Source: Crocinitomix sp. | GTDB lineage: Bacteria; Bacteroidota; Bacteroidia; Flavobacteriales_D; Crocinitomicaceae | Reading direction: 5' to 3' | Assembly: GCA_013138735.1 (NCBI GenBank) | Contig: WTCE01000089.1 | Coordinates: 1 to 64,000 of the forward strand | DNA length: 64,000 nt | In this document: positions 1 to 64,000 of the stretch, one piece after another | How positions within the stretch are numbered: the first letter of the stretch is position 1 | Layout of the letters: the number at the start of each line of letters is the position of its first letter | The notes under the pieces: generated by a model | Seen by the model: only the letters and a program-made list of their open reading frames with translations | What the model was told of the DNA's origin: nothing | Databases searched by the model: none | Position numbers and translations under genes: made by a program

Positions 1-130
1 AATAAAAGGAATGACGTTAATTTCTCGATAACAGTGTACTTTTCGTCACTTAGAACAATCCATAACTGTCATTCCCCTCATCAAGTTTGTTTCGTTTAAT
101 TTATATAAAAACAAACATAGGAGAACAGGT

Positions 131-161
131 GCAAAAAAAAGGGATGCTAAAAGCATCCCTT
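131..161 (-). terminator. Rho-independent terminator of the 60-codon gene
   Basis: A perfect 7-bp stem (141-147 with 153-159) and a 5-nt loop are followed, reading the minus strand, by an eight-T run (133-140). It begins 9 bases after the stop of the small minus-strand gene at 170-352, so it should end that transcript. Confidence 0.85.
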
Positions 162-169
162 CGAGTTAA

Positions 170-352
170 TTAATCTTCAAATTCGACTTGAAGTATTTGA
201 GGGTATTTTTTCCCGAATGTTTTTAAACACCAGACTTTAAACCCCTCTACTTCTTCTGATTTAATCCAAGAGAGCGATTTTCCCAGCTCTTTTTGAAATA
301 AAACTTTGTCAAAACTAACTTTAATAAGAATCTCTTTGCACAATTCTAGCAT
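170..352 (-). CDS. Small conserved-type hypothetical protein (60 aa)
   Basis: A 60-residue soluble protein with no signal peptide or membrane segment. The N-terminal half is lysine-rich and amphipathic; the C-terminal half holds a VWCLKTFGKKYP stretch and an acidic tail (VEFED). It is probably a real gene: it has its own terminator immediately downstream, and its composition is protein-like rather than that of a shadow frame. I have the impression of similar short proteins in other flavobacteria, but I cannot name a family. No neighbour suggests a function. Two cysteines (positions 5 and 42) do not form a recognisable motif. Confidence 0.6.
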   Translation of the reverse strand: MLELCKEILIKVSFDKVLFQKELGKSLSWIKSEEVEGFKVWCLKTFGKKYPQILQVEFED

Positions 353-553
353 AATTACGTTAATTTTTAGGTTTTCTTAAATGTACTAAAAGATCACGTC
401 TCTGTCAAGTTTTCAAGTCCAAACTTTTCAACATATTGGAATGAAATTTGGCTCAACAACGGATCTATTGAGGTAGACGAGTTATTGCCACAAATATTTT
501 ACCCGAATCGATAAAATATGTTAAATTATCTACGAAAAACCTATATCCTATGA

Positions 554-2197
554 TTAAAATGAATGCGTCATAGTAAAGCTTAAGCCATTTGTCGCAGGAA
601 CTGGTCTACATACGCCGCCCACACAAACAATACCGGCTCTTTGTTTCCCATATGAAAAGATAAACCGTGTTTGATGATGAATATAGCCAAATGATCCTAG
701 CAAATAATGCAATTGAAGTGCGCTATCCGGATGTCCGTAATTATATTGGTCTTGCACCGCAAAGAACCATTTTGGCGATATGGTATATTCTAATAAAGCC
801 GCCGCCCAATTTCCACGATCTTGTTCTGTAAACAAAGCTTGCAACTCACCTCTAATTGAATGTTTGCGGCCAATTTTATAGGATAACTCAAACACGCCAA
901 CTTGAGCCTCAATATATCCTTTTGCAAGCAAGGTAACAGGGTTTACTGTATTATTGAATATGAAATTATAATAATGCAAACTGGCCTTCCATTTTTTACT
1001 AAATTTTCGGGAAATATGCATGTTAAAATCAAAATTGTATAAACTATCATTCCCATCAAAAGGTCTTCCAACATAAGTGATTCCATCTACCGAAGGATTC
1101 GTCCCCGTCTTGTGTCGCATATGGTCGGTTGCAACGGATACATTCAGATGTAATTTTGTACCATATTTCCCGCCCAATTTAGTTTTTTTCTTAATCTTAT
1201 ATAAAACGTCTAATTGATAAGCAACCTCTCCTGCGGGATTTGCTGCGTAAGGATAAAGTGTGCCTGCCAAATTGTATGTATGGTTATTTGTTGTAGCAGG
1301 CAAGAAATTAGTTGTTAATTGGTTTCCGAGTACATTCTTATCTGATCTAAATTGAAAATTATCAAAGGAACGGCCAGTTAAAATGATCCCTAATCCTTTT
1401 TGAGAATACCCAAGGTTAACAACCGCACCATGTCCGGGATTATAAACGAACCCACTTTGTAAAGAAGGATCACTGGTTTTATAACCATATTCGGCACCCA
1501 ATGTAAAACGTTTATAGCGCATATCAATTCTACCAGCATATATGTTTACAATAGGCGGAGTGGTGTCATTCACACTTTGAAATCTACTGACAAAACTTCC
1601 ACCAACTGTCACCTTAAACTTAGAATCGCTAAAGCGAGGAATTAATTCGTTCAAATTAAGATCTCCATCTACTCCTCTAATAATACCTTTTGATTTTTCT
1701 ACAACACCCGCCTCAAATCTAAATCGTTGCCGTCCCATTATAGCTTTCAGTTCAACTCCGCGCCGAGGAATAAACTTTATGCTTACCCCATCAAAGGCGT
1801 TGTCAATTCCCAAGGCGCTATTCTCATATGCACGCAAGGCAATACCATTACCAAATTGCTCATAGAAATTACCCACTTTTATGTTCAGTTGTTCTCCAGC
1901 ATATTCTGCATAACGATAACCAAGCCCAGTTCCATTATAAAAGACAGGATATCCAGCAATGGCTGGTAAATAGCTTTCAAGTCTAACCCCGGCTCTGAAT
2001 TTACCGAAAGATCCATTAATGTTCATAACAGTATTCATCACGGCCTTTTCCGTGGGAGCAAAGGCGCCTATTAAGGTGTCTTCATTGAGCACCTGCATAT
2101 TGGTTTCAATGTTCCCACTAATACTCGCTTTCGAGTTGTTTTGGGCGCTTACCGAAAAAGTAATTAAAGTAATAATTCCTAGGATGAGTTTTTTCAT
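554..2197 (-). CDS. DUF6029 family secreted/outer-membrane protein (copy 2)
   Basis: A 547-residue protein with a typical signal peptide ending in SVSAQ. The mature chain alternates aromatic and polar residues in short strands, as in outer-membrane beta-barrels, and ends in Phe, as many barrels do. It matches what I know of the DUF6029 family, whose function is unknown. It is a paralogue of the protein at 3476-5125: they share long identical stretches such as SYLPAIAGYP, GNFYEQFG and VGGVCRPVPATNGL. The only cysteines I find are C525 and C530 in the CVGGVC motif, in the penultimate strand region. It lies 343 bases downstream of the Omp28 lipoprotein gene, so it may be the last gene of that operon or have its own promoter. 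Barrel topology and any redox role are inference. Confidence 0.8.
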   Translation of the reverse strand: MKKLILGIITLITFSVSAQNNSKASISGNIETNMQVLNEDTLIGAFAPTEKAVMNTVMNINGSFGKFRAGVRLESYLPAIAGYPVFYNGTGLGYRYAEYAGEQLNIKVGNFYEQFGNGIALRAYENSALGIDNAFDGVSIKFIPRRGVELKAIMGRQRFRFEAGVVEKSKGIIRGVDGDLNLNELIPRFSDSKFKVTVGGSFVSRFQSVNDTTPPIVNIYAGRIDMRYKRFTLGAEYGYKTSDPSLQSGFVYNPGHGAVVNLGYSQKGLGIILTGRSFDNFQFRSDKNVLGNQLTTNFLPATTNNHTYNLAGTLYPYAANPAGEVAYQLDVLYKIKKKTKLGGKYGTKLHLNVSVATDHMRHKTGTNPSVDGITYVGRPFDGNDSLYNFDFNMHISRKFSKKWKASLHYYNFIFNNTVNPVTLLAKGYIEAQVGVFELSYKIGRKHSIRGELQALFTEQDRGNWAAALLEYTISPKWFFAVQDQYNYGHPDSALQLHYLLGSFGYIHHQTRFIFSYGKQRAGIVCVGGVCRPVPATNGLSFTMTHSF

Positions 2198-2540
2198 GGT
2201 AACTGTTTGAATTGTAAACTACAATGTAATATTATCTCAGCAATCAAGGGCGATTATTGAAATTAAAAAAACGACTAGAATGTAAGTCCTATTATAAGTA
2301 AACGCTGGATAACTGCATTAGCAACGCACTAGATTAGCCATTATCTGTGTTAGACTAGGTGCGATTCAGCTAGAATTATGTTGTTTTTGATTGCCCTCAG
2401 GCCTAAAAAATCAGTGGAAATCTGCTCTTCCGATAGCGATCGGAGCCCTGTCTCTGCGTGCCATTAATTGAGCGTTGTAAAGTTCCGTTAATGTCTGATA
2501 AGAGTGTGTTTTAGTTCGTCTAATAATTTAACACTAAAGA
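2198..2540. other. Intergenic region without a gene
   Basis: No open frame with coding character is visible in these 343 bases. They hold a perfect inverted repeat, TCCGAT-AGCG-ATCGGA, at 2429-2444, and a CTAAAGA heptamer at 2534-2540 abutting the Omp28 stop codon. No clear TAnnTTTG element is present on the minus strand ahead of the gene ending at 2197. Confidence 0.5.
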
Positions 2541-3458
2541 CTAAAACTCGTGCTTAATTACCTGTTCAATTTCGTAAGTATCACGATTGAAAACAACAAC
2601 TAAAAAGTGCATGTCCTCATTCGTAAAGCCGCCTGGTAACTCATAAGAGAAATCTGTCGAAATTTTTGTGCCTGCTGGTGTAATATCAGCTGCAATTCCA
2701 CGTCCCCATGCTTCTTCAAAAACATTTCCAATATGAATGTCATGATGAACGTAGGTTTCATTTGTAGTTGCATCTGGCATTTTTTGAGGAGAAACAAATG
2801 TATTCTCTAGGGCATAAACTACTATATTATAATTTCCTTCAAGCTCATTAATAATATCAGTTTCAACATGCAAGAATACACCGGAAGTTTCTGGATAATA
2901 ATTAGATTTTGCTTGAATGTTAACATTCAACGTTGAGGCTAAAACCTCATCTGTTTTATCAGCCCATTCTGCTATTGGTAAAAAGTAAAATCCGTCATCT
3001 CTTGGCACACGGTTTACGTTTCCTCTTGGATTCCCGCTAAAACCAACACCTAAACTAAAGAATTCAGCAGACATTTCTAGCCCTTGTGGATTCGTGAAAT
3101 CTCTGGGGAAATCTTCGTTCACTGCTTGAAATACTCCAGACCCGCCTGGCTCTGGTGAACCATGGATTGTCGCTACAAAAACACGGTCCGGGTTTTCGTC
3201 AGCAAGTGCCTCTGCTGCTGTTGCCGCTGGAGGACAAAACGGACATTGGTGTCCTGTATAATCCGCAATAACAGCATTTCTAAAAGTATTTGTGTTTTCC
3301 TCAAATGTTGGATATTCATAATCAATGAAATTACCAGGAAAGAAGTTTGTATCTAAATCCGTAATAATCACATTTGGAAAAACTACTTTGTCGCAAGCAG
3401 TTGTGAATGCAACTCCAGCAAGCAGTAAAAGGCCTAAAAGTTTAATGTAAATCTTCAT
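2541..3458 (-). CDS. Omp28-related outer-membrane lipoprotein with CPFC thioredoxin-like motif
   Basis: A 305-residue lipoprotein: the hydrophobic signal ends in a lipobox-like TTAC with Cys22 as the lipidation site. Residues about 60-150 carry the Omp28 thioredoxin-like region with C72-P-F-C75 after ADYTGHQ; the rest is beta-rich. These are the only cysteines after the lipid Cys. Omp28-type proteins are outer-membrane proteins of Bacteroidota with no settled biochemical role; the CxxC implies thiol-disulfide chemistry or tethering. The start lies 17 bases downstream of the DUF6029 stop at 3476, so the two are co-transcribed. No T9SS sorting domain is present, unlike the Omp28 protein at 5943-7808. 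Confidence 0.8.
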   Translation of the reverse strand: MKIYIKLLGLLLLAGVAFTTACDKVVFPNVIITDLDTNFFPGNFIDYEYPTFEENTNTFRNAVIADYTGHQCPFCPPAATAAEALADENPDRVFVATIHGSPEPGGSGVFQAVNEDFPRDFTNPQGLEMSAEFFSLGVGFSGNPRGNVNRVPRDDGFYFLPIAEWADKTDEVLASTLNVNIQAKSNYYPETSGVFLHVETDIINELEGNYNIVVYALENTFVSPQKMPDATTNETYVHHDIHIGNVFEEAWGRGIAADITPAGTKISTDFSYELPGGFTNEDMHFLVVVFNRDTYEIEQVIKHEF

Positions 3459-3475
3459 ATCAATAAAATTTTATT

Positions 3476-5125
3476 TTAAAACGATTGTGTAAACGTAAAT
3501 GTTAAACCATTTGTCGCCGGAACTGGTCGACAAACACCACCTACGCATAAAATACCTTCTCTTTGTTTACCGTACATAAACATAAAACGGGAACTATTAT
3601 GTGTGTAACCAAAAGCACCCAATAAATAATGAATTTGTAATCTTTCATCAGGATGTCCGTAATTATATTGATCCATAATGGTGAAAAACCATTTTGGAGA
3701 AATAGTATATTCAATTACTGCAGTTGCCCAATTTCCTCGATCCTTTTCAGTAAATAGCCCTTGAAATTCTGCTCTAATAGAATGTTTTCTGTTGATTTTA
3801 TAAGAAACATCAACAACACCAATGTCAGAAGTGATATAATGTTTGGCTAATTTAGTAACCTCATTGACATCATTATTATAGATGAAATGATAATAATGAG
3901 CACTAGCTTTCCACTTCTTATTTAATTTACGTTTAACATGTAAGTTGAAATCAAAGTTGAAAATACTATCTGTCATTGCAAACGGTTGAGCGATATAAGA
4001 AACTCTATTCTTTTCCCAATTCGCCGCTTCAGTATCACGCTCATAGTCTGTAGCTACGGATACATTTAAGTGTACGTCAGTTCCATATTTACCGCCCAAT
4101 GTACTTTTCTTTGGAATCTTATATAAAATATCTAATTGATATGCTACTTCACCATTTAAGTTGGTTGCATACGGATAAAGTGTTCCTGCTAAATTATAGG
4201 TGTGATTGTTACTGGTTGCTGGCAAATAATTAATAAATGCTTGGTTTCCAATTGTATTTCTATCCGATCGAAAAGTCATATTATCAAGCGACTTGGCCGT
4301 TAAAATAATACCGAGTCCTTTTTGAGAATAGCCCATGTTTACAATTGCGCCATGGCCAGTATTGTAAATCCAGTTATTTTGCTCGTTTGGATCATTGTCC
4401 TTGTGGATGTATTCGGCGTTTAAATAGAAACGTGAATACCTCATATCAATCCGTCCGCCATAAGAACCAACATTCTTAGGAAGAATTAGCGTATCGTTAT
4501 TTGTCGCTTGGTAACGACTGACAATACTACTACCTATAGATATTTTAAATTTAGAATCACTAAAACCAGGAATAACTTCATTCAGGTTTATACTTCCGTC
4601 AAGACCTCTTACCAAACCTTCTGATAAAAAACGTTGTCCTTCAAAAAAGTTGACGCGTTGCCTTCCAATTACACCTTTAAGATCTATACCTTTTAATGGA
4701 GAAAAACGAATGCTCGCTCCTTCCATGGCGTTGTCTAATCCTAACGCACGCTCTTCATAAGATCTAAAGATAAGACCACTCCCAAATTGTTCATAGAAAT
4801 TTCCAGCAGTCACCGTAATTTGGTTTCCTGCATACTGCACGTATTTGTAAGGCATTCCACTTCCAGAGTAAAAAGCCGGGTATCCTGCAATAGCTGGTAA
4901 ATAACTCTCAAAACGTGCACCCGCTCTAAACTTACCAACCGAATAATTAATATTCATGTAAGTATTTGCAACCACCTTTTGATCCGGAGCAGTTGCTCCA
5001 ATTAAAGTGTCCGTGTTTAAATATTGCACGTTCGATTCCATATTACCGGTAACTGTGCCGCCTTGTAATTGTCCATAAGAACAAAAAGAGGCGATACCGA
5101 AGAATCCCAAGATGATTTTTTTCAT
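3476..5125 (-). CDS. DUF6029 family secreted/outer-membrane protein (copy 1)
   Basis: A 549-residue protein with signal peptide (cleavage near CSYGQ). The mature part is a predicted all-beta chain rich in Tyr/Phe strands, again ending in Phe. It is a paralogue of 554-2197, with collinear motifs along the full length. Mature cysteines are limited to C527 and C532 in CVGGVC. It sits between the TlpA-like gene (54-base gap upstream) and the Omp28 lipoprotein (17-base gap downstream), which suggests one operon read from the promoter near 5756-5786. The role is unknown; a barrel that displays or passes a disulfide to the CxxC neighbours is a hypothesis. Confidence 0.82.
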   Translation of the reverse strand: MKKIILGFFGIASFCSYGQLQGGTVTGNMESNVQYLNTDTLIGATAPDQKVVANTYMNINYSVGKFRAGARFESYLPAIAGYPAFYSGSGMPYKYVQYAGNQITVTAGNFYEQFGSGLIFRSYEERALGLDNAMEGASIRFSPLKGIDLKGVIGRQRVNFFEGQRFLSEGLVRGLDGSINLNEVIPGFSDSKFKISIGSSIVSRYQATNNDTLILPKNVGSYGGRIDMRYSRFYLNAEYIHKDNDPNEQNNWIYNTGHGAIVNMGYSQKGLGIILTAKSLDNMTFRSDRNTIGNQAFINYLPATSNNHTYNLAGTLYPYATNLNGEVAYQLDILYKIPKKSTLGGKYGTDVHLNVSVATDYERDTEAANWEKNRVSYIAQPFAMTDSIFNFDFNLHVKRKLNKKWKASAHYYHFIYNNDVNEVTKLAKHYITSDIGVVDVSYKINRKHSIRAEFQGLFTEKDRGNWATAVIEYTISPKWFFTIMDQYNYGHPDERLQIHYLLGAFGYTHNSSRFMFMYGKQREGILCVGGVCRPVPATNGLTFTFTQSF

Positions 5126-5179
5126 TTAGCTTGAATTAGACTTAAAAAGTGATTTTGGTTTTTGGTGGGGTGGTTTTAC

Positions 5180-5701
5180 TTATTCAGGCTCATACCCAAG
5201 TACGTCATATAAATCTTCCTCATCTCCAGGTACAAAACCTACGTGAGAGTATATGATTTTACCATTCCCATCAAGAACAAATGTTTGGGGGGGATAATTC
5301 ACACCCATGGCTCTTTTTAAATCGCTATTTGTATCTAACCAGATATCGTAATCCCAACCTTCAGCATCAACAACTGGTCTAACTTTACTTTTATTACGTT
5401 CATCATCAATTGATACAGCAACCAATTTTATACCTAAACCTAGGCTATCGTTCATTGCTTCATATTCTTCCATGATTGTATTCAACTCTAATCGACAAGG
5501 TTTACACCAAGTTGCCCAGAAAGAAATAACTATTGGATTCCCACCATTCTCTAGATCAGCTGAGTTAATCTGATCGCCATCTAAATTTTCAAGCATAACC
5601 GACGGCATAGTTTTTCCAACACCACCATCATCAGTATTGATAAATGATGATCCTCCAATTACTCCAATTGCCAGTGCGAATAGTAAACTTATTTTTTTCA
5701 T
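5180..5701 (-). CDS. TlpA-like periplasmic thiol-disulfide oxidoreductase
   Basis: A 173-residue exported thioredoxin-fold protein. A hydrophobic N-terminal segment (residues 5-20) serves as signal or anchor. The active site is W65-C66-K67-P68-C69 in FWATWCKPC, and the cis-proline loop is PPQT near residue 138, with FVLD following. These are the only two cysteines. TlpA/ResA proteins reduce or isomerise disulfides in the periplasm, for instance in cytochrome maturation or in reducing surface proteins. The start is placed at the ATG before KKISLL because it begins a normal signal sequence; an in-frame ATG 27 bases upstream would add nine polar residues. It is first gene of the run TlpA-DUF6029-Omp28, with a promoter-like TTG-N20-TATTTTTG upstream. 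Confidence 0.85.
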   Translation of the reverse strand: MKKISLLFALAIGVIGGSSFINTDDGGVGKTMPSVMLENLDGDQINSADLENGGNPIVISFWATWCKPCRLELNTIMEEYEAMNDSLGLGIKLVAVSIDDERNKSKVRPVVDAEGWDYDIWLDTNSDLKRAMGVNYPPQTFVLDGNGKIIYSHVGFVPGDEEDLYDVLGYEPE

Positions 5702-5755
5702 AGTTGTATTTTTCCTTATGTAATTCAAATATCAGACCAAACTGATATATAGAAT

Positions 5756-5786
5756 CAAAAATAGGGATTAATTCTCCGTACTGCAA
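5756..5786 (-). promoter_or_regulatory. Promoter of the TlpA-DUF6029-Omp28 operon
   Basis: On the minus strand a TTG (5784-5786) is separated by 20 bases from TATTTTTG (5756-5763). This matches the Bacteroidota -33/-7 pattern (TTG and TAnnTTTG). It lies about 55 bases upstream of the chosen start of the thioredoxin gene. Confidence 0.55.
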
Positions 5787-5890
5787 CTCTTTAATTCGTT
5801 TATTGTTGATTTCCCAAGAACAATAAGTGCAGCTATTTGTACCCCCTGTATATATTGGGCTGGGATCAAAAAGAAGAAATTATAGGGCAT

Positions 5891-5921
5891 AAAAAAAGCC
5901 CTGACGATAAATGTCAGGGCC
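5891..5921 (-). terminator. Rho-independent terminator of the T9SS Omp28 gene
   Basis: A perfect 8-bp stem (5898-5905 with 5913-5920) and 7-nt loop are followed on the minus strand by seven T residues (5891-5897). It lies just after the stop at 5943. Confidence 0.9.
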
Positions 5922-5942
5922 TTAGCTTTATAATATAAGTTC

Positions 5943-7808
5943 TTATTGAACAGAAAGTTTTGCAGTTTGAACAGTATTGTTCACTACAGTTCTTACAGTA
6001 TACATTCCTGCAGAGAAAGCAGAAACATCAACTGAATAAATGTAATCACCTGAAGTTAAGTTTTGCGTGTTTTTGCTATAAACTAATTCTCCTAAAGCAT
6101 TGTAAATTTCAACATTCACATCCGAAGTTTCGATTAAACTTACTTTAACATAAGTTAATGCGTTTGACGGGTTAGGGAATACAGAAAGTTCAAATCCTGC
6201 TTCGATTTCTTCAATCGCGTCGAATCCGAAAGCAGATTGTCCAGCGTTTAAGATTTCACCAGTTGATCCATCAACTAACATTCCTACAAAGTGTAAGTGG
6301 TTTAATTCCCATTCTGCACCTTTAGCAATAGTATATGTATATGACTCTGAAGAACCAGCATCAATAGTAGCAGGTAGAGAACCAGCATCACCTAAGATTT
6401 CGTTATTTCCTAAAGCTCTTGCAACGTGATCATAAACCATGTCAGCAGCAGGAACTGGATCAGCTAAATCTTCATATCCGCCCATGTCACCAGCACCACC
6501 ACCTGAGTAGTAATTTGCTTGGTTATAACCAGAAGCTGTTCCTGTTACTTCATTTTCAGTAACAACAGCAGCTAATCTATAATCTCCAGATAAAGCACCA
6601 ACAAAGTCAGCAGTAACTGTTACCTCAATATTTGCTCCAACTTCTTCGTAAGTTACACTTACAGATGCCGGTGGAATGTGAGACGAACGCTCAGCATACA
6701 TTGTAGGGAAGTTCGAAGGATCACCAGGGATCACTCGGTCAACACCACCACCAGGATAACCACCAGGTACATATGTGTTAATTCCGGTATCATAAGCAGC
6801 AACAGTCATTGGATCTCCATTATGTACAGCAATTCCAATCCATAATGGTTCGCTTTCCATACCTTCTAATGCAACAGCTCCTCTTGGACACCATCCACAC
6901 CATGTTCCAGTTTTCTCTTCACCAACGACATATTTTGTTGGAATCTCAGCAACACAAGAAACAATATGATCGATACAATCATTTGTAGCATCACCGTCTG
7001 AAGCTAAATCAACACAAACTTCCATATCATAAGCAGTGCCACTTGTAGCACTTAATGAAGTAGGGTGTGAAAATGTATAAACCTCACCAGAAGCAATTGT
7101 TGCAGTGATCGTTTCGTTATGAGAAGTTCCATCATTCCAATCTAAATCGAAAGAAGTAATTTCATTTGCTCCGTTATTTTGAACAGTACCTGTAATTGCT
7201 ACAGTACCTTCTTCAACAACAGCAGCAGTAGTTACTGATACCATTTTAAGATCCCAATCTAATAATGTACGAACAACTACGTCGTCAATATTGAAACGGA
7301 ATTGATCAGAACAATCATGGTGTCTAAATGCAATATAAACATCAGATTCACCAGAAAGCGCAGATACGTCCAATGAACGCAATACATATTCACCGCCAGT
7401 TGCGCCAATAGTTTCGCTAAACGAGTATGGCGAAGCCATTAAATCGGCTATAGCGCCACTTGTTCCAGCGTAAGCTGAGTAAACTTCAGCATCCCAATCC
7501 GGATCTTGTGCTTTAGCAACCCATTGTAACATTACAGTTCCAGTTGCTCCTGACATATCAAAAGGTCCAGCAACCATCCAGTTGTCTGGAGTTAAAACCC
7601 CTTCTCCTGAATCCCATGATGCTGAAGTAGCAACATTTCCTTGTCCATCTCCAGATGCATAGTCAACAGCTTCCCAATCAAATCCGTCGCCATCAGAATC
7701 TGTCATTGTCCAAGCTCCTGCTCCTCCCGAGAAATCATCCTCGAAATAAGTTTGTGCGTAAGCTCCAGTTGCCATAAGTGCCAATACTGGAATAAGTAAT
7801 TTTTTCAT
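5943..7808 (-). CDS. T9SS type A cargo: choice-of-anchor/Omp28 thioredoxin-like surface protein
   Basis: A 621-residue exported protein. Signal peptide (ends GAYAQ), then a jelly-roll-like domain of the cleaved-adhesin/choice-of-anchor J kind (about residues 20-185, FEDDFSGGAGAWT start), a CARDB/Ig-like domain (about 190-285), an Omp28-like domain with CGWC near residue 303 (GTWCGWCPRG), and a C-terminal type A sorting domain (about 545-621, FELSVFPNPSN...). The last domain directs export through SprA and removal by the sortase. It is oriented like the TlpA/DUF6029 genes but separated from them by a terminator, so it is a separate transcript. The shared CxxC theme ties it to the neighbouring Omp28 lipoprotein. 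Confidence 0.85.
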   Translation of the reverse strand: MKKLLIPVLALMATGAYAQTYFEDDFSGGAGAWTMTDSDGDGFDWEAVDYASGDGQGNVATSASWDSGEGVLTPDNWMVAGPFDMSGATGTVMLQWVAKAQDPDWDAEVYSAYAGTSGAIADLMASPYSFSETIGATGGEYVLRSLDVSALSGESDVYIAFRHHDCSDQFRFNIDDVVVRTLLDWDLKMVSVTTAAVVEEGTVAITGTVQNNGANEITSFDLDWNDGTSHNETITATIASGEVYTFSHPTSLSATSGTAYDMEVCVDLASDGDATNDCIDHIVSCVAEIPTKYVVGEEKTGTWCGWCPRGAVALEGMESEPLWIGIAVHNGDPMTVAAYDTGINTYVPGGYPGGGVDRVIPGDPSNFPTMYAERSSHIPPASVSVTYEEVGANIEVTVTADFVGALSGDYRLAAVVTENEVTGTASGYNQANYYSGGGAGDMGGYEDLADPVPAADMVYDHVARALGNNEILGDAGSLPATIDAGSSESYTYTIAKGAEWELNHLHFVGMLVDGSTGEILNAGQSAFGFDAIEEIEAGFELSVFPNPSNALTYVKVSLIETSDVNVEIYNALGELVYSKNTQNLTSGDYIYSVDVSAFSAGMYTVRTVVNNTVQTAKLSVQ

Positions 7809-7966
7809 AATCTAAGTTTCTATTTATATTATATATAGCTAAATTAACAAAAACCAACTGAATTGTAAAGAATTATACAAAGGCATCCTTGTAGTCCTAA
7901 AATGATGATTTAAGAAATCTAAACCGAGGATCAGCTATTATGGCATGAATTATGCTCATTCTTTCG

Positions 7967-7974
7967 TATATTTG
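7967..7974 (+). promoter_or_regulatory. -7 element for the gene at 7993
   Basis: TATATTTG exactly fits TAnnTTTG. A start point a few bases downstream would leave almost no leader before the ATG at 7984, which favours the ATG at 7993. The -33 element is poor. Confidence 0.5.
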
Positions 7975-7992
7975 AAATTATAAATGAATGTT

Positions 7993-8724
7993 ATGAAAAA
8001 AATTATTACTTGTGTGGGATTATTCGCAATTACGTTGAGCGCTAGTGCTCAAGGAATTGAGATATATTATCCTGATGGAGATGAAGTTATTTCGGGTACT
8101 GTAGTAGAGTTAAATTCAGGTGATGATAGTATGCATCAAGAGTTTGATGTTAAAAATACTTCTGGAGCTACGCTTAATTTAAGAATAGAACGAATTAAGA
8201 TTACTGAGTTAGAAGGAACACAGGATTATTTATGTTGGGGAGCAAATCCTGAAACAGGAGCGTGTTATTCGGCTGGAGCAGTTTCTCCTGAGAATCCATT
8301 CATCACACCAGATGCAAGTGATCTTGAAGACGGTGGTAGAGGTTGGTTAGCAACATACCATGTAACAAATGGTATTGACGGTTGTGCGCAATACCGTTAT
8401 TATGTGATTGATGATTCAGATATCCGTTTAGATTCAGTTGACGTTTTATATTGTTCGACTGTAAGTATTAAAGAGGATCTAAAAGTTACTGTTTCTGTTT
8501 ATCCAAATCCAGCATCTAATTTTGTAAATGTTGTAATGGAGAATGAGCATAACAATGTTGATTTTACATTGTATAACATTTTGGGCGAAGCAGTTGTTAC
8601 AGCTAAATTGAATGCAGGGACAAATGAAGTAGCGCTGAATAAATTACCGAATGGTGTTTATTTCTACTCAATATTAAAAGAAGGAAATATCTTAGAAACA
8701 AAGAAATTAATTGTGAGACACTAG
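7993..8724 (+). CDS. Small T9SS type A sorting-domain protein
   Basis: A 243-residue secreted protein. Signal peptide (KKIITCVGLFAITLSASAQ), a beta-rich central domain (about 20-155) with six cysteines that could pair, and a C-terminal type A sorting domain starting at VSVYPNPASNF. The central domain resembles the short Ig-like cargo domains seen beside Omp28 proteins but I cannot assign it to a named family. I chose the second ATG because the first lies too close to the -7 element. It is divergent from the T9SS Omp28 gene with a 184-base shared upstream region, and is followed by its own terminator. Function unknown. Confidence 0.8.
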   Translation: MKKIITCVGLFAITLSASAQGIEIYYPDGDEVISGTVVELNSGDDSMHQEFDVKNTSGATLNLRIERIKITELEGTQDYLCWGANPETGACYSAGAVSPENPFITPDASDLEDGGRGWLATYHVTNGIDGCAQYRYYVIDDSDIRLDSVDVLYCSTVSIKEDLKVTVSVYPNPASNFVNVVMENEHNNVDFTLYNILGEAVVTAKLNAGTNEVALNKLPNGVYFYSILKEGNILETKKLIVRH

Positions 8725-8750
8725 GAGTCATTCACGAGGAAAAATATAAA

Positions 8751-8781
8751 AGCTCTGTCCGCTTAGGTCAGGGCTTTTTTT
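8751..8781 (+). terminator. Rho-independent terminator after the small T9SS cargo
   Basis: A 10-position stem with one mismatch and one G-T pair (8751-8760 with 8766-8775) precedes a T run ending at 8781. It overlaps the 3' end of the convergent Sir2 gene by two bases. Confidence 0.75.
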
Positions 8782-9490
8782 ATGCATTCTTGAATTCTTG
8801 AATGAGTTTATCAACTAGCAAAGGAATTTTTTCAGTAGCTGTACCTTGAAAATGTTCGAATTGTTGATCACCTAGCGGTAAATTATTTGGATCAACCAAA
8901 AACTTGACGGAATTATCAGGGCATGCATATCTTAATCCTGCCGCAGGATACACGTTTAAAGAAGTACCAACAACAATTAAGATGTCACAATGACTCATTA
9001 TTTCTTCGGCGTCTAACATACGCGGTACCGCCTCTCCAAACCACACAATATGTGGACGCATTTGATGTCCGTCCGGAGTTAAATCCCCCATTTTGATATC
9101 CCCATTTATTGGGTAAAGATGGATGTCGTTCAAAACGCTTCTGCCTTTTAAAATTTCGCCGTGTAAGTGTAAAACGTTTTTAGAACCAGACCGTTCATGC
9201 AAGTCATCAATGTTTTGAGTGATAATTTCTACATTAAAATGCTTTTCTAGCTCTGCCAAGGCGTAATGTGCTTTATTTGGCTCTGATGCAAGAACTTGCG
9301 TTCTGCGGGCGTCATAAAATGAAAGCACGAGTTCTGAATTTCTGTGCCATGCATCAATTGTAGCCACTTCGTTTAGGTCATACTTTTCCCATAAGCCGTC
9401 AGTATCTCTAAAAGTACCCAGGCCACTTTCGGCGCTTATTCCAGCACCGCTAAGAATGACGATTTTTTTTTCAGATTTATTCACGTTCAA
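8780..9490 (-). CDS. cobB: Sir2-family NAD-dependent protein deacylase
   Basis: A 236-residue cytoplasmic sirtuin of normal bacterial length. NAD-binding GAGISAESG is at 15-23, TQNIDDLHER at 91-100, the catalytic His110 in LHLHGE, and VGTSL at 174-178. Y59 and R62 form the YxxR pair that in class III (SIRT5/CobB-like) sirtuins recognises acidic acyl groups, so desuccinylase/demalonylase activity is plausible. The usual zinc cysteines are absent: the segment after His110 has none, which I recall as common for Bacteroidota members of this class. It stands alone and converges with the small T9SS cargo. Confidence 0.92.
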   Translation of the reverse strand: MNVNKSEKKIVILSGAGISAESGLGTFRDTDGLWEKYDLNEVATIDAWHRNSELVLSFYDARRTQVLASEPNKAHYALAELEKHFNVEIITQNIDDLHERSGSKNVLHLHGEILKGRSVLNDIHLYPINGDIKMGDLTPDGHQMRPHIVWFGEAVPRMLDAEEIMSHCDILIVVGTSLNVYPAAGLRYACPDNSVKFLVDPNNLPLGDQQFEHFQGTATEKIPLLVDKLIQEFKNA

Positions 9491-9610
9491 GTAGGCTTTT
9501 TACCACCACTAATTTAGGGATTAAAATTAAATTTAGAGAAGACCTTTGTTATTTAAGCCGCCACATGCCTATTCCTAGCTTTTTATGCTGACTTTTCCGC
9601 TATATTTTTT

Positions 9611-9618
9611 TATATTTG
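9611..9618 (+). promoter_or_regulatory. -7 element upstream of malic enzyme
   Basis: TATATTTG fits TAnnTTTG and lies 26 bases before the chosen ATG at 9645. The -33 region is not convincing. Confidence 0.45.
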
Positions 9619-9644
9619 CCAGCTTAATCAAAAGGGAGATATTA

Positions 9645-11912
9645 ATGGCCAAAATCAGAAAACAGGACGCATTAGATTACCATTCAAATGGTCGTCCAGG
9701 TAAGATAGAGGTTGTGCCAACAAAGCCGTATAGTTCTCAACGCGATTTATCGTTGGCCTATTCGCCCGGTGTTGCTGATCCATGTTTGGCAATTGCTGAA
9801 AATAAGGCAGATGTTTACAAATATACTGCTAAAGGAAATTTAGTAGCCGTTATTTCAAACGGGACTGCTGTTCTAGGTTTGGGGAATATTGGGCCAGAGG
9901 CGTCAAAGCCAGTGATGGAAGGAAAAGGGCTTTTGTTCAAGATATTCGCAGATATTGATGTATTTGATATTGAAGTGGATGCAAGTGATCCTGAATTGTT
10001 CATTTCAACTGTTAAAGCAATTGCGCCAACTTTTGGCGGAATAAATTTAGAAGACATTAAAGCACCAGAGGCTTTTGAGATTGAACGCAGATTAAAAGAG
10101 GAATTGGACATTCCGATCATGCATGACGATCAACATGGAACGGCAATTATTTCAAGTGCAGCATTATTGAATGCCTTGGAATTAGCAGAAAAAGAAATTT
10201 CAAAAGTAAAAATAGTAGTTGTGGGTGCAGGTGCCGCAGCTTTTTCTTGTGCAAAATTGTATTTAGCACTTGGCGCAAGATTAGAAAACATCTTCATGTA
10301 TGACAGTAAAGGATTATTGTCGAAATTACGTGACGATTTAGATCAATATAAATCTGAGTTTGCGGTTCATGACAAGGACGTTACATTAGTGGATGCTATG
10401 AAAATGGCGGATGTGTTTTTAGGCTTGTCAAAGGGAGGTATTATTTCTAAAGAAATGGTAAAATCCATGCCAAGCAAAGCAATTGTATTTGCATTGGCAA
10501 ATCCAGATCCTGAAATTTCATATAGTGATGCCATTTCTGTCCGCAAAGACATTATAATGGCAACTGGCCGTTCGGATAATCCAAATCAAGTGAATAATGT
10601 ATTGGGTTTCCCCTTTATTTTTAGAGGAGCGCTAGATGTTAGAGCAACAACTATTAATGAGGAAATGAAATTGGCTGCCGTTCATGCAATTGCAAATTTG
10701 GCAAAAGAACCCGTACCGGAAGAAGTGAACGAGGCTTATGGAGAAAAGAATATATCTTTTGGATTTGAACAAATTATTCCAAAACCATTAGATTCTAGAT
10801 TAATTACATCAGTCTCTCCTGCGGTTGCTAGAGCAGCAATGGAATCTGGCGTAGCGCAAAGACCAATTGAAGATTGGGAAGCCTATGAATTTGAATTATT
10901 ACGCAGACTGGGATTAGATAATAAGCTCATCAACGTACTGACTGAAAAAGCAATTAAAAATCCGAAAAAGGTGGTTTTTGCCGAAGCGGATCATTATAAG
11001 ATTTTAAAGGCGGCACATATAGCCGAGGAAGAAGGATATGCCCAACCAATTTTATTGGGACGTAAGAAAAAAATTGCAGAGCTAATTGAAGAATTTGGCT
11101 TAGAATTTGAAAATGCAATTATTATCGATCCGAAAGAAGATGGTGAAATTGGTAAATGTGAGGAGTTTGGTAAGATTTTCTTCGAAAAACGCCAACGGAA
11201 AGGATTTACATTACACGAGGCATGCAAAATTATGCGAGAGCGTAATTATTTTGGTGCAATGATGGTAGAAACAGGTATGGCAGATGCCTTGATTTCTGGG
11301 ATTACTCGAAATTATAGAGATGTGATTCGTCCAGCATTGCAGGTAGTAGGGACGCAAGAAGGAGTTGGTAAAGTAGCTGGTATGTATGTGCTAGTTACCA
11401 AACGTGGACCTTTGTTTTTGGCAGATACAACTGTTAATTTTGATCCAACGGCTGAAGAATTGGCAGAAATCACGAATATGGTCGCTAAAAAAGTGCGACA
11501 ATTAAATGGGCAGCCAAGAATAGCATTGTTGTCATATTCTAATTTTGGATCATCACCTGGTGTTGATGCGAATAAAATGAATTTGACTCGTAAAATAATT
11601 AAGGAGAGATATCCGCATCTAATAGTGGACGGTGAAATTCAAGCAAACTTTGCATTGAATACTGAAATGCGAATGGAAAAATTTGCGTTTTCTACTTTGG
11701 GAAATAAAAGTGTAAATACGTTAATATTCCCAAATCTGTCTGCAGGAAATATAGCCTATAAATTATTGCAAGAAATGAATGAGGATGTGGATGCTATTGG
11801 ACCTATTTTATTAGGGATAAAGAAATCCGTTCACGTATTACAATTGGGAAGTACTGTTCGAGAAATTTCTAATATGGTGAAAATCGCCGTGGTAGACGCA
11901 CAAACGAAATAA
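9645..11912 (+). CDS. maeB: NADP-dependent malic enzyme with phosphotransacetylase-like C-terminus
   Basis: A 755-residue cytoplasmic enzyme that converts malate to pyruvate with production of NADPH and CO2. It has the MaeB layout: N-terminal malic domain (about 1-160, with SLAYSPGVADPC), NAD(P)-binding domain (about 160-400, VVVGAGAAAFSC), and a C-terminal phosphate acetyl/butyryltransferase domain (about 425-750) that in this family is regulatory. The ATG at 9645 is chosen because it begins the conserved AKIRKQDALDYH N-terminus and follows a purine-rich AAAGGGAGA; an upstream in-frame ATG would overlap the -7 element. It ends 4 bases before ruvA, implying co-transcription with ruvA and perhaps sprA, an order I know from other Flavobacteriia. 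Confidence 0.94.
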   Translation: MAKIRKQDALDYHSNGRPGKIEVVPTKPYSSQRDLSLAYSPGVADPCLAIAENKADVYKYTAKGNLVAVISNGTAVLGLGNIGPEASKPVMEGKGLLFKIFADIDVFDIEVDASDPELFISTVKAIAPTFGGINLEDIKAPEAFEIERRLKEELDIPIMHDDQHGTAIISSAALLNALELAEKEISKVKIVVVGAGAAAFSCAKLYLALGARLENIFMYDSKGLLSKLRDDLDQYKSEFAVHDKDVTLVDAMKMADVFLGLSKGGIISKEMVKSMPSKAIVFALANPDPEISYSDAISVRKDIIMATGRSDNPNQVNNVLGFPFIFRGALDVRATTINEEMKLAAVHAIANLAKEPVPEEVNEAYGEKNISFGFEQIIPKPLDSRLITSVSPAVARAAMESGVAQRPIEDWEAYEFELLRRLGLDNKLINVLTEKAIKNPKKVVFAEADHYKILKAAHIAEEEGYAQPILLGRKKKIAELIEEFGLEFENAIIIDPKEDGEIGKCEEFGKIFFEKRQRKGFTLHEACKIMRERNYFGAMMVETGMADALISGITRNYRDVIRPALQVVGTQEGVGKVAGMYVLVTKRGPLFLADTTVNFDPTAEELAEITNMVAKKVRQLNGQPRIALLSYSNFGSSPGVDANKMNLTRKIIKERYPHLIVDGEIQANFALNTEMRMEKFAFSTLGNKSVNTLIFPNLSAGNIAYKLLQEMNEDVDAIGPILLGIKKSVHVLQLGSTVREISNMVKIAVVDAQTK

Positions 11913-11916
11913 GAAA

Positions 11917-12492
11917 ATGATTACACATTTAAATGGCCGCCTCATTGAAAAAACACCAACACATATTGTTGTTGAATGCGCAGGAGTTGGCTATTTTGTG
12001 AAAATTAGTTTAAATACTTACTCGAAAATTGGGGCGGATGAAAGCATCAAAATTTTCACGCAATTACAAGTAAGAGAAGATGCACACACTTTATATGGTT
12101 TTCACGAATTAAAAGAACGTGAAATGTTTAATCATTTGATTTCTGTTTCAGGAATTGGAGCAAACACAGCGGTTATAATGCTGTCTGCTTTAACACCAAA
12201 TGAAATAGCAGCAGGAATTGTAGGAGAGGATGTGGGTTTAATACAAAGTATAAAAGGAATTGGTGCAAAAACAGCACAACGCGTTATCCTTGATTTGAAA
12301 GACAAGGTTATAAAATCTGATTTTGGAACAGAAAATATTGTCCTGGTAAACAATACAAACCAAAATGATGCGTTAACTGCTTTGTTGTCTTTAGGTTTTG
12401 ATAAAAAAAGAGCCGAAAAAGCCATCAAAAATATAGTGACAGAGGACCAAACTGTTGAAGAAATTATTAAGCAGGCCCTGAAGGTCCTGTAA
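11917..12492 (+). CDS. ruvA: Holliday junction branch-migration protein RuvA
   Basis: A 191-residue DNA-repair protein. It has the N-terminal OB-fold (about 1-64), two helix-hairpin-helix motifs (SVSGIGANTA near 80, IKGIGAKTAQR near 115) and a small C-terminal domain (about 145-191) that contacts RuvB. RuvA tetramers bind four-way junctions and load the RuvB motor. It sits 4 bases behind the malic enzyme gene and 92 bases ahead of sprA; the ruvA-sprA order is typical of Bacteroidota. No ruvB is seen here. Confidence 0.95.
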   Translation: MITHLNGRLIEKTPTHIVVECAGVGYFVKISLNTYSKIGADESIKIFTQLQVREDAHTLYGFHELKEREMFNHLISVSGIGANTAVIMLSALTPNEIAAGIVGEDVGLIQSIKGIGAKTAQRVILDLKDKVIKSDFGTENIVLVNNTNQNDALTALLSLGFDKKRAEKAIKNIVTEDQTVEEIIKQALKVL

Positions 12493-12584
12493 ACTGAAAC
12501 CGCATGTTTTGAATATTTATTACAACACGCCCTGTGATTATTCCTAACATCAAAAATTCTGTGTAAAGCCAGAATATTTGTAAC

Positions 12585-15500
12585 ATGAAAAGAAGTTTTT
12601 TAATATTATTTACATTGAGTTGTGCACTGAATCTCCTAGCAAATAGCGAGAATATTGGTGACGGTGTACTCACTTACGAGATAGCGACAGATTCACCAAA
12701 AGTGGATATGCCTTTCCCTATTTACGACTATCAAGATTATACGGATCGTAGGAATTCTATGATTGATCTAAAGGATCCGGCAAACTTGAATACGGACATT
12801 GTCTATAATCCTGAAACAGGGACTTATGAAATTGTACAGAAGATTGGAAACCAATATTACAGGTATCCAACTTCAATGACACAGGCGGAATACATAGAAT
12901 ATCAAAGAAAAAAGGCAGAAAAAGAAGTTTGGCTAGAAAAAGTTGATGCAACAAATGATAATGCACGTGGCGTAATTCCTCCATTAAAAGTGGGAGGAGA
13001 AGCCTTTGATGTGATTTTTGGTGGAGATGAAATTAATATTCGTCCGCAAGGGTCAGCAGAACTTTCTTTTGGGGTGAATGTTTCGCGATATGATAATCCT
13101 GCATTACCTGAACGCCAAAGAAGAGTTGCAACATTTGACTTTCAACAACAAATTCAGTTAAATATGGTGGGGCAAATTGGTGATAAACTGAAATTAACCA
13201 TTAGCCAAAATACTGAAGCAACATTCAATTTCCAAAATCAGGTTAAAATTGAATATACTGGTTATGAAGATGAGATTATTCAAAAAATTCAAGCGGGTAA
13301 CGTTAGTCTGCCTTTAAACACAACGCTAATTCAAGGTTCTCAAAGTTTATTCGGTATTCGAACAGATTTAAAATTTGGTGCTTTAACCGTTCAAACAATT
13401 CTATCCCAACAAAAAGGTAAACGCCAAGAAATTAATGTTGCTGGTGGTGCTCAAGTTCAAGATTACGAAGTGCGCGTAGATAACTACGAAGCCAATAAAC
13501 ACTATTTCTTAAACTATTATCACCGCGAGCATTATGATGAGGCCATGCAAACCATGCCCATTGTAAATTCTCCTATTAACGTAACGAAGATTGAGGTTTG
13601 GGTTACAAACCGAATTAACCGAGTGGAGGACACACGTAATGTAATTGCCTTTACCGATTTAGGAGAAGGGGATGTAGAGAATTTACAGGGTGGACCAACA
13701 ACCATAGGTGATGATTTACCAAGAAATGGTGCGAATAATTTATATGCTGAATTAAAATCAAATCCGGCCATTCGTGGTTTTTCAACTGCAGTAAGTGCTC
13801 TTTCGGTAATAGGGGGTAGTCCTGGGCCATTTGCACAATCAGTGCATTATGAAAAAGTTGAGAATTCTCGAAGATTGAGTGAGCAAGAGTATACTTATAA
13901 TGCACAATTAGGTTTCGTATCATTAAAATCTCCATTGAATCAAGATGAGGTTTTGGGGGTTGCTTATCAATACACAGTTAATGGTAGAACATTCCAAGTG
14001 GGTGAATTTTCAACTGATGTTCCAGTAGAAGAAGGATCTAAAAGTGCTTTAATCTTAAAACTATTGAAACCAACCATTATCAATCCTAAAAACAAAACAT
14101 GGGATTTGATGATGAAAAACGTTTATTCGATTGGCGCTTATCAAGTAAGCCCAGGTGACTTTACATTTGATGTTTGGTACAACAATCCATTAACAAGTGT
14201 AAACGTTAACTATTTACCTTATGCAGGCGTAGATGATATTCTTCTAATGCAACAGTTAGATTTAGATCGTTTAAACCTGAATCAAGATTTGTATTCTGAT
14301 GGACGTTTTGATTTTGTAGCTATCCGCTATGAGGGGAATCGCGCAATAAATGGAGGTACAGTAGACCCAAGAACAGGACGTGTATACTTTACCACAATTG
14401 AGCCGTTTGGTCAAACCTTAAGAGGTAAGCTAGAAGGTGTGTCAGAGCCTCTTGCACCAATTCAAATTGATGGAATCGTTTTTGACGAATTGTATGATTC
14501 AACTAAAACAGCCGCACAGCAAATACCGAGTAAAAACAGGTATAGTATTAAAGGAAGTTATAAATCATCTGTAAGTTCTGAGATTTCGTTAAACTCTTTA
14601 AACATTCCTGAAGGAAGTGTAACGGTTACAGCCGGAGGAGCGAAACTACAAGAAGGAGTAGATTATACGGTAGATTATAATTTAGGCCGCGTAAAAATTC
14701 TAAATCAAGGAATTCTAGAGTCGCAAACGCCAATTAAAGTTCAATTGGAAAGTAATTCATTATTTGGATTCCAATCAAAATCACTTGTTGGAGCGCACTT
14801 TAATTACGAAATTAATAAAGACTTTAATATTGGTGCTACCATCATGAACTTGACGGAAAAACCATTAACACAAAAGGTGAACATTGGTGATGAACCAATT
14901 AGCAATTCAGTAGTCGGAACAGATATTAGCTATCGTACAGATGCTCCTTTTTTAACCAAATTAGTTGACTTTTTACCAATAATCAGTACAAAAGAAAAAT
15001 CAACCATTACCGCTTATGGTGAATTTGCTTACCTCATTCCAGGAACGCAACGTGCCATTAGTAAAGAAGGGATTTCATATATAGATGGTTTTGAAGGAAG
15101 TCAAAGTGCGATTGATATTAAACAATTTCAAACGTGGCGATTGGCTTCAATACCTCAAGGGCAAACGGATTTATTTCCAGAAGCTTCAATCAAAACAGGA
15201 ACAGCAGCTGGGTTCAATCGTTCGCACTTATCATGGTATCAAGTTGATCCGTCTACCTTCTATCAAAACTCAAGCACTACGCCAGATCATATCAAGGATA
15301 ATGCTGCGATTTTAGAGAATTCTCAACAGCACCAATTGGAGCAAAATGACCTTTTCCCTCAATCCAATCCACCGCAAGGAACATTAAATAACATTCCGGT
15401 ACTTGATTTAGCTTATTACCCGCAAGAAAGAGGGCCTTATAATTACGACACATCTAATACGAATGTTTTAACTGATGGTTCATTTTCAAATCCTGAAGAT

Positions 15501-18500
15501 CGTTGGGCAGGGATTATGCGTGCATTAACAACTACAAATTTTGAAACGGCAAACGTACAATTCATTCAGTTCTGGTTATTGGATCCTTTTAATGATGATG
15601 CAACAGATTCTGGAGCAGTCAATTTATCTGGTGGAGACCTTTACTTTAACCTTGGAAATATCTCGGAAGATGTATTGCCAGATTCTAGAAAAAGTTTTGA
15701 AAATGGTTTACCAACAGGTCCAACAGTTGCCGATCCGAGTGATTTTGATACAACGGCATGGTCTGTCGTATCTAATGAACAAGTTATTGTAAATGCTTTT
15801 GATAATAACTCTTCATCAAGAATATATCAAGATGTGGGCTTAGATGGATTTAGTGATGCTGGTGAGGTTAGTTATTTCACGAAATTCATTGATTGGGTTG
15901 GTTCAAGCACTATGACGGGTGATGCAAAAGGCAAATTATTGAATGATCCATCATCAGATAATTATAATTATTACCGAGATGACGATTCAGATGCAGCACT
16001 GCATGATATTGTACGACGATATAAGTATTATAACGGAACTGAAGGAAATTCAGCGACTCCTGATGTCTCTAACACCTTAAATGCTGATGGTTACCCAACA
16101 AGAGGAACACAAACACCAGATATTGAAGATTTAAATCAAGATAATAACTTGAGTGAATCAGAAAGCTATTTCCAATACCGTGTAAGTTTACGTCCATCTG
16201 ATTTGCAAGTGGGACAAAACTTTGTGACCAACAAGCAAGAGGTTGTAATAAATGACGTTACTGGTAAAAAAGAAGATTGGTATCAATTTAAAATTCCAAT
16301 CGAAAATCCAGAATCAATTATTAACGGAATTTCAGATTTTAGATCTATCCGTTTCATGCGTATGTTCATGAATAATTTTGATCATGAAGTGGTATTGCGA
16401 TTTGCAAAATTAGAGTTAATTCGTGGTGAGTGGAGAAAGTACTTATTCAATTTAAATGAGCCAGGTGAAGTTATTCAGGATGATCCAAATTCAACTGAAT
16501 TTAATTTAGCTGCGGTTAACTTAGAGGAAAACGAAGGTAAATTCCCAGTAGCATACGTTATTCCTCCAGGAATTATACGTGAGCAAGACAATGGATCAAT
16601 CAACTTAAGACAATTGAACGAGCAAGCATTATCAATGGAGATTTGCGGCTTAAAAGATGGAGAAGCACGCGCTTCCTATAAAAACGTTCAATTTGATGTC
16701 AGGTCCTATAAAAAGCTAAAAATGTTTGTCCACGGCGAACAACAATATAGGACAGGCTGGGCTACTGATGATTTAAAGGATGATCAATTAACAGTTTTCA
16801 TTCGTTTGGGGACAGACTTTGAAGACAATTACTACGAATTTGAGATGCCTTTAAAAGTGACCGATTACGACCCGGTAACGGGCTTGGCTTCAACAGCAAC
16901 AGGTGCGGCAGATTTGATATGGCCTGAGGCAAATAATATGGAAATTGTGTTTGATTCTTTACTCAATTTGAAGATTAGAAGAAACGATACTAATATACCT
17001 ACGACAATTGAATATATTCAAAATTTATTACCAGATGAATTTGGTGTAGTACGACGTATAAAAGTAAAAGGTAATCCGAACTTACAAGGAATGAAAACCA
17101 TTATGATTGGGGTTCGTAATCCAGGAAAAGATACCGGTCACCCTTGGCAATTGAATGAGGATGGTATGGATAAATGTGCTGAGGTTTGGGTGAACGAATT
17201 GCGCTTAACAGATTTCGATCAAAAGGGAGGTTGGGCTTCAACTGCACGAGTAAATGTGCAAATGGCTGATTTTGCCAGTGTTAATCTATCTGGTAATTAT
17301 TCAACTCCAGGATGGGGAAGTATTGAAAAGAAAGTAAGTGAAAGACAGCGTGATACGCAAATGGGCTTTGATGTTTCGTCTAATATGGAACTGGGTCAGT
17401 TTTTCGGACGTAAAATGAACTTACAAATTCCATTTTATATTGGATATTCTGCCAGTATTATTGAACCAGAATTTGACCTTTTGGCACCTGATATTAGACT
17501 GAAAAGCTATTCAGACGAAGAGCGAAAGGAAAAAGCGAGATTTTCAAGGGATGCCGTTATAAGGCGATCATATAACTTCACCAATGTAAGGCGTGAACGA
17601 ACCGCTGGGAAAGAAATTCACTTCTGGGATATTGAAAACTGGTCGGCAAGTTATTCTTATAATGAGATTGAATTGCGCGATATTAATACAGACCATGATA
17701 TAACAAAGACATACCGTGGTGGATTAACCTATAACTATTCGAAAAAACCATTGCACATTGAACCATTCAAGAAAAGTAAATTCTTGAAAAAGTCAAAATG
17801 GTTTGGGTTAATCAAAGATTTCAATTTCTATATTGGTCCAAAATCGGTCGGGTTTAATACAGAACTTTCGCGCTTATATAACGAACGTGAAAACCGGAAC
17901 GCTTTGGATACAAATTTCCAATTCAAACCAACCTATCTGAAAAATTTCAATTGGACACGGAATTACGACTTGAAGTATGATATATCAAAAAACATCAAGT
18001 TTTCATTCTCTGCTTCAAACCGCTCAATTATTTTAGAACCAGAAGGGATTATTGACGGAAATGTAAGTGCAGATCAGAATTTAGAGACCTATAATAATTA
18101 TCAATTGTTCAAAACGAGTATTCGAAGCGCATTGGAGCCATTTGATGGAGATGATGTTAAGTTTGGAGGATTCGCACTTAATTACGGACATAATTATGAT
18201 ATCTCATACAAGATTCCTTTTGATAAATTACCACTCACCAATTGGATAACAGCCAATGTGAAAATGAGAAGTAGTTATGATTGGATGCGTGCGCCACTTT
18301 CATTACCTGAATTGGGTAATACGGTGCAAAATGCGAGAAACTTCACTGTTAACGGTCAGGTAAACATGGTCACACTTTATAATAAGGTTGGTCTTTTACG
18401 AAAAATCAATAACGACGGTAAAGGTGGACGTGGTGGACGTGGAGCTGCTCCGCAGCAAAATGGAGCAGACAAAGGTAAAGATAAGGAGAAGGACAAAAAA

Positions 18501-19985
18501 GATGGTGAGGAAGAGGGCAAAGACGGTGAAAAGGAAAAGAAAAAACGTGAAGGAGTTCATCCGATTGTAAAAACAACGGGTCGTTTAATCATGTCTTTTA
18601 GAAACCTATCTTTCTCTTATGCAGAAACGGACGGAATAATGCTTCCGGGCATGGCTGGTGATATAAGTCTTTTTGGTATGGATAATTTCAGCCAACCGGG
18701 ATTTGGCTTTGTATCAGGACAGCAAAACAGAGATTTATTAGGCCGGCCGACAAACGCTTGGGGTGATTATGATTCATTTGCGCCATTTGCCGCGAGTAAT
18801 GATTGGTTAGTAGATAATTCGAGTTTAAATATCTTACACACGAATTCGCATACACAATCAATGAATGCACGTGCTACGTTTGAGCCGTTTAAGGATTTGC
18901 GAATTAATGTAACGATTGATCGTAAGTTGACGGATAATGAGAACAGTTATTATCGCTTTAATGACACGCTACCTCCAGTACCTGGATATGAAGGTGATTG
19001 GGAATATCAAAACAGAATTAATAGTGGTTCTATTAGTTTCACAACAATTACGTGGAAAACAGCCTTCCAAAAATTAGATTCAACTTATGTTTCGGAGACG
19101 TTTCAAGAATTAAGGGGATATCGTCAAACAGTTTCAGCTCAATTAGGAGAAGAAAGTGGAACATCACTAGGCGAAGACGGTTACTATGCAGGTTTTGGTG
19201 AAAACCAACAAGATGTATTAATAGGATCATTCTTGGCGGCCTATACAGGGCAGGGAACAGGAACTAAATTCTTTGATGTATTCAAAGCGATTCCACTACC
19301 AAATTGGGACATTAGATATGACGGTTTAGCTAAAATGGACTTTATGAAAGACTATGTTAGAAATTTCTCTCTAACTCATGCTTATCGCTCTAATATTTCA
19401 CTTTCGAACTATCAAACTAACTTGGCAGCGTTTGATCAATTTGGCAATCAGCAATTGGATGCGTCCAATAACTTGATACCTGGCAAACAAATTCAGAGTG
19501 TAACCATTACTGAGCAATTTGCTCCGTTCATAGGGGTAGATGCAACTTGGATAGTCGGTGAAAACGGTTTAATTACCAAGTTTGAGTATAAACGAGATCG
19601 CTCATTAGCATTAAGTGTTACCAACCTTCAAATTACCGAAATGCGTGGTAGAGAATGGGTGATTGGAACAGGGTATAAATTCTCGGGAGTTAAATTACCA
19701 TTCCAAGTATTTGGTAAAACGCCTGAGAGTGATTTAAACATTCGATTTGATTTATCGATTAGAAGCAATATTGCATTGAACAGAAATATTATTGAAGACA
19801 GTGAACAAATTACTTCTGGTCAAGACATGTACTCGATTAAATCAAGAGTAGATTACAATATTGGGCCTAATCTGAATATAGCGCTTTACTTTGACCGTGT
19901 CGTCAACAAGCCGCAACTATCTACAGCCTTTAATACTGCTAACACAAGCGCAGGATTGGCTCTAAGATTTAACTTAGCACAATAA
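12585..19985 (+). CDS. sprA: T9SS outer-membrane translocon protein SprA (SOV)
   Basis: A 2466-residue protein with a signal peptide, the length and character of SprA, the giant beta-barrel that forms the type IX secretion channel and is needed for gliding-adhesin export. Recognisable pieces include the N-terminal region with PLKVGGEAFDVIFGGDEINI and QGSAELSFGVNVSRYDNP, repeated IRPQG/TISQNTEATFNFQNQ motifs, and the long beta-strand-rich body ending in a run of barrel strands and ALRFNLAQ. Residues about 1946-1990 form a Gly/Arg- then Lys/Glu/Asp-rich low-complexity insertion (18421-18552). The ATG at 12585 begins a good signal sequence, and AATATTTG just upstream is a near match to a -7 element. 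It ends 10 bases before the acetyltransferase gene. Confidence 0.96.
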   Translation: MKRSFLILFTLSCALNLLANSENIGDGVLTYEIATDSPKVDMPFPIYDYQDYTDRRNSMIDLKDPANLNTDIVYNPETGTYEIVQKIGNQYYRYPTSMTQAEYIEYQRKKAEKEVWLEKVDATNDNARGVIPPLKVGGEAFDVIFGGDEINIRPQGSAELSFGVNVSRYDNPALPERQRRVATFDFQQQIQLNMVGQIGDKLKLTISQNTEATFNFQNQVKIEYTGYEDEIIQKIQAGNVSLPLNTTLIQGSQSLFGIRTDLKFGALTVQTILSQQKGKRQEINVAGGAQVQDYEVRVDNYEANKHYFLNYYHREHYDEAMQTMPIVNSPINVTKIEVWVTNRINRVEDTRNVIAFTDLGEGDVENLQGGPTTIGDDLPRNGANNLYAELKSNPAIRGFSTAVSALSVIGGSPGPFAQSVHYEKVENSRRLSEQEYTYNAQLGFVSLKSPLNQDEVLGVAYQYTVNGRTFQVGEFSTDVPVEEGSKSALILKLLKPTIINPKNKTWDLMMKNVYSIGAYQVSPGDFTFDVWYNNPLTSVNVNYLPYAGVDDILLMQQLDLDRLNLNQDLYSDGRFDFVAIRYEGNRAINGGTVDPRTGRVYFTTIEPFGQTLRGKLEGVSEPLAPIQIDGIVFDELYDSTKTAAQQIPSKNRYSIKGSYKSSVSSEISLNSLNIPEGSVTVTAGGAKLQEGVDYTVDYNLGRVKILNQGILESQTPIKVQLESNSLFGFQSKSLVGAHFNYEINKDFNIGATIMNLTEKPLTQKVNIGDEPISNSVVGTDISYRTDAPFLTKLVDFLPIISTKEKSTITAYGEFAYLIPGTQRAISKEGISYIDGFEGSQSAIDIKQFQTWRLASIPQGQTDLFPEASIKTGTAAGFNRSHLSWYQVDPSTFYQNSSTTPDHIKDNAAILENSQQHQLEQNDLFPQSNPPQGTLNNIPVLDLAYYPQERGPYNYDTSNTNVLTDGSFSNPEDRWAGIMRALTTTNFETANVQFIQFWLLDPFNDDATDSGAVNLSGGDLYFNLGNISEDVLPDSRKSFENGLPTGPTVADPSDFDTTAWSVVSNEQVIVNAFDNNSSSRIYQDVGLDGFSDAGEVSYFTKFIDWVGSSTMTGDAKGKLLNDPSSDNYNYYRDDDSDAALHDIVRRYKYYNGTEGNSATPDVSNTLNADGYPTRGTQTPDIEDLNQDNNLSESESYFQYRVSLRPSDLQVGQNFVTNKQEVVINDVTGKKEDWYQFKIPIENPESIINGISDFRSIRFMRMFMNNFDHEVVLRFAKLELIRGEWRKYLFNLNEPGEVIQDDPNSTEFNLAAVNLEENEGKFPVAYVIPPGIIREQDNGSINLRQLNEQALSMEICGLKDGEARASYKNVQFDVRSYKKLKMFVHGEQQYRTGWATDDLKDDQLTVFIRLGTDFEDNYYEFEMPLKVTDYDPVTGLASTATGAADLIWPEANNMEIVFDSLLNLKIRRNDTNIPTTIEYIQNLLPDEFGVVRRIKVKGNPNLQGMKTIMIGVRNPGKDTGHPWQLNEDGMDKCAEVWVNELRLTDFDQKGGWASTARVNVQMADFASVNLSGNYSTPGWGSIEKKVSERQRDTQMGFDVSSNMELGQFFGRKMNLQIPFYIGYSASIIEPEFDLLAPDIRLKSYSDEERKEKARFSRDAVIRRSYNFTNVRRERTAGKEIHFWDIENWSASYSYNEIELRDINTDHDITKTYRGGLTYNYSKKPLHIEPFKKSKFLKKSKWFGLIKDFNFYIGPKSVGFNTELSRLYNERENRNALDTNFQFKPTYLKNFNWTRNYDLKYDISKNIKFSFSASNRSIILEPEGIIDGNVSADQNLETYNNYQLFKTSIRSALEPFDGDDVKFGGFALNYGHNYDISYKIPFDKLPLTNWITANVKMRSSYDWMRAPLSLPELGNTVQNARNFTVNGQVNMVTLYNKVGLLRKINNDGKGGRGGRGAAPQQNGADKGKDKEKDKKDGEEEGKDGEKEKKKREGVHPIVKTTGRLIMSFRNLSFSYAETDGIMLPGMAGDISLFGMDNFSQPGFGFVSGQQNRDLLGRPTNAWGDYDSFAPFAASNDWLVDNSSLNILHTNSHTQSMNARATFEPFKDLRINVTIDRKLTDNENSYYRFNDTLPPVPGYEGDWEYQNRINSGSISFTTITWKTAFQKLDSTYVSETFQELRGYRQTVSAQLGEESGTSLGEDGYYAGFGENQQDVLIGSFLAAYTGQGTGTKFFDVFKAIPLPNWDIRYDGLAKMDFMKDYVRNFSLTHAYRSNISLSNYQTNLAAFDQFGNQQLDASNNLIPGKQIQSVTITEQFAPFIGVDATWIVGENGLITKFEYKRDRSLALSVTNLQITEMRGREWVIGTGYKFSGVKLPFQVFGKTPESDLNIRFDLSIRSNIALNRNIIEDSEQITSGQDMYSIKSRVDYNIGPNLNIALYFDRVVNKPQLSTAFNTANTSAGLALRFNLAQ

Positions 19986-19995
19986 GTTTATTCAA

Positions 19996-20460
19996 ATGAA
20001 AAATACTAGCATCCATATTCGTAAGGCGAAAGCTTCGGATATGGATGCTGTTTTTAACCTCATAAAAGAGCTGGCAGTTTATGAAAAGGCTGCAAATCAA
20101 GTCACAAATTCTGTAGAAAATTTAATTGAGGATGGTTTTGGTACTAACCCCGTCTTTAACTGTATCGTTGCAGAAGTGGATCAAAAAGTAATTGGTTTTG
20201 CATTATACTACTCGAGTTATTCAACTTGGACAGGGCGCTGTCTTTATTTAGAAGATTTTTTGGTGACTGAAACTTGGCGGCGCAAAGGTGTTGGTAAATT
20301 ATTATTTGATCAGGTTTATCAAATTGCGAAAGAAACAAAAGCAAAGCGTTTTGAATGGCAAGTATTGGATTGGAATGAGCCTGCGATAAATTTCTATAAA
20401 AAATATCAAGCTAATTTGGATGAAACTTGGGTGAACTGTAGATTAATGCTCGCGCCCTAA
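19996..20460 (+). CDS. GNAT-family N-acetyltransferase (diamine acetyltransferase-like)
   Basis: A 154-residue cytoplasmic acetyltransferase. The acetyl-CoA binding signature RRKGVGKLLF lies near residues 94-103, followed by the WQVLDWNEPAINFYKK segment typical of spermidine/spermine and thialysine N-acetyltransferase-like members. The likely substrate is a primary amine, but the sequence does not settle it. It starts 10 bases after sprA, so it may be read through from sprA. Its last 18 bases overlap the 3' end of the convergent prenyl synthase gene. Confidence 0.85.
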   Translation: MKNTSIHIRKAKASDMDAVFNLIKELAVYEKAANQVTNSVENLIEDGFGTNPVFNCIVAEVDQKVIGFALYYSSYSTWTGRCLYLEDFLVTETWRRKGVGKLLFDQVYQIAKETKAKRFEWQVLDWNEPAINFYKKYQANLDETWVNCRLMLAP

Positions 20461-21414
20461 CAAAAATGTAGCGAGCTCGCGCAAAGGAAGCTTCTTTTCG
20501 TCTGAAACGGCAATATGTGCCAAATTATCCATGGCTTTATGGTGGTATTCATTCATTTTATCGGTCGCTTTAGCTTTGATATCTAGCGCAGCGTAAATGG
20601 CCTTTGTTTGCTTAATCTTAAGCGCTGAATCTTTCTCAGAAACTAATCCCTTTATTTCTTTCAGTTGCGCTTCATCAGCAGCCTCTATTGCCTTTAAAAG
20701 TAAGAAGGTTTTTTTATTGGCAATAATGTCTCCACCCACTTGTTTGCCAAACTTATTTTGGTCGGCATATACATCTAAAATATCATCCTGAATTTGAAAG
20801 GCTACACCAAGGTTTACACCAAATTCATAAATATCGTTGGCATCAGAATTAGAAGCACCTGCTACTATAGCTCCCATTTTTAAACTACAACCTAATAAAA
20901 CGGCCGTCTTATAAGCAATCATTTTAATATAGGCGTCAATTTCAACCATTTCCATGGTTTCAAAATCCATATCCCATTGCTGCCCTTCGCAAACTTCACT
21001 GGCTGTTTGATTGAAGACGGGTAAAAGTTTTGCTAATTGTTCTGCTGGGTGATTGGCCAGTGCTTTATAAGCTTCAATAAGTAAAGCATCTCCACTTAAG
21101 ATCCCAATATTTTCGCTCCATTTTGTGTGCACTGTTTCTTTCCCTCTTCTCAAAGGCGCTTCATCCATAATGTCATCATGAATAAGCGTGAAATTATGAA
21201 ATAGTTCAACTGTTAAGGCCGCTTGCTTTGCTGATTGGAAAGGTGTGCCAAATAATTCGGCGCTCATTAATGCCAATACAGGGCGCATTCTTTTGCCACC
21301 TAAATCTAAAAAATATGAAATGGGCTCGTAAAGGTTATTCGGCGATTCAGGTAAATGATAAGCTGCGATAGCTGTTTCAACAAAGTCCTGATAAATAGAC
21401 AAGGATTTCATCAT
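20443..21414 (-). CDS. Polyprenyl (farnesyl/geranylgeranyl-type) diphosphate synthase
   Basis: A 323-residue trans-isoprenyl diphosphate synthase. GGKRMRP is at 39-45, the first Asp-rich motif DDIMD at 80-84 and the second QDDILD near residue 212. The enzyme condenses isopentenyl diphosphate with allylic diphosphates; the chain length cannot be read with confidence. Two ATGs stand in tandem at the start and either may be used. It follows the MMPL transporter gene by 10 bases, so the two form an operon. A second, distinct synthase lies at 46939-47916. Confidence 0.9.
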   Translation of the reverse strand: MMKSLSIYQDFVETAIAAYHLPESPNNLYEPISYFLDLGGKRMRPVLALMSAELFGTPFQSAKQAALTVELFHNFTLIHDDIMDEAPLRRGKETVHTKWSENIGILSGDALLIEAYKALANHPAEQLAKLLPVFNQTASEVCEGQQWDMDFETMEMVEIDAYIKMIAYKTAVLLGCSLKMGAIVAGASNSDANDIYEFGVNLGVAFQIQDDILDVYADQNKFGKQVGGDIIANKKTFLLLKAIEAADEAQLKEIKGLVSEKDSALKIKQTKAIYAALDIKAKATDKMNEYHHKAMDNLAHIAVSDEKKLPLRELATFLLGREH

Positions 21415-21424
21415 GACTCAAAAA

Positions 21425-24070
21425 CTATTCTTGAAAAGTGTTTTTCGTTGGATTAGGCCCCCCGGGTTCAATCTCTAAATCTTCTAGTTCAATATCCTCT
21501 TCTTCATCATAAAGTTGGAAGAGTGGTTCTGCCAAAGCCTTATTACTGATTTTTTTCTCCATCCACAAAAGTAAACTTGGTAAAATCAATAGATTGGCAA
21601 ACATGGCGACTAATAACGTAAGTGATACGAGTACTCCCAACGCCTTTGTTCCGCCAAACTGGGAGAAAGCAAACATTAAGAAACCGAAGAATAATACGAT
21701 TGACGTATAAATCATACTGGTTCCAGTTTCGCGTAAAGCGGAAAGAATACATCTTCTTAAATCGTGTTCATACAATTTAAGTTCTTGACGGAATTTGGCT
21801 AAAAAGTGAATTGTATCATCCACCGATATCCCAAATGCAATACTAAATACTAAGAGTGTTGAAGGTTTAATAGGAATTCCAGCAAAGCCCATAACTCCTG
21901 CCGTAAATAATAAAGGCACAAAATTCGGCACTAATGAAACGAGCACCATTCGCCAAGAGCGGAATAAGATGGACATTAAAATCCCGATCATTACAATCGC
22001 AATGCTCAATGAGATCAATAAGTTAATTACTAGGTATTGTGTTCCGTTGGATGCTACAACTGAAGTTCCTGTAAAGGTGACTTTCCACTCGTTAATATCA
22101 ATTGCTTTAAATAAACTATCGTTAAAACCAACTTCATTATGGTAAGACGCAAAAGAGATTTCATCCATTTCGGCCATTAGGGCTGTGTTTTCACCAAGAT
22201 ACATGGCCTTTATTTCTCTAAACACTACCGGATCTGCCTCATATAATGCTGTTAAGCTTGCATTCTTTTCTTCGCCTTCTTGCTCAATTATAATAGGATA
22301 CAAACTGTCAGTCACCGCTTTATAAGGATTTATAATTCGTTCAAATCCTGGACGGATGCTATCAATTAATTCTTGAATATCATAAGAGCCTAAATCTTGA
22401 ATTTGAGCTGTTATTCTCGTGAGCATTAGGGTACTATCAATGAATCCATTCGTTCCAGAAGCATCATCAGCCGTATTTTCAATGTACGGCAACATTTTTC
22501 TTAATTTTACATCAGATGGAATCTCATATTTTTTCGAATTACTACCATCACCACTAAAAGCCATGTTAGCAACCTTAATCGCATCCGTAATAGAAAGCGA
22601 TTTAGAAAACTTATCAAATGATTCTAGATAGCGCTGTGCCGAGTCAATTTCTTCAAAACGGTTAACAAACGTGTTTTTTCGTTTGGTATCTAAAAGAATA
22701 TCGAATGGTATCGCTCCACCAAAATTGTCCTGAATAAAGTTCAAGTCATTTGTGATCGGATCATCTTGTGGTAAATCGCCAGTAATGTTCCCAGTAGCTT
22801 TAATTTGCAAGGCTCCAATTAAAGCAATAATCACTACAACCCCAGAACCAATAAACACCCATTTACGTTTATGCAGTGTAAGTGTCTCTAATTTATCAAC
22901 AGTATAATGCAACCACTGTTTTTCCAAGTGTTTTAAATGTTTGCTTTTCGGAATTTTAGAATAACTCAATACAATTGGTAGAATCGTAATTGATAAAACA
23001 AAAACGAAAAGAATATTAATTGAAGCAATCATTCCGAATTCGGATAGTCGCTCTGAATTAGTAAAAATAAAGGTTGAAAAACCGAGTGCGGTTGTTAAGT
23101 TCGTTAAAAAGGTAGCGTTCCCAATTTTTTGAATCACACGTGATAGTGCCTTGGCTTTGTTTCCGTGATTTTTAATTTCTTGATGAAATTTATTGATTAA
23201 GAAAATACAGTTCGGAATACTAATAACAATAATTAGTGGTGGAATAAGAACCATCAAGATTGAAAGCTGATAATCCAATGCACCAATACTTCCCAAAGAC
23301 CAAATTACACCAGCAAAAACTACCGTGTTTGCTATTAGTACAATTTTAATTGATCGAAAGAAAATAAACAATAACAAGGACGTGACACCAATTGATAAAC
23401 CGATAAATAAACCTAACTCGGCTTTTAGTTTAGCGCCAACCGCCACGCGAATATGCGGCATTCCAGAAACTCTAATTGGACCTAAAATATCAGTGTAGTC
23501 CACACAAATAGCCTCAACATCAAAAAGAACGTTTGCCTTTTTCATGTCACTCATGATGGATTCATTAATGAAAACCATCATCAACGAGGCATTTGTCTCT
23601 TCGTTGTATAAAATACCGTTGTAAAGAGGGTTGTTTCGAATGATTTTATTTAAGCTGTCTATTTCAACCTGAGTCTCTGGTCGGTTTTTAATAACAGCTT
23701 CAAAGTAAAAGTTTTCTTCTTCAGAATTTTTAGTCAGTTGATAAATATGAGCCTCAGATAGAATTGAGTCCACGGCAGGAAAAGCATTAACGCGTTCTCC
23801 AAAATCATACCAGGCTTGAAATTTTTCTTTTTCGTATAGATTCTCCGTTTCAATGGCAAAAATCAATAAAGATTCACTGCCACCAAAAGAACTTTTCAAG
23901 AGTTCGTAATCCTTCTTAGGTTGAGAATCCTTCGGTAACATAGTACCGTAGGTATTGTCAATTTTAATATTTGTAACAGCAAAGTATCCCAAAAAAATAG
24001 TAACCCCCAATATCATGGAGAGAATCAATATTCTATTTCGAAGGATAAATTGCGAAAGTTTAAACCACAT
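21425..24070 (-). CDS. MMPL/RND-family transporter
   Basis: An 881-residue inner-membrane protein with the duplicated RND layout. Each half starts with one membrane helix (residues 13-32 and about 408-426), then a large periplasmic loop, then five helices (about 215-370 and 690-850). Halves of this kind resemble the sterol-sensing/MMPL type that exports lipids or hydrophobic molecules by proton motive force. The C-terminal tail is acidic and cytoplasmic. No membrane-fusion or TolC partner is adjacent, which fits the MMPL rather than the tripartite efflux type. It is co-transcribed with the downstream prenyl synthase; a lipid cargo is inference. Confidence 0.88.
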   Translation of the reverse strand: MWFKLSQFILRNRILILSMILGVTIFLGYFAVTNIKIDNTYGTMLPKDSQPKKDYELLKSSFGGSESLLIFAIETENLYEKEKFQAWYDFGERVNAFPAVDSILSEAHIYQLTKNSEEENFYFEAVIKNRPETQVEIDSLNKIIRNNPLYNGILYNEETNASLMMVFINESIMSDMKKANVLFDVEAICVDYTDILGPIRVSGMPHIRVAVGAKLKAELGLFIGLSIGVTSLLLFIFFRSIKIVLIANTVVFAGVIWSLGSIGALDYQLSILMVLIPPLIIVISIPNCIFLINKFHQEIKNHGNKAKALSRVIQKIGNATFLTNLTTALGFSTFIFTNSERLSEFGMIASINILFVFVLSITILPIVLSYSKIPKSKHLKHLEKQWLHYTVDKLETLTLHKRKWVFIGSGVVVIIALIGALQIKATGNITGDLPQDDPITNDLNFIQDNFGGAIPFDILLDTKRKNTFVNRFEEIDSAQRYLESFDKFSKSLSITDAIKVANMAFSGDGSNSKKYEIPSDVKLRKMLPYIENTADDASGTNGFIDSTLMLTRITAQIQDLGSYDIQELIDSIRPGFERIINPYKAVTDSLYPIIIEQEGEEKNASLTALYEADPVVFREIKAMYLGENTALMAEMDEISFASYHNEVGFNDSLFKAIDINEWKVTFTGTSVVASNGTQYLVINLLISLSIAIVMIGILMSILFRSWRMVLVSLVPNFVPLLFTAGVMGFAGIPIKPSTLLVFSIAFGISVDDTIHFLAKFRQELKLYEHDLRRCILSALRETGTSMIYTSIVLFFGFLMFAFSQFGGTKALGVLVSLTLLVAMFANLLILPSLLLWMEKKISNKALAEPLFQLYDEEEDIELEDLEIEPGGPNPTKNTFQE

Positions 24071-24092
24071 TCAATCAAAAATTAAACAGGCA

Positions 24093-24100
24093 CAAATGTA
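24093..24100 (-). promoter_or_regulatory. -7 element for the MMPL transporter operon
   Basis: On the minus strand this reads TACATTTG, an exact TAnnTTTG match, 22 bases upstream of the start codon. No good -33 element is seen. Confidence 0.5.
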
Positions 24101-24245
24101 GTGAATCGAATTGTAAAAGGGGGGCTTTGAACGATAATTGTGTCAAAATATCCGTTTAAGTACAAAAGCTTAATTTTCCGAAAATTTTAGAAGCCAAATT
24201 GTTGTCTTAATTTAGATCGAAATTATTGCGTTTTATGGGGTGAGC

Positions 24246-25097
24246 TTAGAATGAAATATACTCTTCAGGATTTAATAAATATCCTTTTTTCCACAGTTCA
24301 AAATGTAAGTGTGGCCCTGTTGTGTTTTCGCCAGAATTACCTACAATAGCAATTGGGTCGCCAGTTTCAACTTGTTCACCTCTTTGTTTTAAAATGGCAG
24401 AGCAATGTTTGTAAACCGAAATTAAATCTCCTTTGTGCTGCACAACAACAACCTTTCCTTCAGATTGAATCCAGCCGGTTAAAATAATTGTCCCTTCTAA
24501 GCAAGATTTTATGGGTTCATCTTTTAAAGTTACAATGTCAACACCAAAATGACCTTCATTTTCATTAAAAGAACGAGAGACCAAACCATTAACAGGGGCA
24601 AAAAAGAAATCATACGATTCACTTTCGGCATAGCGTGATTTGTTCGACTCTGCATTTTCTACCTTTTTACGTAACATTGAATCTTCAACGCTTTTAGTAA
24701 AATCAGGCTGATAATTTTCTAAATCTAGCTCCCGATTTTGAGTTGTGCTATCTACAAAATCCTCTTCCGATAAAATAGTCTTCAAATTATTTAAAAGAAA
24801 TTGGTTCGATTCGGTGGCTTGGTATAAAGAATCGATTAATTCACCTTGGCGCTCAATTTCTTGTTCGTCGCCAAAACTATTGTCACTTACAAAAAGGGAA
24901 TTTAATGGTGTATATTTTACGAGTACTAAACTTAGAACGAGCACAACCAACGTATATAAGCCTAGCAAAGAAATCAAATTGAAAGAGGAAACTCTTAAAC
25001 TCCATTTTTCATGATAATTGCTATCATTAATAAACGTCAATTTATGTTTTTCCCGCGAACGTCTGAAATAATTCTTTATTTTTTCTAAAAAACTCAC
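24246..25097 (-). CDS. M23-family (LytM) membrane-anchored peptidase
   Basis: A 283-residue protein with a basic cytoplasmic N-terminus, one membrane helix (about 40-62), a periplasmic linker with coiled-coil character (about 75-155), and a C-terminal M23 domain (about 165-283). The zinc site looks complete: H183 and D187 in HFGVD, and H263/H265 in PHLHFE, with H231 in YKHC. It is therefore likely an active peptidoglycan endopeptidase rather than a degenerate activator such as EnvC. It has its own upstream region. Confidence 0.9.
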   Translation of the reverse strand: MSFLEKIKNYFRRSREKHKLTFINDSNYHEKWSLRVSSFNLISLLGLYTLVVLVLSLVLVKYTPLNSLFVSDNSFGDEQEIERQGELIDSLYQATESNQFLLNNLKTILSEEDFVDSTTQNRELDLENYQPDFTKSVEDSMLRKKVENAESNKSRYAESESYDFFFAPVNGLVSRSFNENEGHFGVDIVTLKDEPIKSCLEGTIILTGWIQSEGKVVVVQHKGDLISVYKHCSAILKQRGEQVETGDPIAIVGNSGENTTGPHLHFELWKKGYLLNPEEYISF

Positions 25098-25107
25098 TAT
25101 CTATTTA

Positions 25108-25115
25108 CAAATGTA
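25108..25115 (-). promoter_or_regulatory. -7 element for the M23 peptidase gene
   Basis: The minus strand reads TACATTTG, an exact TAnnTTTG match, 10 bases upstream of the start codon. Confidence 0.45.
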
Positions 25116-25254
25116 AAGGTATAAAATGGCAAAATCGTCTCTTTTAAGCGTCAAAATTTCATTTAAATCAATGAAACGCACACTTGGCTCGTTTTTTGAT
25201 CTAAGTTAACAACTAATTCATACTTGTAAACGTTATATGTATGAGGATTTTAAT

Positions 25255-25262
25255 TAACTTTG
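25255..25262 (+). promoter_or_regulatory. -7 element for the choice-of-anchor L protein
   Basis: TAACTTTG fits TAnnTTTG, 53 bases before the TTG start at 25316. The -33 position reads TTA, a partial match. Confidence 0.45.
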
Positions 25263-25315
25263 AGTAGGGGACAACCCACTTTTAACCGTTTTAATAAAAA
25301 CAACAAATAAATACT

Positions 25316-27727
25316 TTGAATACCCAAACCAAAATAGCATTTTTTATTAGCGTCTTGCTTCTAAGCTTTTCGGCAAACAGCCAATTGGTGACCAATACGG
25401 GGATTAGCCCGGCGGCACTAGTTGAAGATGTATTGTTGGGAGATGGTGTTGAGGTTTCTGGTGTTACATATACTGGAGCGGCAGATGCAATTGGATCCTT
25501 TAACGGTACTGCAACAAATGTTGGGTTGGCAAGTGGGATTATTTTAACAACTGGAACAGTTAATAATGAAACGGGTGGAATTGGTGGAGAGCAACGTGGT
25601 CCATTTGGCCCAAATGATACAGGTTCTGCAGGAAAATCAAACGGTGAACCAGGTTATGGACCTTTAACTGAGATTGCAGGCGTTGAAACTGAAAATGCAG
25701 CAATTCTAGAATTTGACTTTATTCCGCAAAGCGATACGATTCGTTTTCGTTACGTATTTGGTTCAGATGAGTATCCTGAATTTGTAGATGAAGGTTTTAA
25801 TGATGCTTTTGCATTTTTCATTTCAGGTCCCGGATTTGGAGGGACTTATAATATGGCTCAAATCCCCGGTGGAGGTGGTCCCGTTTCAATTGATAACATT
25901 AACAACGGTCCAAGTAATTCAGGGCCTTGTCAAAATTGTTCTTTCTATAATGCAAATGGTACAGGCGCTACATCACCTTACGATAGTGATGCTTTTTATA
26001 TTCAATATGATGGTTTTACAACCGTAATGGAGGCAGTAGCTAAGGTAGAATGTGGAGAGACTTATCATTTAAAAATTGCAATTGCAGATGCCGGAGATCA
26101 AGCCTATGATTCTGGAATTTTTTTAGAAGCAAATAGTTTAGCGAGTTACGGCCCGCTAGAAATGTCAGCGAATTTAGATTTAAACGGATATGGGGATGGC
26201 GTAACAATGGCAGAAGGTTGCGAGTCAGCAACGGTAACGGTTAACAGAACACATACAGCAGAAGCACTAAGTTTACCAGTCTTAATTTCTGGAACAGCGA
26301 CAGAAGGTATAGATTATGAAAACATTCCTGATGATATAAATTTCGCTATTGGACAAGCAACAGTAACCTTTACTTTTGATGTGCTAAGTGATGCGCTTAT
26401 AGAAGGAATTGAAAACCTAGTCATTGAACTTAACTATCCTGATCCTTGCGGTGAAGATAACTTTGTAGCGGTAGAATTATTTATTCAAGATGTCGATCCT
26501 TTAGAGGCTACAATTGATGATATTGAAGTCCATTGTCCTGAAGAAGAAGTGGAATTAACCGTAAATATAACGGGAGGTTTACCTGACTATACTTACGATT
26601 GGGATATTGGTGGAACAGATCCTTCAATTACAGTAAGTCCTGGTGTAACTACCACATATACGGTTACAGTAAATGATATTTGTATTGGCATTCCTGTCAC
26701 GGTTTCAGGTACAATCATTGTTCCAGTTTATCCACCTTTAGACGTAAATACAACGCCAGATACTTCTGTTTTATGTCCAAATACACCTGTAGTGTTAATT
26801 TCAGAGCCATTTGGAGGTGAAGGAACATATACGTACGAATGGTTTGACGGCGGGTCATTACTTTCATCTGGACCATTTGTTAATGTTTCGCCTTATGTGA
26901 CTACAACATACACCTTAGTCATTACAGACGGATGTGGAACCGTATTAACAAAAGAGATTACCGTTACAGTTATAGCATCAGTGCTAGAATTGGAAATGAG
27001 TCCAGATCAATTAGTTTGCCCTGGAGACACAGCAAATATTTGGGTTATTGCAACAGAAGGACTTGGAGATTATACCTATTACTGGATGCATTCTGGTGAG
27101 ACTACGGCAGACGTTGATGTGACACCAAATTATACAACATCCTATACCGTTTCGGTCGAAGACGCTTGTCATACATATTCCGTTGAGGGAACGACAACTG
27201 TTGAAGTTGTGCGGCCAGATGCTAATTTTAATATCTTATCCAATGATCCAATGGAGAACTTACTTGTTTCATTCCAAAATACTACAGTTGGTGGTGTTAC
27301 GTGGGATTGGGATTTAGGAAATGGAGATGTTTCTAATTTACATTCGCCAAGTTCAACATATAGCCCTTGGGGATGGTATGAAGTCACACTAATCGCCTAT
27401 AATGAAATTGGCTGCTCAGACACGGTTACTAAACCTTTATACATTAAGCCTGAGTTTTACTTTTACGCACCTAACGCATTTACGCCAGATGATGGAAGAT
27501 TCAATAATTACTACGGTGTTAGCGTAATTGGTGCAATTGATTTCAAATTCCAAATATTTAATAGATGGGGAGAGTTGATTTATCAAACGACTGATCAATA
27601 TTTTAAATGGGATGGTACTTATAATGGTCATAATGTTCCAGATGATGTGGTAGTGTACAAAGTACAAATTACAGATCGTGAATATCAAATTTATGAGTAC
27701 GAAGGAATGATAACAATTCTCCGATAG
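25316..27727 (+). CDS. T9SS type B cargo: choice-of-anchor L/PKD surface protein
   Basis: An 803-residue secreted protein. Order: signal peptide (ends FSANSQ), choice-of-anchor L domain (about 25-285, with FRYVFGSDEYPEF), a Calx-beta-like domain (about 290-395), three Ig/SprB-like repeats (about 400-635), a PKD domain (about 640-710, WDWDLGNGD) and a type B (gliding-motility-associated, CHU_C) sorting domain at the end (PNAFTPDDGRFNN ... IFNRWGELIYQT). The start is a TTG: in-frame stops close upstream leave no ATG, and the signal sequence begins straight after it. No PorP/SprF gene is adjacent. Likely an adhesin or matrix protein; ligand unknown. Confidence 0.88.
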   Translation: MNTQTKIAFFISVLLLSFSANSQLVTNTGISPAALVEDVLLGDGVEVSGVTYTGAADAIGSFNGTATNVGLASGIILTTGTVNNETGGIGGEQRGPFGPNDTGSAGKSNGEPGYGPLTEIAGVETENAAILEFDFIPQSDTIRFRYVFGSDEYPEFVDEGFNDAFAFFISGPGFGGTYNMAQIPGGGGPVSIDNINNGPSNSGPCQNCSFYNANGTGATSPYDSDAFYIQYDGFTTVMEAVAKVECGETYHLKIAIADAGDQAYDSGIFLEANSLASYGPLEMSANLDLNGYGDGVTMAEGCESATVTVNRTHTAEALSLPVLISGTATEGIDYENIPDDINFAIGQATVTFTFDVLSDALIEGIENLVIELNYPDPCGEDNFVAVELFIQDVDPLEATIDDIEVHCPEEEVELTVNITGGLPDYTYDWDIGGTDPSITVSPGVTTTYTVTVNDICIGIPVTVSGTIIVPVYPPLDVNTTPDTSVLCPNTPVVLISEPFGGEGTYTYEWFDGGSLLSSGPFVNVSPYVTTTYTLVITDGCGTVLTKEITVTVIASVLELEMSPDQLVCPGDTANIWVIATEGLGDYTYYWMHSGETTADVDVTPNYTTSYTVSVEDACHTYSVEGTTTVEVVRPDANFNILSNDPMENLLVSFQNTTVGGVTWDWDLGNGDVSNLHSPSSTYSPWGWYEVTLIAYNEIGCSDTVTKPLYIKPEFYFYAPNAFTPDDGRFNNYYGVSVIGAIDFKFQIFNRWGELIYQTTDQYFKWDGTYNGHNVPDDVVVYKVQITDREYQIYEYEGMITILR

Positions 27728-27741
27728 TTCATCTTATTCAC

Positions 27742-27749
27742 TACATTTG
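27742..27749 (+). promoter_or_regulatory. -7 element for the serine hydrolase gene
   Basis: TACATTTG, an exact TAnnTTTG match, lies 17 bases ahead of the ATG at 27767, so the transcript would have a very short leader. Confidence 0.45.
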
Positions 27750-27766
27750 TTTTAAAATGTAATGGA

Positions 27767-30430
27767 ATGATACCCAAGCATAAGCTTAATTTCATAGCGA
27801 TTCTAATTTTAGTTTTAGTTGCTGCCTGTAAAAATGATCCTATTCCAGATGAAATTCTGGAACCCGATTCTGAAGAGGTGACCCTTTCAGATTCTCTTTT
27901 TGGTGAACTGAGTGAAAAGCAGCAATACTACCAGCATTTTATCGTAGAAATTCCAAGTTCCTTTCAGCAAAGTATAGATAGTTTGGCAAGTTGGGTGGTT
28001 TCAAATGAACCTGGTGGCATTCGTTTTTCTGGTTGGGATGTTGATAGCATTAGTCGGTTTAAAATGAAGTTAGATACGCTACCTATCATTCAACCTTTGT
28101 ATTATGCCAACTACTTTGATTATTTAGAAGTACCGAATTACCCGTATTGGAAAGCATCTTCCCATAATCGGGATTCTACATGGTCGCGCATTTTTGAAAA
28201 TGACCGAATTGGATTATTAAGCATGCGAGGTGTTTATGAAAAAGACACCTTTTATAACGAGTGGATTGAAGGCTTAAAAACGCGATCCAATATTAATATC
28301 GTTCAAGCATCCTATGAAGATAAGCATGTAAAAAGGGACTACGAAAATTTTATGATGGCCTTGCGCAATACAGATGATATTATAGAATTGGATTTAGCAC
28401 ATTTTGATACAATCCAATTGAATGGTTTTAGAAATGCAGCAAAATTTAAAGGTATTTTTCTTTTGTCGACCCAAAAAGAGGCAATTAACCAGCAGTTGAG
28501 CGGAGGTGGAGATTTATTTTTGGTAAAAATGGGAGAGAACACGCTGGGCTCTATTCCTTATGACGATTGGAAATTGAATGCCGAAAATCGCGCAACTTTC
28601 GAAGAAAGCACAAAACGCATTCTTCAAGCCAAGAGCGAATTCATCCAATCTGAAATTAAAGCGGGTATTGCAGAACAAAAAAATGCCGTGCAGATTAACC
28701 TTCTTTATGGTAGCGCAACACTCATCAATAATCAAAGTAAAAGCATTCCTGTTGATAAAGGACTTAGCATCTATTCTGAAGATAAAATCAGTTTGAATCG
28801 GAAATTGAAATCAGAAAATAATTTTAAAATTTATCAGCAAAATATAGAAGAGAAATTTGATAAAATAGTGAAAAATGATGGCGTCAAATTAATTATTTTA
28901 AATGATTCTGTATCGGCTGAATTACTTAGTAAAATAGATTCCTTAGAATCCGATCAAAACACAATAATATGTTTTTCAAACCTTATTTATTACAACTCTT
29001 TATTTAGTACATCTAACCTAATTTATTCACCTAAAAATTCAAAAGGAGAATTAGATTATACAACATTATTGCAACAGTGCTCAGGCCAACTTGCTTTTAA
29101 GGGCGATTTCATCTCAGCGGATTCAATTATTGCCGGAACTAAAACGAAAAAAATCAAATTGGCACGAACAGATCCTGCTTTTTGCGGCTTGAGTAAAGAT
29201 ACCCTTCGCCAAATTGACTATGCTGTTAGCGCTGCATTAGGTGGAAGGGCTTTCCCTGGTTGCCAAGTGTTAATTGCCAAAGAAGGATGCATTATTTATG
29301 ATAAGTCATTCGGTTATCATTCTTATGATAGAGTTAGGCCCGTTACATCACAGTCGCTTTATGATTTAGCCTCCTTAACCAAAGTAGTGTCAACAACAAT
29401 GGTTGGCATGAAACTTTATGAAATGGAAGCTTTTGGCTTATTAGATAGTTTGGCTGATTATCTGCCAGATTCATTGAGAAATCATTTGCGCTATCCAAGC
29501 ACGATAAGGCACATAACCTTCCAAGAATTATTTACCCATAAAAGTGGGATGCCTGCTGGTTTCCCTATTATCAAATACATGCGTTATACATCTGCAGACG
29601 TTGGTCGTTTTGATCAATATTTTTGTGATATAGCAGATTCTATGTACAAAATTGAGGTAGCTGAGAATTTCTTTTTAGACATTATTTATCAAGATTCAAT
29701 GTGGTTAAGACTCAATCGAATTTGGTTAGATCCAAGTAAGGGTTATAAATACAGTGATGTGAACATGAACACACTTTATTTTTTATTCAAAAGTATCATT
29801 CAAAATGACGCACGTAAATTTGGTTATACCTTAAGAGACGGTGACTTAAAAAAGCGCAATTTATACGTTGAATTTCTTTATGACAAATACTATAAGTCAT
29901 TGGGTATGGAGCGCACCAAATATAAACCCTTGAAATACTTTTCCAAAAATGAAATAGTACCAACAGAAAACGAGCGCTATTGGCGAAAGCAATTATTGCA
30001 TGGACATGTTCATGATCCTAACGCAGCGCTTTATGGTGGTATTGGCGGCAACGCAGGTATATTTTCAACTACCAATGATTTAGCAATTTTAGGGGAGATG
30101 TTATTGCAGAAAGGAACCTATAATGGGGTGCAATATTTAAAGCCAGAAACTGTCACTAAATTCACAAATGTGCAACCGGGTTCTCACCGTGGACTAGGAT
30201 GGAATAAGCCTTCACTAAATACTTCCGCTTTTGGTTGTGCCCATTCGGCACCGCAAGCAACTTATGGACACACTGGCTTTACAGGCACTTGCATTTGGAT
30301 GGATCCAGTCAATAAAATTACCTACGTTTTCTTATCCAATCGCGTTCACCCAAGCGTTAATAATCGCATTTACCAACATGGTATTAGAAGACGCGCACAT
30401 CAGGCGGTCTATGATGCTGAATTGTTTTAG
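27767..30430 (+). CDS. Serine hydrolase lipoprotein (class C beta-lactamase fold) with divergent N-terminal domain
   Basis: An 887-residue lipoprotein (lipobox LVAAC, Cys21). The C-terminal half (about 475-880) is a beta-lactamase/penicillin-binding-like domain: SLTK near residue 540 is the SxxK nucleophile motif, YSDVN near 660 is the YxN motif, and HTGFTG near 835 supplies the final KTG-like motif. The N-terminal half (about 30-465) is not clearly a known domain, but GGIRFSGW, DIIELDL and TKRILQAKSEF sit where glycoside hydrolase family 3 barrels have equivalent strands and the closing helix. Flavobacterial GH3-serine hydrolase fusions are known to me. A degenerate GH3 module is therefore likely; the predicted role is peptidoglycan or muropeptide processing at the envelope. 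Confidence 0.82.
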   Translation: MIPKHKLNFIAILILVLVAACKNDPIPDEILEPDSEEVTLSDSLFGELSEKQQYYQHFIVEIPSSFQQSIDSLASWVVSNEPGGIRFSGWDVDSISRFKMKLDTLPIIQPLYYANYFDYLEVPNYPYWKASSHNRDSTWSRIFENDRIGLLSMRGVYEKDTFYNEWIEGLKTRSNINIVQASYEDKHVKRDYENFMMALRNTDDIIELDLAHFDTIQLNGFRNAAKFKGIFLLSTQKEAINQQLSGGGDLFLVKMGENTLGSIPYDDWKLNAENRATFEESTKRILQAKSEFIQSEIKAGIAEQKNAVQINLLYGSATLINNQSKSIPVDKGLSIYSEDKISLNRKLKSENNFKIYQQNIEEKFDKIVKNDGVKLIILNDSVSAELLSKIDSLESDQNTIICFSNLIYYNSLFSTSNLIYSPKNSKGELDYTTLLQQCSGQLAFKGDFISADSIIAGTKTKKIKLARTDPAFCGLSKDTLRQIDYAVSAALGGRAFPGCQVLIAKEGCIIYDKSFGYHSYDRVRPVTSQSLYDLASLTKVVSTTMVGMKLYEMEAFGLLDSLADYLPDSLRNHLRYPSTIRHITFQELFTHKSGMPAGFPIIKYMRYTSADVGRFDQYFCDIADSMYKIEVAENFFLDIIYQDSMWLRLNRIWLDPSKGYKYSDVNMNTLYFLFKSIIQNDARKFGYTLRDGDLKKRNLYVEFLYDKYYKSLGMERTKYKPLKYFSKNEIVPTENERYWRKQLLHGHVHDPNAALYGGIGGNAGIFSTTNDLAILGEMLLQKGTYNGVQYLKPETVTKFTNVQPGSHRGLGWNKPSLNTSAFGCAHSAPQATYGHTGFTGTCIWMDPVNKITYVFLSNRVHPSVNNRIYQHGIRRRAHQAVYDAELF

Positions 30431-30475
30431 GGTCAATTATTAATGTGCAATTGTCAATGAACAATTATCAATGCG
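30431..30475. repeat. Dispersed intergenic repeat (ATTGATAATTG/TGCAATT family)
   Basis: Alternating units such as AATGTGCAATTGTCAATGA and ACAATTATCAATGCG resemble, in reverse complement, the units at 62368-62652. It follows the serine hydrolase stop codon directly. Confidence 0.5.
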
Positions 30476-30610
30476 CTATATTGCCTTTGGGTATGATACC
30501 ATTGGTTAAAATTAACCCCTAGTTATCCCGCATGCCCTCAACAATTCGTTTTTCTACCTCCAACACCCACACTCCAACCCAAAAAACCTCAAACCTCCAA
30601 ACTCACACTC

Positions 30611-30630
30611 AAAAAGTCTAAAGACTTTTT
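30611..30630. terminator. Hairpin spanning the stop codon of the SDR gene
   Basis: A perfect inverted repeat AAAAAGTC-TAAA-GACTTTTT. Its A/T arms give a U-rich 3' side on both strands. The TAG stop of the minus-strand SDR gene overlaps the loop, so the last coding codons are part of the stem. It may end both the SDR transcript and readthrough from the serine hydrolase gene. Confidence 0.5.
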
Positions 30631-31403
30631 GTTCTTCCGCCATCAACTGGCACATTAATCCCATTAATATAGCTTGCAGCTGGAGAAGCTAAAAACGCAA
30701 TTGCATTTGCAACCTCTTCAGGTTGTGCAATTCGTTGCATAGGCGAAGCGTTGGACATGTCATTTAATATAGCATCAAATGTTTGTCCTGTTTTAGCAGC
30801 CTTATTTTCAATAATCGATTTTAAACGAACCGTATTTGTTGCGCCCGGAAGTACATTATTTACGGTAATATTAAATTGACCCAATTCGCCTGCGAGCGTT
30901 TTGCTCCAATTGGCAACAGCACCACGAATGGTATTTGAAACACCTAAATTGGGCAAGGGTTGTTTTACAGAAGTTGAAATAACATTAATAATTCTGCCAT
31001 ATCTAGCCGCCTTCATTTTTTCTTTAACACCTTGTACTAAAATATGGTTGCAAATTAAATGTTGGTTAAAAGCTGCAATAAACTCATCCGTATTCGCTTC
31101 GTTTATTGGTCCGCCTGCTGGTCCTCCAGTATTATTGATCAATATTTCGATAGATTTATCAGCAACATAAGCAGTAAGACGTTCACGTAATTCTTCTGGT
31201 TTTGTAAAGTCCGCCACCAAATAGCTGTGTTTTTGTCCTTTTGTACTGTCTAAAGTACTAGCTGTGTCTTTTAATTTCGCTTCATTTCGTGCAATCAAAA
31301 TGATAGTCGCACCCAGTCCAGAAAGTTCCTGAGCTGTTGCTAGTCCAATGCCTTGTGTGCTTCCGCAAACTATGGCCGTTTTACCTGTTAAATCTAAGTT
31401 CAT
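30618..31403 (-). CDS. Atypical short-chain dehydrogenase/reductase family protein
   Basis: A 261-residue Rossmann-fold protein with a FabG-like layout: G14-xxx-G18-I-G20 nucleotide motif, NNTGGPAGG at 90-98, and NNVLPG near 182-187. The catalytic YxxxK is missing: counting 13 residues from S143, the Tyr and Lys positions hold S156 and R160 (GVSNTIRGAVANW). The frame is intact, so this is a divergent SDR rather than a pseudogene; it may use other residues, or bind cofactor without the standard reaction. I recall flavobacterial relatives with the same VSNTIRG segment. The start at 31403 begins the conserved MNLDLTGK; a longer frame upstream adds an unlikely 21-residue extension. Confidence 0.82.
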   Translation of the reverse strand: MNLDLTGKTAIVCGSTQGIGLATAQELSGLGATIILIARNEAKLKDTASTLDSTKGQKHSYLVADFTKPEELRERLTAYVADKSIEILINNTGGPAGGPINEANTDEFIAAFNQHLICNHILVQGVKEKMKAARYGRIINVISTSVKQPLPNLGVSNTIRGAVANWSKTLAGELGQFNITVNNVLPGATNTVRLKSIIENKAAKTGQTFDAILNDMSNASPMQRIAQPEEVANAIAFLASPAASYINGINVPVDGGRTKSL

Positions 31404-31429
31404 CAAAAATATATTTCCGATAAAGTTAG

Positions 31430-31437
31430 TATATTTG
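31430..31437 (+). promoter_or_regulatory. -7 element upstream of a 21-codon ORF and the CRTAC1-like gene
   Basis: TATATTTG exactly fits TAnnTTTG. It lies 11 bases before a 21-codon open frame (31449-31514) and about 144 bases before the ATG at 31581, so it may give the larger gene a leader of roughly 140 bases. Confidence 0.4.
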
Positions 31438-31448
31438 TTAGTTCGTAG

Positions 31449-31514
31449 ATGGTCGGAAATAGACAAATTTTCACAAAAGAAGAAAAAGCGAAGCTTTTGA
31501 AGACCAAACGTTAG
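31449..31514 (+). CDS. Possible 21-codon leader peptide
   Basis: An ATG-to-TAG frame encoding MVGNRQIFTKEEKAKLLKTKR, highly basic, placed directly behind a canonical -7 element. After the TAG the same frame stays open for another 18 codons to a TAA near 31569-31571. It could be a leader peptide, a remnant of a lost gene or chance. No ribosome-binding site or family match supports it. Confidence 0.2.
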   Translation: MVGNRQIFTKEEKAKLLKTKR

Positions 31515-31580
31515 TGCATGGAAGTGATTTTGCTATATTTCCGATCAGCCACAATTATTAAAAACGAATAAACTAGAAAA

Positions 31581-34500
31581 ATGAAAAAGCTGCTACTCCT
31601 TACTTTTCCAATTTTATTTTTTGCATCCTGTGGTGGTGATGCTGACCCTGTTGATGAAGTAATTACTGATTCGACTAAAACGAGCGAATATTCAATGGAA
31701 TTTGAAACATTGAACGCCGACAAAACAGGAATTGATTTCTACAATACAATTTCTGAGGATGATGACTTTAACTTCTTTAATTATGAGTACATCTATAATG
31801 GCGGTGGAGTTGCTGTAGGTGATATTAATAATGACGGTTTAACAGATATTTATTTTACTGGAAATCAAGTGCAGGATAAATTATACTTAAACAAAGGCGA
31901 TATGGTTTTTGAAGATATTTCAAATTCAGCTTTTGATGAAAGTGCAAACATTGGTTGGCACACAGGTGTAAATATGGTCGATTTTAATGCAGATGGTTAT
32001 TTAGATATCTATGTATGTCGCTCTGGAAATCCAGAAGACAAAACCTTATTGCAAAACATGCTCTTTATCAATAATCAAGACAATACGTTTACAGAACGTG
32101 CTGCAGAATTTGGTGTGAATGTACAAAAGCGCTCAACACATGCTGCCTTTTTTGATTATGATAACGACGGAGATCTTGATTTATACGTCTTAAATCACCC
32201 AATTAAAACGCCTGGTGAAAAATTTGTAACGGTGCAAGAATTTAAGCGCTTAAAAAAGTTTGGCGAGGATGCTGATGTTTTTCTAGAAAATCAAGACGGC
32301 ATGTACGTTGATGTTTCAAAAAAGGTGGGCATAGAAAATAACTGCTTTGGTTTAGGTATCGCTGTCGGAGATTTGGATGGGAATGGTTATTCAGATGTAT
32401 ATGTGTCAAATGACTATCAGGATCCTGACTTTATGTATATGAATAATGGAGATGGTACATTTTCGCAAGAAGTAGGCGAAAGAACAAGACATATCTCCAA
32501 TTTTTCAATGGGAAATGATATTGCCGATTTTAATAATGACGGCTATAATGATGTTTTCACTGTTGACATGGCCTCTGAAGATCATGTGCGCTCAAAACGA
32601 AACATGGGTGGAATGAGTACGAAAAACTTTTGGGATCTCGTTTTTGTTGGCTTCCATTACCAATATATGTTTAATGGTTTGCAAATGAATAATGGCGACG
32701 GAACTTTTACAGAAGTTTCTCAAATGGCGGGTATTTCAAAAACTGATTGGAGTTGGGCGCCTCTTTTTGCTGATTTTGACAATGATGGAAAACGTGATTT
32801 GTTTGTAACGAATGGGTACAATCGTGAAGCGCGTGATAATGATTATACAAGAGAGTATGTTCAAAAAGAAGCAGATGGCGAAATTGAAAGCTTTCAAGAT
32901 GGTTTGGACTTAATGCCGACTGCCAAAATTTACAACTATATCTATAAAAATGATGGAGATATCCATTTTACAAAGAAAACGGTAGATTGGAAATTTGAAC
33001 AACCAGTAAATTCAAGTGGAGCTGCCTTTGCAGATTTTGACAATGACGGAGATTTAGATTTGGTTGTTAATAATATGGAGGAAGCTTCATTCATAATGGA
33101 GAACAAACTAGAAGGGCCAAATAATTACGTACGTTTTAATATTACGGGGTCAGATAAAAATACAAGTGCAATTGGCGCCACAATTAAAATTACAAACGGT
33201 GAAGAAATTCAATTTCATGAAATTCAGGTTTCACGTGGATATGAATCATCTGTTGAACGCATAGTTCATTTTGGTTTGGGTGAAAATGAAACAATTGATA
33301 AGGTCGAAATAAAATGGATTAATGGTGATGTAATGACTAAAGAGAATTTAGCCGCCAATCAAGTTTATAATTTCTCGCCTGCAAATGCAAACGGACAATA
33401 TGCAGAAACTTCATATTCAAATCAGCCTTTTAGAGATATCTCAGATTCGCTTTTCGAATTTTTTCCAAATGAAGTAATGGTAAATGATTTTGAGAGTGAA
33501 GTATTATTACCACATAAAATGTCGCAATTGGGACCTTTTATTTCTAAAGGAGATGTAAACGGTGATGGCTTAGAAGATTTTTACGTTTCGGGTGCGGCAG
33601 ATTTCCCAGGAAGATTGATGCTCCAAAATGAAAGCGGCTTTAAAGAAACAAAAGGACCTTGGGCAGCTCAAAAAGCGAGAGAAGAATTAGGTTCCGAAAT
33701 GTTAGATGTAGATAATGATGGTGATTTAGACCTATATATAGTGTCTGGCGGAAACGAATATGCTTATAACTCTCCAATGATTCAAGATCAACTCTATATT
33801 AATGATGGTAAAGGCAAGTTTACAAACGAAACCTTAATACGTCTTCCTAAAATGGAAACCTCAGGTCAACGAATTGCAGTGGCAGATTATGACGCCGACG
33901 GAGATTTGGACATGTTTGTTGCAGGAAGACAAACACCAGGGTATTATCCTTTTTCACCGCGAAGCTTTTTATTGCAGAATAATGGAGAGGGTGTGTTCAC
34001 GGATGTGGCGCAAGAAGCTGTTGCAGCTAATGAAGCAGAAGGAAGCAGAAGTATAATGGGGCCAGGAATGGTAACAGATGCTTTGTTTGATGATTTTGAC
34101 GGAGATGATGATTTAGATTTAATCGTTGTGGGAGAATGGATGCCAATTACCTTTTTTGAAAACAGAGAAGGTAAATTTGCGGATGTGACTAACCTTTATA
34201 ACCCAAAAGGTGATATTGGATGGTGGTATTCAATTTCTAAAGCAGACTATAATGGCGACGGTAAAAACGATTATGTTGTAGGAAATGTTGGAACAAATAA
34301 TAAATTCCATCCATCAACGGAGAAACCTTTACATATTTATTGTCATGATTTTGATGAGAACGGTACCTATGATATTGTATTAGCAAAAAAACAAGGTAAT
34401 ATATGTTATCCAGTAAGAGGTAGATCTTGTTCATCTCAGCAAATGCCATTTATTACTGAAAAGTTTCCAACCTTTAATGAGTTCGCCACGGCGGATGTTG

Positions 34501-34919
34501 AGAATATATATGGTAAAAGTGCATTAGATGATGCCTTGCATTATTCCGCAACTAATTTCCATTCGGTTATTTTATTGAGTGGTACTAGTAGTTATACCGT
34601 AGAGAACTTGCCTGTCTATTCACAATTGGGGCCTGTAAACAAGTCAATTTCCATGGATGTCAATAAAGACGGGAATATGGATTTGATTACTGTTGGTAAT
34701 AATTTTGTAACTGAAGTCGAAACAATGCGATACGACGGTGGTCGTGGAGCTGTACTTTTAGGAGACGGAAAAGGGAACTTTGAACAACTTACACCATTAG
34801 TGTCTGGATTCTTCGAGTCTGAAGATTGTAAGGACATGACACTCATCAATTTCGGTAAAGACCAATTGATAATAACAGTGTCGAATCTTGCCAAACCTAA
34901 AACGTTTATGGTCAACTAA
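31581..34919 (+). CDS. CRTAC1-like FG-GAP/VCBS-repeat lipoprotein with UnbV/ASPIC domain
   Basis: An 1112-residue lipoprotein (lipobox FFASC, followed by GGD). The body is a series of FG-GAP/VCBS beta-propeller blades with calcium-binding DxNxDGxxD motifs (for example DINNDGLTD, DFDNDGKRD, DVDNDGDLD), in two propeller-sized groups (about 60-490 and 640-1100). Between them an ASPIC/UnbV domain (about 510-600: IGATIKI ... VHFGLGENETIDKVEIKW). Such proteins are common surface lipoproteins in Bacteroidota, often near TonB-dependent transporters, but none is adjacent here. A binding or scaffolding role at the cell surface is inference. Confidence 0.88.
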   Translation: MKKLLLLTFPILFFASCGGDADPVDEVITDSTKTSEYSMEFETLNADKTGIDFYNTISEDDDFNFFNYEYIYNGGGVAVGDINNDGLTDIYFTGNQVQDKLYLNKGDMVFEDISNSAFDESANIGWHTGVNMVDFNADGYLDIYVCRSGNPEDKTLLQNMLFINNQDNTFTERAAEFGVNVQKRSTHAAFFDYDNDGDLDLYVLNHPIKTPGEKFVTVQEFKRLKKFGEDADVFLENQDGMYVDVSKKVGIENNCFGLGIAVGDLDGNGYSDVYVSNDYQDPDFMYMNNGDGTFSQEVGERTRHISNFSMGNDIADFNNDGYNDVFTVDMASEDHVRSKRNMGGMSTKNFWDLVFVGFHYQYMFNGLQMNNGDGTFTEVSQMAGISKTDWSWAPLFADFDNDGKRDLFVTNGYNREARDNDYTREYVQKEADGEIESFQDGLDLMPTAKIYNYIYKNDGDIHFTKKTVDWKFEQPVNSSGAAFADFDNDGDLDLVVNNMEEASFIMENKLEGPNNYVRFNITGSDKNTSAIGATIKITNGEEIQFHEIQVSRGYESSVERIVHFGLGENETIDKVEIKWINGDVMTKENLAANQVYNFSPANANGQYAETSYSNQPFRDISDSLFEFFPNEVMVNDFESEVLLPHKMSQLGPFISKGDVNGDGLEDFYVSGAADFPGRLMLQNESGFKETKGPWAAQKAREELGSEMLDVDNDGDLDLYIVSGGNEYAYNSPMIQDQLYINDGKGKFTNETLIRLPKMETSGQRIAVADYDADGDLDMFVAGRQTPGYYPFSPRSFLLQNNGEGVFTDVAQEAVAANEAEGSRSIMGPGMVTDALFDDFDGDDDLDLIVVGEWMPITFFENREGKFADVTNLYNPKGDIGWWYSISKADYNGDGKNDYVVGNVGTNNKFHPSTEKPLHIYCHDFDENGTYDIVLAKKQGNICYPVRGRSCSSQQMPFITEKFPTFNEFATADVENIYGKSALDDALHYSATNFHSVILLSGTSSYTVENLPVYSQLGPVNKSISMDVNKDGNMDLITVGNNFVTEVETMRYDGGRGAVLLGDGKGNFEQLTPLVSGFFESEDCKDMTLINFGKDQLIITVSNLAKPKTFMVN

Positions 34920-34931
34920 TCATGTTTAGTA

Positions 34932-34970
34932 TTAATTAAAAAAAGTAAGACACGCTTTTTTTTTAATTAA
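34932..34970 (+). terminator. AT-rich hairpin after the CRTAC1-like gene
   Basis: Arms 34932-34945 (TTAATTAAAAAAAG) and 34955-34970 (C, nine T, AATTAA) pair with a two-base bulge. The T-rich 3' arm could act as a weak intrinsic terminator; the stem is mostly A-U, so confidence is limited. Confidence 0.4.
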
Positions 34971-34972
34971 AC

Positions 34973-35003
34973 TTGATTAATCAATCATGTTTTAGTACAT
35001 TAG
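34973..35003 (+). promoter_or_regulatory. Promoter with overlapping palindrome upstream of the FN3 protein
   Basis: TTG (34973-34975 as the -33 part) is followed after 20 bases by TACATTAG (34996-35003), a 7/8 match to TAnnTTTG. The perfect 12-bp palindrome TTGATTAATCAA (34973-34984) overlaps the -33 region, as a repressor or activator site would. The ATG follows 38 bases downstream. Confidence 0.5.
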
Positions 35004-35041
35004 CGAAATTAAATCTATAATTAATAATTTAAAAACTAGTT

Positions 35042-38000
35042 ATGAAAAAAATTGACTTAATGCTAGTGTTGCTCTTTTTTGCATCATTTGCGAACGTCTC
35101 TTATGGTCAAGCGGTGGGTCTGTACCCAGGCGGATTGACATGTGAGGACGCAGTACCTATCTATGTTGCGAAGGGCTTCTTGACGCCTAACGACGGGTTT
35201 CACCCGGCGCCAACAGCAGACACACACGATCATTGGTATTCATTCGTTGCTCCATGCTCGGGTGAATTAGAGATTACAACTCAGCCATACACAACTACCT
35301 TAGCCGCTGACAAGCGTATTCACTCTGGTGTTTGTGGAAGTTTAACGCTTGAGCGTTCTTCAGTTTGGAATGACTATAGTACTAATATTGGTGCTACAGG
35401 AGTTGCCTTAACAGAAGGTGAAACTTATTATTTCGAAATTAATGATACATGGCAACCGGGCTCTAATGGAGCTCAGTTTGATGTAAACTTCGAAAATGAT
35501 GCTTGTCCTCAACCGACAAGTTTAGCTTCGTTTGCAACATCTTGGGATGAAGCAATCATTGCTTGGTTCGCAGGTGGTTCTGAAACTAACTGGACTGTAT
35601 GTTACGGACCAACTGGTTTTGATCCAGCTATCGAAGGAACTGTAATTATAGTAGATGGTTCTCCATCAGCTACAATTTCTGGTTTATCTGAATTAACTTG
35701 TTATGACTTTTACGTTCAAGCCAACTGTGGTGGTGGAGAAGTAAGTTGTTTCAAATCAGGACCGAACACATTTTGTACGCCGGCTATTTGTCCAGCGCCA
35801 TTGAATCCTGATGAATCTTATGTAACTTCTGATACAGCAATCACTGAGTGGGACGCTGGAGCAGCTGAAAGTGCTTGGGATGTTGAATGGGGACCTGAAG
35901 GATTTGTTTTAGGAACTGGAACATTCATTGATGGAACACCATTTGATTCTGAAGTTTTAGAACCACTTACAGCAGGTGACTGTTATGATTGGTATGTAAG
36001 AGCTGAATGTATTGTTGATTTAGGAGACGGACCAATTACTGTTCACTCTTTATGGGTTGGACCAAATGAGGTTTGTGCAGATCCAATTTGTTTAGCGCCG
36101 TCTGACGGAACTATGGTTGCTTCTGGTGGTTTAAATGCTACTTTAGGATGGACTGAAAATAATGATCCTGCTGCAGCTGAATGGAATATTCAATACGGTA
36201 CGCCTGGTTTCACTCTAGGAGAAGGTACAACTGTTACTAATATCCCTACTAATCCTTATACTTTAGGTGGATTAACACCTGGTACTGATTACTGTTATTA
36301 TGTACAGTCTGTTTGTGGTGAAGGACTAGATTCTTTATCTAGCTGGGCTGGACCATTCTGCTTTACTACTGATGTTTTCTGTCCTGCTCCATCTGCATTA
36401 TATGCAACTGGAACTTCAGGTACTGATGCTGATTTAGCATGGGAACTTGGTGATGCAGAAGCTGCTTGGGAAGTAAGTTGGGGTCTAGGATTAGACGATC
36501 CAGAAGCTGGAACTATTGAGGATGCTGCTGTATTCCCTGGTATTTCTTTAACTGGATTAGCTCCAGGTGAAACTTATTGCTACTATGTAAGAGCTAACTG
36601 TGGTGAAGGAGCAGATTCTTCATCTGTATGGGTTGGACCATTTTGTTGGACACAACCTGCACTTTGTGCTACTCCGTTTGCTGTAAACGTAATTAACATT
36701 ACAAATACTGCAGCTCATGTAAACTTCTCTTCAACTGATGCTGAGACGTTCGATATTGAGTGGGGATTACCTTGTTTCGAAATTGGAGCTGGTGAAGGAT
36801 CTTTCTACGGAGCTACTGAAGCACCTTATTATATGACTGGTTTAGATCACACGACTCCATATTGGGTACAAGTAAGAGCTACTTGTGGTGTTGATTCAGT
36901 TTCTGCATGGTCTGCTCCGGTATTATTCGGAACTGATATTGCAAATGATGATCCATGTGACGCAATTGAATTAGTTCTTGACGGACCTGCTCAATTAAGA
37001 CACAATTTTGAAGCAACAACTTTACCAGGTGAGACTACTATTGCTCCTCCTGCTGCTGATTGTTATTCTAATGACGGATGGTGTGCTGGTGACGGTGTTG
37101 ATAGAACTGTATGGTTCAAATTCGAAGCGCCTGCATCTGGACAAGTTGTATTAAATACTTTTGATGAAAGTACTTGTATGACTAACTTCTATACTGAGCT
37201 TGCAATTTACTCTACTGGAGATTGTGGTATTATCACAAACTTCGTTGCTGAATATGCTAATACTTTAGCTCCTGGAGCTGATGGTACTGAAGCACCTTTC
37301 GGTTCTGAGCTTACTGCTTGTGGATTAACACCTGGACAAACTTACTATGTAATGGTTAACCCTGTTGCTTACGTTTCTCCTGATGTTCACTTTACTATCT
37401 CTCTTTCTTCTGTTGAAGAAGTAGCTGCTGGTTTAGGATTAAGCCCAACTATTTGTGCTGGATCGACTTACGACCTATTTGATGCTATCGCAGGATACAC
37501 AACTGAGGATGGAACATGGTATAACCCAACTGTAGCTGACGGTAATGAATTACCTAACTTAGTTGGATTCCCTGATTCTCCAGGTGCATTTGATTTATTC
37601 TACGTTGTTTCTAACGGATGTGATGCTGATACTGTAATGACTACGGTTACTACTGTTGAAGGTGTTGATGCTGGTGATGATGGATTCTATACTACTTGTA
37701 ACGATTACGATATCATCTTATCTGACCACATTGTTGGTTCTTATGATGGTGGTGGTCTTTGGGAGTACGACGGAGTTGATCCTGATGTAGCTCTTGCTGG
37801 TGGATTATTTATTCCTCTTGGAATGGACGCTGGAATCTACAAATTCAACTATACTGTAACTAGTGAGTACTGTCCAACAGATACTGTAACAATTACAGTA
37901 GCATTAATTGACTGTACTGAATTAACAGAAGAAGCTGAAAACGCTTTAGTTGTTTATCCTAACCCAGTTATTGATGAGTTGACTATTCAAAACATCTCAA

Positions 38001-38179
38001 TTGAAGGTAATGCAGTAATCGAAGTATTAGATATCGAAGGAAGAGTAATTATCTCTAACCAAGTAGCTAACGTATTCGGAAACTACAAAATCAACATGAG
38101 TAATATCGAAAGCGGAGTTTACTTCGTGAAAGTTACTACTGAAGACGCTGTCCAAAAGGTCAGAGTTGTAAAGCAGTAA
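35042..38179 (+). CDS. T9SS type A cargo: fibronectin type III repeat surface protein
   Basis: A 1045-residue secreted protein. After the signal peptide (ends SYGQ) comes a pre-peptidase-like beta domain (about 25-150, DHWYSFVAPCSGELEI). Four to five fibronectin type III repeats follow (about 155-630), each with a W...WG..GF..G core and a C-Y/YVRA-C pattern. Then a second copy of the N-terminal domain type (about 636-780, TVWFKFEAPASGQVVL), two Cys-containing Ig-like modules (about 785-950) and a type A sorting domain (VVYPNPVIDELTIQ ... VRVVKQ). Codon choice after the first few hundred bases is strongly biased to GCT, GGT/GGA, ACT and TTA, unlike most neighbours, suggesting high expression. 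It has its own promoter and strong terminator. Likely an abundant surface or matrix protein. Confidence 0.87.
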   Translation: MKKIDLMLVLLFFASFANVSYGQAVGLYPGGLTCEDAVPIYVAKGFLTPNDGFHPAPTADTHDHWYSFVAPCSGELEITTQPYTTTLAADKRIHSGVCGSLTLERSSVWNDYSTNIGATGVALTEGETYYFEINDTWQPGSNGAQFDVNFENDACPQPTSLASFATSWDEAIIAWFAGGSETNWTVCYGPTGFDPAIEGTVIIVDGSPSATISGLSELTCYDFYVQANCGGGEVSCFKSGPNTFCTPAICPAPLNPDESYVTSDTAITEWDAGAAESAWDVEWGPEGFVLGTGTFIDGTPFDSEVLEPLTAGDCYDWYVRAECIVDLGDGPITVHSLWVGPNEVCADPICLAPSDGTMVASGGLNATLGWTENNDPAAAEWNIQYGTPGFTLGEGTTVTNIPTNPYTLGGLTPGTDYCYYVQSVCGEGLDSLSSWAGPFCFTTDVFCPAPSALYATGTSGTDADLAWELGDAEAAWEVSWGLGLDDPEAGTIEDAAVFPGISLTGLAPGETYCYYVRANCGEGADSSSVWVGPFCWTQPALCATPFAVNVINITNTAAHVNFSSTDAETFDIEWGLPCFEIGAGEGSFYGATEAPYYMTGLDHTTPYWVQVRATCGVDSVSAWSAPVLFGTDIANDDPCDAIELVLDGPAQLRHNFEATTLPGETTIAPPAADCYSNDGWCAGDGVDRTVWFKFEAPASGQVVLNTFDESTCMTNFYTELAIYSTGDCGIITNFVAEYANTLAPGADGTEAPFGSELTACGLTPGQTYYVMVNPVAYVSPDVHFTISLSSVEEVAAGLGLSPTICAGSTYDLFDAIAGYTTEDGTWYNPTVADGNELPNLVGFPDSPGAFDLFYVVSNGCDADTVMTTVTTVEGVDAGDDGFYTTCNDYDIILSDHIVGSYDGGGLWEYDGVDPDVALAGGLFIPLGMDAGIYKFNYTVTSEYCPTDTVTITVALIDCTELTEEAENALVVYPNPVIDELTIQNISIEGNAVIEVLDIEGRVIISNQVANVFGNYKINMSNIESGVYFVKVTTEDAVQKVRVVKQ

Positions 38180-38203
38180 TTCGATAAGAATATATTTAAG
38201 GAA

Positions 38204-38232
38204 GGGGAGCTCAATGAGCTCCCCTTTTTTTT
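38204..38232 (+). terminator. Strong Rho-independent terminator after the FN3 protein
   Basis: GGGGAGCTC and GAGCTCCCC form a perfect 9-bp stem with a 3-nt loop (38204-38224), followed by eight T. Confidence 0.95.
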
Positions 38233-38388
38233 GTGCCTAATTTTTTGCTTCATTGGATCTTGACTTTGTTCAATAGGAAATACATGATTCAACTAAACTG
38301 AGGGATAAAGACCCCAATTTTTGAAATTAAGATTGTACCTCAATAGCTGCAAACCCGAGTTCGATCATTTATGATTATGAAATAGTAA

Positions 38389-38408
38389 AACTAATTCTTA
38401 AATTAGTT
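38389..38408. promoter_or_regulatory. Inverted repeat upstream of 3-hydroxyanthranilate dioxygenase
   Basis: A perfect 8-bp inverted repeat AACTAATT-CTTA-AATTAGTT lies 56 bases before the ATG at 38464. It has the size of a dimeric regulator's operator. The rest of the 38233-38463 spacer shows no other clear element. Confidence 0.35.
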
Positions 38409-38463
38409 GGCGCTTCTGTTCGGATGTTAAAACAGATGCTTCACCTTTAAATAAAAACACGCT

Positions 38464-38997
38464 ATGGCTATTGCAGCACCATTCAATTTGAATCAATGGA
38501 TCGAGGATAATAAGGCTTTATTAAAACCACCTGTCTCAAACAAAAACTTATATGTTGAATCAGGAGATTATATTGTAATGATTGTAGGTGGCCCAAATGC
38601 GCGAAAGGATTTTCACTATAACGAAACAGAGGAATTGTTTTACCAATTACAAGGTGATATCGTAGTAACCATTCAAGAGGATGGAAAAGCACGTAAAGTG
38701 GACATCAAAGCGGGAGATATGTTCTTACTGCCGGCGAATGTCCCACACAACCCCGTTAGACCTGCCAATTCAGTTGGTTTAGTGATTGAGCGTGTTCGTA
38801 AGGGAACGGACCTTAAAGACGGCTTAATGTGGTTCTGCGACAATTGTAACAACAAGTTGCATGATACACGATTCGAATTGCAAAACGTTGAAAAGGATTT
38901 TCAACCACGCTTTCGAGAATTCTACAATTCAGAGGAATTACGTACCTGTTCTAAATGTGGTCATGTAATGGAGATGGATCTGCGATTTATGGATTAG
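38464..38997 (+). CDS. nbaC: 3-hydroxyanthranilate 3,4-dioxygenase
   Basis: A 177-residue cupin enzyme that opens the ring of 3-hydroxyanthranilate in the kynurenine route of tryptophan breakdown and NAD or quinolinate formation. The catalytic iron ligands are H51, E57 and H95 (FHYNETEELF and PANVPHNP). The second, rubredoxin-like metal site of the bacterial enzymes is complete: C125, C128, C162 and C165. These positions and the length agree with the well-studied bacterial enzyme. No other kynurenine-pathway gene is in the window. The ATG matches the conserved N-terminus. Confidence 0.95.
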   Translation: MAIAAPFNLNQWIEDNKALLKPPVSNKNLYVESGDYIVMIVGGPNARKDFHYNETEELFYQLQGDIVVTIQEDGKARKVDIKAGDMFLLPANVPHNPVRPANSVGLVIERVRKGTDLKDGLMWFCDNCNNKLHDTRFELQNVEKDFQPRFREFYNSEELRTCSKCGHVMEMDLRFMD

Positions 38998-39131
38998 CCC
39001 ATTGGAATAATTGCATTTTTTTCAATTTCTTACAAACGCTTTTAGCTCAGTAGCCGTTATCGATATAACAGCAGACTTGCTGTGAGTATACCTATTCAAT
39101 CGATTTTATCGGTTGGGTAATAAATCCAGCT

Positions 39132-41546
39132 ATGCGTAAAGCGATCTTACTATTTCTAATTCTCGGAACATTGTCTGGCTATGCCCAACGTTTTAATGAG
39201 GTTTGTGCTTCTAATACTTCGGTTTTTGAGCATATAACAGAAGGTTTTACAGATTGGATTGAATTTCATAATTCATCTGAAGAGTTAATAAATATGGAGG
39301 GTTGGTTTTTGACCAATGATATTAATCTTCCTGAAATGTGGACTTTTCCAGCAATAGAAATCGTTGAAAACGGCTATTATCTAATAGCAGCTAACGAAGG
39401 CTCTATTAATGCGGAAACTTTCCCTTATTCCTTATCTAAAAACGGTGTTGTACTTTATTTACTGAATCCATCTGGGGTCCTTACGGATTCAATTGTTCAA
39501 CCAAAATTACGTGTAAACAATTCTTATGGAAGGCTAGCCGATAAATGGTTCTTTTTTGAATCACCAAGCCCCAATGGATCGAATAATGTTTCAACGGGCT
39601 ATAATGGATATGCAAATTTACCAACAGTCAATAGAAGTTCCGGACTTTATCCAAAAGGGACTAATATTGTAATTCGAGCAGAGGAAGCTGATGCGATTTA
39701 TTATTCTTTAAATGGTACGAATCCAATTTTAGGTTCCTTATACAGCGCACCTTTTGTTTTGAATGAGACAATATACATTAAGGCAATTGGTTCAGGAGAT
39801 TCATTAATAGATTCTCGTCCTATAGAGAGAACTTATTTTACAGACGTGTCGCATGATCTTCGGGTAGTTAACTTGACAGTTGATAGTTTGGAATTATTTG
39901 ATGAATTAATCGGGATCTATGTGAAAGGGCCAGACGCAGATGAAGCTTTTCCATTTTCTGGTGCAAATTTCTGGGACAACAAGGAAATACATGCCTATTA
40001 CGAATACTTCGACGAGGATATGAGACTGTTAGAGTCTTTGGACTGTGACATTAAAATACACGGCGGTTCGGGATCACGTACCAAACCCATGAAATCTTTT
40101 CAAATTCAAGCAAAAGATTCTTATGATCAGTCTGAATTTAGGCAAGTCTATTTTGAAGAAAAACCAATCAATCATTTTAAACGCTTGGTTCTTCGTAATT
40201 CTGGCAATGATAATTGTGGAACTTGTGTAAAGGATGGAACCTTGCATAAATACTTTATAGAGTCAGAATTAAATGTTGACTTACTCGGTTTTCGTCCTGT
40301 TGTTGTTTATATAAATGGGACATATTGGGGGATCCATAATATGAGAGAAAAGGTGGGGAGATATTATTTAGAGTCCAACTATGGAGTCGATCCAAATGAA
40401 GTTAATTTATTAGAGAGGGGGGCAATTATTCCTGTCTCAGGTGAAGCGACAGATTTTATCGCCTTAAAAGATTATGCCATTGCATCTGATTTGGGAATTG
40501 AATCTAATTATAAATGGGTGGCTGATCGGTTGGATATTAATTCATTTGTAGATTATTTTATTATTGAACTTTATGCTAACAATCGTGATTGGCCTAATAA
40601 TAATTTGAAGGTTTGGAATGCGCCTAGTCATCCAAAATGGCGATATATTTGTTATGATTTGGATGCGACATTTAATTATCTAGGATCCGATCCAGAAGAT
40701 TTTTATAGTCTGGCTTACATCCTAAATAATTTGAGCGAATCGAATCCGCATGTTGCCCTATTAAAGGCTTTATTAGAAAATGAAAACTTTAAAAATTATT
40801 TTATAAATAGGTATGCTGATCTGCTCAACACCATCTTTAGACCGGAAAGAATCTTTCACCGATATGAAATGGAAAAGGAATTGGTCAGTTCTGATATGAC
40901 CCGACATTATGAAAAATGGTGCGGCCCAATGGCCCAATGGGACGATCGATTTATTGGGATTAGAGGTTTTTTGGATTCAAGAGTAGGGATTATAAGAGAA
41001 GAACTCTCAGAAGTATTTGAACTTCCGGAAGCAGTTGATGTAGTATTTGATGTTTTTCCAACTGGTGCGGGAATAGTGACTGTAAATTCGATTGAGTTAG
41101 ATAGATGTCCTCAATTGTACTTTTATTACCCAAGCAATGAGATTACAATATCCGTTGTGCCTGCACAAGACGCCGTTTTTAAATATTGGGAAAATACAGT
41201 TACAGGAGCGCATTATTATTCCCCTTCTATAAAATATGATCCCACTTTTGGAGATCATTTAGTGGCTGTTTTTAGCCCGAGCGATCAATTATTTAACCTT
41301 AGCTTATCACCAAATCCGACTACACTAAGTACACGATTGAATTTTTCACTTCCAAGAATGACTGATACAGAGATTCATATTTCCACACCTGACGGTAGAA
41401 CTGTTGCCAAGATCGAAAAGTATGGAACGCTTAACAAAGGAACACATTGGGTAAATATTGATATGAGCGGCTTTCCAACAGGAATCTACTACATTTCTTT
41501 AGTTACTGCTTATGGAGTAGAATCGATAAAAAGTCTGAAAATTTAG
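39132..41546 (+). CDS. T9SS type A cargo: lamin-tail/CotH-kinase-like surface protein
   Basis: An 804-residue secreted protein. Signal peptide (ends SGYAQ), lamin-tail domain (about 20-150, FNEVCASN ... DWIEFHN), a chitobiase/hexosaminidase C-terminal-like Ig module (about 160-235), then a CotH kinase-like domain (about 245-615: KIHGGSGSRTKPMKSFQI, MREKVGRYYLESNYG, WRYICYDLDATF), and a type A sorting domain (LSPNPTTLSTRLNF ... ESIKSLKI). CotH proteins of spores phosphorylate coat proteins; the conserved DLD and WPNNNLKVW motifs are present, so secreted kinase activity is possible but unproven. A cluster of small hairpins precedes the start. Confidence 0.85.
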   Translation: MRKAILLFLILGTLSGYAQRFNEVCASNTSVFEHITEGFTDWIEFHNSSEELINMEGWFLTNDINLPEMWTFPAIEIVENGYYLIAANEGSINAETFPYSLSKNGVVLYLLNPSGVLTDSIVQPKLRVNNSYGRLADKWFFFESPSPNGSNNVSTGYNGYANLPTVNRSSGLYPKGTNIVIRAEEADAIYYSLNGTNPILGSLYSAPFVLNETIYIKAIGSGDSLIDSRPIERTYFTDVSHDLRVVNLTVDSLELFDELIGIYVKGPDADEAFPFSGANFWDNKEIHAYYEYFDEDMRLLESLDCDIKIHGGSGSRTKPMKSFQIQAKDSYDQSEFRQVYFEEKPINHFKRLVLRNSGNDNCGTCVKDGTLHKYFIESELNVDLLGFRPVVVYINGTYWGIHNMREKVGRYYLESNYGVDPNEVNLLERGAIIPVSGEATDFIALKDYAIASDLGIESNYKWVADRLDINSFVDYFIIELYANNRDWPNNNLKVWNAPSHPKWRYICYDLDATFNYLGSDPEDFYSLAYILNNLSESNPHVALLKALLENENFKNYFINRYADLLNTIFRPERIFHRYEMEKELVSSDMTRHYEKWCGPMAQWDDRFIGIRGFLDSRVGIIREELSEVFELPEAVDVVFDVFPTGAGIVTVNSIELDRCPQLYFYYPSNEITISVVPAQDAVFKYWENTVTGAHYYSPSIKYDPTFGDHLVAVFSPSDQLFNLSLSPNPTTLSTRLNFSLPRMTDTEIHISTPDGRTVAKIEKYGTLNKGTHWVNIDMSGFPTGIYYISLVTAYGVESIKSLKI

Positions 41547-41620
41547 AGGAAGGAATTAAGTTTTTTCTTCCATAAACTGCTAAGCCTTGTAACAAAGTGC
41601 GGAATCTTAGTTGTATTTTC

Positions 41621-42316
41621 ATGCGATATCGAGTTTTCAACTTTGTAGCTTTCAATTTACTAACGCTCCTATTGGGGAATGGCTGTTTTTGTCAAATTGC
41701 AAGCAATCATTTAGACCTAGAGCTTTCCATTCAGCAGTCTAAACAGGATTCTATAATACGCTTTGATCCTTGTGCCGCCGATAATATAATAAACGTGCTT
41801 TTAAGGAATAATAGCGATTCAACAATCCGGCTATATAAAAAAGACCATTGTTGGGGTTATCGTACGTTTTCATTTGAAATAGAAACAGCAGACACAATTT
41901 TTGAAGTCAGTAGGTCTCATAGGTTATGGTGGCGGTGTGTACCTGACATTATGAATCTTGCACCTAATGATTCAGTATTGTTATCATTTCAATTGATTGA
42001 TTCAACTTGTGAGAATTCGAACCTTCGTTTTAAACCATGGATAGGATTGCCAGTTGGGATCCAATCGATTGCATGGTTAAGAGTTATCTATAACCCACCT
42101 AGCGCTGAAATCAGAAATCAACATGCAGAAATATTGAATCGACGCAGAGATTATCGAAGTGCCGAATATAGGGACACTACAAGTGTGAAATTTGATTCAT
42201 TTATTATACCAGACACAAGTAGAAGAATAATTGACAGTACTGAATTTAATTATGATTGGGCTTACGGTAAACGGCTCGTATCGAAATCGGTTCAAATAGA
42301 AATTCGCGGTAACTAA
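41621..42316 (+). CDS. Exported hypothetical protein
   Basis: A 231-residue protein of no family I recognise. The ATG at 41621 begins RYRVFNFVAFNLLTLLL, a signal sequence, with NGCFCQ near the cleavage point; a lipobox fit is poor. A GTG 24 bases upstream is an alternative start. The mature part is probably beta-rich, with conserved-looking cysteines (DPCAADN, HCWGY, RCVPD, STCEN) that could form disulfides, and a segment (VLLSFQLIDST) like an Ig-fold strand. It lies 74 bases after the CotH gene and may be co-transcribed; it converges with the gene ending at 42319. Confidence 0.65.
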   Translation: MRYRVFNFVAFNLLTLLLGNGCFCQIASNHLDLELSIQQSKQDSIIRFDPCAADNIINVLLRNNSDSTIRLYKKDHCWGYRTFSFEIETADTIFEVSRSHRLWWRCVPDIMNLAPNDSVLLSFQLIDSTCENSNLRFKPWIGLPVGIQSIAWLRVIYNPPSAEIRNQHAEILNRRRDYRSAEYRDTTSVKFDSFIIPDTSRRIIDSTEFNYDWAYGKRLVSKSVQIEIRGN

Positions 42317-42318
42317 TT

Positions 42319-45300
42319 CTATTTTAACAGAACTACATGCCCCCTTAGTTCATGGGCAATACCTTTCAAATCGGTATATACAATTTGCCACACATAGACA
42401 TCATCAGTCACCAAAGAATTATTGTAACTGCCGTCCCAATAATCATCTAAATCTTCCATTTGGTAAATGAGTTCGCCCCAACGGTTAAAGATGAGCATTT
42501 CAAATTCATCAATATTGTGCGCAATTGCTCTAAATACATTATTGAAACTATCTCCATCTGGTGTAAATGCGTTTGGTACGTAAATAAGCGGATCAAAATA
42601 AACCGGAACAACCGCATAATTTGTACAGCCATTCACATCTGTTACCGTTGCGGTATAGAACGTTTCCACTTCTGGCCAAACAATTGTGGTGGCACAGGTT
42701 TGACATGCAATATTATAAGGAGGTGTCCAATAAATTGATCCATCAGCTTCCGCCCAAATAGTAACTGTATCGCCTGCAATTGGATATACTGCTGGTGAAA
42801 CTGTAATTGCAGGTGGTTCATATAATTCTATGAATACTGAGGCTGAATCAACACAACCGTAATCATCTGAAATATAAACCCAGTAAGTCATATCGTGCGG
42901 AGGAGTTGATACCGTTGAAGAAGTGTTGGTACTTGATAAATAAGCGCCGGGATACCATTGATAATATTCTCCACCTGTTGCCCATAAAAATGCAGAGTCT
43001 CCAGGACAGATTAATGTATCTGGAGAAGCTTCTCCGTCAATTACAATAACATAAACTTTAACAGTGTCGTAAGAGGATCCGCAAGCATTTGTAAATGTCA
43101 CAGAATAATCGGTGTCTACATCAGGATAAACGTAAGGGTTATAGATTGTAGGATCACTAATATTATAATCAGGTGTCCACAAATAGTCGGTTGCGCCACC
43201 AGCTGTAATTCGAATACTATCACCTTTGCAAAGGTTCACTTCATCAATTAAATTCGGGTATGGTATATCATGATCCACATGTACTTTAATCGTGTCTTGA
43301 ATCAGACAACCTTCCTCGGTTGTAATATCTACCGTATAATAGGTGGTTAGTGGGGGAGATGCCGTTGGATTAGCAATTGTAGGATCATCTAGATCTTCCG
43401 GAGGCGCCCATAAATAGGTGTCCCCGCCAGATGCGGTTAGCAAAGCTTCTCCGCCAACACATATTGCCGTATCCAGTCCAGATGACGTTGCTACGTCAAA
43501 TACATAAACTGTAACTGTTAATTCTGTTGTTCCGCAAACACTTTCAATGGTAACCGTAAATGTAGTTTCCTCTGTAATTGTCGCAATTGGATCTGAATCG
43601 AAAGGATCGGTTAATAAATCTGCAGGACCCCAAGTGTAGGTGTCTCCTCCAGTCGCAAAGAGTTGAACGGATGACCCTGGACATATCGTGTCAGTCAATG
43701 TACCTGCGGTTCCTTCAAATAATTGAATTTCAACTTCGATATAGGCTGTGTCTGGTTCATAACACCCTGCGGCATCAGATACAATTAGCATTACCGTATA
43801 TATTCCTGGTTCAGCATAGAAGTATGAAGGTTCAAAATCTGTAGAAGTTCCAATGTCGTCACCAAAATCCCAAAAGTAGGTATCGCCATATTCACTATCA
43901 TTTTCAAATAATACAGGATCAGGAATACAAATAATTGGAGCACCAGTACTTAGTACAGCATCAATTTGTGCCAATTCAAATTGGAAAACAGCCATATTAC
44001 AATTACTATACCCGTTAACCTCTGAAAAAGCACCCGGTGTAGTCGGCCAGTCATTGCCTCCACATGCAGCACAAACAGCATGGTAAATTGTGCCTGATTT
44101 ATCAAAACGACTTGTTCCACCATCAACGTGGTCTCCGTCAGAAGATGGATCTCCCATGAATGTGGCGTACTTTAAAGCTGCCATATCTGCTGTGAAAACA
44201 GCTAAATAAAAATTACTTCCACCTGTAGCATCTTGATAGGCATCCGGAGTAGTAGGAAAACCAGTAGTAGTACTTCCAGTTGCGCCACCAACGTCTACAT
44301 TTAATTCTCCACCCCAGCCAGCAATATAAATTTCGTAACAATCACTTACTAAGAACGCGGTAGGTGAGATTTCTGCAACGCCACCGCCCGCACCAAATAC
44401 GGAGGACCATTCTGTCGTGCCTAAATCATTCGATATTTTATGTATGAATTGTCCACTGTTAGCATTGATATAGTTGACTCCATCTGTCTGGTATGGGCCA
44501 CTTGATTGTCCGTAGACATAAACAAATTCATCTATATCTAACTCAACAGAATAGGCTTGGTCATAATCATCTGTTCCAAGATATGTTGCCTCTGGAGTAT
44601 ACGCTGGAGCTGTCAATTTCATTAAATAGCCATCAGTTATTCCTCCTTGATAAGTAGGGTGAATATTACCAGCAGTATTTGGCAAGTCAGTACTAGTTGT
44701 ACCTCCAACCGTAAAAATATCTCCTGAAGGAGAAACTTTAACGGAATTACCTGCCTCATGTCCAGATCCACCAATATAAGTACTCCATAATAGGTTAGAT
44801 AAGTCAGGATTAAGTTTTGCTAGAATAGCATCTTTACCGCCGCCTAATGTGGCATCAAAACCACCTACTATTGGAAAATCTGTCGAAGTTGTAGTTGAAG
44901 TAATGTAAACATTTGATGCGGCATCTAAATAAACTTCACCACGCAATTGATCACCATAGTTATAAACCACAGCACCAGATTCTGAAATTCCATCAAAGTT
45001 TGTTCCGCCTAAAAATGTTCCACCGAGTAAGGCATTTCCATCAGCCGATAATTTAATGATGTAAATATCTGCGCCGTCCCCAAAGTCAATACCGTCAATG
45101 GTTGCACCACCACCCAAGTTGTTTATAGCTTGATAAGGTGTGCCGCCAACTGGAAAGTTAGTAGATGACGTTGCCCCCATGATGTATAATTCATTTGCAT
45201 CATTCACAATAATACTATGCGGTGTTTCTGCACCCGAACCTCCAATATAAGTTGAAAAAATAATAGCTCCGCCGTCATCAGTAAACTTGGTGATTCCCAA

Positions 45301-46170
45301 ATCCACAATACCTCCCCAACTATCATCAAAAGCTCCTACCGTTATTGGATATCCAGTGCCAAATACAATTCCGCCACCAATCATTTTACCATCTATATCA
45401 GGGCAAGCTGTCATTCCCCAATTGTCTGCTGTGGAACCGGTGAAAGTTGAAAAGTTTAATTCAGGATCAATAATTAATGCTTTTGACGCATCATAGCCAT
45501 CAGGAAAAACGAAGTGCATTTCATTTCCAATTAAGGCATATTCACATTCAACCTTATATTTTAATCCTGCCGATTCTTGATAGGCGAAAGGTTTTTCTTC
45601 TGTGATAATTCCAAGTGAGGTAGTTATGCGCAAAGCGCCATCAATAATTTCAAGATTGTCTTGCCCTTCATATTGTACTTTAAAATCTGCTGGGTTTCCT
45701 CCTGGATTAATGATAACATCATACTTCAAGGTATTGTTGCCTTCATAAATACGCATGTCAATATGAGCATACAAACCTACGTATTGAATTTCTTCGTAAG
45801 CATAACTGTTGCTGACCCATTTATCTGGATTATTGCCTAAAAAGTAATTTTCGTAAAAAGGGGAGGGAGATAGTTCTTCAAAACTGGGTGTACTCGCTCC
45901 AATAAATGTGGTTTTGACAACATGGCGACGCAAAACTTCTGGTTCAGCGGCCTCTTCGTGTCCATGTCCATGATCATAATGTTCGCCTTCACTGTTGAAT
46001 TCATAGGTAAAGCCGCCTTCTTCTAAATACATTTGGCCACCAGGAATTCCGATTTTGTACTCCACATTTTTGTGCCACTGCCCTTTATTTGGACGAATCC
46101 AAATCTCATCTTGAGCGAAAAGCCCAAAAACGCTGAGAAAAGTGAACAAGAAGAGTACTATTTTATTCAT
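42319..46170 (-). CDS. T9SS type B cargo: DUF7948/SBBP-repeat/PKD surface protein
   Basis: A 1283-residue secreted protein. Order: signal peptide (ends GLFAQ), DUF7948 N-terminal domain (about 20-235, WIRPNKGQW), a run of SBBP-type beta-propeller repeats (about 240-745; TYIGGSG/TFLGGTN signature), a PKD domain (about 750-830, TYFWDFGDD), four to five Cys-containing Ig-like repeats of the TICPGSSVQL type (about 835-1180), and a type B sorting domain (YVPNAFTPDGDSFNN ... FNRWGELIYQ). A His-rich stretch (HYDHGHGHEE, about 63-72) interrupts the DUF7948 region. No PorP/SprF gene is adjacent. The likely role is a large cell-surface or matrix protein; substrate unknown. Confidence 0.88.
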   Translation of the reverse strand: MNKIVLFLFTFLSVFGLFAQDEIWIRPNKGQWHKNVEYKIGIPGGQMYLEEGGFTYEFNSEGEHYDHGHGHEEAAEPEVLRRHVVKTTFIGASTPSFEELSPSPFYENYFLGNNPDKWVSNSYAYEEIQYVGLYAHIDMRIYEGNNTLKYDVIINPGGNPADFKVQYEGQDNLEIIDGALRITTSLGIITEEKPFAYQESAGLKYKVECEYALIGNEMHFVFPDGYDASKALIIDPELNFSTFTGSTADNWGMTACPDIDGKMIGGGIVFGTGYPITVGAFDDSWGGIVDLGITKFTDDGGAIIFSTYIGGSGAETPHSIIVNDANELYIMGATSSTNFPVGGTPYQAINNLGGGATIDGIDFGDGADIYIIKLSADGNALLGGTFLGGTNFDGISESGAVVYNYGDQLRGEVYLDAASNVYITSTTTSTDFPIVGGFDATLGGGKDAILAKLNPDLSNLLWSTYIGGSGHEAGNSVKVSPSGDIFTVGGTTSTDLPNTAGNIHPTYQGGITDGYLMKLTAPAYTPEATYLGTDDYDQAYSVELDIDEFVYVYGQSSGPYQTDGVNYINANSGQFIHKISNDLGTTEWSSVFGAGGGVAEISPTAFLVSDCYEIYIAGWGGELNVDVGGATGSTTTGFPTTPDAYQDATGGSNFYLAVFTADMAALKYATFMGDPSSDGDHVDGGTSRFDKSGTIYHAVCAACGGNDWPTTPGAFSEVNGYSNCNMAVFQFELAQIDAVLSTGAPIICIPDPVLFENDSEYGDTYFWDFGDDIGTSTDFEPSYFYAEPGIYTVMLIVSDAAGCYEPDTAYIEVEIQLFEGTAGTLTDTICPGSSVQLFATGGDTYTWGPADLLTDPFDSDPIATITEETTFTVTIESVCGTTELTVTVYVFDVATSSGLDTAICVGGEALLTASGGDTYLWAPPEDLDDPTIANPTASPPLTTYYTVDITTEEGCLIQDTIKVHVDHDIPYPNLIDEVNLCKGDSIRITAGGATDYLWTPDYNISDPTIYNPYVYPDVDTDYSVTFTNACGSSYDTVKVYVIVIDGEASPDTLICPGDSAFLWATGGEYYQWYPGAYLSSTNTSSTVSTPPHDMTYWVYISDDYGCVDSASVFIELYEPPAITVSPAVYPIAGDTVTIWAEADGSIYWTPPYNIACQTCATTIVWPEVETFYTATVTDVNGCTNYAVVPVYFDPLIYVPNAFTPDGDSFNNVFRAIAHNIDEFEMLIFNRWGELIYQMEDLDDYWDGSYNNSLVTDDVYVWQIVYTDLKGIAHELRGHVVLLK

Positions 46171-46461
46171 AAGCTGACATTAAGTCGAACTATAACGGGT
46201 TTATACCTACTCCACAATCAACAAAAACCATACCCTTCCATTAAAAAAATGGAATAAGATTAGGTTTAAATTTACTAAAAATCAATGACTTAACAATAAC
46301 TATTCGTGTATACGGTAGTTATCATTTATTGTTTAGTTACTATAAGACGTTTGCCAACCTAAAATAGTTTACTGGAAGGGGTATTTATTTTTTAAAAATA
46401 TTGGAAAGCAAAAAATTGATTTTCAGAAGGTTGGGATAATTGAACTCAGATTTAAAAGAAT

Positions 46462-46932
46462 TTAATAATCCTCTTCTTTAACAATGTTGCCTTCTTCGTC
46501 ATAAAAAACCCAATGGCCAACTTGTTTGTCATCAGTGTATTCGCCTACATAACGAACCTTACCGTTGGGGAAAAATGTGATGGAATGACCATTTCTAGTT
46601 CCGTGTGTATAATGGGATTCACTCCATTTAATACCCGTTTCGTAATAAGAGACCCAAAGTCCATGACGTGCCTCATTGTCGTCATAATTACCTTCAATTT
46701 TTAATTCACCCGTTTCATGAAATTCTTGATAATCCTTATCGGATGTTAGTGCAGTAATTGCCTCAGGGACCTCAAAGGTTTCTGTTTCTGTTGGATTTGG
46801 GTCATTATTTGTTGTAGTCGTATCTATAATCGGATCTTGATTAGACACATCTGATTGCTTGTCTTCAGCATCATTTGAGCATCCTACTAGGATAAGTGAC
46901 CCAACTAAAATCGTGTATAAGGAATTTTTCAT
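46462..46932 (-). CDS. MORN-repeat lipoprotein (YwqK-like)
   Basis: A 156-residue lipoprotein (lipobox LVGC, then SND). An Asp/Thr/Asn-rich linker (about 22-60) leads to about four MORN-type repeats (GNYDDNEARHGLWVSYY, HGTRNGHSITFFPNGK, GEYTDDKQVGHWVFYDEEG). Databases often label such proteins YwqK-family antitoxins, but a lipoprotein beside a prenyl synthase is not a toxin-antitoxin arrangement. It begins 6 bases after the prenyl synthase stop, so the two are co-transcribed. Another MORN protein is at 55546-56445. Confidence 0.78.
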   Translation of the reverse strand: MKNSLYTILVGSLILVGCSNDAEDKQSDVSNQDPIIDTTTTNNDPNPTETETFEVPEAITALTSDKDYQEFHETGELKIEGNYDDNEARHGLWVSYYETGIKWSESHYTHGTRNGHSITFFPNGKVRYVGEYTDDKQVGHWVFYDEEGNIVKEEDY

Positions 46933-46938
46933 TTCGTT

Positions 46939-47916
46939 TTATTTATCTCTATAAACAGTGTATTCAACCAATCCAATTAGTGCTTTTTTTGCATCTGATT
47001 CTGCCAAATCATCTAATAATAATAGCGCTTCCTCTTTCAATTCAATCATTCTATCGTAAGCGTATTTTACTCCGCCAGACTCAATAACATGTTGAATTGC
47101 AATTTTCACTTTCTTAGGGGTCTCATTATGATTCTTAACAATATTGATGAGCGTTTTTTTAACAGCCGAACTACCGTTGTTTAAAGCATAAATTAAAGGA
47201 AGGGTCATTTTTCGTTCGCGAATATCATTTCCTGTTGGTTTGCCAATTTTTTCGCTATCACCGTAATCAAAAATATCATCTTTAATCTGGAAAGCCATCC
47301 CAACCAATTCGCCAAATTTTTTCATTTTTTCAATCAAGGCCTCATCTGAACTTACCGAAGCCGCACCTGCTGCACAGCATGATGCAATTAAAGAAGCCGT
47401 TTTTTGTCGAATAATGTCATAATATACCTCCTCAGTAATGTCTAACCTTCGTGCTTTTTCAATTTGAAGTAACTCCCCTTCAGCCATTGCTTTAACAGCG
47501 TCTGAAACAATTTTTAAAAGGGTGAATTGGGAAGTTTTAACTGAAACTAATAAACCTTGTGCTAGTAAATAATCTCCAACTAAGACAGCAATTTTATTTT
47601 TCCATAAAGCATTAACTGAAAAAACGCCTCTGCGCTCATTGGCATCATCAACAACATCATCATGTACTAGCGAAGCAGTATGCGAAAGCTCAATTAACGA
47701 AGCAGCTGTATAACTAGCCTCTTCAACCTTGCCGTTAATGGCTTTAGCAGTTAAAAACACAAACATGGGACGCATTTGCTTCCCTTTTCGTTTAATAATA
47801 TAATGTGTGATTTTGTCTAAAAGTGCCACGTCAGACTTCATGGATTCTTTGAACTTTACCTCAAAGGTGGCCATCTCTTCGGCGACATTCGCTTTTATTT
47901 CTTTGACAGTGAACAT
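46939..47916 (-). CDS. Polyprenyl diphosphate synthase (long-chain, IspB-like)
   Basis: A 325-residue trans-prenyl synthase. GKQMRP is at 45-50, the first Asp-rich motif DDVVD at 86-90, and the second KDDIFD near residue 218. The residues before the first motif are small or short-chained (SHTASLVH), as in long-chain octa/nonaprenyl synthases that make the side chain of menaquinone. Chain length is an inference from those residues. It shares an operon with the MORN lipoprotein downstream; a TATCTTTG element precedes it. Confidence 0.9.
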   Translation of the reverse strand: MFTVKEIKANVAEEMATFEVKFKESMKSDVALLDKITHYIIKRKGKQMRPMFVFLTAKAINGKVEEASYTAASLIELSHTASLVHDDVVDDANERRGVFSVNALWKNKIAVLVGDYLLAQGLLVSVKTSQFTLLKIVSDAVKAMAEGELLQIEKARRLDITEEVYYDIIRQKTASLIASCCAAGAASVSSDEALIEKMKKFGELVGMAFQIKDDIFDYGDSEKIGKPTGNDIRERKMTLPLIYALNNGSSAVKKTLINIVKNHNETPKKVKIAIQHVIESGGVKYAYDRMIELKEEALLLLDDLAESDAKKALIGLVEYTVYRDK

Positions 47917-47921
47917 TGGTA

Positions 47922-47929
47922 CAAAGATA
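47922..47929 (-). promoter_or_regulatory. -7 element for the prenyl synthase-MORN operon
   Basis: The minus strand reads TATCTTTG, an exact TAnnTTTG match, 5 bases upstream of the start codon, implying a nearly leaderless transcript if used. Confidence 0.4.
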
Positions 47930-47962
47930 CGTTAGAACTATTATATAAGTGTGAATTCCTCA

Positions 47963-48682
47963 CTAAATTGAGGGATTATTATTCATGTCTGATGTCTGAA
48001 TTATTTCAATCCATTCTGTTACCGTATGCGCATTTTTCAGATCATACGTCCCAATTTTTTCGCGCCGTAATGAGGATAAGTGCCCACCATTATTCAACAG
48101 TTTCCCTAAATCATGCGCAATACTTCTAATATACGTGCCTTTGGAGCAGGTGATATCGAAATGTACAAGAGGCAAGCTAATTTCAGTTAATTCAAAACTG
48201 TGAATTGTTATTTCTTTTGGGGCAAGCACAACCTCTTTGCCCGCTCGAGCTAAATCATAAGCTTTTTGGCCCTTTATTTTTTTAGCAGAAAAGATCGGCG
48301 GATATTGCGCATAAGAGCCAACCATTTTTTCTACTTCTGCTTCAATGGCTTGTTTCGTTATATTTTCTAGTGGGAAAGTACTGTCGATTTCTGTTTCTAA
48401 ATCATAGGATGGAGTTGTTGATCCAAGCGTTATAGTGCCCGTATAATTTTTCTCCAATCCCATAAAGGATTCAATTTCTTTTGTTTTTTTGCCTGTACAC
48501 AAGATCAATAAGCCATCTGCCAATGGGTCTAATGTTCCCGCATGGCCGACCTTAATTTTTTTGATGCCCAACTTTTGTTTCATTTCATAACGCAGTTTAT
48601 TAACAACGTCAAATGAGGTCCAGTGAAGTGGTTTGTGTACCAATAAAACTTCTCCTGCTTGAAAATCGTAGGTTCTATCCAT
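47963..48682 (-). CDS. truB: tRNA pseudouridine(55) synthase TruB
   Basis: A 239-residue enzyme that isomerises U55 in the T-loop of tRNAs. The catalytic Asp52 sits in GHAGTLDPLADGLL, and KGTYIRSIAHDLG near residue 187 is a second family motif. The length suits the short TruB form without the PUA extension. Its start overlaps the uppP stop by 8 bases, so translation is likely coupled. It is the last gene of the set ftsX-DUF3098-uppP-truB, an order known from many Bacteroidota. Confidence 0.95.
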   Translation of the reverse strand: MDRTYDFQAGEVLLVHKPLHWTSFDVVNKLRYEMKQKLGIKKIKVGHAGTLDPLADGLLILCTGKKTKEIESFMGLEKNYTGTITLGSTTPSYDLETEIDSTFPLENITKQAIEAEVEKMVGSYAQYPPIFSAKKIKGQKAYDLARAGKEVVLAPKEITIHSFELTEISLPLVHFDITCSKGTYIRSIAHDLGKLLNNGGHLSSLRREKIGTYDLKNAHTVTEWIEIIQTSDMNNNPSI

Positions 48683-49739
48683 TTATTAGGGAATAACTCA
48701 CGGCAATAATACCTACCGCGAAGCAGTAAAATGAGAAATATTTTAATTGTGCTCTTTTAACTATGGCGATCATCCATTTACAGGCAAAAAGCCCGGTAAT
48801 AAATGCACACATAAATCCAACAAATAAGGCCAAAATATTAGGGCCTTGCAAGGGTCTCACCATTCCGTAATCATGTTCTAAAATTTGCGTGACACGCTCA
48901 TCTGAGAATCCAGCCTTTTCTAATTCAGTTTTGTATTCTGTTTCTATCGTCGCCGTTTCTTTGTTGCCAGCTACTTTTGCGTCCGACCATTTTCGTTCTT
49001 TGCTTTTAATAATGTGGAAAGACATCCTTCTGTCCTGATCAGTAAAAAGCTCATCTGCCATTAATTCATCCACAATAACCTCTGTTCTTTCCGAGATTGT
49101 CGTTTTTTCGAATTCACGATTCTCTAAAAAGTCTTTTGTATCGAAAAGAATGGCACCAAAGATTAACGGAACGACCATTAAAAAGGAGAATTTTGCCGCT
49201 TTTTCTCTATCCACCCCTAATAAAACGGAGGTTGATATGGTTGCGCCTGAACGAGAAATGCCCGGCAGAATAGCAATGGCTTGCGAAATACCAATAATTA
49301 TCGCATGTCCAAATCCAACTTTTTGATCTGTTTTTTTAGCGCGATCTGCTAAGAATAATAAAACTCCAGTCAATATTAACATGCAACCAACTAAAGTGAT
49401 GGCGCCTCCAAATAAAGATTCGATTTCTGACTTAAAAACGACACCCACTATTGCTGCAGGTATCATTGATACAATAATTTTTAAAGAAAATTTTAGCTCA
49501 TCATTCCATTTAAAAGCAAAAAGCCCTTTGAAAATTTGCGCAATTTCTTTACGGAAGACTACAACTGTACTTAATGCAGTGGCAAAATGTAAAACTACTG
49601 TGAGTAGCATGCTTTCTTTACCTACTGAGTTTTCTCCAAAGATGGCTTTAACCAATTCAATGTGACCACTACTACTAACAGGAAGAAATTCTGTGAGACC
49701 TTGAACAATGCCAAGGATGATTGCTTCAAACAAGTCCAT
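48675..49739 (-). CDS. uppP: Undecaprenyl-diphosphate phosphatase UppP (BacA) with long insertion
   Basis: A 354-residue inner-membrane enzyme that dephosphorylates undecaprenyl diphosphate to recycle the lipid carrier for peptidoglycan and surface glycans. Family motifs: LTEFLPVSSSGH at 15-26 and PGISRSGATIS at 159-169. The usual length is about 265-275. The excess is a hydrophilic, charged block at about 201-298 (rich in Glu/Lys/Asp) between two membrane helices, where the E. coli protein has only a short loop. The frame is continuous. It overlaps truB and follows the DUF3098 gene by 6 bases. Confidence 0.93.
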   Translation of the reverse strand: MDLFEAIILGIVQGLTEFLPVSSSGHIELVKAIFGENSVGKESMLLTVVLHFATALSTVVVFRKEIAQIFKGLFAFKWNDELKFSLKIIVSMIPAAIVGVVFKSEIESLFGGAITLVGCMLILTGVLLFLADRAKKTDQKVGFGHAIIIGISQAIAILPGISRSGATISTSVLLGVDREKAAKFSFLMVVPLIFGAILFDTKDFLENREFEKTTISERTEVIVDELMADELFTDQDRRMSFHIIKSKERKWSDAKVAGNKETATIETEYKTELEKAGFSDERVTQILEHDYGMVRPLQGPNILALFVGFMCAFITGLFACKWMIAIVKRAQLKYFSFYCFAVGIIAVSYSLING

Positions 49740-49745
49740 TTAAAC

Positions 49746-49982
49746 CTACTTGACTATGTTTTTTTTCATAATGCCATAAATCACAACGACATAACCTAAA
49801 ATAACTAGGATTGGTGCCAACGTGATTCTTCTATGACTAAAAAGCTCAGCTTCATTGAATTGAGTAGGGTCTTCTGAACCACCACCAATCATTAAAAAGA
49901 ATCCAATTAATGAGAGTACAAATCCCCCAACTATTAACATATAATTTTGGGATCCAAAAACAAATTTACTTTTTTCGTTCAT
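49746..49982 (-). CDS. DUF3098 family small membrane protein
   Basis: A 78-residue protein with two membrane helices (about 14-33 and 53-72) flanking a polar loop (GGGSEDPTQFNEAELFSHRR). It is a typical DUF3098 protein, found in Bacteroidota between ftsX and uppP, as here. Function unknown; the position suggests a link to division or cell-wall carrier recycling. Confidence 0.9.
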   Translation of the reverse strand: MNEKSKFVFGSQNYMLIVGGFVLSLIGFFLMIGGGSEDPTQFNEAELFSHRRITLAPILVILGYVVVIYGIMKKNIVK

Positions 49983-50013
49983 AAGAAAAGCTTTAACTGA
50001 AGTTCAAATTTAA

Positions 50014-50901
50014 TTAATATAATTCATCTAAGTTCAATCGCAGGTATTTTCTCAATGCGAAATAGGTAGATGTTAGTGTGATTAGTATTCCAAATAAAAT
50101 AATTCCGCCCAATACATAAAAGAAAAGTGTCAGGTTAGTCATATCTAAAATCATGGGGTAATAGTGGCTTCCAAATTTAATGAGTCCAAGAATCATTGTG
50201 CCCGCAATTATGCCAGAAATAAATCCTTGCCCAATGGCGCTCCAAAAAAATGGGCGGCGTATAAAACGAGGTGTAGCTCCTACTAATTGCATGGTTTTTA
50301 TTAAAAATCGTTTAGAAAACAAGGCCAATCGAATGGTATTGTTAATCATACCGATTGCTATAAACAGCAACATGCAGGCAATTATCAAAGTCAAATAGAC
50401 CCATTTCTGTAAACGTTGATTAACATTTGTGAAAATTTCATCTCGATAAGAAACTTCCAATAATCTGCCGTCATATTCCTGCATCAAATCATTTTCGATC
50501 CAAGTCATGCTATCCCTATAAAAATAGTCTTTCTTTAAGGTCATAATTACAGACTGCTCTATAGGATTTTCGCCATTTATAACACTTAATGCGGTATCGC
50601 TAACACCCATGTCTTTTTTGTAAACCTCCCAAGCTTCATCCGAAGAGCGATATAAGGCACTACTGGTGTAAATTTTATTAGCAATTTCTTCTTCAATCAA
50701 TCCTAATTCAAGCGTATTGACTGAATTGTCGAAAAATAAGTCAATTTCAAATGATTCAATTTTGTCGTTTTTAAGATTATTTAATCCCAAAACAAACCAA
50801 GAAACAAGGCCTATAATAAAGAGTACCATTACAATCCCGACAATAGTCGAAACATAGGCTGTGCGCAGTCCTTTTCTGCCTTTTCCACTTACTTTACTCA
50901 T
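50014..50901 (-). CDS. ftsX: Cell-division ABC transporter permease FtsX
   Basis: A 295-residue inner-membrane protein. One helix near the N-terminus (about 16-38), a periplasmic domain (about 40-165), then three helices (about 170-190, 220-245, 255-280) with the MQLVGATPRFIRRPF loop typical of FtsX. With the ATPase FtsE it activates peptidoglycan hydrolases at the division site. ftsE is not in the window, which is common in Bacteroidota where ftsE and ftsX are separated. First gene of the run to truB. Confidence 0.92.
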   Translation of the reverse strand: MSKVSGKGRKGLRTAYVSTIVGIVMVLFIIGLVSWFVLGLNNLKNDKIESFEIDLFFDNSVNTLELGLIEEEIANKIYTSSALYRSSDEAWEVYKKDMGVSDTALSVINGENPIEQSVIMTLKKDYFYRDSMTWIENDLMQEYDGRLLEVSYRDEIFTNVNQRLQKWVYLTLIIACMLLFIAIGMINNTIRLALFSKRFLIKTMQLVGATPRFIRRPFFWSAIGQGFISGIIAGTMILGLIKFGSHYYPMILDMTNLTLFFYVLGGIILFGILITLTSTYFALRKYLRLNLDELY

Positions 50902-50978
50902 AGCAGGGCTAAAAATAGGTATAATATTTATTAGAATTAATAAATGAGATAATGAAGCGTTCTTTTTTAAGAAATATT

Positions 50979-50986
50979 TACATTTG
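50979..50986 (+). promoter_or_regulatory. -7 element for the YceI lipoprotein
   Basis: TACATTTG, an exact TAnnTTTG match, 28 bases before the ATG at 51015. It supports that start over the in-frame ATG at 50952, which lies upstream of the element. Confidence 0.5.
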
Positions 50987-51014
50987 CATGTCTAAACAAA
51001 TAAAATTAAATAAA

Positions 51015-51656
51015 ATGAAAAAAGTAATTATATTAGGATTGTTCGCAATGCCCCTATTCTTCGCATCATGCGGAGGAGGAGAAGCTGAAGGCGACACAAC
51101 CGATTCGGATACAACTGCAACAGTTGAAGAAGTAATACCAACAACACATGAGAGTTATACTATTGATACGGCTACGACGATCATTAATTGGATGACGTAT
51201 GAAGGTGAAGAGTTAAGTCATAATGGTGCTGTGAAGGCGCTTGAAGGAAATTTCGAAATTGCAACAACTGGTGATGAATTAGCTGTTTCAGCTGGATATA
51301 TCCTTGTCGATCTTAATTCAATCTCAGAATCTGAAGGAAGTGCTAAATTAGTAGGTCATCTTATGTCTCCGGATTTCTTTGATATAAACCAATTCGCAAC
51401 TACTGAGTTTGTATTCGATCATTTTGAAGAAGGAATGATTTATGGAAACCTTACTGTATTAGGTACAGAGGTTGAAGTATCTGCGCCTACAGCAATTTCA
51501 GCTGATGAAAATGGTGCAACGCTTGAGTTAGGAGAATTCAAGGTTGACTTTACAGCTTTCGAAATGCCTTTCTTTATTGCTGATGTTGAAGCTCCGGTTG
51601 AAGAGCAACATGATCCAATGGTTGGATTTTCTGCTACGGTTGTAGGAATGAAATAA
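51015..51656 (+). CDS. YceI-family lipoprotein
   Basis: A 213-residue lipoprotein: signal with lipobox FFASC, then a Gly/Glu/Thr/Asp-rich linker (about 20-45), and a YceI lipocalin-like domain (about 48-213) with YTIDTATTIINWMTYEG at its start and VGFSATVVGMK at its end. YceI proteins bind polyprenyl chains in a beta-barrel pocket; the physiological ligand here is unknown. The start follows the -7 element. A strong terminator lies downstream. No neighbouring gene hints at a role. Confidence 0.88.
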   Translation: MKKVIILGLFAMPLFFASCGGGEAEGDTTDSDTTATVEEVIPTTHESYTIDTATTIINWMTYEGEELSHNGAVKALEGNFEIATTGDELAVSAGYILVDLNSISESEGSAKLVGHLMSPDFFDINQFATTEFVFDHFEEGMIYGNLTVLGTEVEVSAPTAISADENGATLELGEFKVDFTAFEMPFFIADVEAPVEEQHDPMVGFSATVVGMK

Positions 51657-51677
51657 GCAAAACATTAAACATAAAAA

Positions 51678-51710
51678 ACCCCGTCAGCCTCAGGTTGACG
51701 GGGTTTTTTT
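51678..51710. terminator. Bidirectional terminator between YceI and hppD
   Basis: A long stem (51679-51689 with 51693-51703, one G-T pair, 3-nt loop) is flanked by six A (51673-51678) and seven T (51704-51710), so it can end both the YceI transcript and the convergent hppD transcript. Confidence 0.92.
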
Positions 51711-51720
51711 ATTTTTTTAA

Positions 51721-51745
51721 CTAAAGACTAAAGACTAAAGACTAA
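51721..51745. repeat. Tandem heptamer CTAAAGA x3
   Basis: Three exact copies of CTAAAGA plus CTAA, between the terminator and the hppD stop codon. Confidence 0.85.
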
Positions 51746-51769
51746 TAGCGCAGCGGTCTAACATCTAAT

Positions 51770-52927
51770 TTACAATGTCCCTCGCTTCTCTTGTTCTCTT
51801 TCGATAGATTCAAATAAGGCTTTAAAATTGCCTGCACCAAAACCTCTTGCTCCCATTCTCTGAATGATTTCGAAAAACAATGTTGGTCTGTCTTCAATTG
51901 GCTTAGTAAATATTTGTAATAAATAGCCTTCTTCATCTGCATCAATCATAATTCCAAGAGCTTTCAATTTTTCAATGTCTTCTCCTAATTCATGGTTGTG
52001 TGCTAGCAATCTTCCCGGAACAGCTGCGTAATACTCTTCTGGAGGTGTAGATAAAAACTCAATTCCTCTAGCTCTCATTTTTGACACAGTGTCAAGAATA
52101 TCATTGGTTGCAACAGCAATATGTTGTACACCTGGACCTTCATAAAAATCAAGGTATTCTTCAATTTGAGATTTCTTTTTTCCTTCGGCAGGTTCGTTAA
52201 TTGGAAATTTAATTCTTCCATTTCCGTTACTCATTACCTTACTCATCAATGCAGAATACTCTGTTGTAATTTGTTTGTCATCAAATGATAAAAAGTTAAC
52301 AAAGCCCATTACATCTTCATACCATTTTACCCAAACGTTCATTTCGTTCCAACCCACATTTCCTACCATGTGATCGATAAATTTAAGTCCAATTGGTTCT
52401 GGGTTATAGTCTGATTCCCACTTTTTATAACCGGGTAAAAATTCACCGTTGTAGTTTTTTCTTTCCACAAACATGTGAACCGTTTCACCATAAGTATAAA
52501 TCCCCGCTCTAACTACTTCTCCGTGCTCATCTTTTTCTACAGTAGGTTCCATGAAGGATTTTGCACCTCTTTTTGTAGTCTCTTCCCAAGATTTTTTAGC
52601 ATCATCAACCCAAAGTGCGACAACTTTTACGCCATCACCATGCTTTGCTAAATGTTCATTCATCCAAGAAGATGAATTTAACGGTGTAGTGAGTACAATT
52701 CTTATTTTGTCTTGTTTTAGAACATAAGATGAATATTCTTTACATCCTGTTTCTAAACCTTTATATGCATGTGATTGAAATCCAAAAGCTGTTTTGTAAA
52801 AATGAGCAGCTTGTTTTGCATTTCCAACAATAAATTCTACATAGTCAGTTCCCAAAAGAGGTAAAAAATCTTGTGCTCCTTCAAATATTTTTTCTAATCC
52901 GTATTCTACGTTTTTTATTTTACTCAT
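51770..52927 (-). CDS. hppD: 4-hydroxyphenylpyruvate dioxygenase
   Basis: A 385-residue Fe(II) enzyme that turns 4-hydroxyphenylpyruvate into homogentisate in tyrosine degradation. It has two vicinal-oxygen-chelate halves (about 18-150 and 175-370). Iron ligands are expected at the His of FIDHMVGNV, the His of GVQHIAVATND and the Glu of PTLFFEIIQRMG; all three motifs are present, as is the C-terminal RGFGAGNFKALFESIEREQ. It lies 55 bases downstream of hmgA on the same strand, and the two enzymes act in sequence. Confidence 0.96.
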   Translation of the reverse strand: MSKIKNVEYGLEKIFEGAQDFLPLLGTDYVEFIVGNAKQAAHFYKTAFGFQSHAYKGLETGCKEYSSYVLKQDKIRIVLTTPLNSSSWMNEHLAKHGDGVKVVALWVDDAKKSWEETTKRGAKSFMEPTVEKDEHGEVVRAGIYTYGETVHMFVERKNYNGEFLPGYKKWESDYNPEPIGLKFIDHMVGNVGWNEMNVWVKWYEDVMGFVNFLSFDDKQITTEYSALMSKVMSNGNGRIKFPINEPAEGKKKSQIEEYLDFYEGPGVQHIAVATNDILDTVSKMRARGIEFLSTPPEEYYAAVPGRLLAHNHELGEDIEKLKALGIMIDADEEGYLLQIFTKPIEDRPTLFFEIIQRMGARGFGAGNFKALFESIEREQEKRGTL

Positions 52928-52982
52928 AATAATTATTTTAATGATTTATTGACAAATAATCTCAAATTACTAATCTAATTTT

Positions 52983-54143
52983 TTATTCAGTGATCCACGA
53001 CTTATAATAATCGTCCACCTGTAATTTCATTGCTTCCTCTGTTATCATAACTGGCTTAAATGGGTCAATCATGACAGCAAGTTCGCCCGTCTCCTTTTTA
53101 CCAACACTTCTTTCAATAGCTCCCGGATGTGGACCATGAGGTATTCCTCCAGGATGAAGTGTGATTTGTCCCTTCTCAATATTGTTTCTGCTCATAAAGT
53201 CTCCATCAACATAATAAAGAAGCTCTTCTGAGTCAATATTACTATGGTGATAAGGCGCAGGAATTGAGTTTGGATGGTAATCATACATTCTCGGAACAAA
53301 TGAGCAAACTACGAAGCCAGCAGCTTCCCATTGTTGATGGATTGGCGGTGGCATATGTATCCGCCCAGTAATTGGTTCAAAGTCGTGAATTGAAAAAGCG
53401 TAAGGATAATTGAACCCATCCCATCCAACAACATCAAAAGGATGATTGGCATGAGTGTATTCCCAAATTACACCTTGTTTTTTTGATAAAACTTTAAATT
53501 CTCCTTTTTCATCATGCGTTTTTAAATCTTTAGGAAGCCTAAAGTCTCGTTCGCAAAACGGGGAATGTTCCAAGAATTGGCCAAAATTATTTCTGTATCT
53601 GGCAGGTGATAAAATTGGACTGAATGATTCAATGTAGAGTATTCTATTGTCTTCTGAATCAAAATCAATTTGATAGGTAGTTCCTCTCGGGATAATTAAA
53701 TAGTCTCCATATTTGAAATCAATATTTCCATACATGGTTCTTAGCTTTCCTGATCCGATATGAATAAATAACATCTCATCAGCATCACTGTTTCGATAAA
53801 AATATCCTTTTGAAAAGGCTTTAGGAGCTGCTAAGCCAATATGTAAGTCATTATTAGCAAAAAGTGTCTTTCTACTTTTAATATAATCATCCTCAGCAGG
53901 TAAAGAAAAACCTTTAAAGCTTAAAGCTTTCATGTTTTTATCAATCGCAATCTTAGGACTGATGTCCTCAATTTTCCGAATCTCAGAAACTACTGTTGGT
54001 GGATAAAGATGATAAATTAAGGAAGACATGCCTGCAAAACCAGCAGTTCCAAATAACTCTTCTTGATAAAGTCCTCCGGTCGGTTTTTTAAATGTTGTAT
54101 GTCTTTTATCGGGTATTGAACCCAACTTGTGATAGCGTGGCAT
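52983..54143 (-). CDS. hmgA: Homogentisate 1,2-dioxygenase
   Basis: A 386-residue cupin enzyme that cleaves homogentisate to maleylacetoacetate, the step after HppD. Key regions: GKLRTMYGNIDFKYGDYLIIPRG (cupin core), EELLYYVDGDF, and HPGGIPHGPHPGA with the His/Glu iron-site residues. The length is that of the shorter bacterial form I know from Bacteroidota. First gene of the hmgA-hppD pair, read from the promoter at 54319-54348. Maleylacetoacetate isomerase and fumarylacetoacetase are not in the window. Confidence 0.95.
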   Translation of the reverse strand: MPRYHKLGSIPDKRHTTFKKPTGGLYQEELFGTAGFAGMSSLIYHLYPPTVVSEIRKIEDISPKIAIDKNMKALSFKGFSLPAEDDYIKSRKTLFANNDLHIGLAAPKAFSKGYFYRNSDADEMLFIHIGSGKLRTMYGNIDFKYGDYLIIPRGTTYQIDFDSEDNRILYIESFSPILSPARYRNNFGQFLEHSPFCERDFRLPKDLKTHDEKGEFKVLSKKQGVIWEYTHANHPFDVVGWDGFNYPYAFSIHDFEPITGRIHMPPPIHQQWEAAGFVVCSFVPRMYDYHPNSIPAPYHHSNIDSEELLYYVDGDFMSRNNIEKGQITLHPGGIPHGPHPGAIERSVGKKETGELAVMIDPFKPVMITEEAMKLQVDDYYKSWITE

Positions 54144-54180
54144 AATTTCGTTTTTTTTTGATTAATTAATTATGTTTCGT

Positions 54181-54221
54181 CTATTATTTATGAATAATAG
54201 GTATTAGCAAATAGGCTAATA
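54181..54221. promoter_or_regulatory. Two adjacent inverted repeats in the hmgA leader
   Basis: CTATTATT-TATG-AATAATAG (54181-54200) and TATTAGC-AAATAG-GCTAATA (54202-54221) are both perfect. They lie 38-78 bases upstream of the hmgA start and about 100 bases downstream of its promoter, suiting an operator that blocks elongation, or an RNA structure. Confidence 0.45.
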
Positions 54222-54318
54222 AACAACATATCACTCTGGATTTCTCTTGATGAGAAACTTTAAATAGATAGCGAGTGTTTCAAATATTCCAGACATTTCT
54301 CAATGTTGAGCTTTCAAC

Positions 54319-54348
54319 AAAGATAACGATTCTGTCGATTTTTTCAAT
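54319..54348 (-). promoter_or_regulatory. Promoter of the hmgA-hppD operon
   Basis: On the minus strand TTG (54346-54348) is separated by 19 bases from TATCTTTG (54319-54326), a full Bacteroidota -33/-7 match. The leader to hmgA would be about 170 bases. Confidence 0.6.
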
Positions 54349-54379
54349 GATAATTATCACTTCCTATTTGAAATAAATT

Positions 54380-54387
54380 TATTTTTG
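54380..54387 (+). promoter_or_regulatory. -7 element for tdh
   Basis: TATTTTTG fits TAnnTTTG; the ATG follows 70 bases downstream. The -33 region is unclear. Confidence 0.4.
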
Positions 54388-54457
54388 CAACAAATCCCTA
54401 CTAAAAAGACACACTTTTACTTGAAGTAAGGAACATGAACGCTCAAAAGGAAAAGAC

Positions 54458-55423
54458 ATGAAAAAAATAATGGTTATTGGTGCTTCAGGGCAAATCGGTA
54501 CAGAGTTGGTAATAGCTTTGCGCGAAAAGTTTGGTAATGACAATGTCATTGCATCTGATTTAAAAGAGACAATTAAGGCTGCTTTGAGTGGCGGACCGTA
54601 TGAACAATTGGATGTAATGGATAATGAGGCGTTGAAAGCCATTGTTAACAAACATTCAATTACTGAAATTTACCTTTTAGCTGCCCTGCTTTCTGCAACT
54701 GCCGAAAAACATCCAGATTTCGCTTGGAAACTGAACATGGAGGGTCTTTTTAATGTACTGAATTTAGCAAAGGAAAAAGTCATAAAGAAAGTGTTTTGGC
54801 CAAGTTCAATTGCCGTTTTCGGATCTAATACCCCAAAATACAATACGCCGCAATACACGATAATGGAACCTTCCACTGTATACGGCATCAGTAAATTGGC
54901 AGGCGAACGTTGGTGTGAATATTATGCGAAACAATACAATGTTGATGTCAGAAGTATTCGTTACCCTGGTTTAATTTCATATACCTCATTGCCAGGCGGG
55001 GGTACAACAGATTACGCGGTTGATATTTTTTATTCTGCCAAAAGAAATGAAAAATATACTTGCTTTTTATCTGAACAAACTGCCCTTCCAATGATGTATA
55101 TGGAAGATGCGATCCGCGCCACAATAGGATTGATGGAAGCGCCAGACGATTCTATTAAAATTAGATCTTCATATAATCTTGGAGGGATTTCATTTACCCC
55201 AGCCGAAATTTATGCTGAAATCAAAAAAACGAAGCCAGACTTTGAAATTGAATATGCTCCTGATTTTAGACAGAAAATTGCAGATTCATGGCCAAGTAGT
55301 ATAGATGACGTTGACGCAAGGAATGATTGGGGCTGGAATGGTGAATTTAATCTTGAAAAACTTTGTAAAATCATGTTAGAAAACGTTTTAGATGCGGGAA
55401 TTAGCGTTTCTCAAAACACGTAA
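54458..55423 (+). CDS. tdh: L-threonine 3-dehydrogenase (short-chain, epimerase-like type)
   Basis: A 321-residue NAD-dependent enzyme of the extended SDR (UDP-galactose epimerase-like) family. The NAD motif GASGQIG is at 8-14, and the catalytic YxxxK is Y142-K146 in VYGISK. Features such as FWPSSIAVFG, RYPGLISY, GGGTTDYAVDIFY and ALPMMYMEDAIRATI are those of the threonine dehydrogenases known from flavobacteria and trypanosomes. It oxidises threonine to 2-amino-3-ketobutyrate. The partner ligase (Kbl) is not in the window. It diverges from hmgA. Confidence 0.9.
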   Translation: MKKIMVIGASGQIGTELVIALREKFGNDNVIASDLKETIKAALSGGPYEQLDVMDNEALKAIVNKHSITEIYLLAALLSATAEKHPDFAWKLNMEGLFNVLNLAKEKVIKKVFWPSSIAVFGSNTPKYNTPQYTIMEPSTVYGISKLAGERWCEYYAKQYNVDVRSIRYPGLISYTSLPGGGTTDYAVDIFYSAKRNEKYTCFLSEQTALPMMYMEDAIRATIGLMEAPDDSIKIRSSYNLGGISFTPAEIYAEIKKTKPDFEIEYAPDFRQKIADSWPSSIDDVDARNDWGWNGEFNLEKLCKIMLENVLDAGISVSQNT

Positions 55424-55545
55424 TCGTCTAATCATAAGTTTTTATCTTGAACTTTGGACTGTTAATCGAAAAGTAGATGAAACATTAAATATTTATTTGT
55501 AGATTGCTCTTGAATACCGAATTAAACCAGATTACACCCCGAAGA

Positions 55546-56445
55546 ATGAGAAAATTGTTAATCACCTTGTTATTTGTGCTCCCGGCGTTAGCCTATAGTT
55601 TGGGAAATGCATCTAATACAATGCCCTTTGATATTGCGCAAGCGACGTCTGATGGTTATCCAAATGTTGAAGACGACAAGGGTCGACAGGGAATGTGGAC
55701 GATTTGGGGAAGGATGAATCCTGATAAAGGGTACCCTGAAGATGGGAAGATTGAAGAAGGTAATTATAAAGACGGCAGAAAGAACGGTGAGTGGATCAAA
55801 TATCATAAAGACGGAAAAACACCAAGATTAAAAGGAGTATATGTAGATAATCGACCAAATGGCGCTTATACGAAGTATTATCCGAATGGTGTGACAATGG
55901 AAGAAGGGAAGTTTACTTCAGGTAAACAAACGGAGATTTTTAGAAGATATTATGATACTGGAGTAATGTCTCAAGAAAAGCATTTCAATCAAGATGGTAG
56001 AGAAGATGGGAAAGTGAAATACTTTCACCCTAATGGAAAATTAGAGTTTGAATACACTAAAAAAGATGGTGTAACTACTGGAGAGGCAAAACGTTTTTGG
56101 CCTAACGGTGATGTGAAAGAAGTCATCATGTATAATAATGATGGCACAGTAGGTTCAAGAATCGAGAAGGAACGTGTTAATCCTCCGTTTGATGCTGAAC
56201 CTGTAGTAACAGCGCCACCTGCAAACGCTCCTGATGGAACGGATGGGAAAACAAACGGCAAGAAATTCAAGAAAAACGGATACAATAAAGTGTACAATGA
56301 TGACCAAGAGCTCTGGATGGATGGAGACTTTAAAAGCAACAAGCTTTGGGATGGTAAATTGTACAAGTATGACAGTGATGGAATTCTATTAAAAATTGAA
56401 GTTTGGAAAAAAGGTAAATATCATTCAGACGGACAGCTTAATTAG
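55546..56445 (+). CDS. Exported MORN-repeat protein
   Basis: A 299-residue secreted protein. The ATG at 55546 begins a clear signal peptide (RKLLITLLFVLPALAYS); an in-frame TTG 42 bases upstream is a poorer choice. Residues about 40-205 form six or seven MORN-like repeats (EEGNYKDGRKNGEWIKYH, GKFTSGKQTEIFRRYY and similar). A Pro/Ala/Gly linker (about 213-235) leads to a last repeat-like segment with WMDGDFKSNKLWDGKLYKY. MORN repeats bind lipids or proteins, or act as structural sheets. A terminator follows. It resembles the MORN lipoprotein at 46462-46932 only in repeat type. Confidence 0.78.
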   Translation: MRKLLITLLFVLPALAYSLGNASNTMPFDIAQATSDGYPNVEDDKGRQGMWTIWGRMNPDKGYPEDGKIEEGNYKDGRKNGEWIKYHKDGKTPRLKGVYVDNRPNGAYTKYYPNGVTMEEGKFTSGKQTEIFRRYYDTGVMSQEKHFNQDGREDGKVKYFHPNGKLEFEYTKKDGVTTGEAKRFWPNGDVKEVIMYNNDGTVGSRIEKERVNPPFDAEPVVTAPPANAPDGTDGKTNGKKFKKNGYNKVYNDDQELWMDGDFKSNKLWDGKLYKYDSDGILLKIEVWKKGKYHSDGQLN

Positions 56446-56470
56446 TCAAAAAAATAGTATTAAATTTGAA

Positions 56471-56497
56471 CCCGTCAGCCTCAAGCTGACGGGTTTC
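56471..56497 (+). terminator. Rho-independent terminator after the MORN protein
   Basis: CCCGTCAGC and GCTGACGGG form a perfect 9-bp stem with a 5-nt loop (56471-56493), followed by TTTCTTA. Stem and loop closely resemble the terminator at 51678-51710. Confidence 0.85.
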
Positions 56498-56519
56498 TTA
56501 TTTATAGATAGTAATAACA

Positions 56520-57983
56520 ATGCATAGTCAACTCAAAATTTACAATACGCTCAAAGGAGAAAAGGAGCTATTTACACCAATACATAACGATCAAGTAGGA
56601 ATGTACGTGTGCGGACCCACTGTTTACAGTGATGTGCATTTAGGGAATTGTAGAACGTTTATTTCTTTTGATATGATCTATCGCTACTTATTGCACCTTG
56701 ATTATAAGGTAAGGTATGTTAGAAATATCACAGATGCGGGGCATTTAGAAAATGATGCGGACGAAGGCGAAGATAAGATTTCGAAAAAGGCACGATTAGA
56801 AGCCTTGGAGCCTATGGAAATTGTGCAGAAATATTCTGTTGGTTTTCATGACATTATGGGTCAATTTAATGCTTTGCCACCGAGTATCGAACCAACCGCG
56901 ACAGGACATATTATTGAACAAATTCAGATTGTTAAAGACTTAATTGAGAAAGGTTTTGCTTATGAAAGCAATGGCTCTGTCTATTTTAATGTCCAAAAAT
57001 ATAACGAAACGCATAATTATGGCATCTTGTCTAATCGTAAAATTGAAGATTTAATTTCAGGTACGCGGGAGTTGGATGGACAAAGTGAAAAACAAAGTCA
57101 ATTGGATTTTGCCCTTTGGAAGAAAGCTTCGCCTTATCACATAATGCGCTGGCCATCTCCTTGGAGTGATGGTTTTCCTGGCTGGCATTTAGAATGTACA
57201 GCAATGTCACATAAATATTTAGGAGAACAGTTTGATATCCACGGTGGTGGAATGGATTTGAAATTCCCGCATCACGAATGTGAAATTGCGCAGGGCCACG
57301 CCTATAATGGAAAAGCACCAGTAAACTATTGGTTGCATACAAACATGCTTACGCTCAATGGTAAAAAAATGAGTAAATCTACTGGGAATAATTTATTGCC
57401 AGAGGAACTTTTTACGGGTGAAACGGATTTGCTTGATAAAGGTTTTGACCCTATGGTTGCCCGTTTTTTCATGATGCAAGCACATTATAGAAGTGAACTT
57501 GATTTCTCGTCAGATGCTTTGAAAGCATCTGAAAAAGGATTTAATAAATTAATGAATGGTTATACTGATTTGACACAATTAACGGGTCAATCGGAAAGTG
57601 ATGAGGATGTTGAAGCATTAATTCAGTCTTTTTATGACGCTATGAATGATGATTTTAATACGCCTGTACTTGTGGCGCATTTATTCGAAGCCGTAACATA
57701 CATTAACCGAGTTAAAGATGGAACAGCTAAAATTTCTAGCGAAGATTTAGAAAAGTTGAAAGCCGCAATGAAAGTGTTTATCTTTGATATTTTGGGGCTA
57801 AATACGGTTGATCAAGCTGATGATTCTAAATTGGGTGATGCAATGGATATTATTTTGGAATTGAGAAAAAACGCAAGAGAAAATAAAGATTGGACAACAT
57901 CTGACTTGATCCGTGATAAATTGAATGATGCCGGAATAACGGTAAAAGACGGTAAAGAAGGAACCTCTTGGTCCTCGAATTAA
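56520..57983 (+). CDS. cysS: Cysteinyl-tRNA synthetase
   Basis: A 487-residue class I synthetase charging tRNA-Cys. C31 in YVCGPTVY is the first zinc ligand; the HIGH motif is H40-L-G-N43; other zinc ligands lie in GWHLECTAM and [15 protein letters not shown] is near residue 283 ([10 protein letters not shown]). The C-terminal DALR-type and anticodon regions follow (about 345-487). The start ATG gives the typical N-terminus with a short lead before the YVCGPT motif. Housekeeping gene, no operon partner evident: it follows a terminator and precedes ppa with 68 bases between. Confidence 0.97.
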
Positions 57984-58015
57984 TTAAAGACAGATTTTAC
58001 TTCAATAAAAAAGTA

Positions 58016-58023
58016 TATTTTTG
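58016..58023 (+). promoter_or_regulatory. -7 element for the inorganic pyrophosphatase gene
   Basis: TATTTTTG fits TAnnTTTG, 28 bases before the ATG at 58052. Confidence 0.45.
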
Positions 58024-58051
58024 TCGCGAATTTTAGAAAGCAATTTAGAAT

Positions 58052-58741
58052 ATGAGTAATACAAAGGATTTAATAAAGTTATTTGAGCAAAAATTTGTTG
58101 CTCACCCATGGCACGGAGTTACGATTGGTGAAAACATGCCAAACGAAGTTAAAGCATATATTGAGATCAATTCGAATGATCAAATCAAATATGAAATTGA
58201 TAAACCTAGCGGTCATATCATGATTGATAGACCACAAAAGTATTCGAATATTGTTCCGGCTTTATATGGATTCGTTCCTCAAACATATTGTGATAAAAAA
58301 ATAGCAGACTATTGTATGGCCAAATCTGGATTGACCGGAATTGTTGGTGATAGTGATCCATTGGACATAATTGTTTTGTCTGAGCGTAACATAGATCGCG
58401 GAAATATTTTAGTGGATTGTATTCCTGTTGGAGGATTTCGCATGATTGATGGAGGAGAAGCTGATGATAAGATTATCGCTGTTTTGAAAGATGATCAAGC
58501 TTATGGACATATAAGAAATATTGAAGATGTGCCATCAAAAGTAATTGATCGTGTTAAGCATTTTTTCTTGACTTATAAGGAAAATCCAAATGATGATGGA
58601 TCTGATAAAAAAGTTGAAATCACCCATACATATGGAAGAGAAGAAGCTTTGGAAGTGATTAAATTGAGTAACGAAGATTACCTTGATGTATACGGTGATG
58701 TGAATGAGAAATTTGCTACTGCTTTGTCGCAGTTAGTTTAA
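58052..58741 (+). CDS. ppa: Family I inorganic pyrophosphatase
   Basis: A 229-residue cytoplasmic Mg-dependent enzyme hydrolysing pyrophosphate, which drives biosynthetic reactions forward. The metal signature is DSDPLDIIV near residue 101, with YEIDKPSGHIMIDR (substrate-binding Glu/Lys/Arg) near 49-62 and DDQAYGHI near 149. It is longer than the E. coli enzyme (about 175) because of N-terminal and internal additions, as I know from other Bacteroidota. Its own promoter and terminator make it a single-gene transcript. Confidence 0.93.
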   Translation: MSNTKDLIKLFEQKFVAHPWHGVTIGENMPNEVKAYIEINSNDQIKYEIDKPSGHIMIDRPQKYSNIVPALYGFVPQTYCDKKIADYCMAKSGLTGIVGDSDPLDIIVLSERNIDRGNILVDCIPVGGFRMIDGGEADDKIIAVLKDDQAYGHIRNIEDVPSKVIDRVKHFFLTYKENPNDDGSDKKVEITHTYGREEALEVIKLSNEDYLDVYGDVNEKFATALSQLV

Positions 58742-58760
58742 AACAAAATTTTATTCGTAA

Positions 58761-58788
58761 AAAGGTTGGCTTTTAGTCAACCTTTTTC
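58761..58788 (+). terminator. Rho-independent terminator after ppa
   Basis: AAAGGTTG (58761-58768) pairs with CAACCTTT (58778-58785), followed by a short T run. Confidence 0.8.
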
Positions 58789-58866
58789 ATTTTAGAAACG
58801 TCATGCAAGTAGTATGAATTCCAATAATGTAAAGGTATTGGGTCTTTATTTTTATAAAGTATTCAG

Positions 58867-58874
58867 TATATTTG
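58867..58874 (+). promoter_or_regulatory. -7 element for the PKD protein-PorP/SprF operon
   Basis: TATATTTG exactly fits TAnnTTTG, 26 bases before the ATG at 58901. Confidence 0.5.
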
Positions 58875-58900
58875 CATCTTATTGATAGAAACGATAAACC

Positions 58901-61339
58901 ATGAAAAAACAGTTGATTCAATTTCTGCTCGTTATATTCCTCTCAGCGAGTTCAAATTTATTCGGTCAAGTAGTTATCTATAGTGAAGATTTTGACGGAG
59001 CCTTAACATGGACCTTAAACACTGATTTAGGCGCAGAAGGGGCAAATCCAAATTTCTGGTATATCTCTTGTGAAGAAGAAGGTGTTGGGGCAGGAGTCTG
59101 CGGAGAAGCTTGCGGTGCAGGTGATCAAACATTGCATGTTTCGGTTAATCCAATTGCAGGTGATTTAGGTGCGGCGTATCTAGAGGCAGGAACAGGACTT
59201 ACAACGACCGATCGTAGAGCAGAATCTGGAGATATAAGTACAATAGGACATGCTGACTTAACAATGAATTTTGATTTTATTGGTCAAGGAGGCGGAACAG
59301 ATTTCTGTGAAGTTTTTTATAGTATTGACGGAGGTGCTGCTTGGGTTTCATTAGAGACTCCGCTCACATCTTTATGTTGTGGCGGTGTGCCATGTACTGG
59401 TGCCGAGCAGGGGTTATGGGCGACAAAAACATATTTGTTACCACCGACATGTGAAGAAATTCCAAATTTAAGAATCAGTTTTGTTTGGAAAAATATAGAT
59501 GATGGTATTGCAACTGACCCTTCATTTGCGGTAGATAACTTGAGTATTGAAAAACCTGTTATTGTTGTTGATGGCGGGCCAACTGCTTTATTTGATCCAG
59601 AAGATATTACAATTTGTCAAGGAGAATCAATTACGTATACTGATTTAAGTACAACGGATGATGTAATTACAGATTGGAATTGGGTATTTGGCGGAGGAAC
59701 TCCAGGCAGTGCTTTAACAGCTGGGCCGCACGTTGTATTATATCCTACACCAGGAGTCTTTATCACAACTTTAACCGTAACAGACGGAATTGGATCACAT
59801 GATACATCATTTACAGTAACAGTTGAAGACGGACCATATGCAGGTGAATCTGCTAGTGCCGATTTATGTGTAGGAGAAAACTTAGATTTAAATACTTTAT
59901 TGATAGGAGCTGATGGCGGTGGAACTTGGGTGGAAACATCTGGTGCACCAAGTGGCACATTCACACCTGGAACAGGGGTGTTAGATGGTGCAGGTTTAAC
60001 AATCGGTGATGTATTCACCTTTGATTATACGACTTTGCCAGGTATTGCACCTTGTCCCGGAACAGATGTGGCAACCATTACAATAACGATTATTGAATGC
60101 GGACCTCTATTTGCTTCATTTGTGCCATCAAGCTTAGAGATTTGTCAAGATGAGTGCATCACATTTTTAGATGAAAGTACAGGTGATATTACGGGTTGGA
60201 TTTGGTCCTTTTCGGATGCGGCTATTGGAGGCCCATTAGTAGGTGCTGATCCTGGAACTGTATGTTTTCCAACTGAAGGAGATATAGATGTTACATTAAC
60301 TGTGACGGATGGAGTTGGATTTGACGATACAATAATTACGATTAGAGTAAATCCTTTACCGGTTGTTACGGCAAATGCCACATCAACTACAATTTGTGAA
60401 GGCGGTTCTGTTACCTTACTTGGTGGTGGAGACGCACTAGGTTTCACTTGGTCGGACGGTGTTATAGAAGGAGTAGAATTTACCCTAGATGTAACGTCTA
60501 CTTTCACAGTAACTGGCGTAAATGCTTTCGGTTGTGAAGCAACTGCCGATATTACCATTACAGTAGTTCCTTGTGAGCCATTGCTTGCTGGTTTCGAATT
60601 AGACAATATAGTTTGTGTGGGCGACTGCATAACATTAACGGATACATCTGCAGGTGATCCTGTTGAATGGTTTTGGGATTTTGACGAAGCAGTTGATCCA
60701 CTAACTTCTACTGAGCAGAATCCCGTAATTTGTTTCACAACTGCTGGTGAATACGATATTCAATTAACCGTTACAAATGTTATTGGCGAAACTTCTTCAA
60801 CAATAAATTCCGTAACAGTTTATGATTCCCCAACAGTTACAGCTGTTATGGATACGGTCATTGACGTAGGAGGTGAAGCTGTGCTTATCGCTACAGGAAG
60901 TATTCCTGGTGCAACATTCACTTGGGTTCCGGATGATTATGTTGATTGTGAAACGTGCCCGATAACAACTGCGAGCCCACCAACTGACTATACATATACA
61001 GTTACTCTGGTTGATGTGAATGGATGTAGAGGAGTAGATTCTGTTCGTGTATTCGTTAACTTTATTGAGGCGATTGGTGTAGCAGATGCTTTCTCTCCAA
61101 ACAGTGATGGTCAAAATGATATACTCTTTGTACAAGGATTTGGCTTGGCGTCTGTGTCCTTTTCTGTTTACAATAAATATGGCCAACTCGTGTTTGAAAC
61201 AAAAACGCAAGATATTGGATGGGACGGCAAGTTTAAAGGAAAAGATGAAAATCCAGGGGTATTTACATGGATTGTAGAATATCAATTTGTTAACGGTAAT
61301 AGTGGCCTCAAAAAAGGAAATACAACATTACTAAGATAG
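58901..61339 (+). CDS. T9SS type B cargo: PKD-domain surface protein
   Basis: An 812-residue secreted protein. Signal peptide (ends LFGQ), a jelly-roll domain with many cysteines (about 22-225, VIYSEDFDG ... AVDNLSIE), then PKD domains alternating with Ig-like modules (WNWVFGGG, WIWSFSDA, WFWDFDEA are the PKD cores near 250, 425 and 590), and a type B sorting domain (VADAFSPNSDGQND ... VYNKYGQLVFETK). The cargo ends 5 bases before a PorP/SprF gene, the same pairing as the gliding adhesin SprB with SprF, so the partner probably exports or anchors it. Adhesion or gliding is inference; no SprB-length repeat array is present. Confidence 0.9.
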   Translation: MKKQLIQFLLVIFLSASSNLFGQVVIYSEDFDGALTWTLNTDLGAEGANPNFWYISCEEEGVGAGVCGEACGAGDQTLHVSVNPIAGDLGAAYLEAGTGLTTTDRRAESGDISTIGHADLTMNFDFIGQGGGTDFCEVFYSIDGGAAWVSLETPLTSLCCGGVPCTGAEQGLWATKTYLLPPTCEEIPNLRISFVWKNIDDGIATDPSFAVDNLSIEKPVIVVDGGPTALFDPEDITICQGESITYTDLSTTDDVITDWNWVFGGGTPGSALTAGPHVVLYPTPGVFITTLTVTDGIGSHDTSFTVTVEDGPYAGESASADLCVGENLDLNTLLIGADGGGTWVETSGAPSGTFTPGTGVLDGAGLTIGDVFTFDYTTLPGIAPCPGTDVATITITIIECGPLFASFVPSSLEICQDECITFLDESTGDITGWIWSFSDAAIGGPLVGADPGTVCFPTEGDIDVTLTVTDGVGFDDTIITIRVNPLPVVTANATSTTICEGGSVTLLGGGDALGFTWSDGVIEGVEFTLDVTSTFTVTGVNAFGCEATADITITVVPCEPLLAGFELDNIVCVGDCITLTDTSAGDPVEWFWDFDEAVDPLTSTEQNPVICFTTAGEYDIQLTVTNVIGETSSTINSVTVYDSPTVTAVMDTVIDVGGEAVLIATGSIPGATFTWVPDDYVDCETCPITTASPPTDYTYTVTLVDVNGCRGVDSVRVFVNFIEAIGVADAFSPNSDGQNDILFVQGFGLASVSFSVYNKYGQLVFETKTQDIGWDGKFKGKDENPGVFTWIVEYQFVNGNSGLKKGNTTLLR

Positions 61340-61344
61340 AAAAG

Positions 61345-62367
61345 ATGAAAAAGAAATTAGCATTAATTGCCCTTTCGTTCAGCACTATTTTTTGCTCATT
61401 TGGACAGCAAGATCAGCATTTTAGTATGTTTGCTGAATCACCAGTGTACATTAATCCTGCAGCCGCTGGATTTACACCAGGAGATTTACAACTCTTTACA
61501 AATTATCGTTTGCAGTGGAGTACTGTTTCTGACAATCCATACCGAACAATATCTGCAAGTGCCGATTGGCGCTTTTTTGACCAAGGTGGAAGCTTCATGG
61601 GCGCAGGGTTGAATTTTTATAATGATTTGGCAGGGGTTGCAAAATACCAAACCAACGTTATTTCAATGCCCTTGAATTATGCAATTCAAATCGATAAAAA
61701 CAACTTTTTATCCATTGGTTTACAGCCTGCATTTTATCAACGAACCATAAAAAATGATGAGTTAAATTGGTTCAATCAATGGAATGGTGTTGCTTATGAT
61801 CAGTCGATTAATAATAATGAGTTAATCTTAAGTCAAAACTTTAGTGTTAGTCGGTTTGATGTTGCTGCCGGTGTTTTTTGGAGCGGTTATCTCAATAGAA
61901 ATTCAAGATTAAAACTAGGCGTATCAGCTCAGCATTTAACGAAACAACGAATTAATTTCACATCAGAAGATGCTAGATTATACCGTAAATTAAACATCCA
62001 TGGACAAGGTGAATTTAGAAATGAAACATCTGGCGTTACAATTTTGCCAGCATTTGCCGCATTTTTACAAGGGCCAAATAAGGAGTTATTAATTGGGTCA
62101 AATTTTAGATTTTTGTTAAAAGGCGGTTCGCGATCTACAAGTTATTTTGAGGAAATCACTTTTTCTGTAGGTACGTATTTCAGAGTAGGTGATGCGCTAA
62201 TAGTCAGTACAATTCTTGATTTATCAGGCTTTAGTTTTGGCGCTTCTTATGATTTAAATGTTTCTAAATTAACTGCAGCAAGTAAAGGTGTTGGAGCAAT
62301 GGAATTCTTCTTAAAATACAGAATTCAGTTTGGAACAAGAAATCTACGTAACAACCGTGTTCATTAA
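61345..62367 (+). CDS. PorP/SprF-family T9SS outer-membrane protein
   Basis: A 340-residue protein: signal peptide (ends CSFGQ), then QDQHFSMFAESPVYINPAAAGF, the hallmark start of PorP/SprF proteins, and a beta-barrel chain of about 14 strands. SprF is needed for SprB secretion and adhesion in Flavobacterium; PorP-type relatives belong to the motor-linked set. Because it directly follows a type B cargo gene, it is more likely an SprF-like cargo partner than the core PorP of the porPKLMN/gldKLMN cluster, which is not here. Confidence 0.93.
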   Translation: MKKKLALIALSFSTIFCSFGQQDQHFSMFAESPVYINPAAAGFTPGDLQLFTNYRLQWSTVSDNPYRTISASADWRFFDQGGSFMGAGLNFYNDLAGVAKYQTNVISMPLNYAIQIDKNNFLSIGLQPAFYQRTIKNDELNWFNQWNGVAYDQSINNNELILSQNFSVSRFDVAAGVFWSGYLNRNSRLKLGVSAQHLTKQRINFTSEDARLYRKLNIHGQGEFRNETSGVTILPAFAAFLQGPNKELLIGSNFRFLLKGGSRSTSYFEEITFSVGTYFRVGDALIVSTILDLSGFSFGASYDLNVSKLTAASKGVGAMEFFLKYRIQFGTRNLRNNRVH

Positions 62368-62654
62368 CAAATTAGTAATGTACAATTATCAATGTGCAAT
62401 ACGATTTGACTCAATGTTGGTGCGTGTTATATGTGTTTCAATATGAACTTAATATTACATAATTGAACGCTTGGATACTTCGACAGTCTTATCTATCGTA
62501 GCGCATTGAAAAACAAAGCAAAACCACATTAATAATTGAGTATTACACATTAAAAAATAGGTCAAACTGTATTGATAATTGAACATTGTTAATTACACAT
62601 TGAAAAGAAAGTCAAACAGCATTGATAATTGCACATTGAAACATTGAACAAACC
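62368..62654. repeat. Intergenic repeat region (ATTGATAATTG units)
   Basis: No gene. A unit at 62374-62400 (ATGTACAATTATCAATGTGC) is inverted relative to units at 62527-62652. The latter are about 50 bases long in about 2.5 tandem copies; the two best copies, 62561-62588 and 62611-62638, agree at 25 of 28 bases by eye. The stretch 62401-62510 shows nothing recognisable. Confidence 0.6.
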
Positions 62655-63665
62655 GTGGGTGTAAAAATAAGAGACATAGATTTGGGAGATTTTCCTTTAC
62701 TCCTCGCTCCAATGGAGGACGTTAGTGATCCACCGTTTCGTGCATTATGCAAAAAACATGGTGCTGATTTAATGTATACAGAATTCATTTCATCAGAAGG
62801 ATTAATTCGTGACGCGGTAAAGTCGGTTCAAAAACTAGATATATACGAGTACGAAAGACCGGTTGGAATTCAAATATTTGGACATGATATTGATTCTATG
62901 ATTCGCACTACAGAAATTGTAGAGCAAACGAATCCAGACATTATAGATATCAATTATGGCTGCCCAGTTAAAAAGGTGGCATGTAAAGGCGCCGGCGCTG
63001 GAATTCTACAAGATATTCCTAAAATGGTTGAAATGACCAAACGTATTGTTGAAACAACACATCTGCCCGTTACGGTAAAAACAAGACTCGGGTGGGATGA
63101 TGATACCAAATATGTGGTAGAAGTTGCTGAGCGTTTGCAAGACGTTGGAATCGAAGCGATTTCGATCCATGGGCGAACGCGAAAGCAAATGTATAAAGGT
63201 GACGCAGATTGGCGACTGATCAGTGAAGTGAAAAATAATCCGAGAATCAATATCCCCGTTTTTGGTAATGGAGACATTAAAACACCTGAAATGGCCGTGG
63301 AATATAAAAATCGCTATGGTGTAGATGGTGTTATGATCGGTAGGGCAGCAATTGGTTATCCTTGGATCTTTAACGAAATCAAACATTTCATCAAAACAGG
63401 AGGGCATATGGAGAAGCCTAGTTTACAACAGCGCGTGGCTGTTACAAAAGAACACCTTGAAATGTCCCTTAAATGGAAGAATGAAATTTTGGCTATTAAT
63501 GAAATGAAACGGCATTATACAAATTACTTTAAAGGTATTCCCGATTTTAAGCCCTACAGAACAAAGTTGGTAACCTCTATGAATTTGGAAGAAATTCGAG
63601 ATACATTGGATGAAATAGCGGAAAAATTTGATGGCGTTTATAAGACCTTAGCAGGTCAAAAATAA
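62655..63665 (+). CDS. dusB: tRNA-dihydrouridine synthase DusB (NifR3 family)
   Basis: A 336-residue flavoenzyme reducing uridine in the D-loop of tRNA. APMEDVSDPPFR is the FMN-binding start, INYGCPVKKV supplies the catalytic cysteine near residue 101, VKTRLGW and ISIHGRTRKQMYKG follow, and GNGDIKTPEMA and GVMIGRAAIGYPW close the TIM barrel. The helical C-terminal domain covers about 245-336. The start is a GTG: the next in-frame ATG lies inside APMED, too late. It converges with the DUF2279 gene, overlapping 10 bases at the 3' ends. Confidence 0.94.
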   Translation: MGVKIRDIDLGDFPLLLAPMEDVSDPPFRALCKKHGADLMYTEFISSEGLIRDAVKSVQKLDIYEYERPVGIQIFGHDIDSMIRTTEIVEQTNPDIIDINYGCPVKKVACKGAGAGILQDIPKMVEMTKRIVETTHLPVTVKTRLGWDDDTKYVVEVAERLQDVGIEAISIHGRTRKQMYKGDADWRLISEVKNNPRINIPVFGNGDIKTPEMAVEYKNRYGVDGVMIGRAAIGYPWIFNEIKHFIKTGGHMEKPSLQQRVAVTKEHLEMSLKWKNEILAINEMKRHYTNYFKGIPDFKPYRTKLVTSMNLEEIRDTLDEIAEKFDGVYKTLAGQK

Positions 63666-64000
63666 AGCGGATGAAATTTCAATTTATTCTGAGAAAATTC
63701 TAGTGTCGGAAAAGGCACTTTAATTATATTTAAACTTCTAAACAATAATTTTAAAAGGCGCGATTTAGTAGGGATTGCTTGAAAATCTATGTCAAATGAT
63801 AGATAGTATTGGCGGTATGGAGTAAAACTGAGCTGCGCATCACCATCAGTCACAATGTAAGTTCCACCATCACCTATTAGTTGATCATTTATTCCATAAC
63901 CCAATGATAAATTAATCCATTTTGGAACTTTAGAATCCTTTTTTGTCCAATGAAAAGGATTAAAGCTCATCCAATAAGTTTGTCCATTATAGTCTTTTAA
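63656..64000 (-). CDS. DUF2279 family protein, 3' part (cut by window end)
   Basis: The frame runs in from beyond base 64000 on the minus strand, so only the last 114 residues are seen (the in-frame ATG at 63970 is internal: the frame continues upstream as DYNGQTYW). The segment (TYWMSFNPFHW ... WINLSLGYGIND, YYLSFDIDFQAI, FPTLEFSQNKL, FHPLYF at the end) is typical of DUF2279/YfiM-like outer-membrane lipoproteins of Bacteroidota, whose role is unknown. It overlaps the dusB stop by 10 bases. Confidence 0.8.
   Translation of the reverse strand, partial: LKDYNGQTYWMSFNPFHWTKKDSKVPKWINLSLGYGINDQLIGDGGTYIVTDGDAQLSFTPYRQYYLSFDIDFQAIPTKSRLLKLLFRSLNIIKVPFPTLEFSQNKLKFHPLYF

Follow-up and report, generated by a model that had tools for sequence, protein, structure and literature searches.

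In many Bacteroidota, a conserved gene set appears to connect thiol (cysteine) chemistry inside the cell envelope to thioredoxin-like proteins on the cell surface, through a predicted outer-membrane barrel of unknown function, DUF6029. In our opinion, the best explanation of this gene set, to which we assign a probability of about 0.55, is a thiol-disulfide relay that carries reducing equivalents from the periplasm to surface thioredoxins, which would be an unfamiliar way of feeding redox power to the cell surface. The set was recognized in a 64,000-nucleotide stretch of Crocinitomix sp. (assembly GCA_013138735.1, contig WTCE01000089.1, positions 1 to 64,000), hereafter the window. The original prediction noted five co-directed genes for exported proteins, each with a cysteine pair, and proposed a disulfide or metal relay across the outer membrane. 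The observation proved correct. The interpretation is partly supported: that the proteins work together, which had been marked as inferred, is now well supported, whereas the passage of electrons or metal across the outer membrane remains an inference.

The gene set and its cysteines

The five genes and an associated divergent gene are listed in Table 1. Both DUF6029 proteins match the family profile at full length, with 565.6 and 587.4 bits against a curated cut-off of 27 bits. The Omp28 profile (cut-off 34.9 bits) matches the lipoprotein with 59.9 bits and the T9SS-tailed protein with 42.1 bits. The TlpA-like protein matches PF00578 with 72.8 bits, contains a WCxPC-type motif, and has an N-terminus that is hydrophobic by eye; NCBIfam ResA/DsbE models match it below their cut-offs. 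The C-terminal sorting domain of T9SS cargo is found in the 621-aa and 246-aa proteins, from which their export is inferred.

Table 1. Coordinates in the window of the genes and cysteine motifs of the DUF6029 locus
Position	Strand	Feature	Basis
554..2197	-	DUF6029 predicted outer-membrane barrel, copy a (547 aa), paralogue, 63% identical to copy b	PF19494, E 1.4e-169
608..625	-	CVGGVC of copy a, residues 525-530	sequence
2541..3458	-	Omp28 lipoprotein, predicted thioredoxin-like domain plus Ig-like domain (305 aa)	PF11551, E 3.7e-16; model pLDDT 92.1
3234..3245	-	CPFC of the lipoprotein, residues 72-75	both Cys invariant in alignments of 41 and of 61 Omp28 proteins
3476..5125	-	DUF6029 predicted outer-membrane barrel, copy b (549 aa)	PF19494, E 3.5e-176; AlphaFold2 model pLDDT 93.8
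3530..3547	-	CVGGVC hairpin of copy b, residues 527-532, predicted in the last extracellular loop	sequence and model
5180..5701	-	TlpA/ResA-like periplasmic thioredoxin-fold protein (173 aa)	AhpC-TSA/Redoxin; AhpC-TSA E 3.1e-20
5495..5506	-	CKPC of TlpA, residues 66-69	sequence
5943..7808	-	Omp28-family protein with N-terminal Cleaved_Adhesin/choice-of-anchor J domain and C-terminal T9SS sorting tail (621 aa)	PF07675, PF11551, PF18962
6888..6899	-	CGWC of the T9SS-tailed Omp28 protein, residues 304-307	sequence
7984..8724	+	Divergent T9SS-tailed protein (246 aa) with Cys pair C84, C94 (codons 8233-8265); probable associate	PF18962; weaker evidence, see text

The original prediction held that, apart from signal peptides and the lipid-anchor Cys, the first four of these proteins (TlpA, both DUF6029 proteins and the lipoprotein) have no cysteines other than the pair, and this is right. 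The only additional cysteines are residue 15 in the signal peptide of DUF6029 copy b and residue 22, the lipid anchor, of the lipoprotein; the T9SS-tailed Omp28 protein has six in total. Of 377 ORFs of 150-700 aa in 40 control regions, 7 have exactly two cysteines (after residue 25) spaced as CxxC or CX4C, compared with four of the five genes here; it should be noted that these four are not independent, since the two DUF6029 proteins are paralogues and TlpA is a thioredoxin relative.

The original prediction left out the divergent 246-aa T9SS-tailed gene, which is a frequent neighbour. Its relatives occur in 66 of 155 DUF6029 stretches examined (80 of which come from a biased set described below) and in 0 of 40 controls, and C84 and C94 are invariant among 44 sequences. 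We first took this gene as part of the module; however, at E <= 1e-6 its family is present in 44 DUF6029+ genomes and also in 9 of 216 DUF6029- genomes, and all nine of the latter that were read keep a Cys pair. For this reason, it is listed only as an associate. Weaker matches (about 1e-5 to 1e-3) cover mostly the signal-peptide end and were ignored.

Conservation of the module across Bacteroidota

Two conditions set beforehand as able to refute the hypothesis, namely a lack of conservation of the CX4C cysteines and the absence of any neighbourhood or phylogenetic link between DUF6029 and CxxC proteins, were examined, and neither was observed. The CX4C is present in 73 of 73 full-length DUF6029 proteins found by a whole-family profile search of the phylum; this count leaves out loci L071 (a hit below the cut-off, a different protein), L097 (a broken frame with an ambiguous base), and L098 (truncated). 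A TlpA-like gene is present in 66 and Omp28 in 52 of 74 DUF6029 loci (window included, L071 excluded), and either is present in 72 of 74, against 1 of 40 each in control regions. These are six-frame counts; a greedy choice of ORFs, in which antisense ORFs hid some genes, gave 62 and 51. The control positions were chosen by us, one per genome, in 40 of the DUF6029+ genomes, and six of the 80 DUF6029+ genomes (G046, G054, G127, G163, G175, G262) were not retrieved. The gap between the TlpA and DUF6029 genes has a median of 3 bp over 54 pairs. The link is not universal: 8 of the 74 loci show no TlpA-like gene (one of them, L040, is cut by a contig end) and 22 show no Omp28, of which 14 are in genomes with no PF11551 match and 8 are in genomes with a match elsewhere.

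A second set of 80 named loci, the best 80 of at least 590, is biased toward TlpA-adjacent loci, because the query was the TlpA-DUF6029 fusion described below and one pattern contained the CX4C. This set was not used for adjacency or cysteine-conservation rates, but only for names, alignments A2 and A3 (the latter of 41 Omp28 lipoproteins), the models, part of alignment A4, and clusters of neighbouring genes; some of its members repeat loci of the first set (L154 is the contig of L080). Named genomes with TlpA-DUF6029-Omp28 loci include Mucilaginibacter gilvus, Hymenobacter duratus, Mesonia oceanica, and Phocaeicola coprocola, a gut species.

Omp28 also tracks DUF6029 across genomes. Among 296 genomes, 58 have both, 4 have Omp28 only, 22 have DUF6029 only, and 212 have neither; among 150 genomes of one genus, counting matches over the cut-off, the corresponding numbers are 45, 1, 3, and 101. 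The coupling extends to unlinked copies: 72 Omp28 matches located more than 20 kb from DUF6029 or on another contig lie in 33 DUF6029+ genomes, compared with 2 matches in 216 DUF6029- genomes. Linked copies could, however, be gained and lost as one island, the unlinked class includes other contigs of draft genomes, and the Fisher tests applied to these counts ignore phylogeny. Omp28 without DUF6029 was seen in one genome of the phylum (G156) with clear CxxC proteins, together with three weak matches below the cut-off, and, in the genus, in one MAG (85% complete), together with five matches below the cut-off.

Two further observations link the proteins. In two genomes of one genus, TlpA and DUF6029 are fused in frame into one protein that lacks the barrel's own signal peptide. 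In a lineage without Omp28, two other, non-homologous thioredoxin-fold proteins with the same two anchor types are found instead: 11 of 11 scanned downstream proteins (10 from family f23, leaving out those of loci L102 and L103, and one from f29) have a redoxin/AhpC-TSA domain plus a T9SS tail, and 10 of 12 f23 loci have a second, CPHC/CTHC protein with a lipobox-like signal. The view that these are merely common Bacteroidota genes lying together by chance or by shared placement near T9SS genes could be entertained because TlpA-like proteins and T9SS cargo are common in the phylum, and an sprA gene lies about 5 kb away in the window; nevertheless, this view is very unlikely, being contradicted by the controls, the fusion, and the genus-level coupling.

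Predicted structure of the DUF6029 barrel

A confident AlphaFold2 model makes DUF6029 a 24-strand barrel with the CX4C in its last extracellular loop, i.e., on the extracellular side rather than within the membrane, where the original prediction had placed it. The CX4C sits in a tight hairpin (E524-528, G529G530, E531-535), and conserved charged residues, such as E73, R225, E238, R451, and E472, are assigned to the lumen. These features leave room for a different reading, in which DUF6029 is a transporter or porin whose extracellular loop is stapled by the CX4C disulfide, TlpA helps to fold it in the periplasm, and Omp28 proteins are partners or maintenance oxidoreductases of the barrel, with no electrons flowing through it. 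The hairpin is suited to a structural disulfide, and the lumenal charges suggest a transported substrate. Moreover, one paper, found in a literature search on DUF6029, reports HHpred similarity between DUF6029 and plug-less Wzi-like barrel homologues near OPX genes and ascribes to them a potential role in polysaccharide secretion (PMC9603273). That proposal concerns 18-stranded porins, whereas here 24 strands are predicted and the recurrent neighbours are thiol proteins; no OPX gene was recognized by inspection among the 22 largest clusters of neighbouring genes. This reading, which we consider possible but unlikely, explains neither why unlinked Omp28 copies, many with a T9SS tail, occur almost only in DUF6029+ genomes, nor why a lineage without Omp28 has other thioredoxin-fold proteins with the same anchor types in the same place.

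The top rows of the structural comparison are pilus usher pores, which are 24-strand pores: FimD (3ohn; Z 18.3, rmsd 4.3, 371 residues, 9% identity) and PapC (2vqi; Z 17.5), at 9-10% identity. OccK porins follow closely (Z 17.1, rmsd 6.5), and no chaperone-usher gene context was seen, so the resemblance may reflect barrel size or strand number only. This size class, and the position of the gene beside that of the lipoprotein, allow the suggestion that DUF6029 is the pore that brings Omp28 lipoproteins to the surface, with TlpA keeping the cargo cysteines reduced during passage. We regard this as improbable: 24 of 61 Omp28 proteins carry a T9SS tail and should use T9SS instead, yet the Omp28 copies of the genome as a whole follow DUF6029. 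MtrB of the MtrCAB outer-membrane electron conduit (6r2q) is row 19 of the Foldseek barrel matches, a general match. MtrCAB likewise combines a periplasmic redox protein, a large barrel, and a surface lipoprotein, but no CXXCH heme motif was found by eye in any of the five proteins. A PDB sequence search with the profile of alignment A1 gave only chance-level hits.

Omp28 proteins and HBP35

The model of the Omp28 lipoprotein matches HBP35 of Porphyromonas gingivalis (5y1a; Z 23.5, rmsd 2.6, 222 residues), with the same two-domain fold and a CxxC, although identity is 17% over the aligned part. Recombinant HBP35 has cysteine-dependent thioredoxin activity, and a form of the protein is on the cell surface (PMC2907840); HBP35 is reportedly dependent on T9SS (Por) (PMC3120885). 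A thioredoxin (4knd) was matched at a weak Z of 6.1 over residues 60-173, and a PDB sequence search with the lipoprotein returned one thioredoxin at E 0.044. In the alignment of 61 Omp28 proteins (A5, from which one fragment cut by the end of locus L038 was left out), the two CxxC cysteines are the only invariant columns, and P144, in the usual cis-Pro position, is conserved at 90% or more.

A metal relay, in which the CxxC and CX4C pairs carry Cu(I) or another soft metal, or help take heme, across the outer membrane in a Sco/TlpA-like manner, is not excluded but is less favoured than thiol redox, and we consider it unlikely. Paired cysteines can bind Cu(I), an invariant His (H99) accompanies the CxxC in the 41 Omp28 lipoproteins of A3, and HBP35 binds hemin (PMC2907840). 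However, H99 is not among the columns conserved at 90% or more in the 61 more diverse Omp28 proteins, which weakens the case for an invariant-His, Sco-like metal site; hemin binding by HBP35 does not need its two active-site cysteines (PMC2907840); the replacement proteins belong to the redoxin/AhpC-TSA family; and P144 and the CxxC are thioredoxin-type features.

A possible thiol relay to the cell surface

In the model we favour, TlpA, presumably recharged from the inner membrane, would dock at or inside the periplasmic mouth of the barrel and pass electrons, directly through the wide lumen or by a small thiol shuttle, to the CX4C hairpin. The hairpin would then keep surface thioredoxin-fold proteins reduced, i.e., the Omp28 lipoprotein, the T9SS-tailed Omp28 proteins or, in one lineage, CPHC lipoprotein/T9SS pairs, which would act as surface disulfide reductases or isomerases. 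By the predicted topology the CX4C is extracellular; therefore, direct contact with TlpA would require TlpA to enter the barrel. The analysis establishes the conserved module and its cysteines, the lipobox and T9SS-tail anchors in sequence, the fusion, and the phyletic dependence, while the barrel topology and the thioredoxin fold are predictions. The reductase activity and recharging of TlpA, the surface exposure of the lipoproteins, electron transfer, the route through the barrel, and the reductive direction, which is assumed because TlpA/ResA proteins normally reduce, are inferred.

Relays from DsbD/CcdA to TlpA/ResA/DsbC are likewise reductive thiol-disulfide cascades through a membrane to thioredoxin-fold proteins, but these cross the inner membrane with helical carriers, whereas here a β-barrel with an extracellular CX4C would cross the outer membrane. 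Within the open-access literature searched, no description of the present module was found: searches combining Omp28 with TlpA in Bacteroidetes, with Bacteroidota, or with selenoproteins, and searches combining type IX secretion with disulfides and TlpA, or P. gingivalis with VKOR, disulfides, and type IX secretion, returned nothing; papers on Omp28 mostly concern Brucella; and a paper found by searching for surface thiols and TlpA in Bacteroidetes (PMC10434189) is not on this module.

A surface thioredoxin such as HBP35 needs something to re-reduce it, and to our knowledge no route has been described; the Discussion of PMC2907840 names none for the surface form. The module offers a concrete, testable answer and gives DUF6029 a functional hypothesis. 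In its furthest form, which we consider about as likely as not, DUF6029 would be the first outer-membrane thiol conduit, a barrel with a TlpA protein at (in one genus covalently at) its periplasmic mouth that feeds reducing power to the whole set of surface thioredoxins of the Omp28/HBP35 type, including those encoded elsewhere in the genome. If true, this would be a kind of redox traffic across the bacterial outer membrane other than cytochrome conduits and soluble shuttles.

Composition of the locus

Five of the features listed below lie on the minus strand, where they are given in order of transcription from the T9SS-tailed Omp28-family protein to DUF6029 copy a. In its own genome DUF6029 is found only at this locus, in two copies, and two of the five Omp28 matches of that genome are located here. 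The original prediction, that each of the five neighboring genes carries a cysteine pair and that all of them except the T9SS-tailed protein have no cysteines besides those of the pair, the lipid anchor and the signal peptides, proved exact.

Coordinates of the features of the locus and of one protein from another locus
Feature	Coordinates	Strand	Remarks
Omp28-family protein	7808-5943	minus	T9SS tail
TlpA	5701-5180	minus	
DUF6029 copy b	5125-3476	minus	
Omp28 lipoprotein	3458-2541	minus	CPFC at residues 72-75; Pfam Omp28 match at residues 139-302
DUF6029 copy a	2197-554	minus	
Divergent T9SS-tailed protein	7984-8724		Cys pair
sprA-type gene	12585-19985		PF14349, 2466 aa; T9SS/gliding translocon
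Redoxin protein of locus L065, in a lineage without Omp28	L065:4609-5406		thioredoxin fold, T9SS tail, CPHC

The divergent T9SS-tailed protein is a recurrent neighbor of DUF6029 loci, but it is also found in some genomes without DUF6029. In an alignment of 44 relatives its only invariant columns are a Cys pair, the spacing of which is mostly 3-4 and up to 11. The sprA-type gene lies about 5 kb from the module. Genes recognized by eye as ruvA, malic enzyme, and an sprA start also lie near DUF6029 in 14, 13, and 9 loci, respectively; it should be noted that most of these belong to a set of 80 named loci that is biased by the way in which it was selected. Two MAG contigs of that set, titled Chryseobacterium gleum (L154) and Sphingomonadales bacterium (L166), have near-identical gene orders; as L154 appears to correspond to L080, a locus from a genome of the window's own family, these record titles look doubtful.

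Conservation of the cysteines and of the neighborhood

A whole-family profile search found DUF6029 in 80 of 296 Bacteroidota genomes at E <= 0.001, 78 of which were over the cut-off. From 73 of these genomes 74 stretches were retrieved, and the window was added. After the exclusion of one false hit (locus L071) and of two broken or truncated genes (L097 and L098), 73 of 73 DUF6029 proteins, including the two of the window, carry the CX4C about 20 residues from the C-terminus. As several of these proteins have no other cysteine, these two are the only ones common to all. In a further alignment of 82 sequences, C527, G529, G530, and C532 are invariant; however, 80 of those sequences had been partly selected by a pattern containing the motif.

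A six-frame recount identified a TlpA-like gene in 66 of 74 loci (64 within 500 bp), Omp28 in 52 of 74 (38 within 500 bp), and one or the other in 72 of 74, the window being one of the 74. In 40 stretches of 14 kb taken elsewhere in genomes with DUF6029, each is present in 1. Where TlpA is immediately upstream on the same strand (54 loci), the median gap is 3 bp, and many pairs overlap by 4 bp.

In one genome (G292, locus L079), TlpA and DUF6029 form a single 667-aa protein, with the redoxin match at 22-152 and DUF6029 at 158-667, and without a signal peptide before the barrel part, whereas relatives with separate genes have one there, as judged by eye. A search of 147 genomes of that family found one more long frame, in the same genus (genome G459), which reads as the same fusion (an ORF of 678 aa from its first possible start). 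The fusion is therefore known from two genomes of one genus; none of the other 74 stretches of the first set or of the 80 named loci shows it. A TlpA domain at the N-terminus of a barrel that, as predicted, starts in the periplasm must sit at, or inside, the periplasmic mouth.

Phyletic coupling of Omp28 and DUF6029

In the same 296 genomes Omp28 is found in 62. Of these, 58 also have DUF6029 and 4 do not (three of them with weak matches, below the cut-off), while 22 genomes have DUF6029 only and 212 have neither (Fisher 4e-38, phylogeny not corrected). In 150 genomes of one genus, counting Omp28 over its cut-off, 45 have both, 1 has Omp28 only (a MAG 85% complete), 3 have DUF6029 only, and 101 have neither; five matches below the cut-off, all in genomes without DUF6029, are left out of this count. 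Linked genes can travel together, and for this reason unlinked copies matter more. Of 132 Omp28 matches over the cut-off in the phylum sample, 58 lie within 20 kb of DUF6029, 72 lie farther away or on other contigs in 33 genomes with DUF6029, and only 2 lie in the 216 genomes without it. Both of the latter are in genome G156 (L235, L236), which has CxxC Omp28 proteins but in which no DUF6029 was found, representing either a real exception or an assembly gap.

Replacement of Omp28 by other thioredoxin-fold proteins

The DUF6029-containing genomes of one family (f23) have no PF11551 match. In the 12 loci of this family that have a DUF6029 gene, TlpA is upstream in all 12, and downstream lie other thioredoxin-fold proteins, mostly CPHC. 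One of these proteins has a lipobox-like signal in 10 of 12 loci, as detected with a loose pattern. The other has a redoxin/AhpC-TSA domain plus a T9SS sorting tail in 11 of 11 scanned proteins, of which one (from locus L070) belongs to a different family, f29. The T9SS-tailed redoxins of the lineage without Omp28 represent a second, separate family of probable surface thiol proteins. Thus, the same two anchor types, lipoprotein and T9SS, recur with a different thiol protein family, which is, in our opinion, the most telling single result for a thiol function.

Predicted structures

The AlphaFold2 model of DUF6029 copy b has a mean pLDDT of 93.8 and a pTM of 0.88, and 24 membrane strands were read from its secondary structure. 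Loops after odd strands are 6-44 residues long and those after even strands 2-12, which places the N and C termini in the periplasm and the CX4C hairpin (524-528, turn 529-530, 531-535) in the last extracellular loop. C527 and C532 face each other across a two-residue turn, a geometry that, by inference, allows a cross-strand disulfide. Strand positions assigned to the lumen by hydrophobicity are more conserved than lipid-facing ones; lumen conservation is lowest at the periplasmic end, however, which does not speak for a tightly conserved TlpA docking site there. Usher pores head the structural comparison (FimD 3ohn, Z 18.3, rmsd 4.3, 371 residues, 9% identity), with OccK porins close behind, indicating a very wide barrel.

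For the Omp28 lipoprotein the model pLDDT is 92.1, and the best structural match is HBP35 (Z 23.5, rmsd 2.6, 222 residues), followed by the Agrobacterium structure 2axo at Z 18.3 and then by a steep drop. HBP35 has cysteine-dependent thioredoxin activity in vitro and a form on the cell surface; its authors suggest a role in surface redox status but report no positive result for protection against oxidative stress (PMC2907840). In an alignment of 61 Omp28 proteins, 11 also match DUF1223 (PF06764), and, together with the 2axo match, this suggests that DUF1223, Omp28, and HBP35 may form one superfamily. The Pfam Omp28 model misses the thioredoxin-like part of the lipoprotein that contains the CPFC motif. 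A weak match of this protein to the NCBIfam "Omp28-related selenoprotein" model (24 bits, cut-off 200) hints at selenocysteine relatives.

Mechanistic interpretation

The original observation is real, and the evidence for it is stronger than could be known from the sequence alone. The accompanying proposal, that these proteins work together as a relay across the outer membrane, is supported in part: their working together is well supported, while the relay itself is inferred. What the analysis establishes is the conserved module, its cysteines, the anchors as seen in sequence, the fusion, and the phyletic dependence, while the barrel topology and the thioredoxin fold rest on prediction. Beyond this, it is inferred that the lipoprotein is at the surface, that TlpA hands electrons to the CX4C of the barrel through the lumen (or that a small thiol shuttle does so), and that the hairpin recharges surface thioredoxins. 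The reductive direction is likewise inferred, from the usual role of TlpA/ResA proteins. The main difficulty is the distance between TlpA and an extracellular hairpin; a lumen wide enough to admit a folded domain, as in ushers, and the fusion make such a transfer thinkable, but not proven.

The one paper found to mention DUF6029 suggests polysaccharide secretion on the basis of similarity (PMC9603273). This is not excluded, but it does not account for the thiol partners. No description of the module was found in the literature searched, and the relay is, in our opinion, its most likely reading, with a probability of about 0.55. Such a relay would work like a DsbD-type cascade in its chemistry, although in another membrane, and like MtrCAB in its architecture, although without the heme motifs of the latter.
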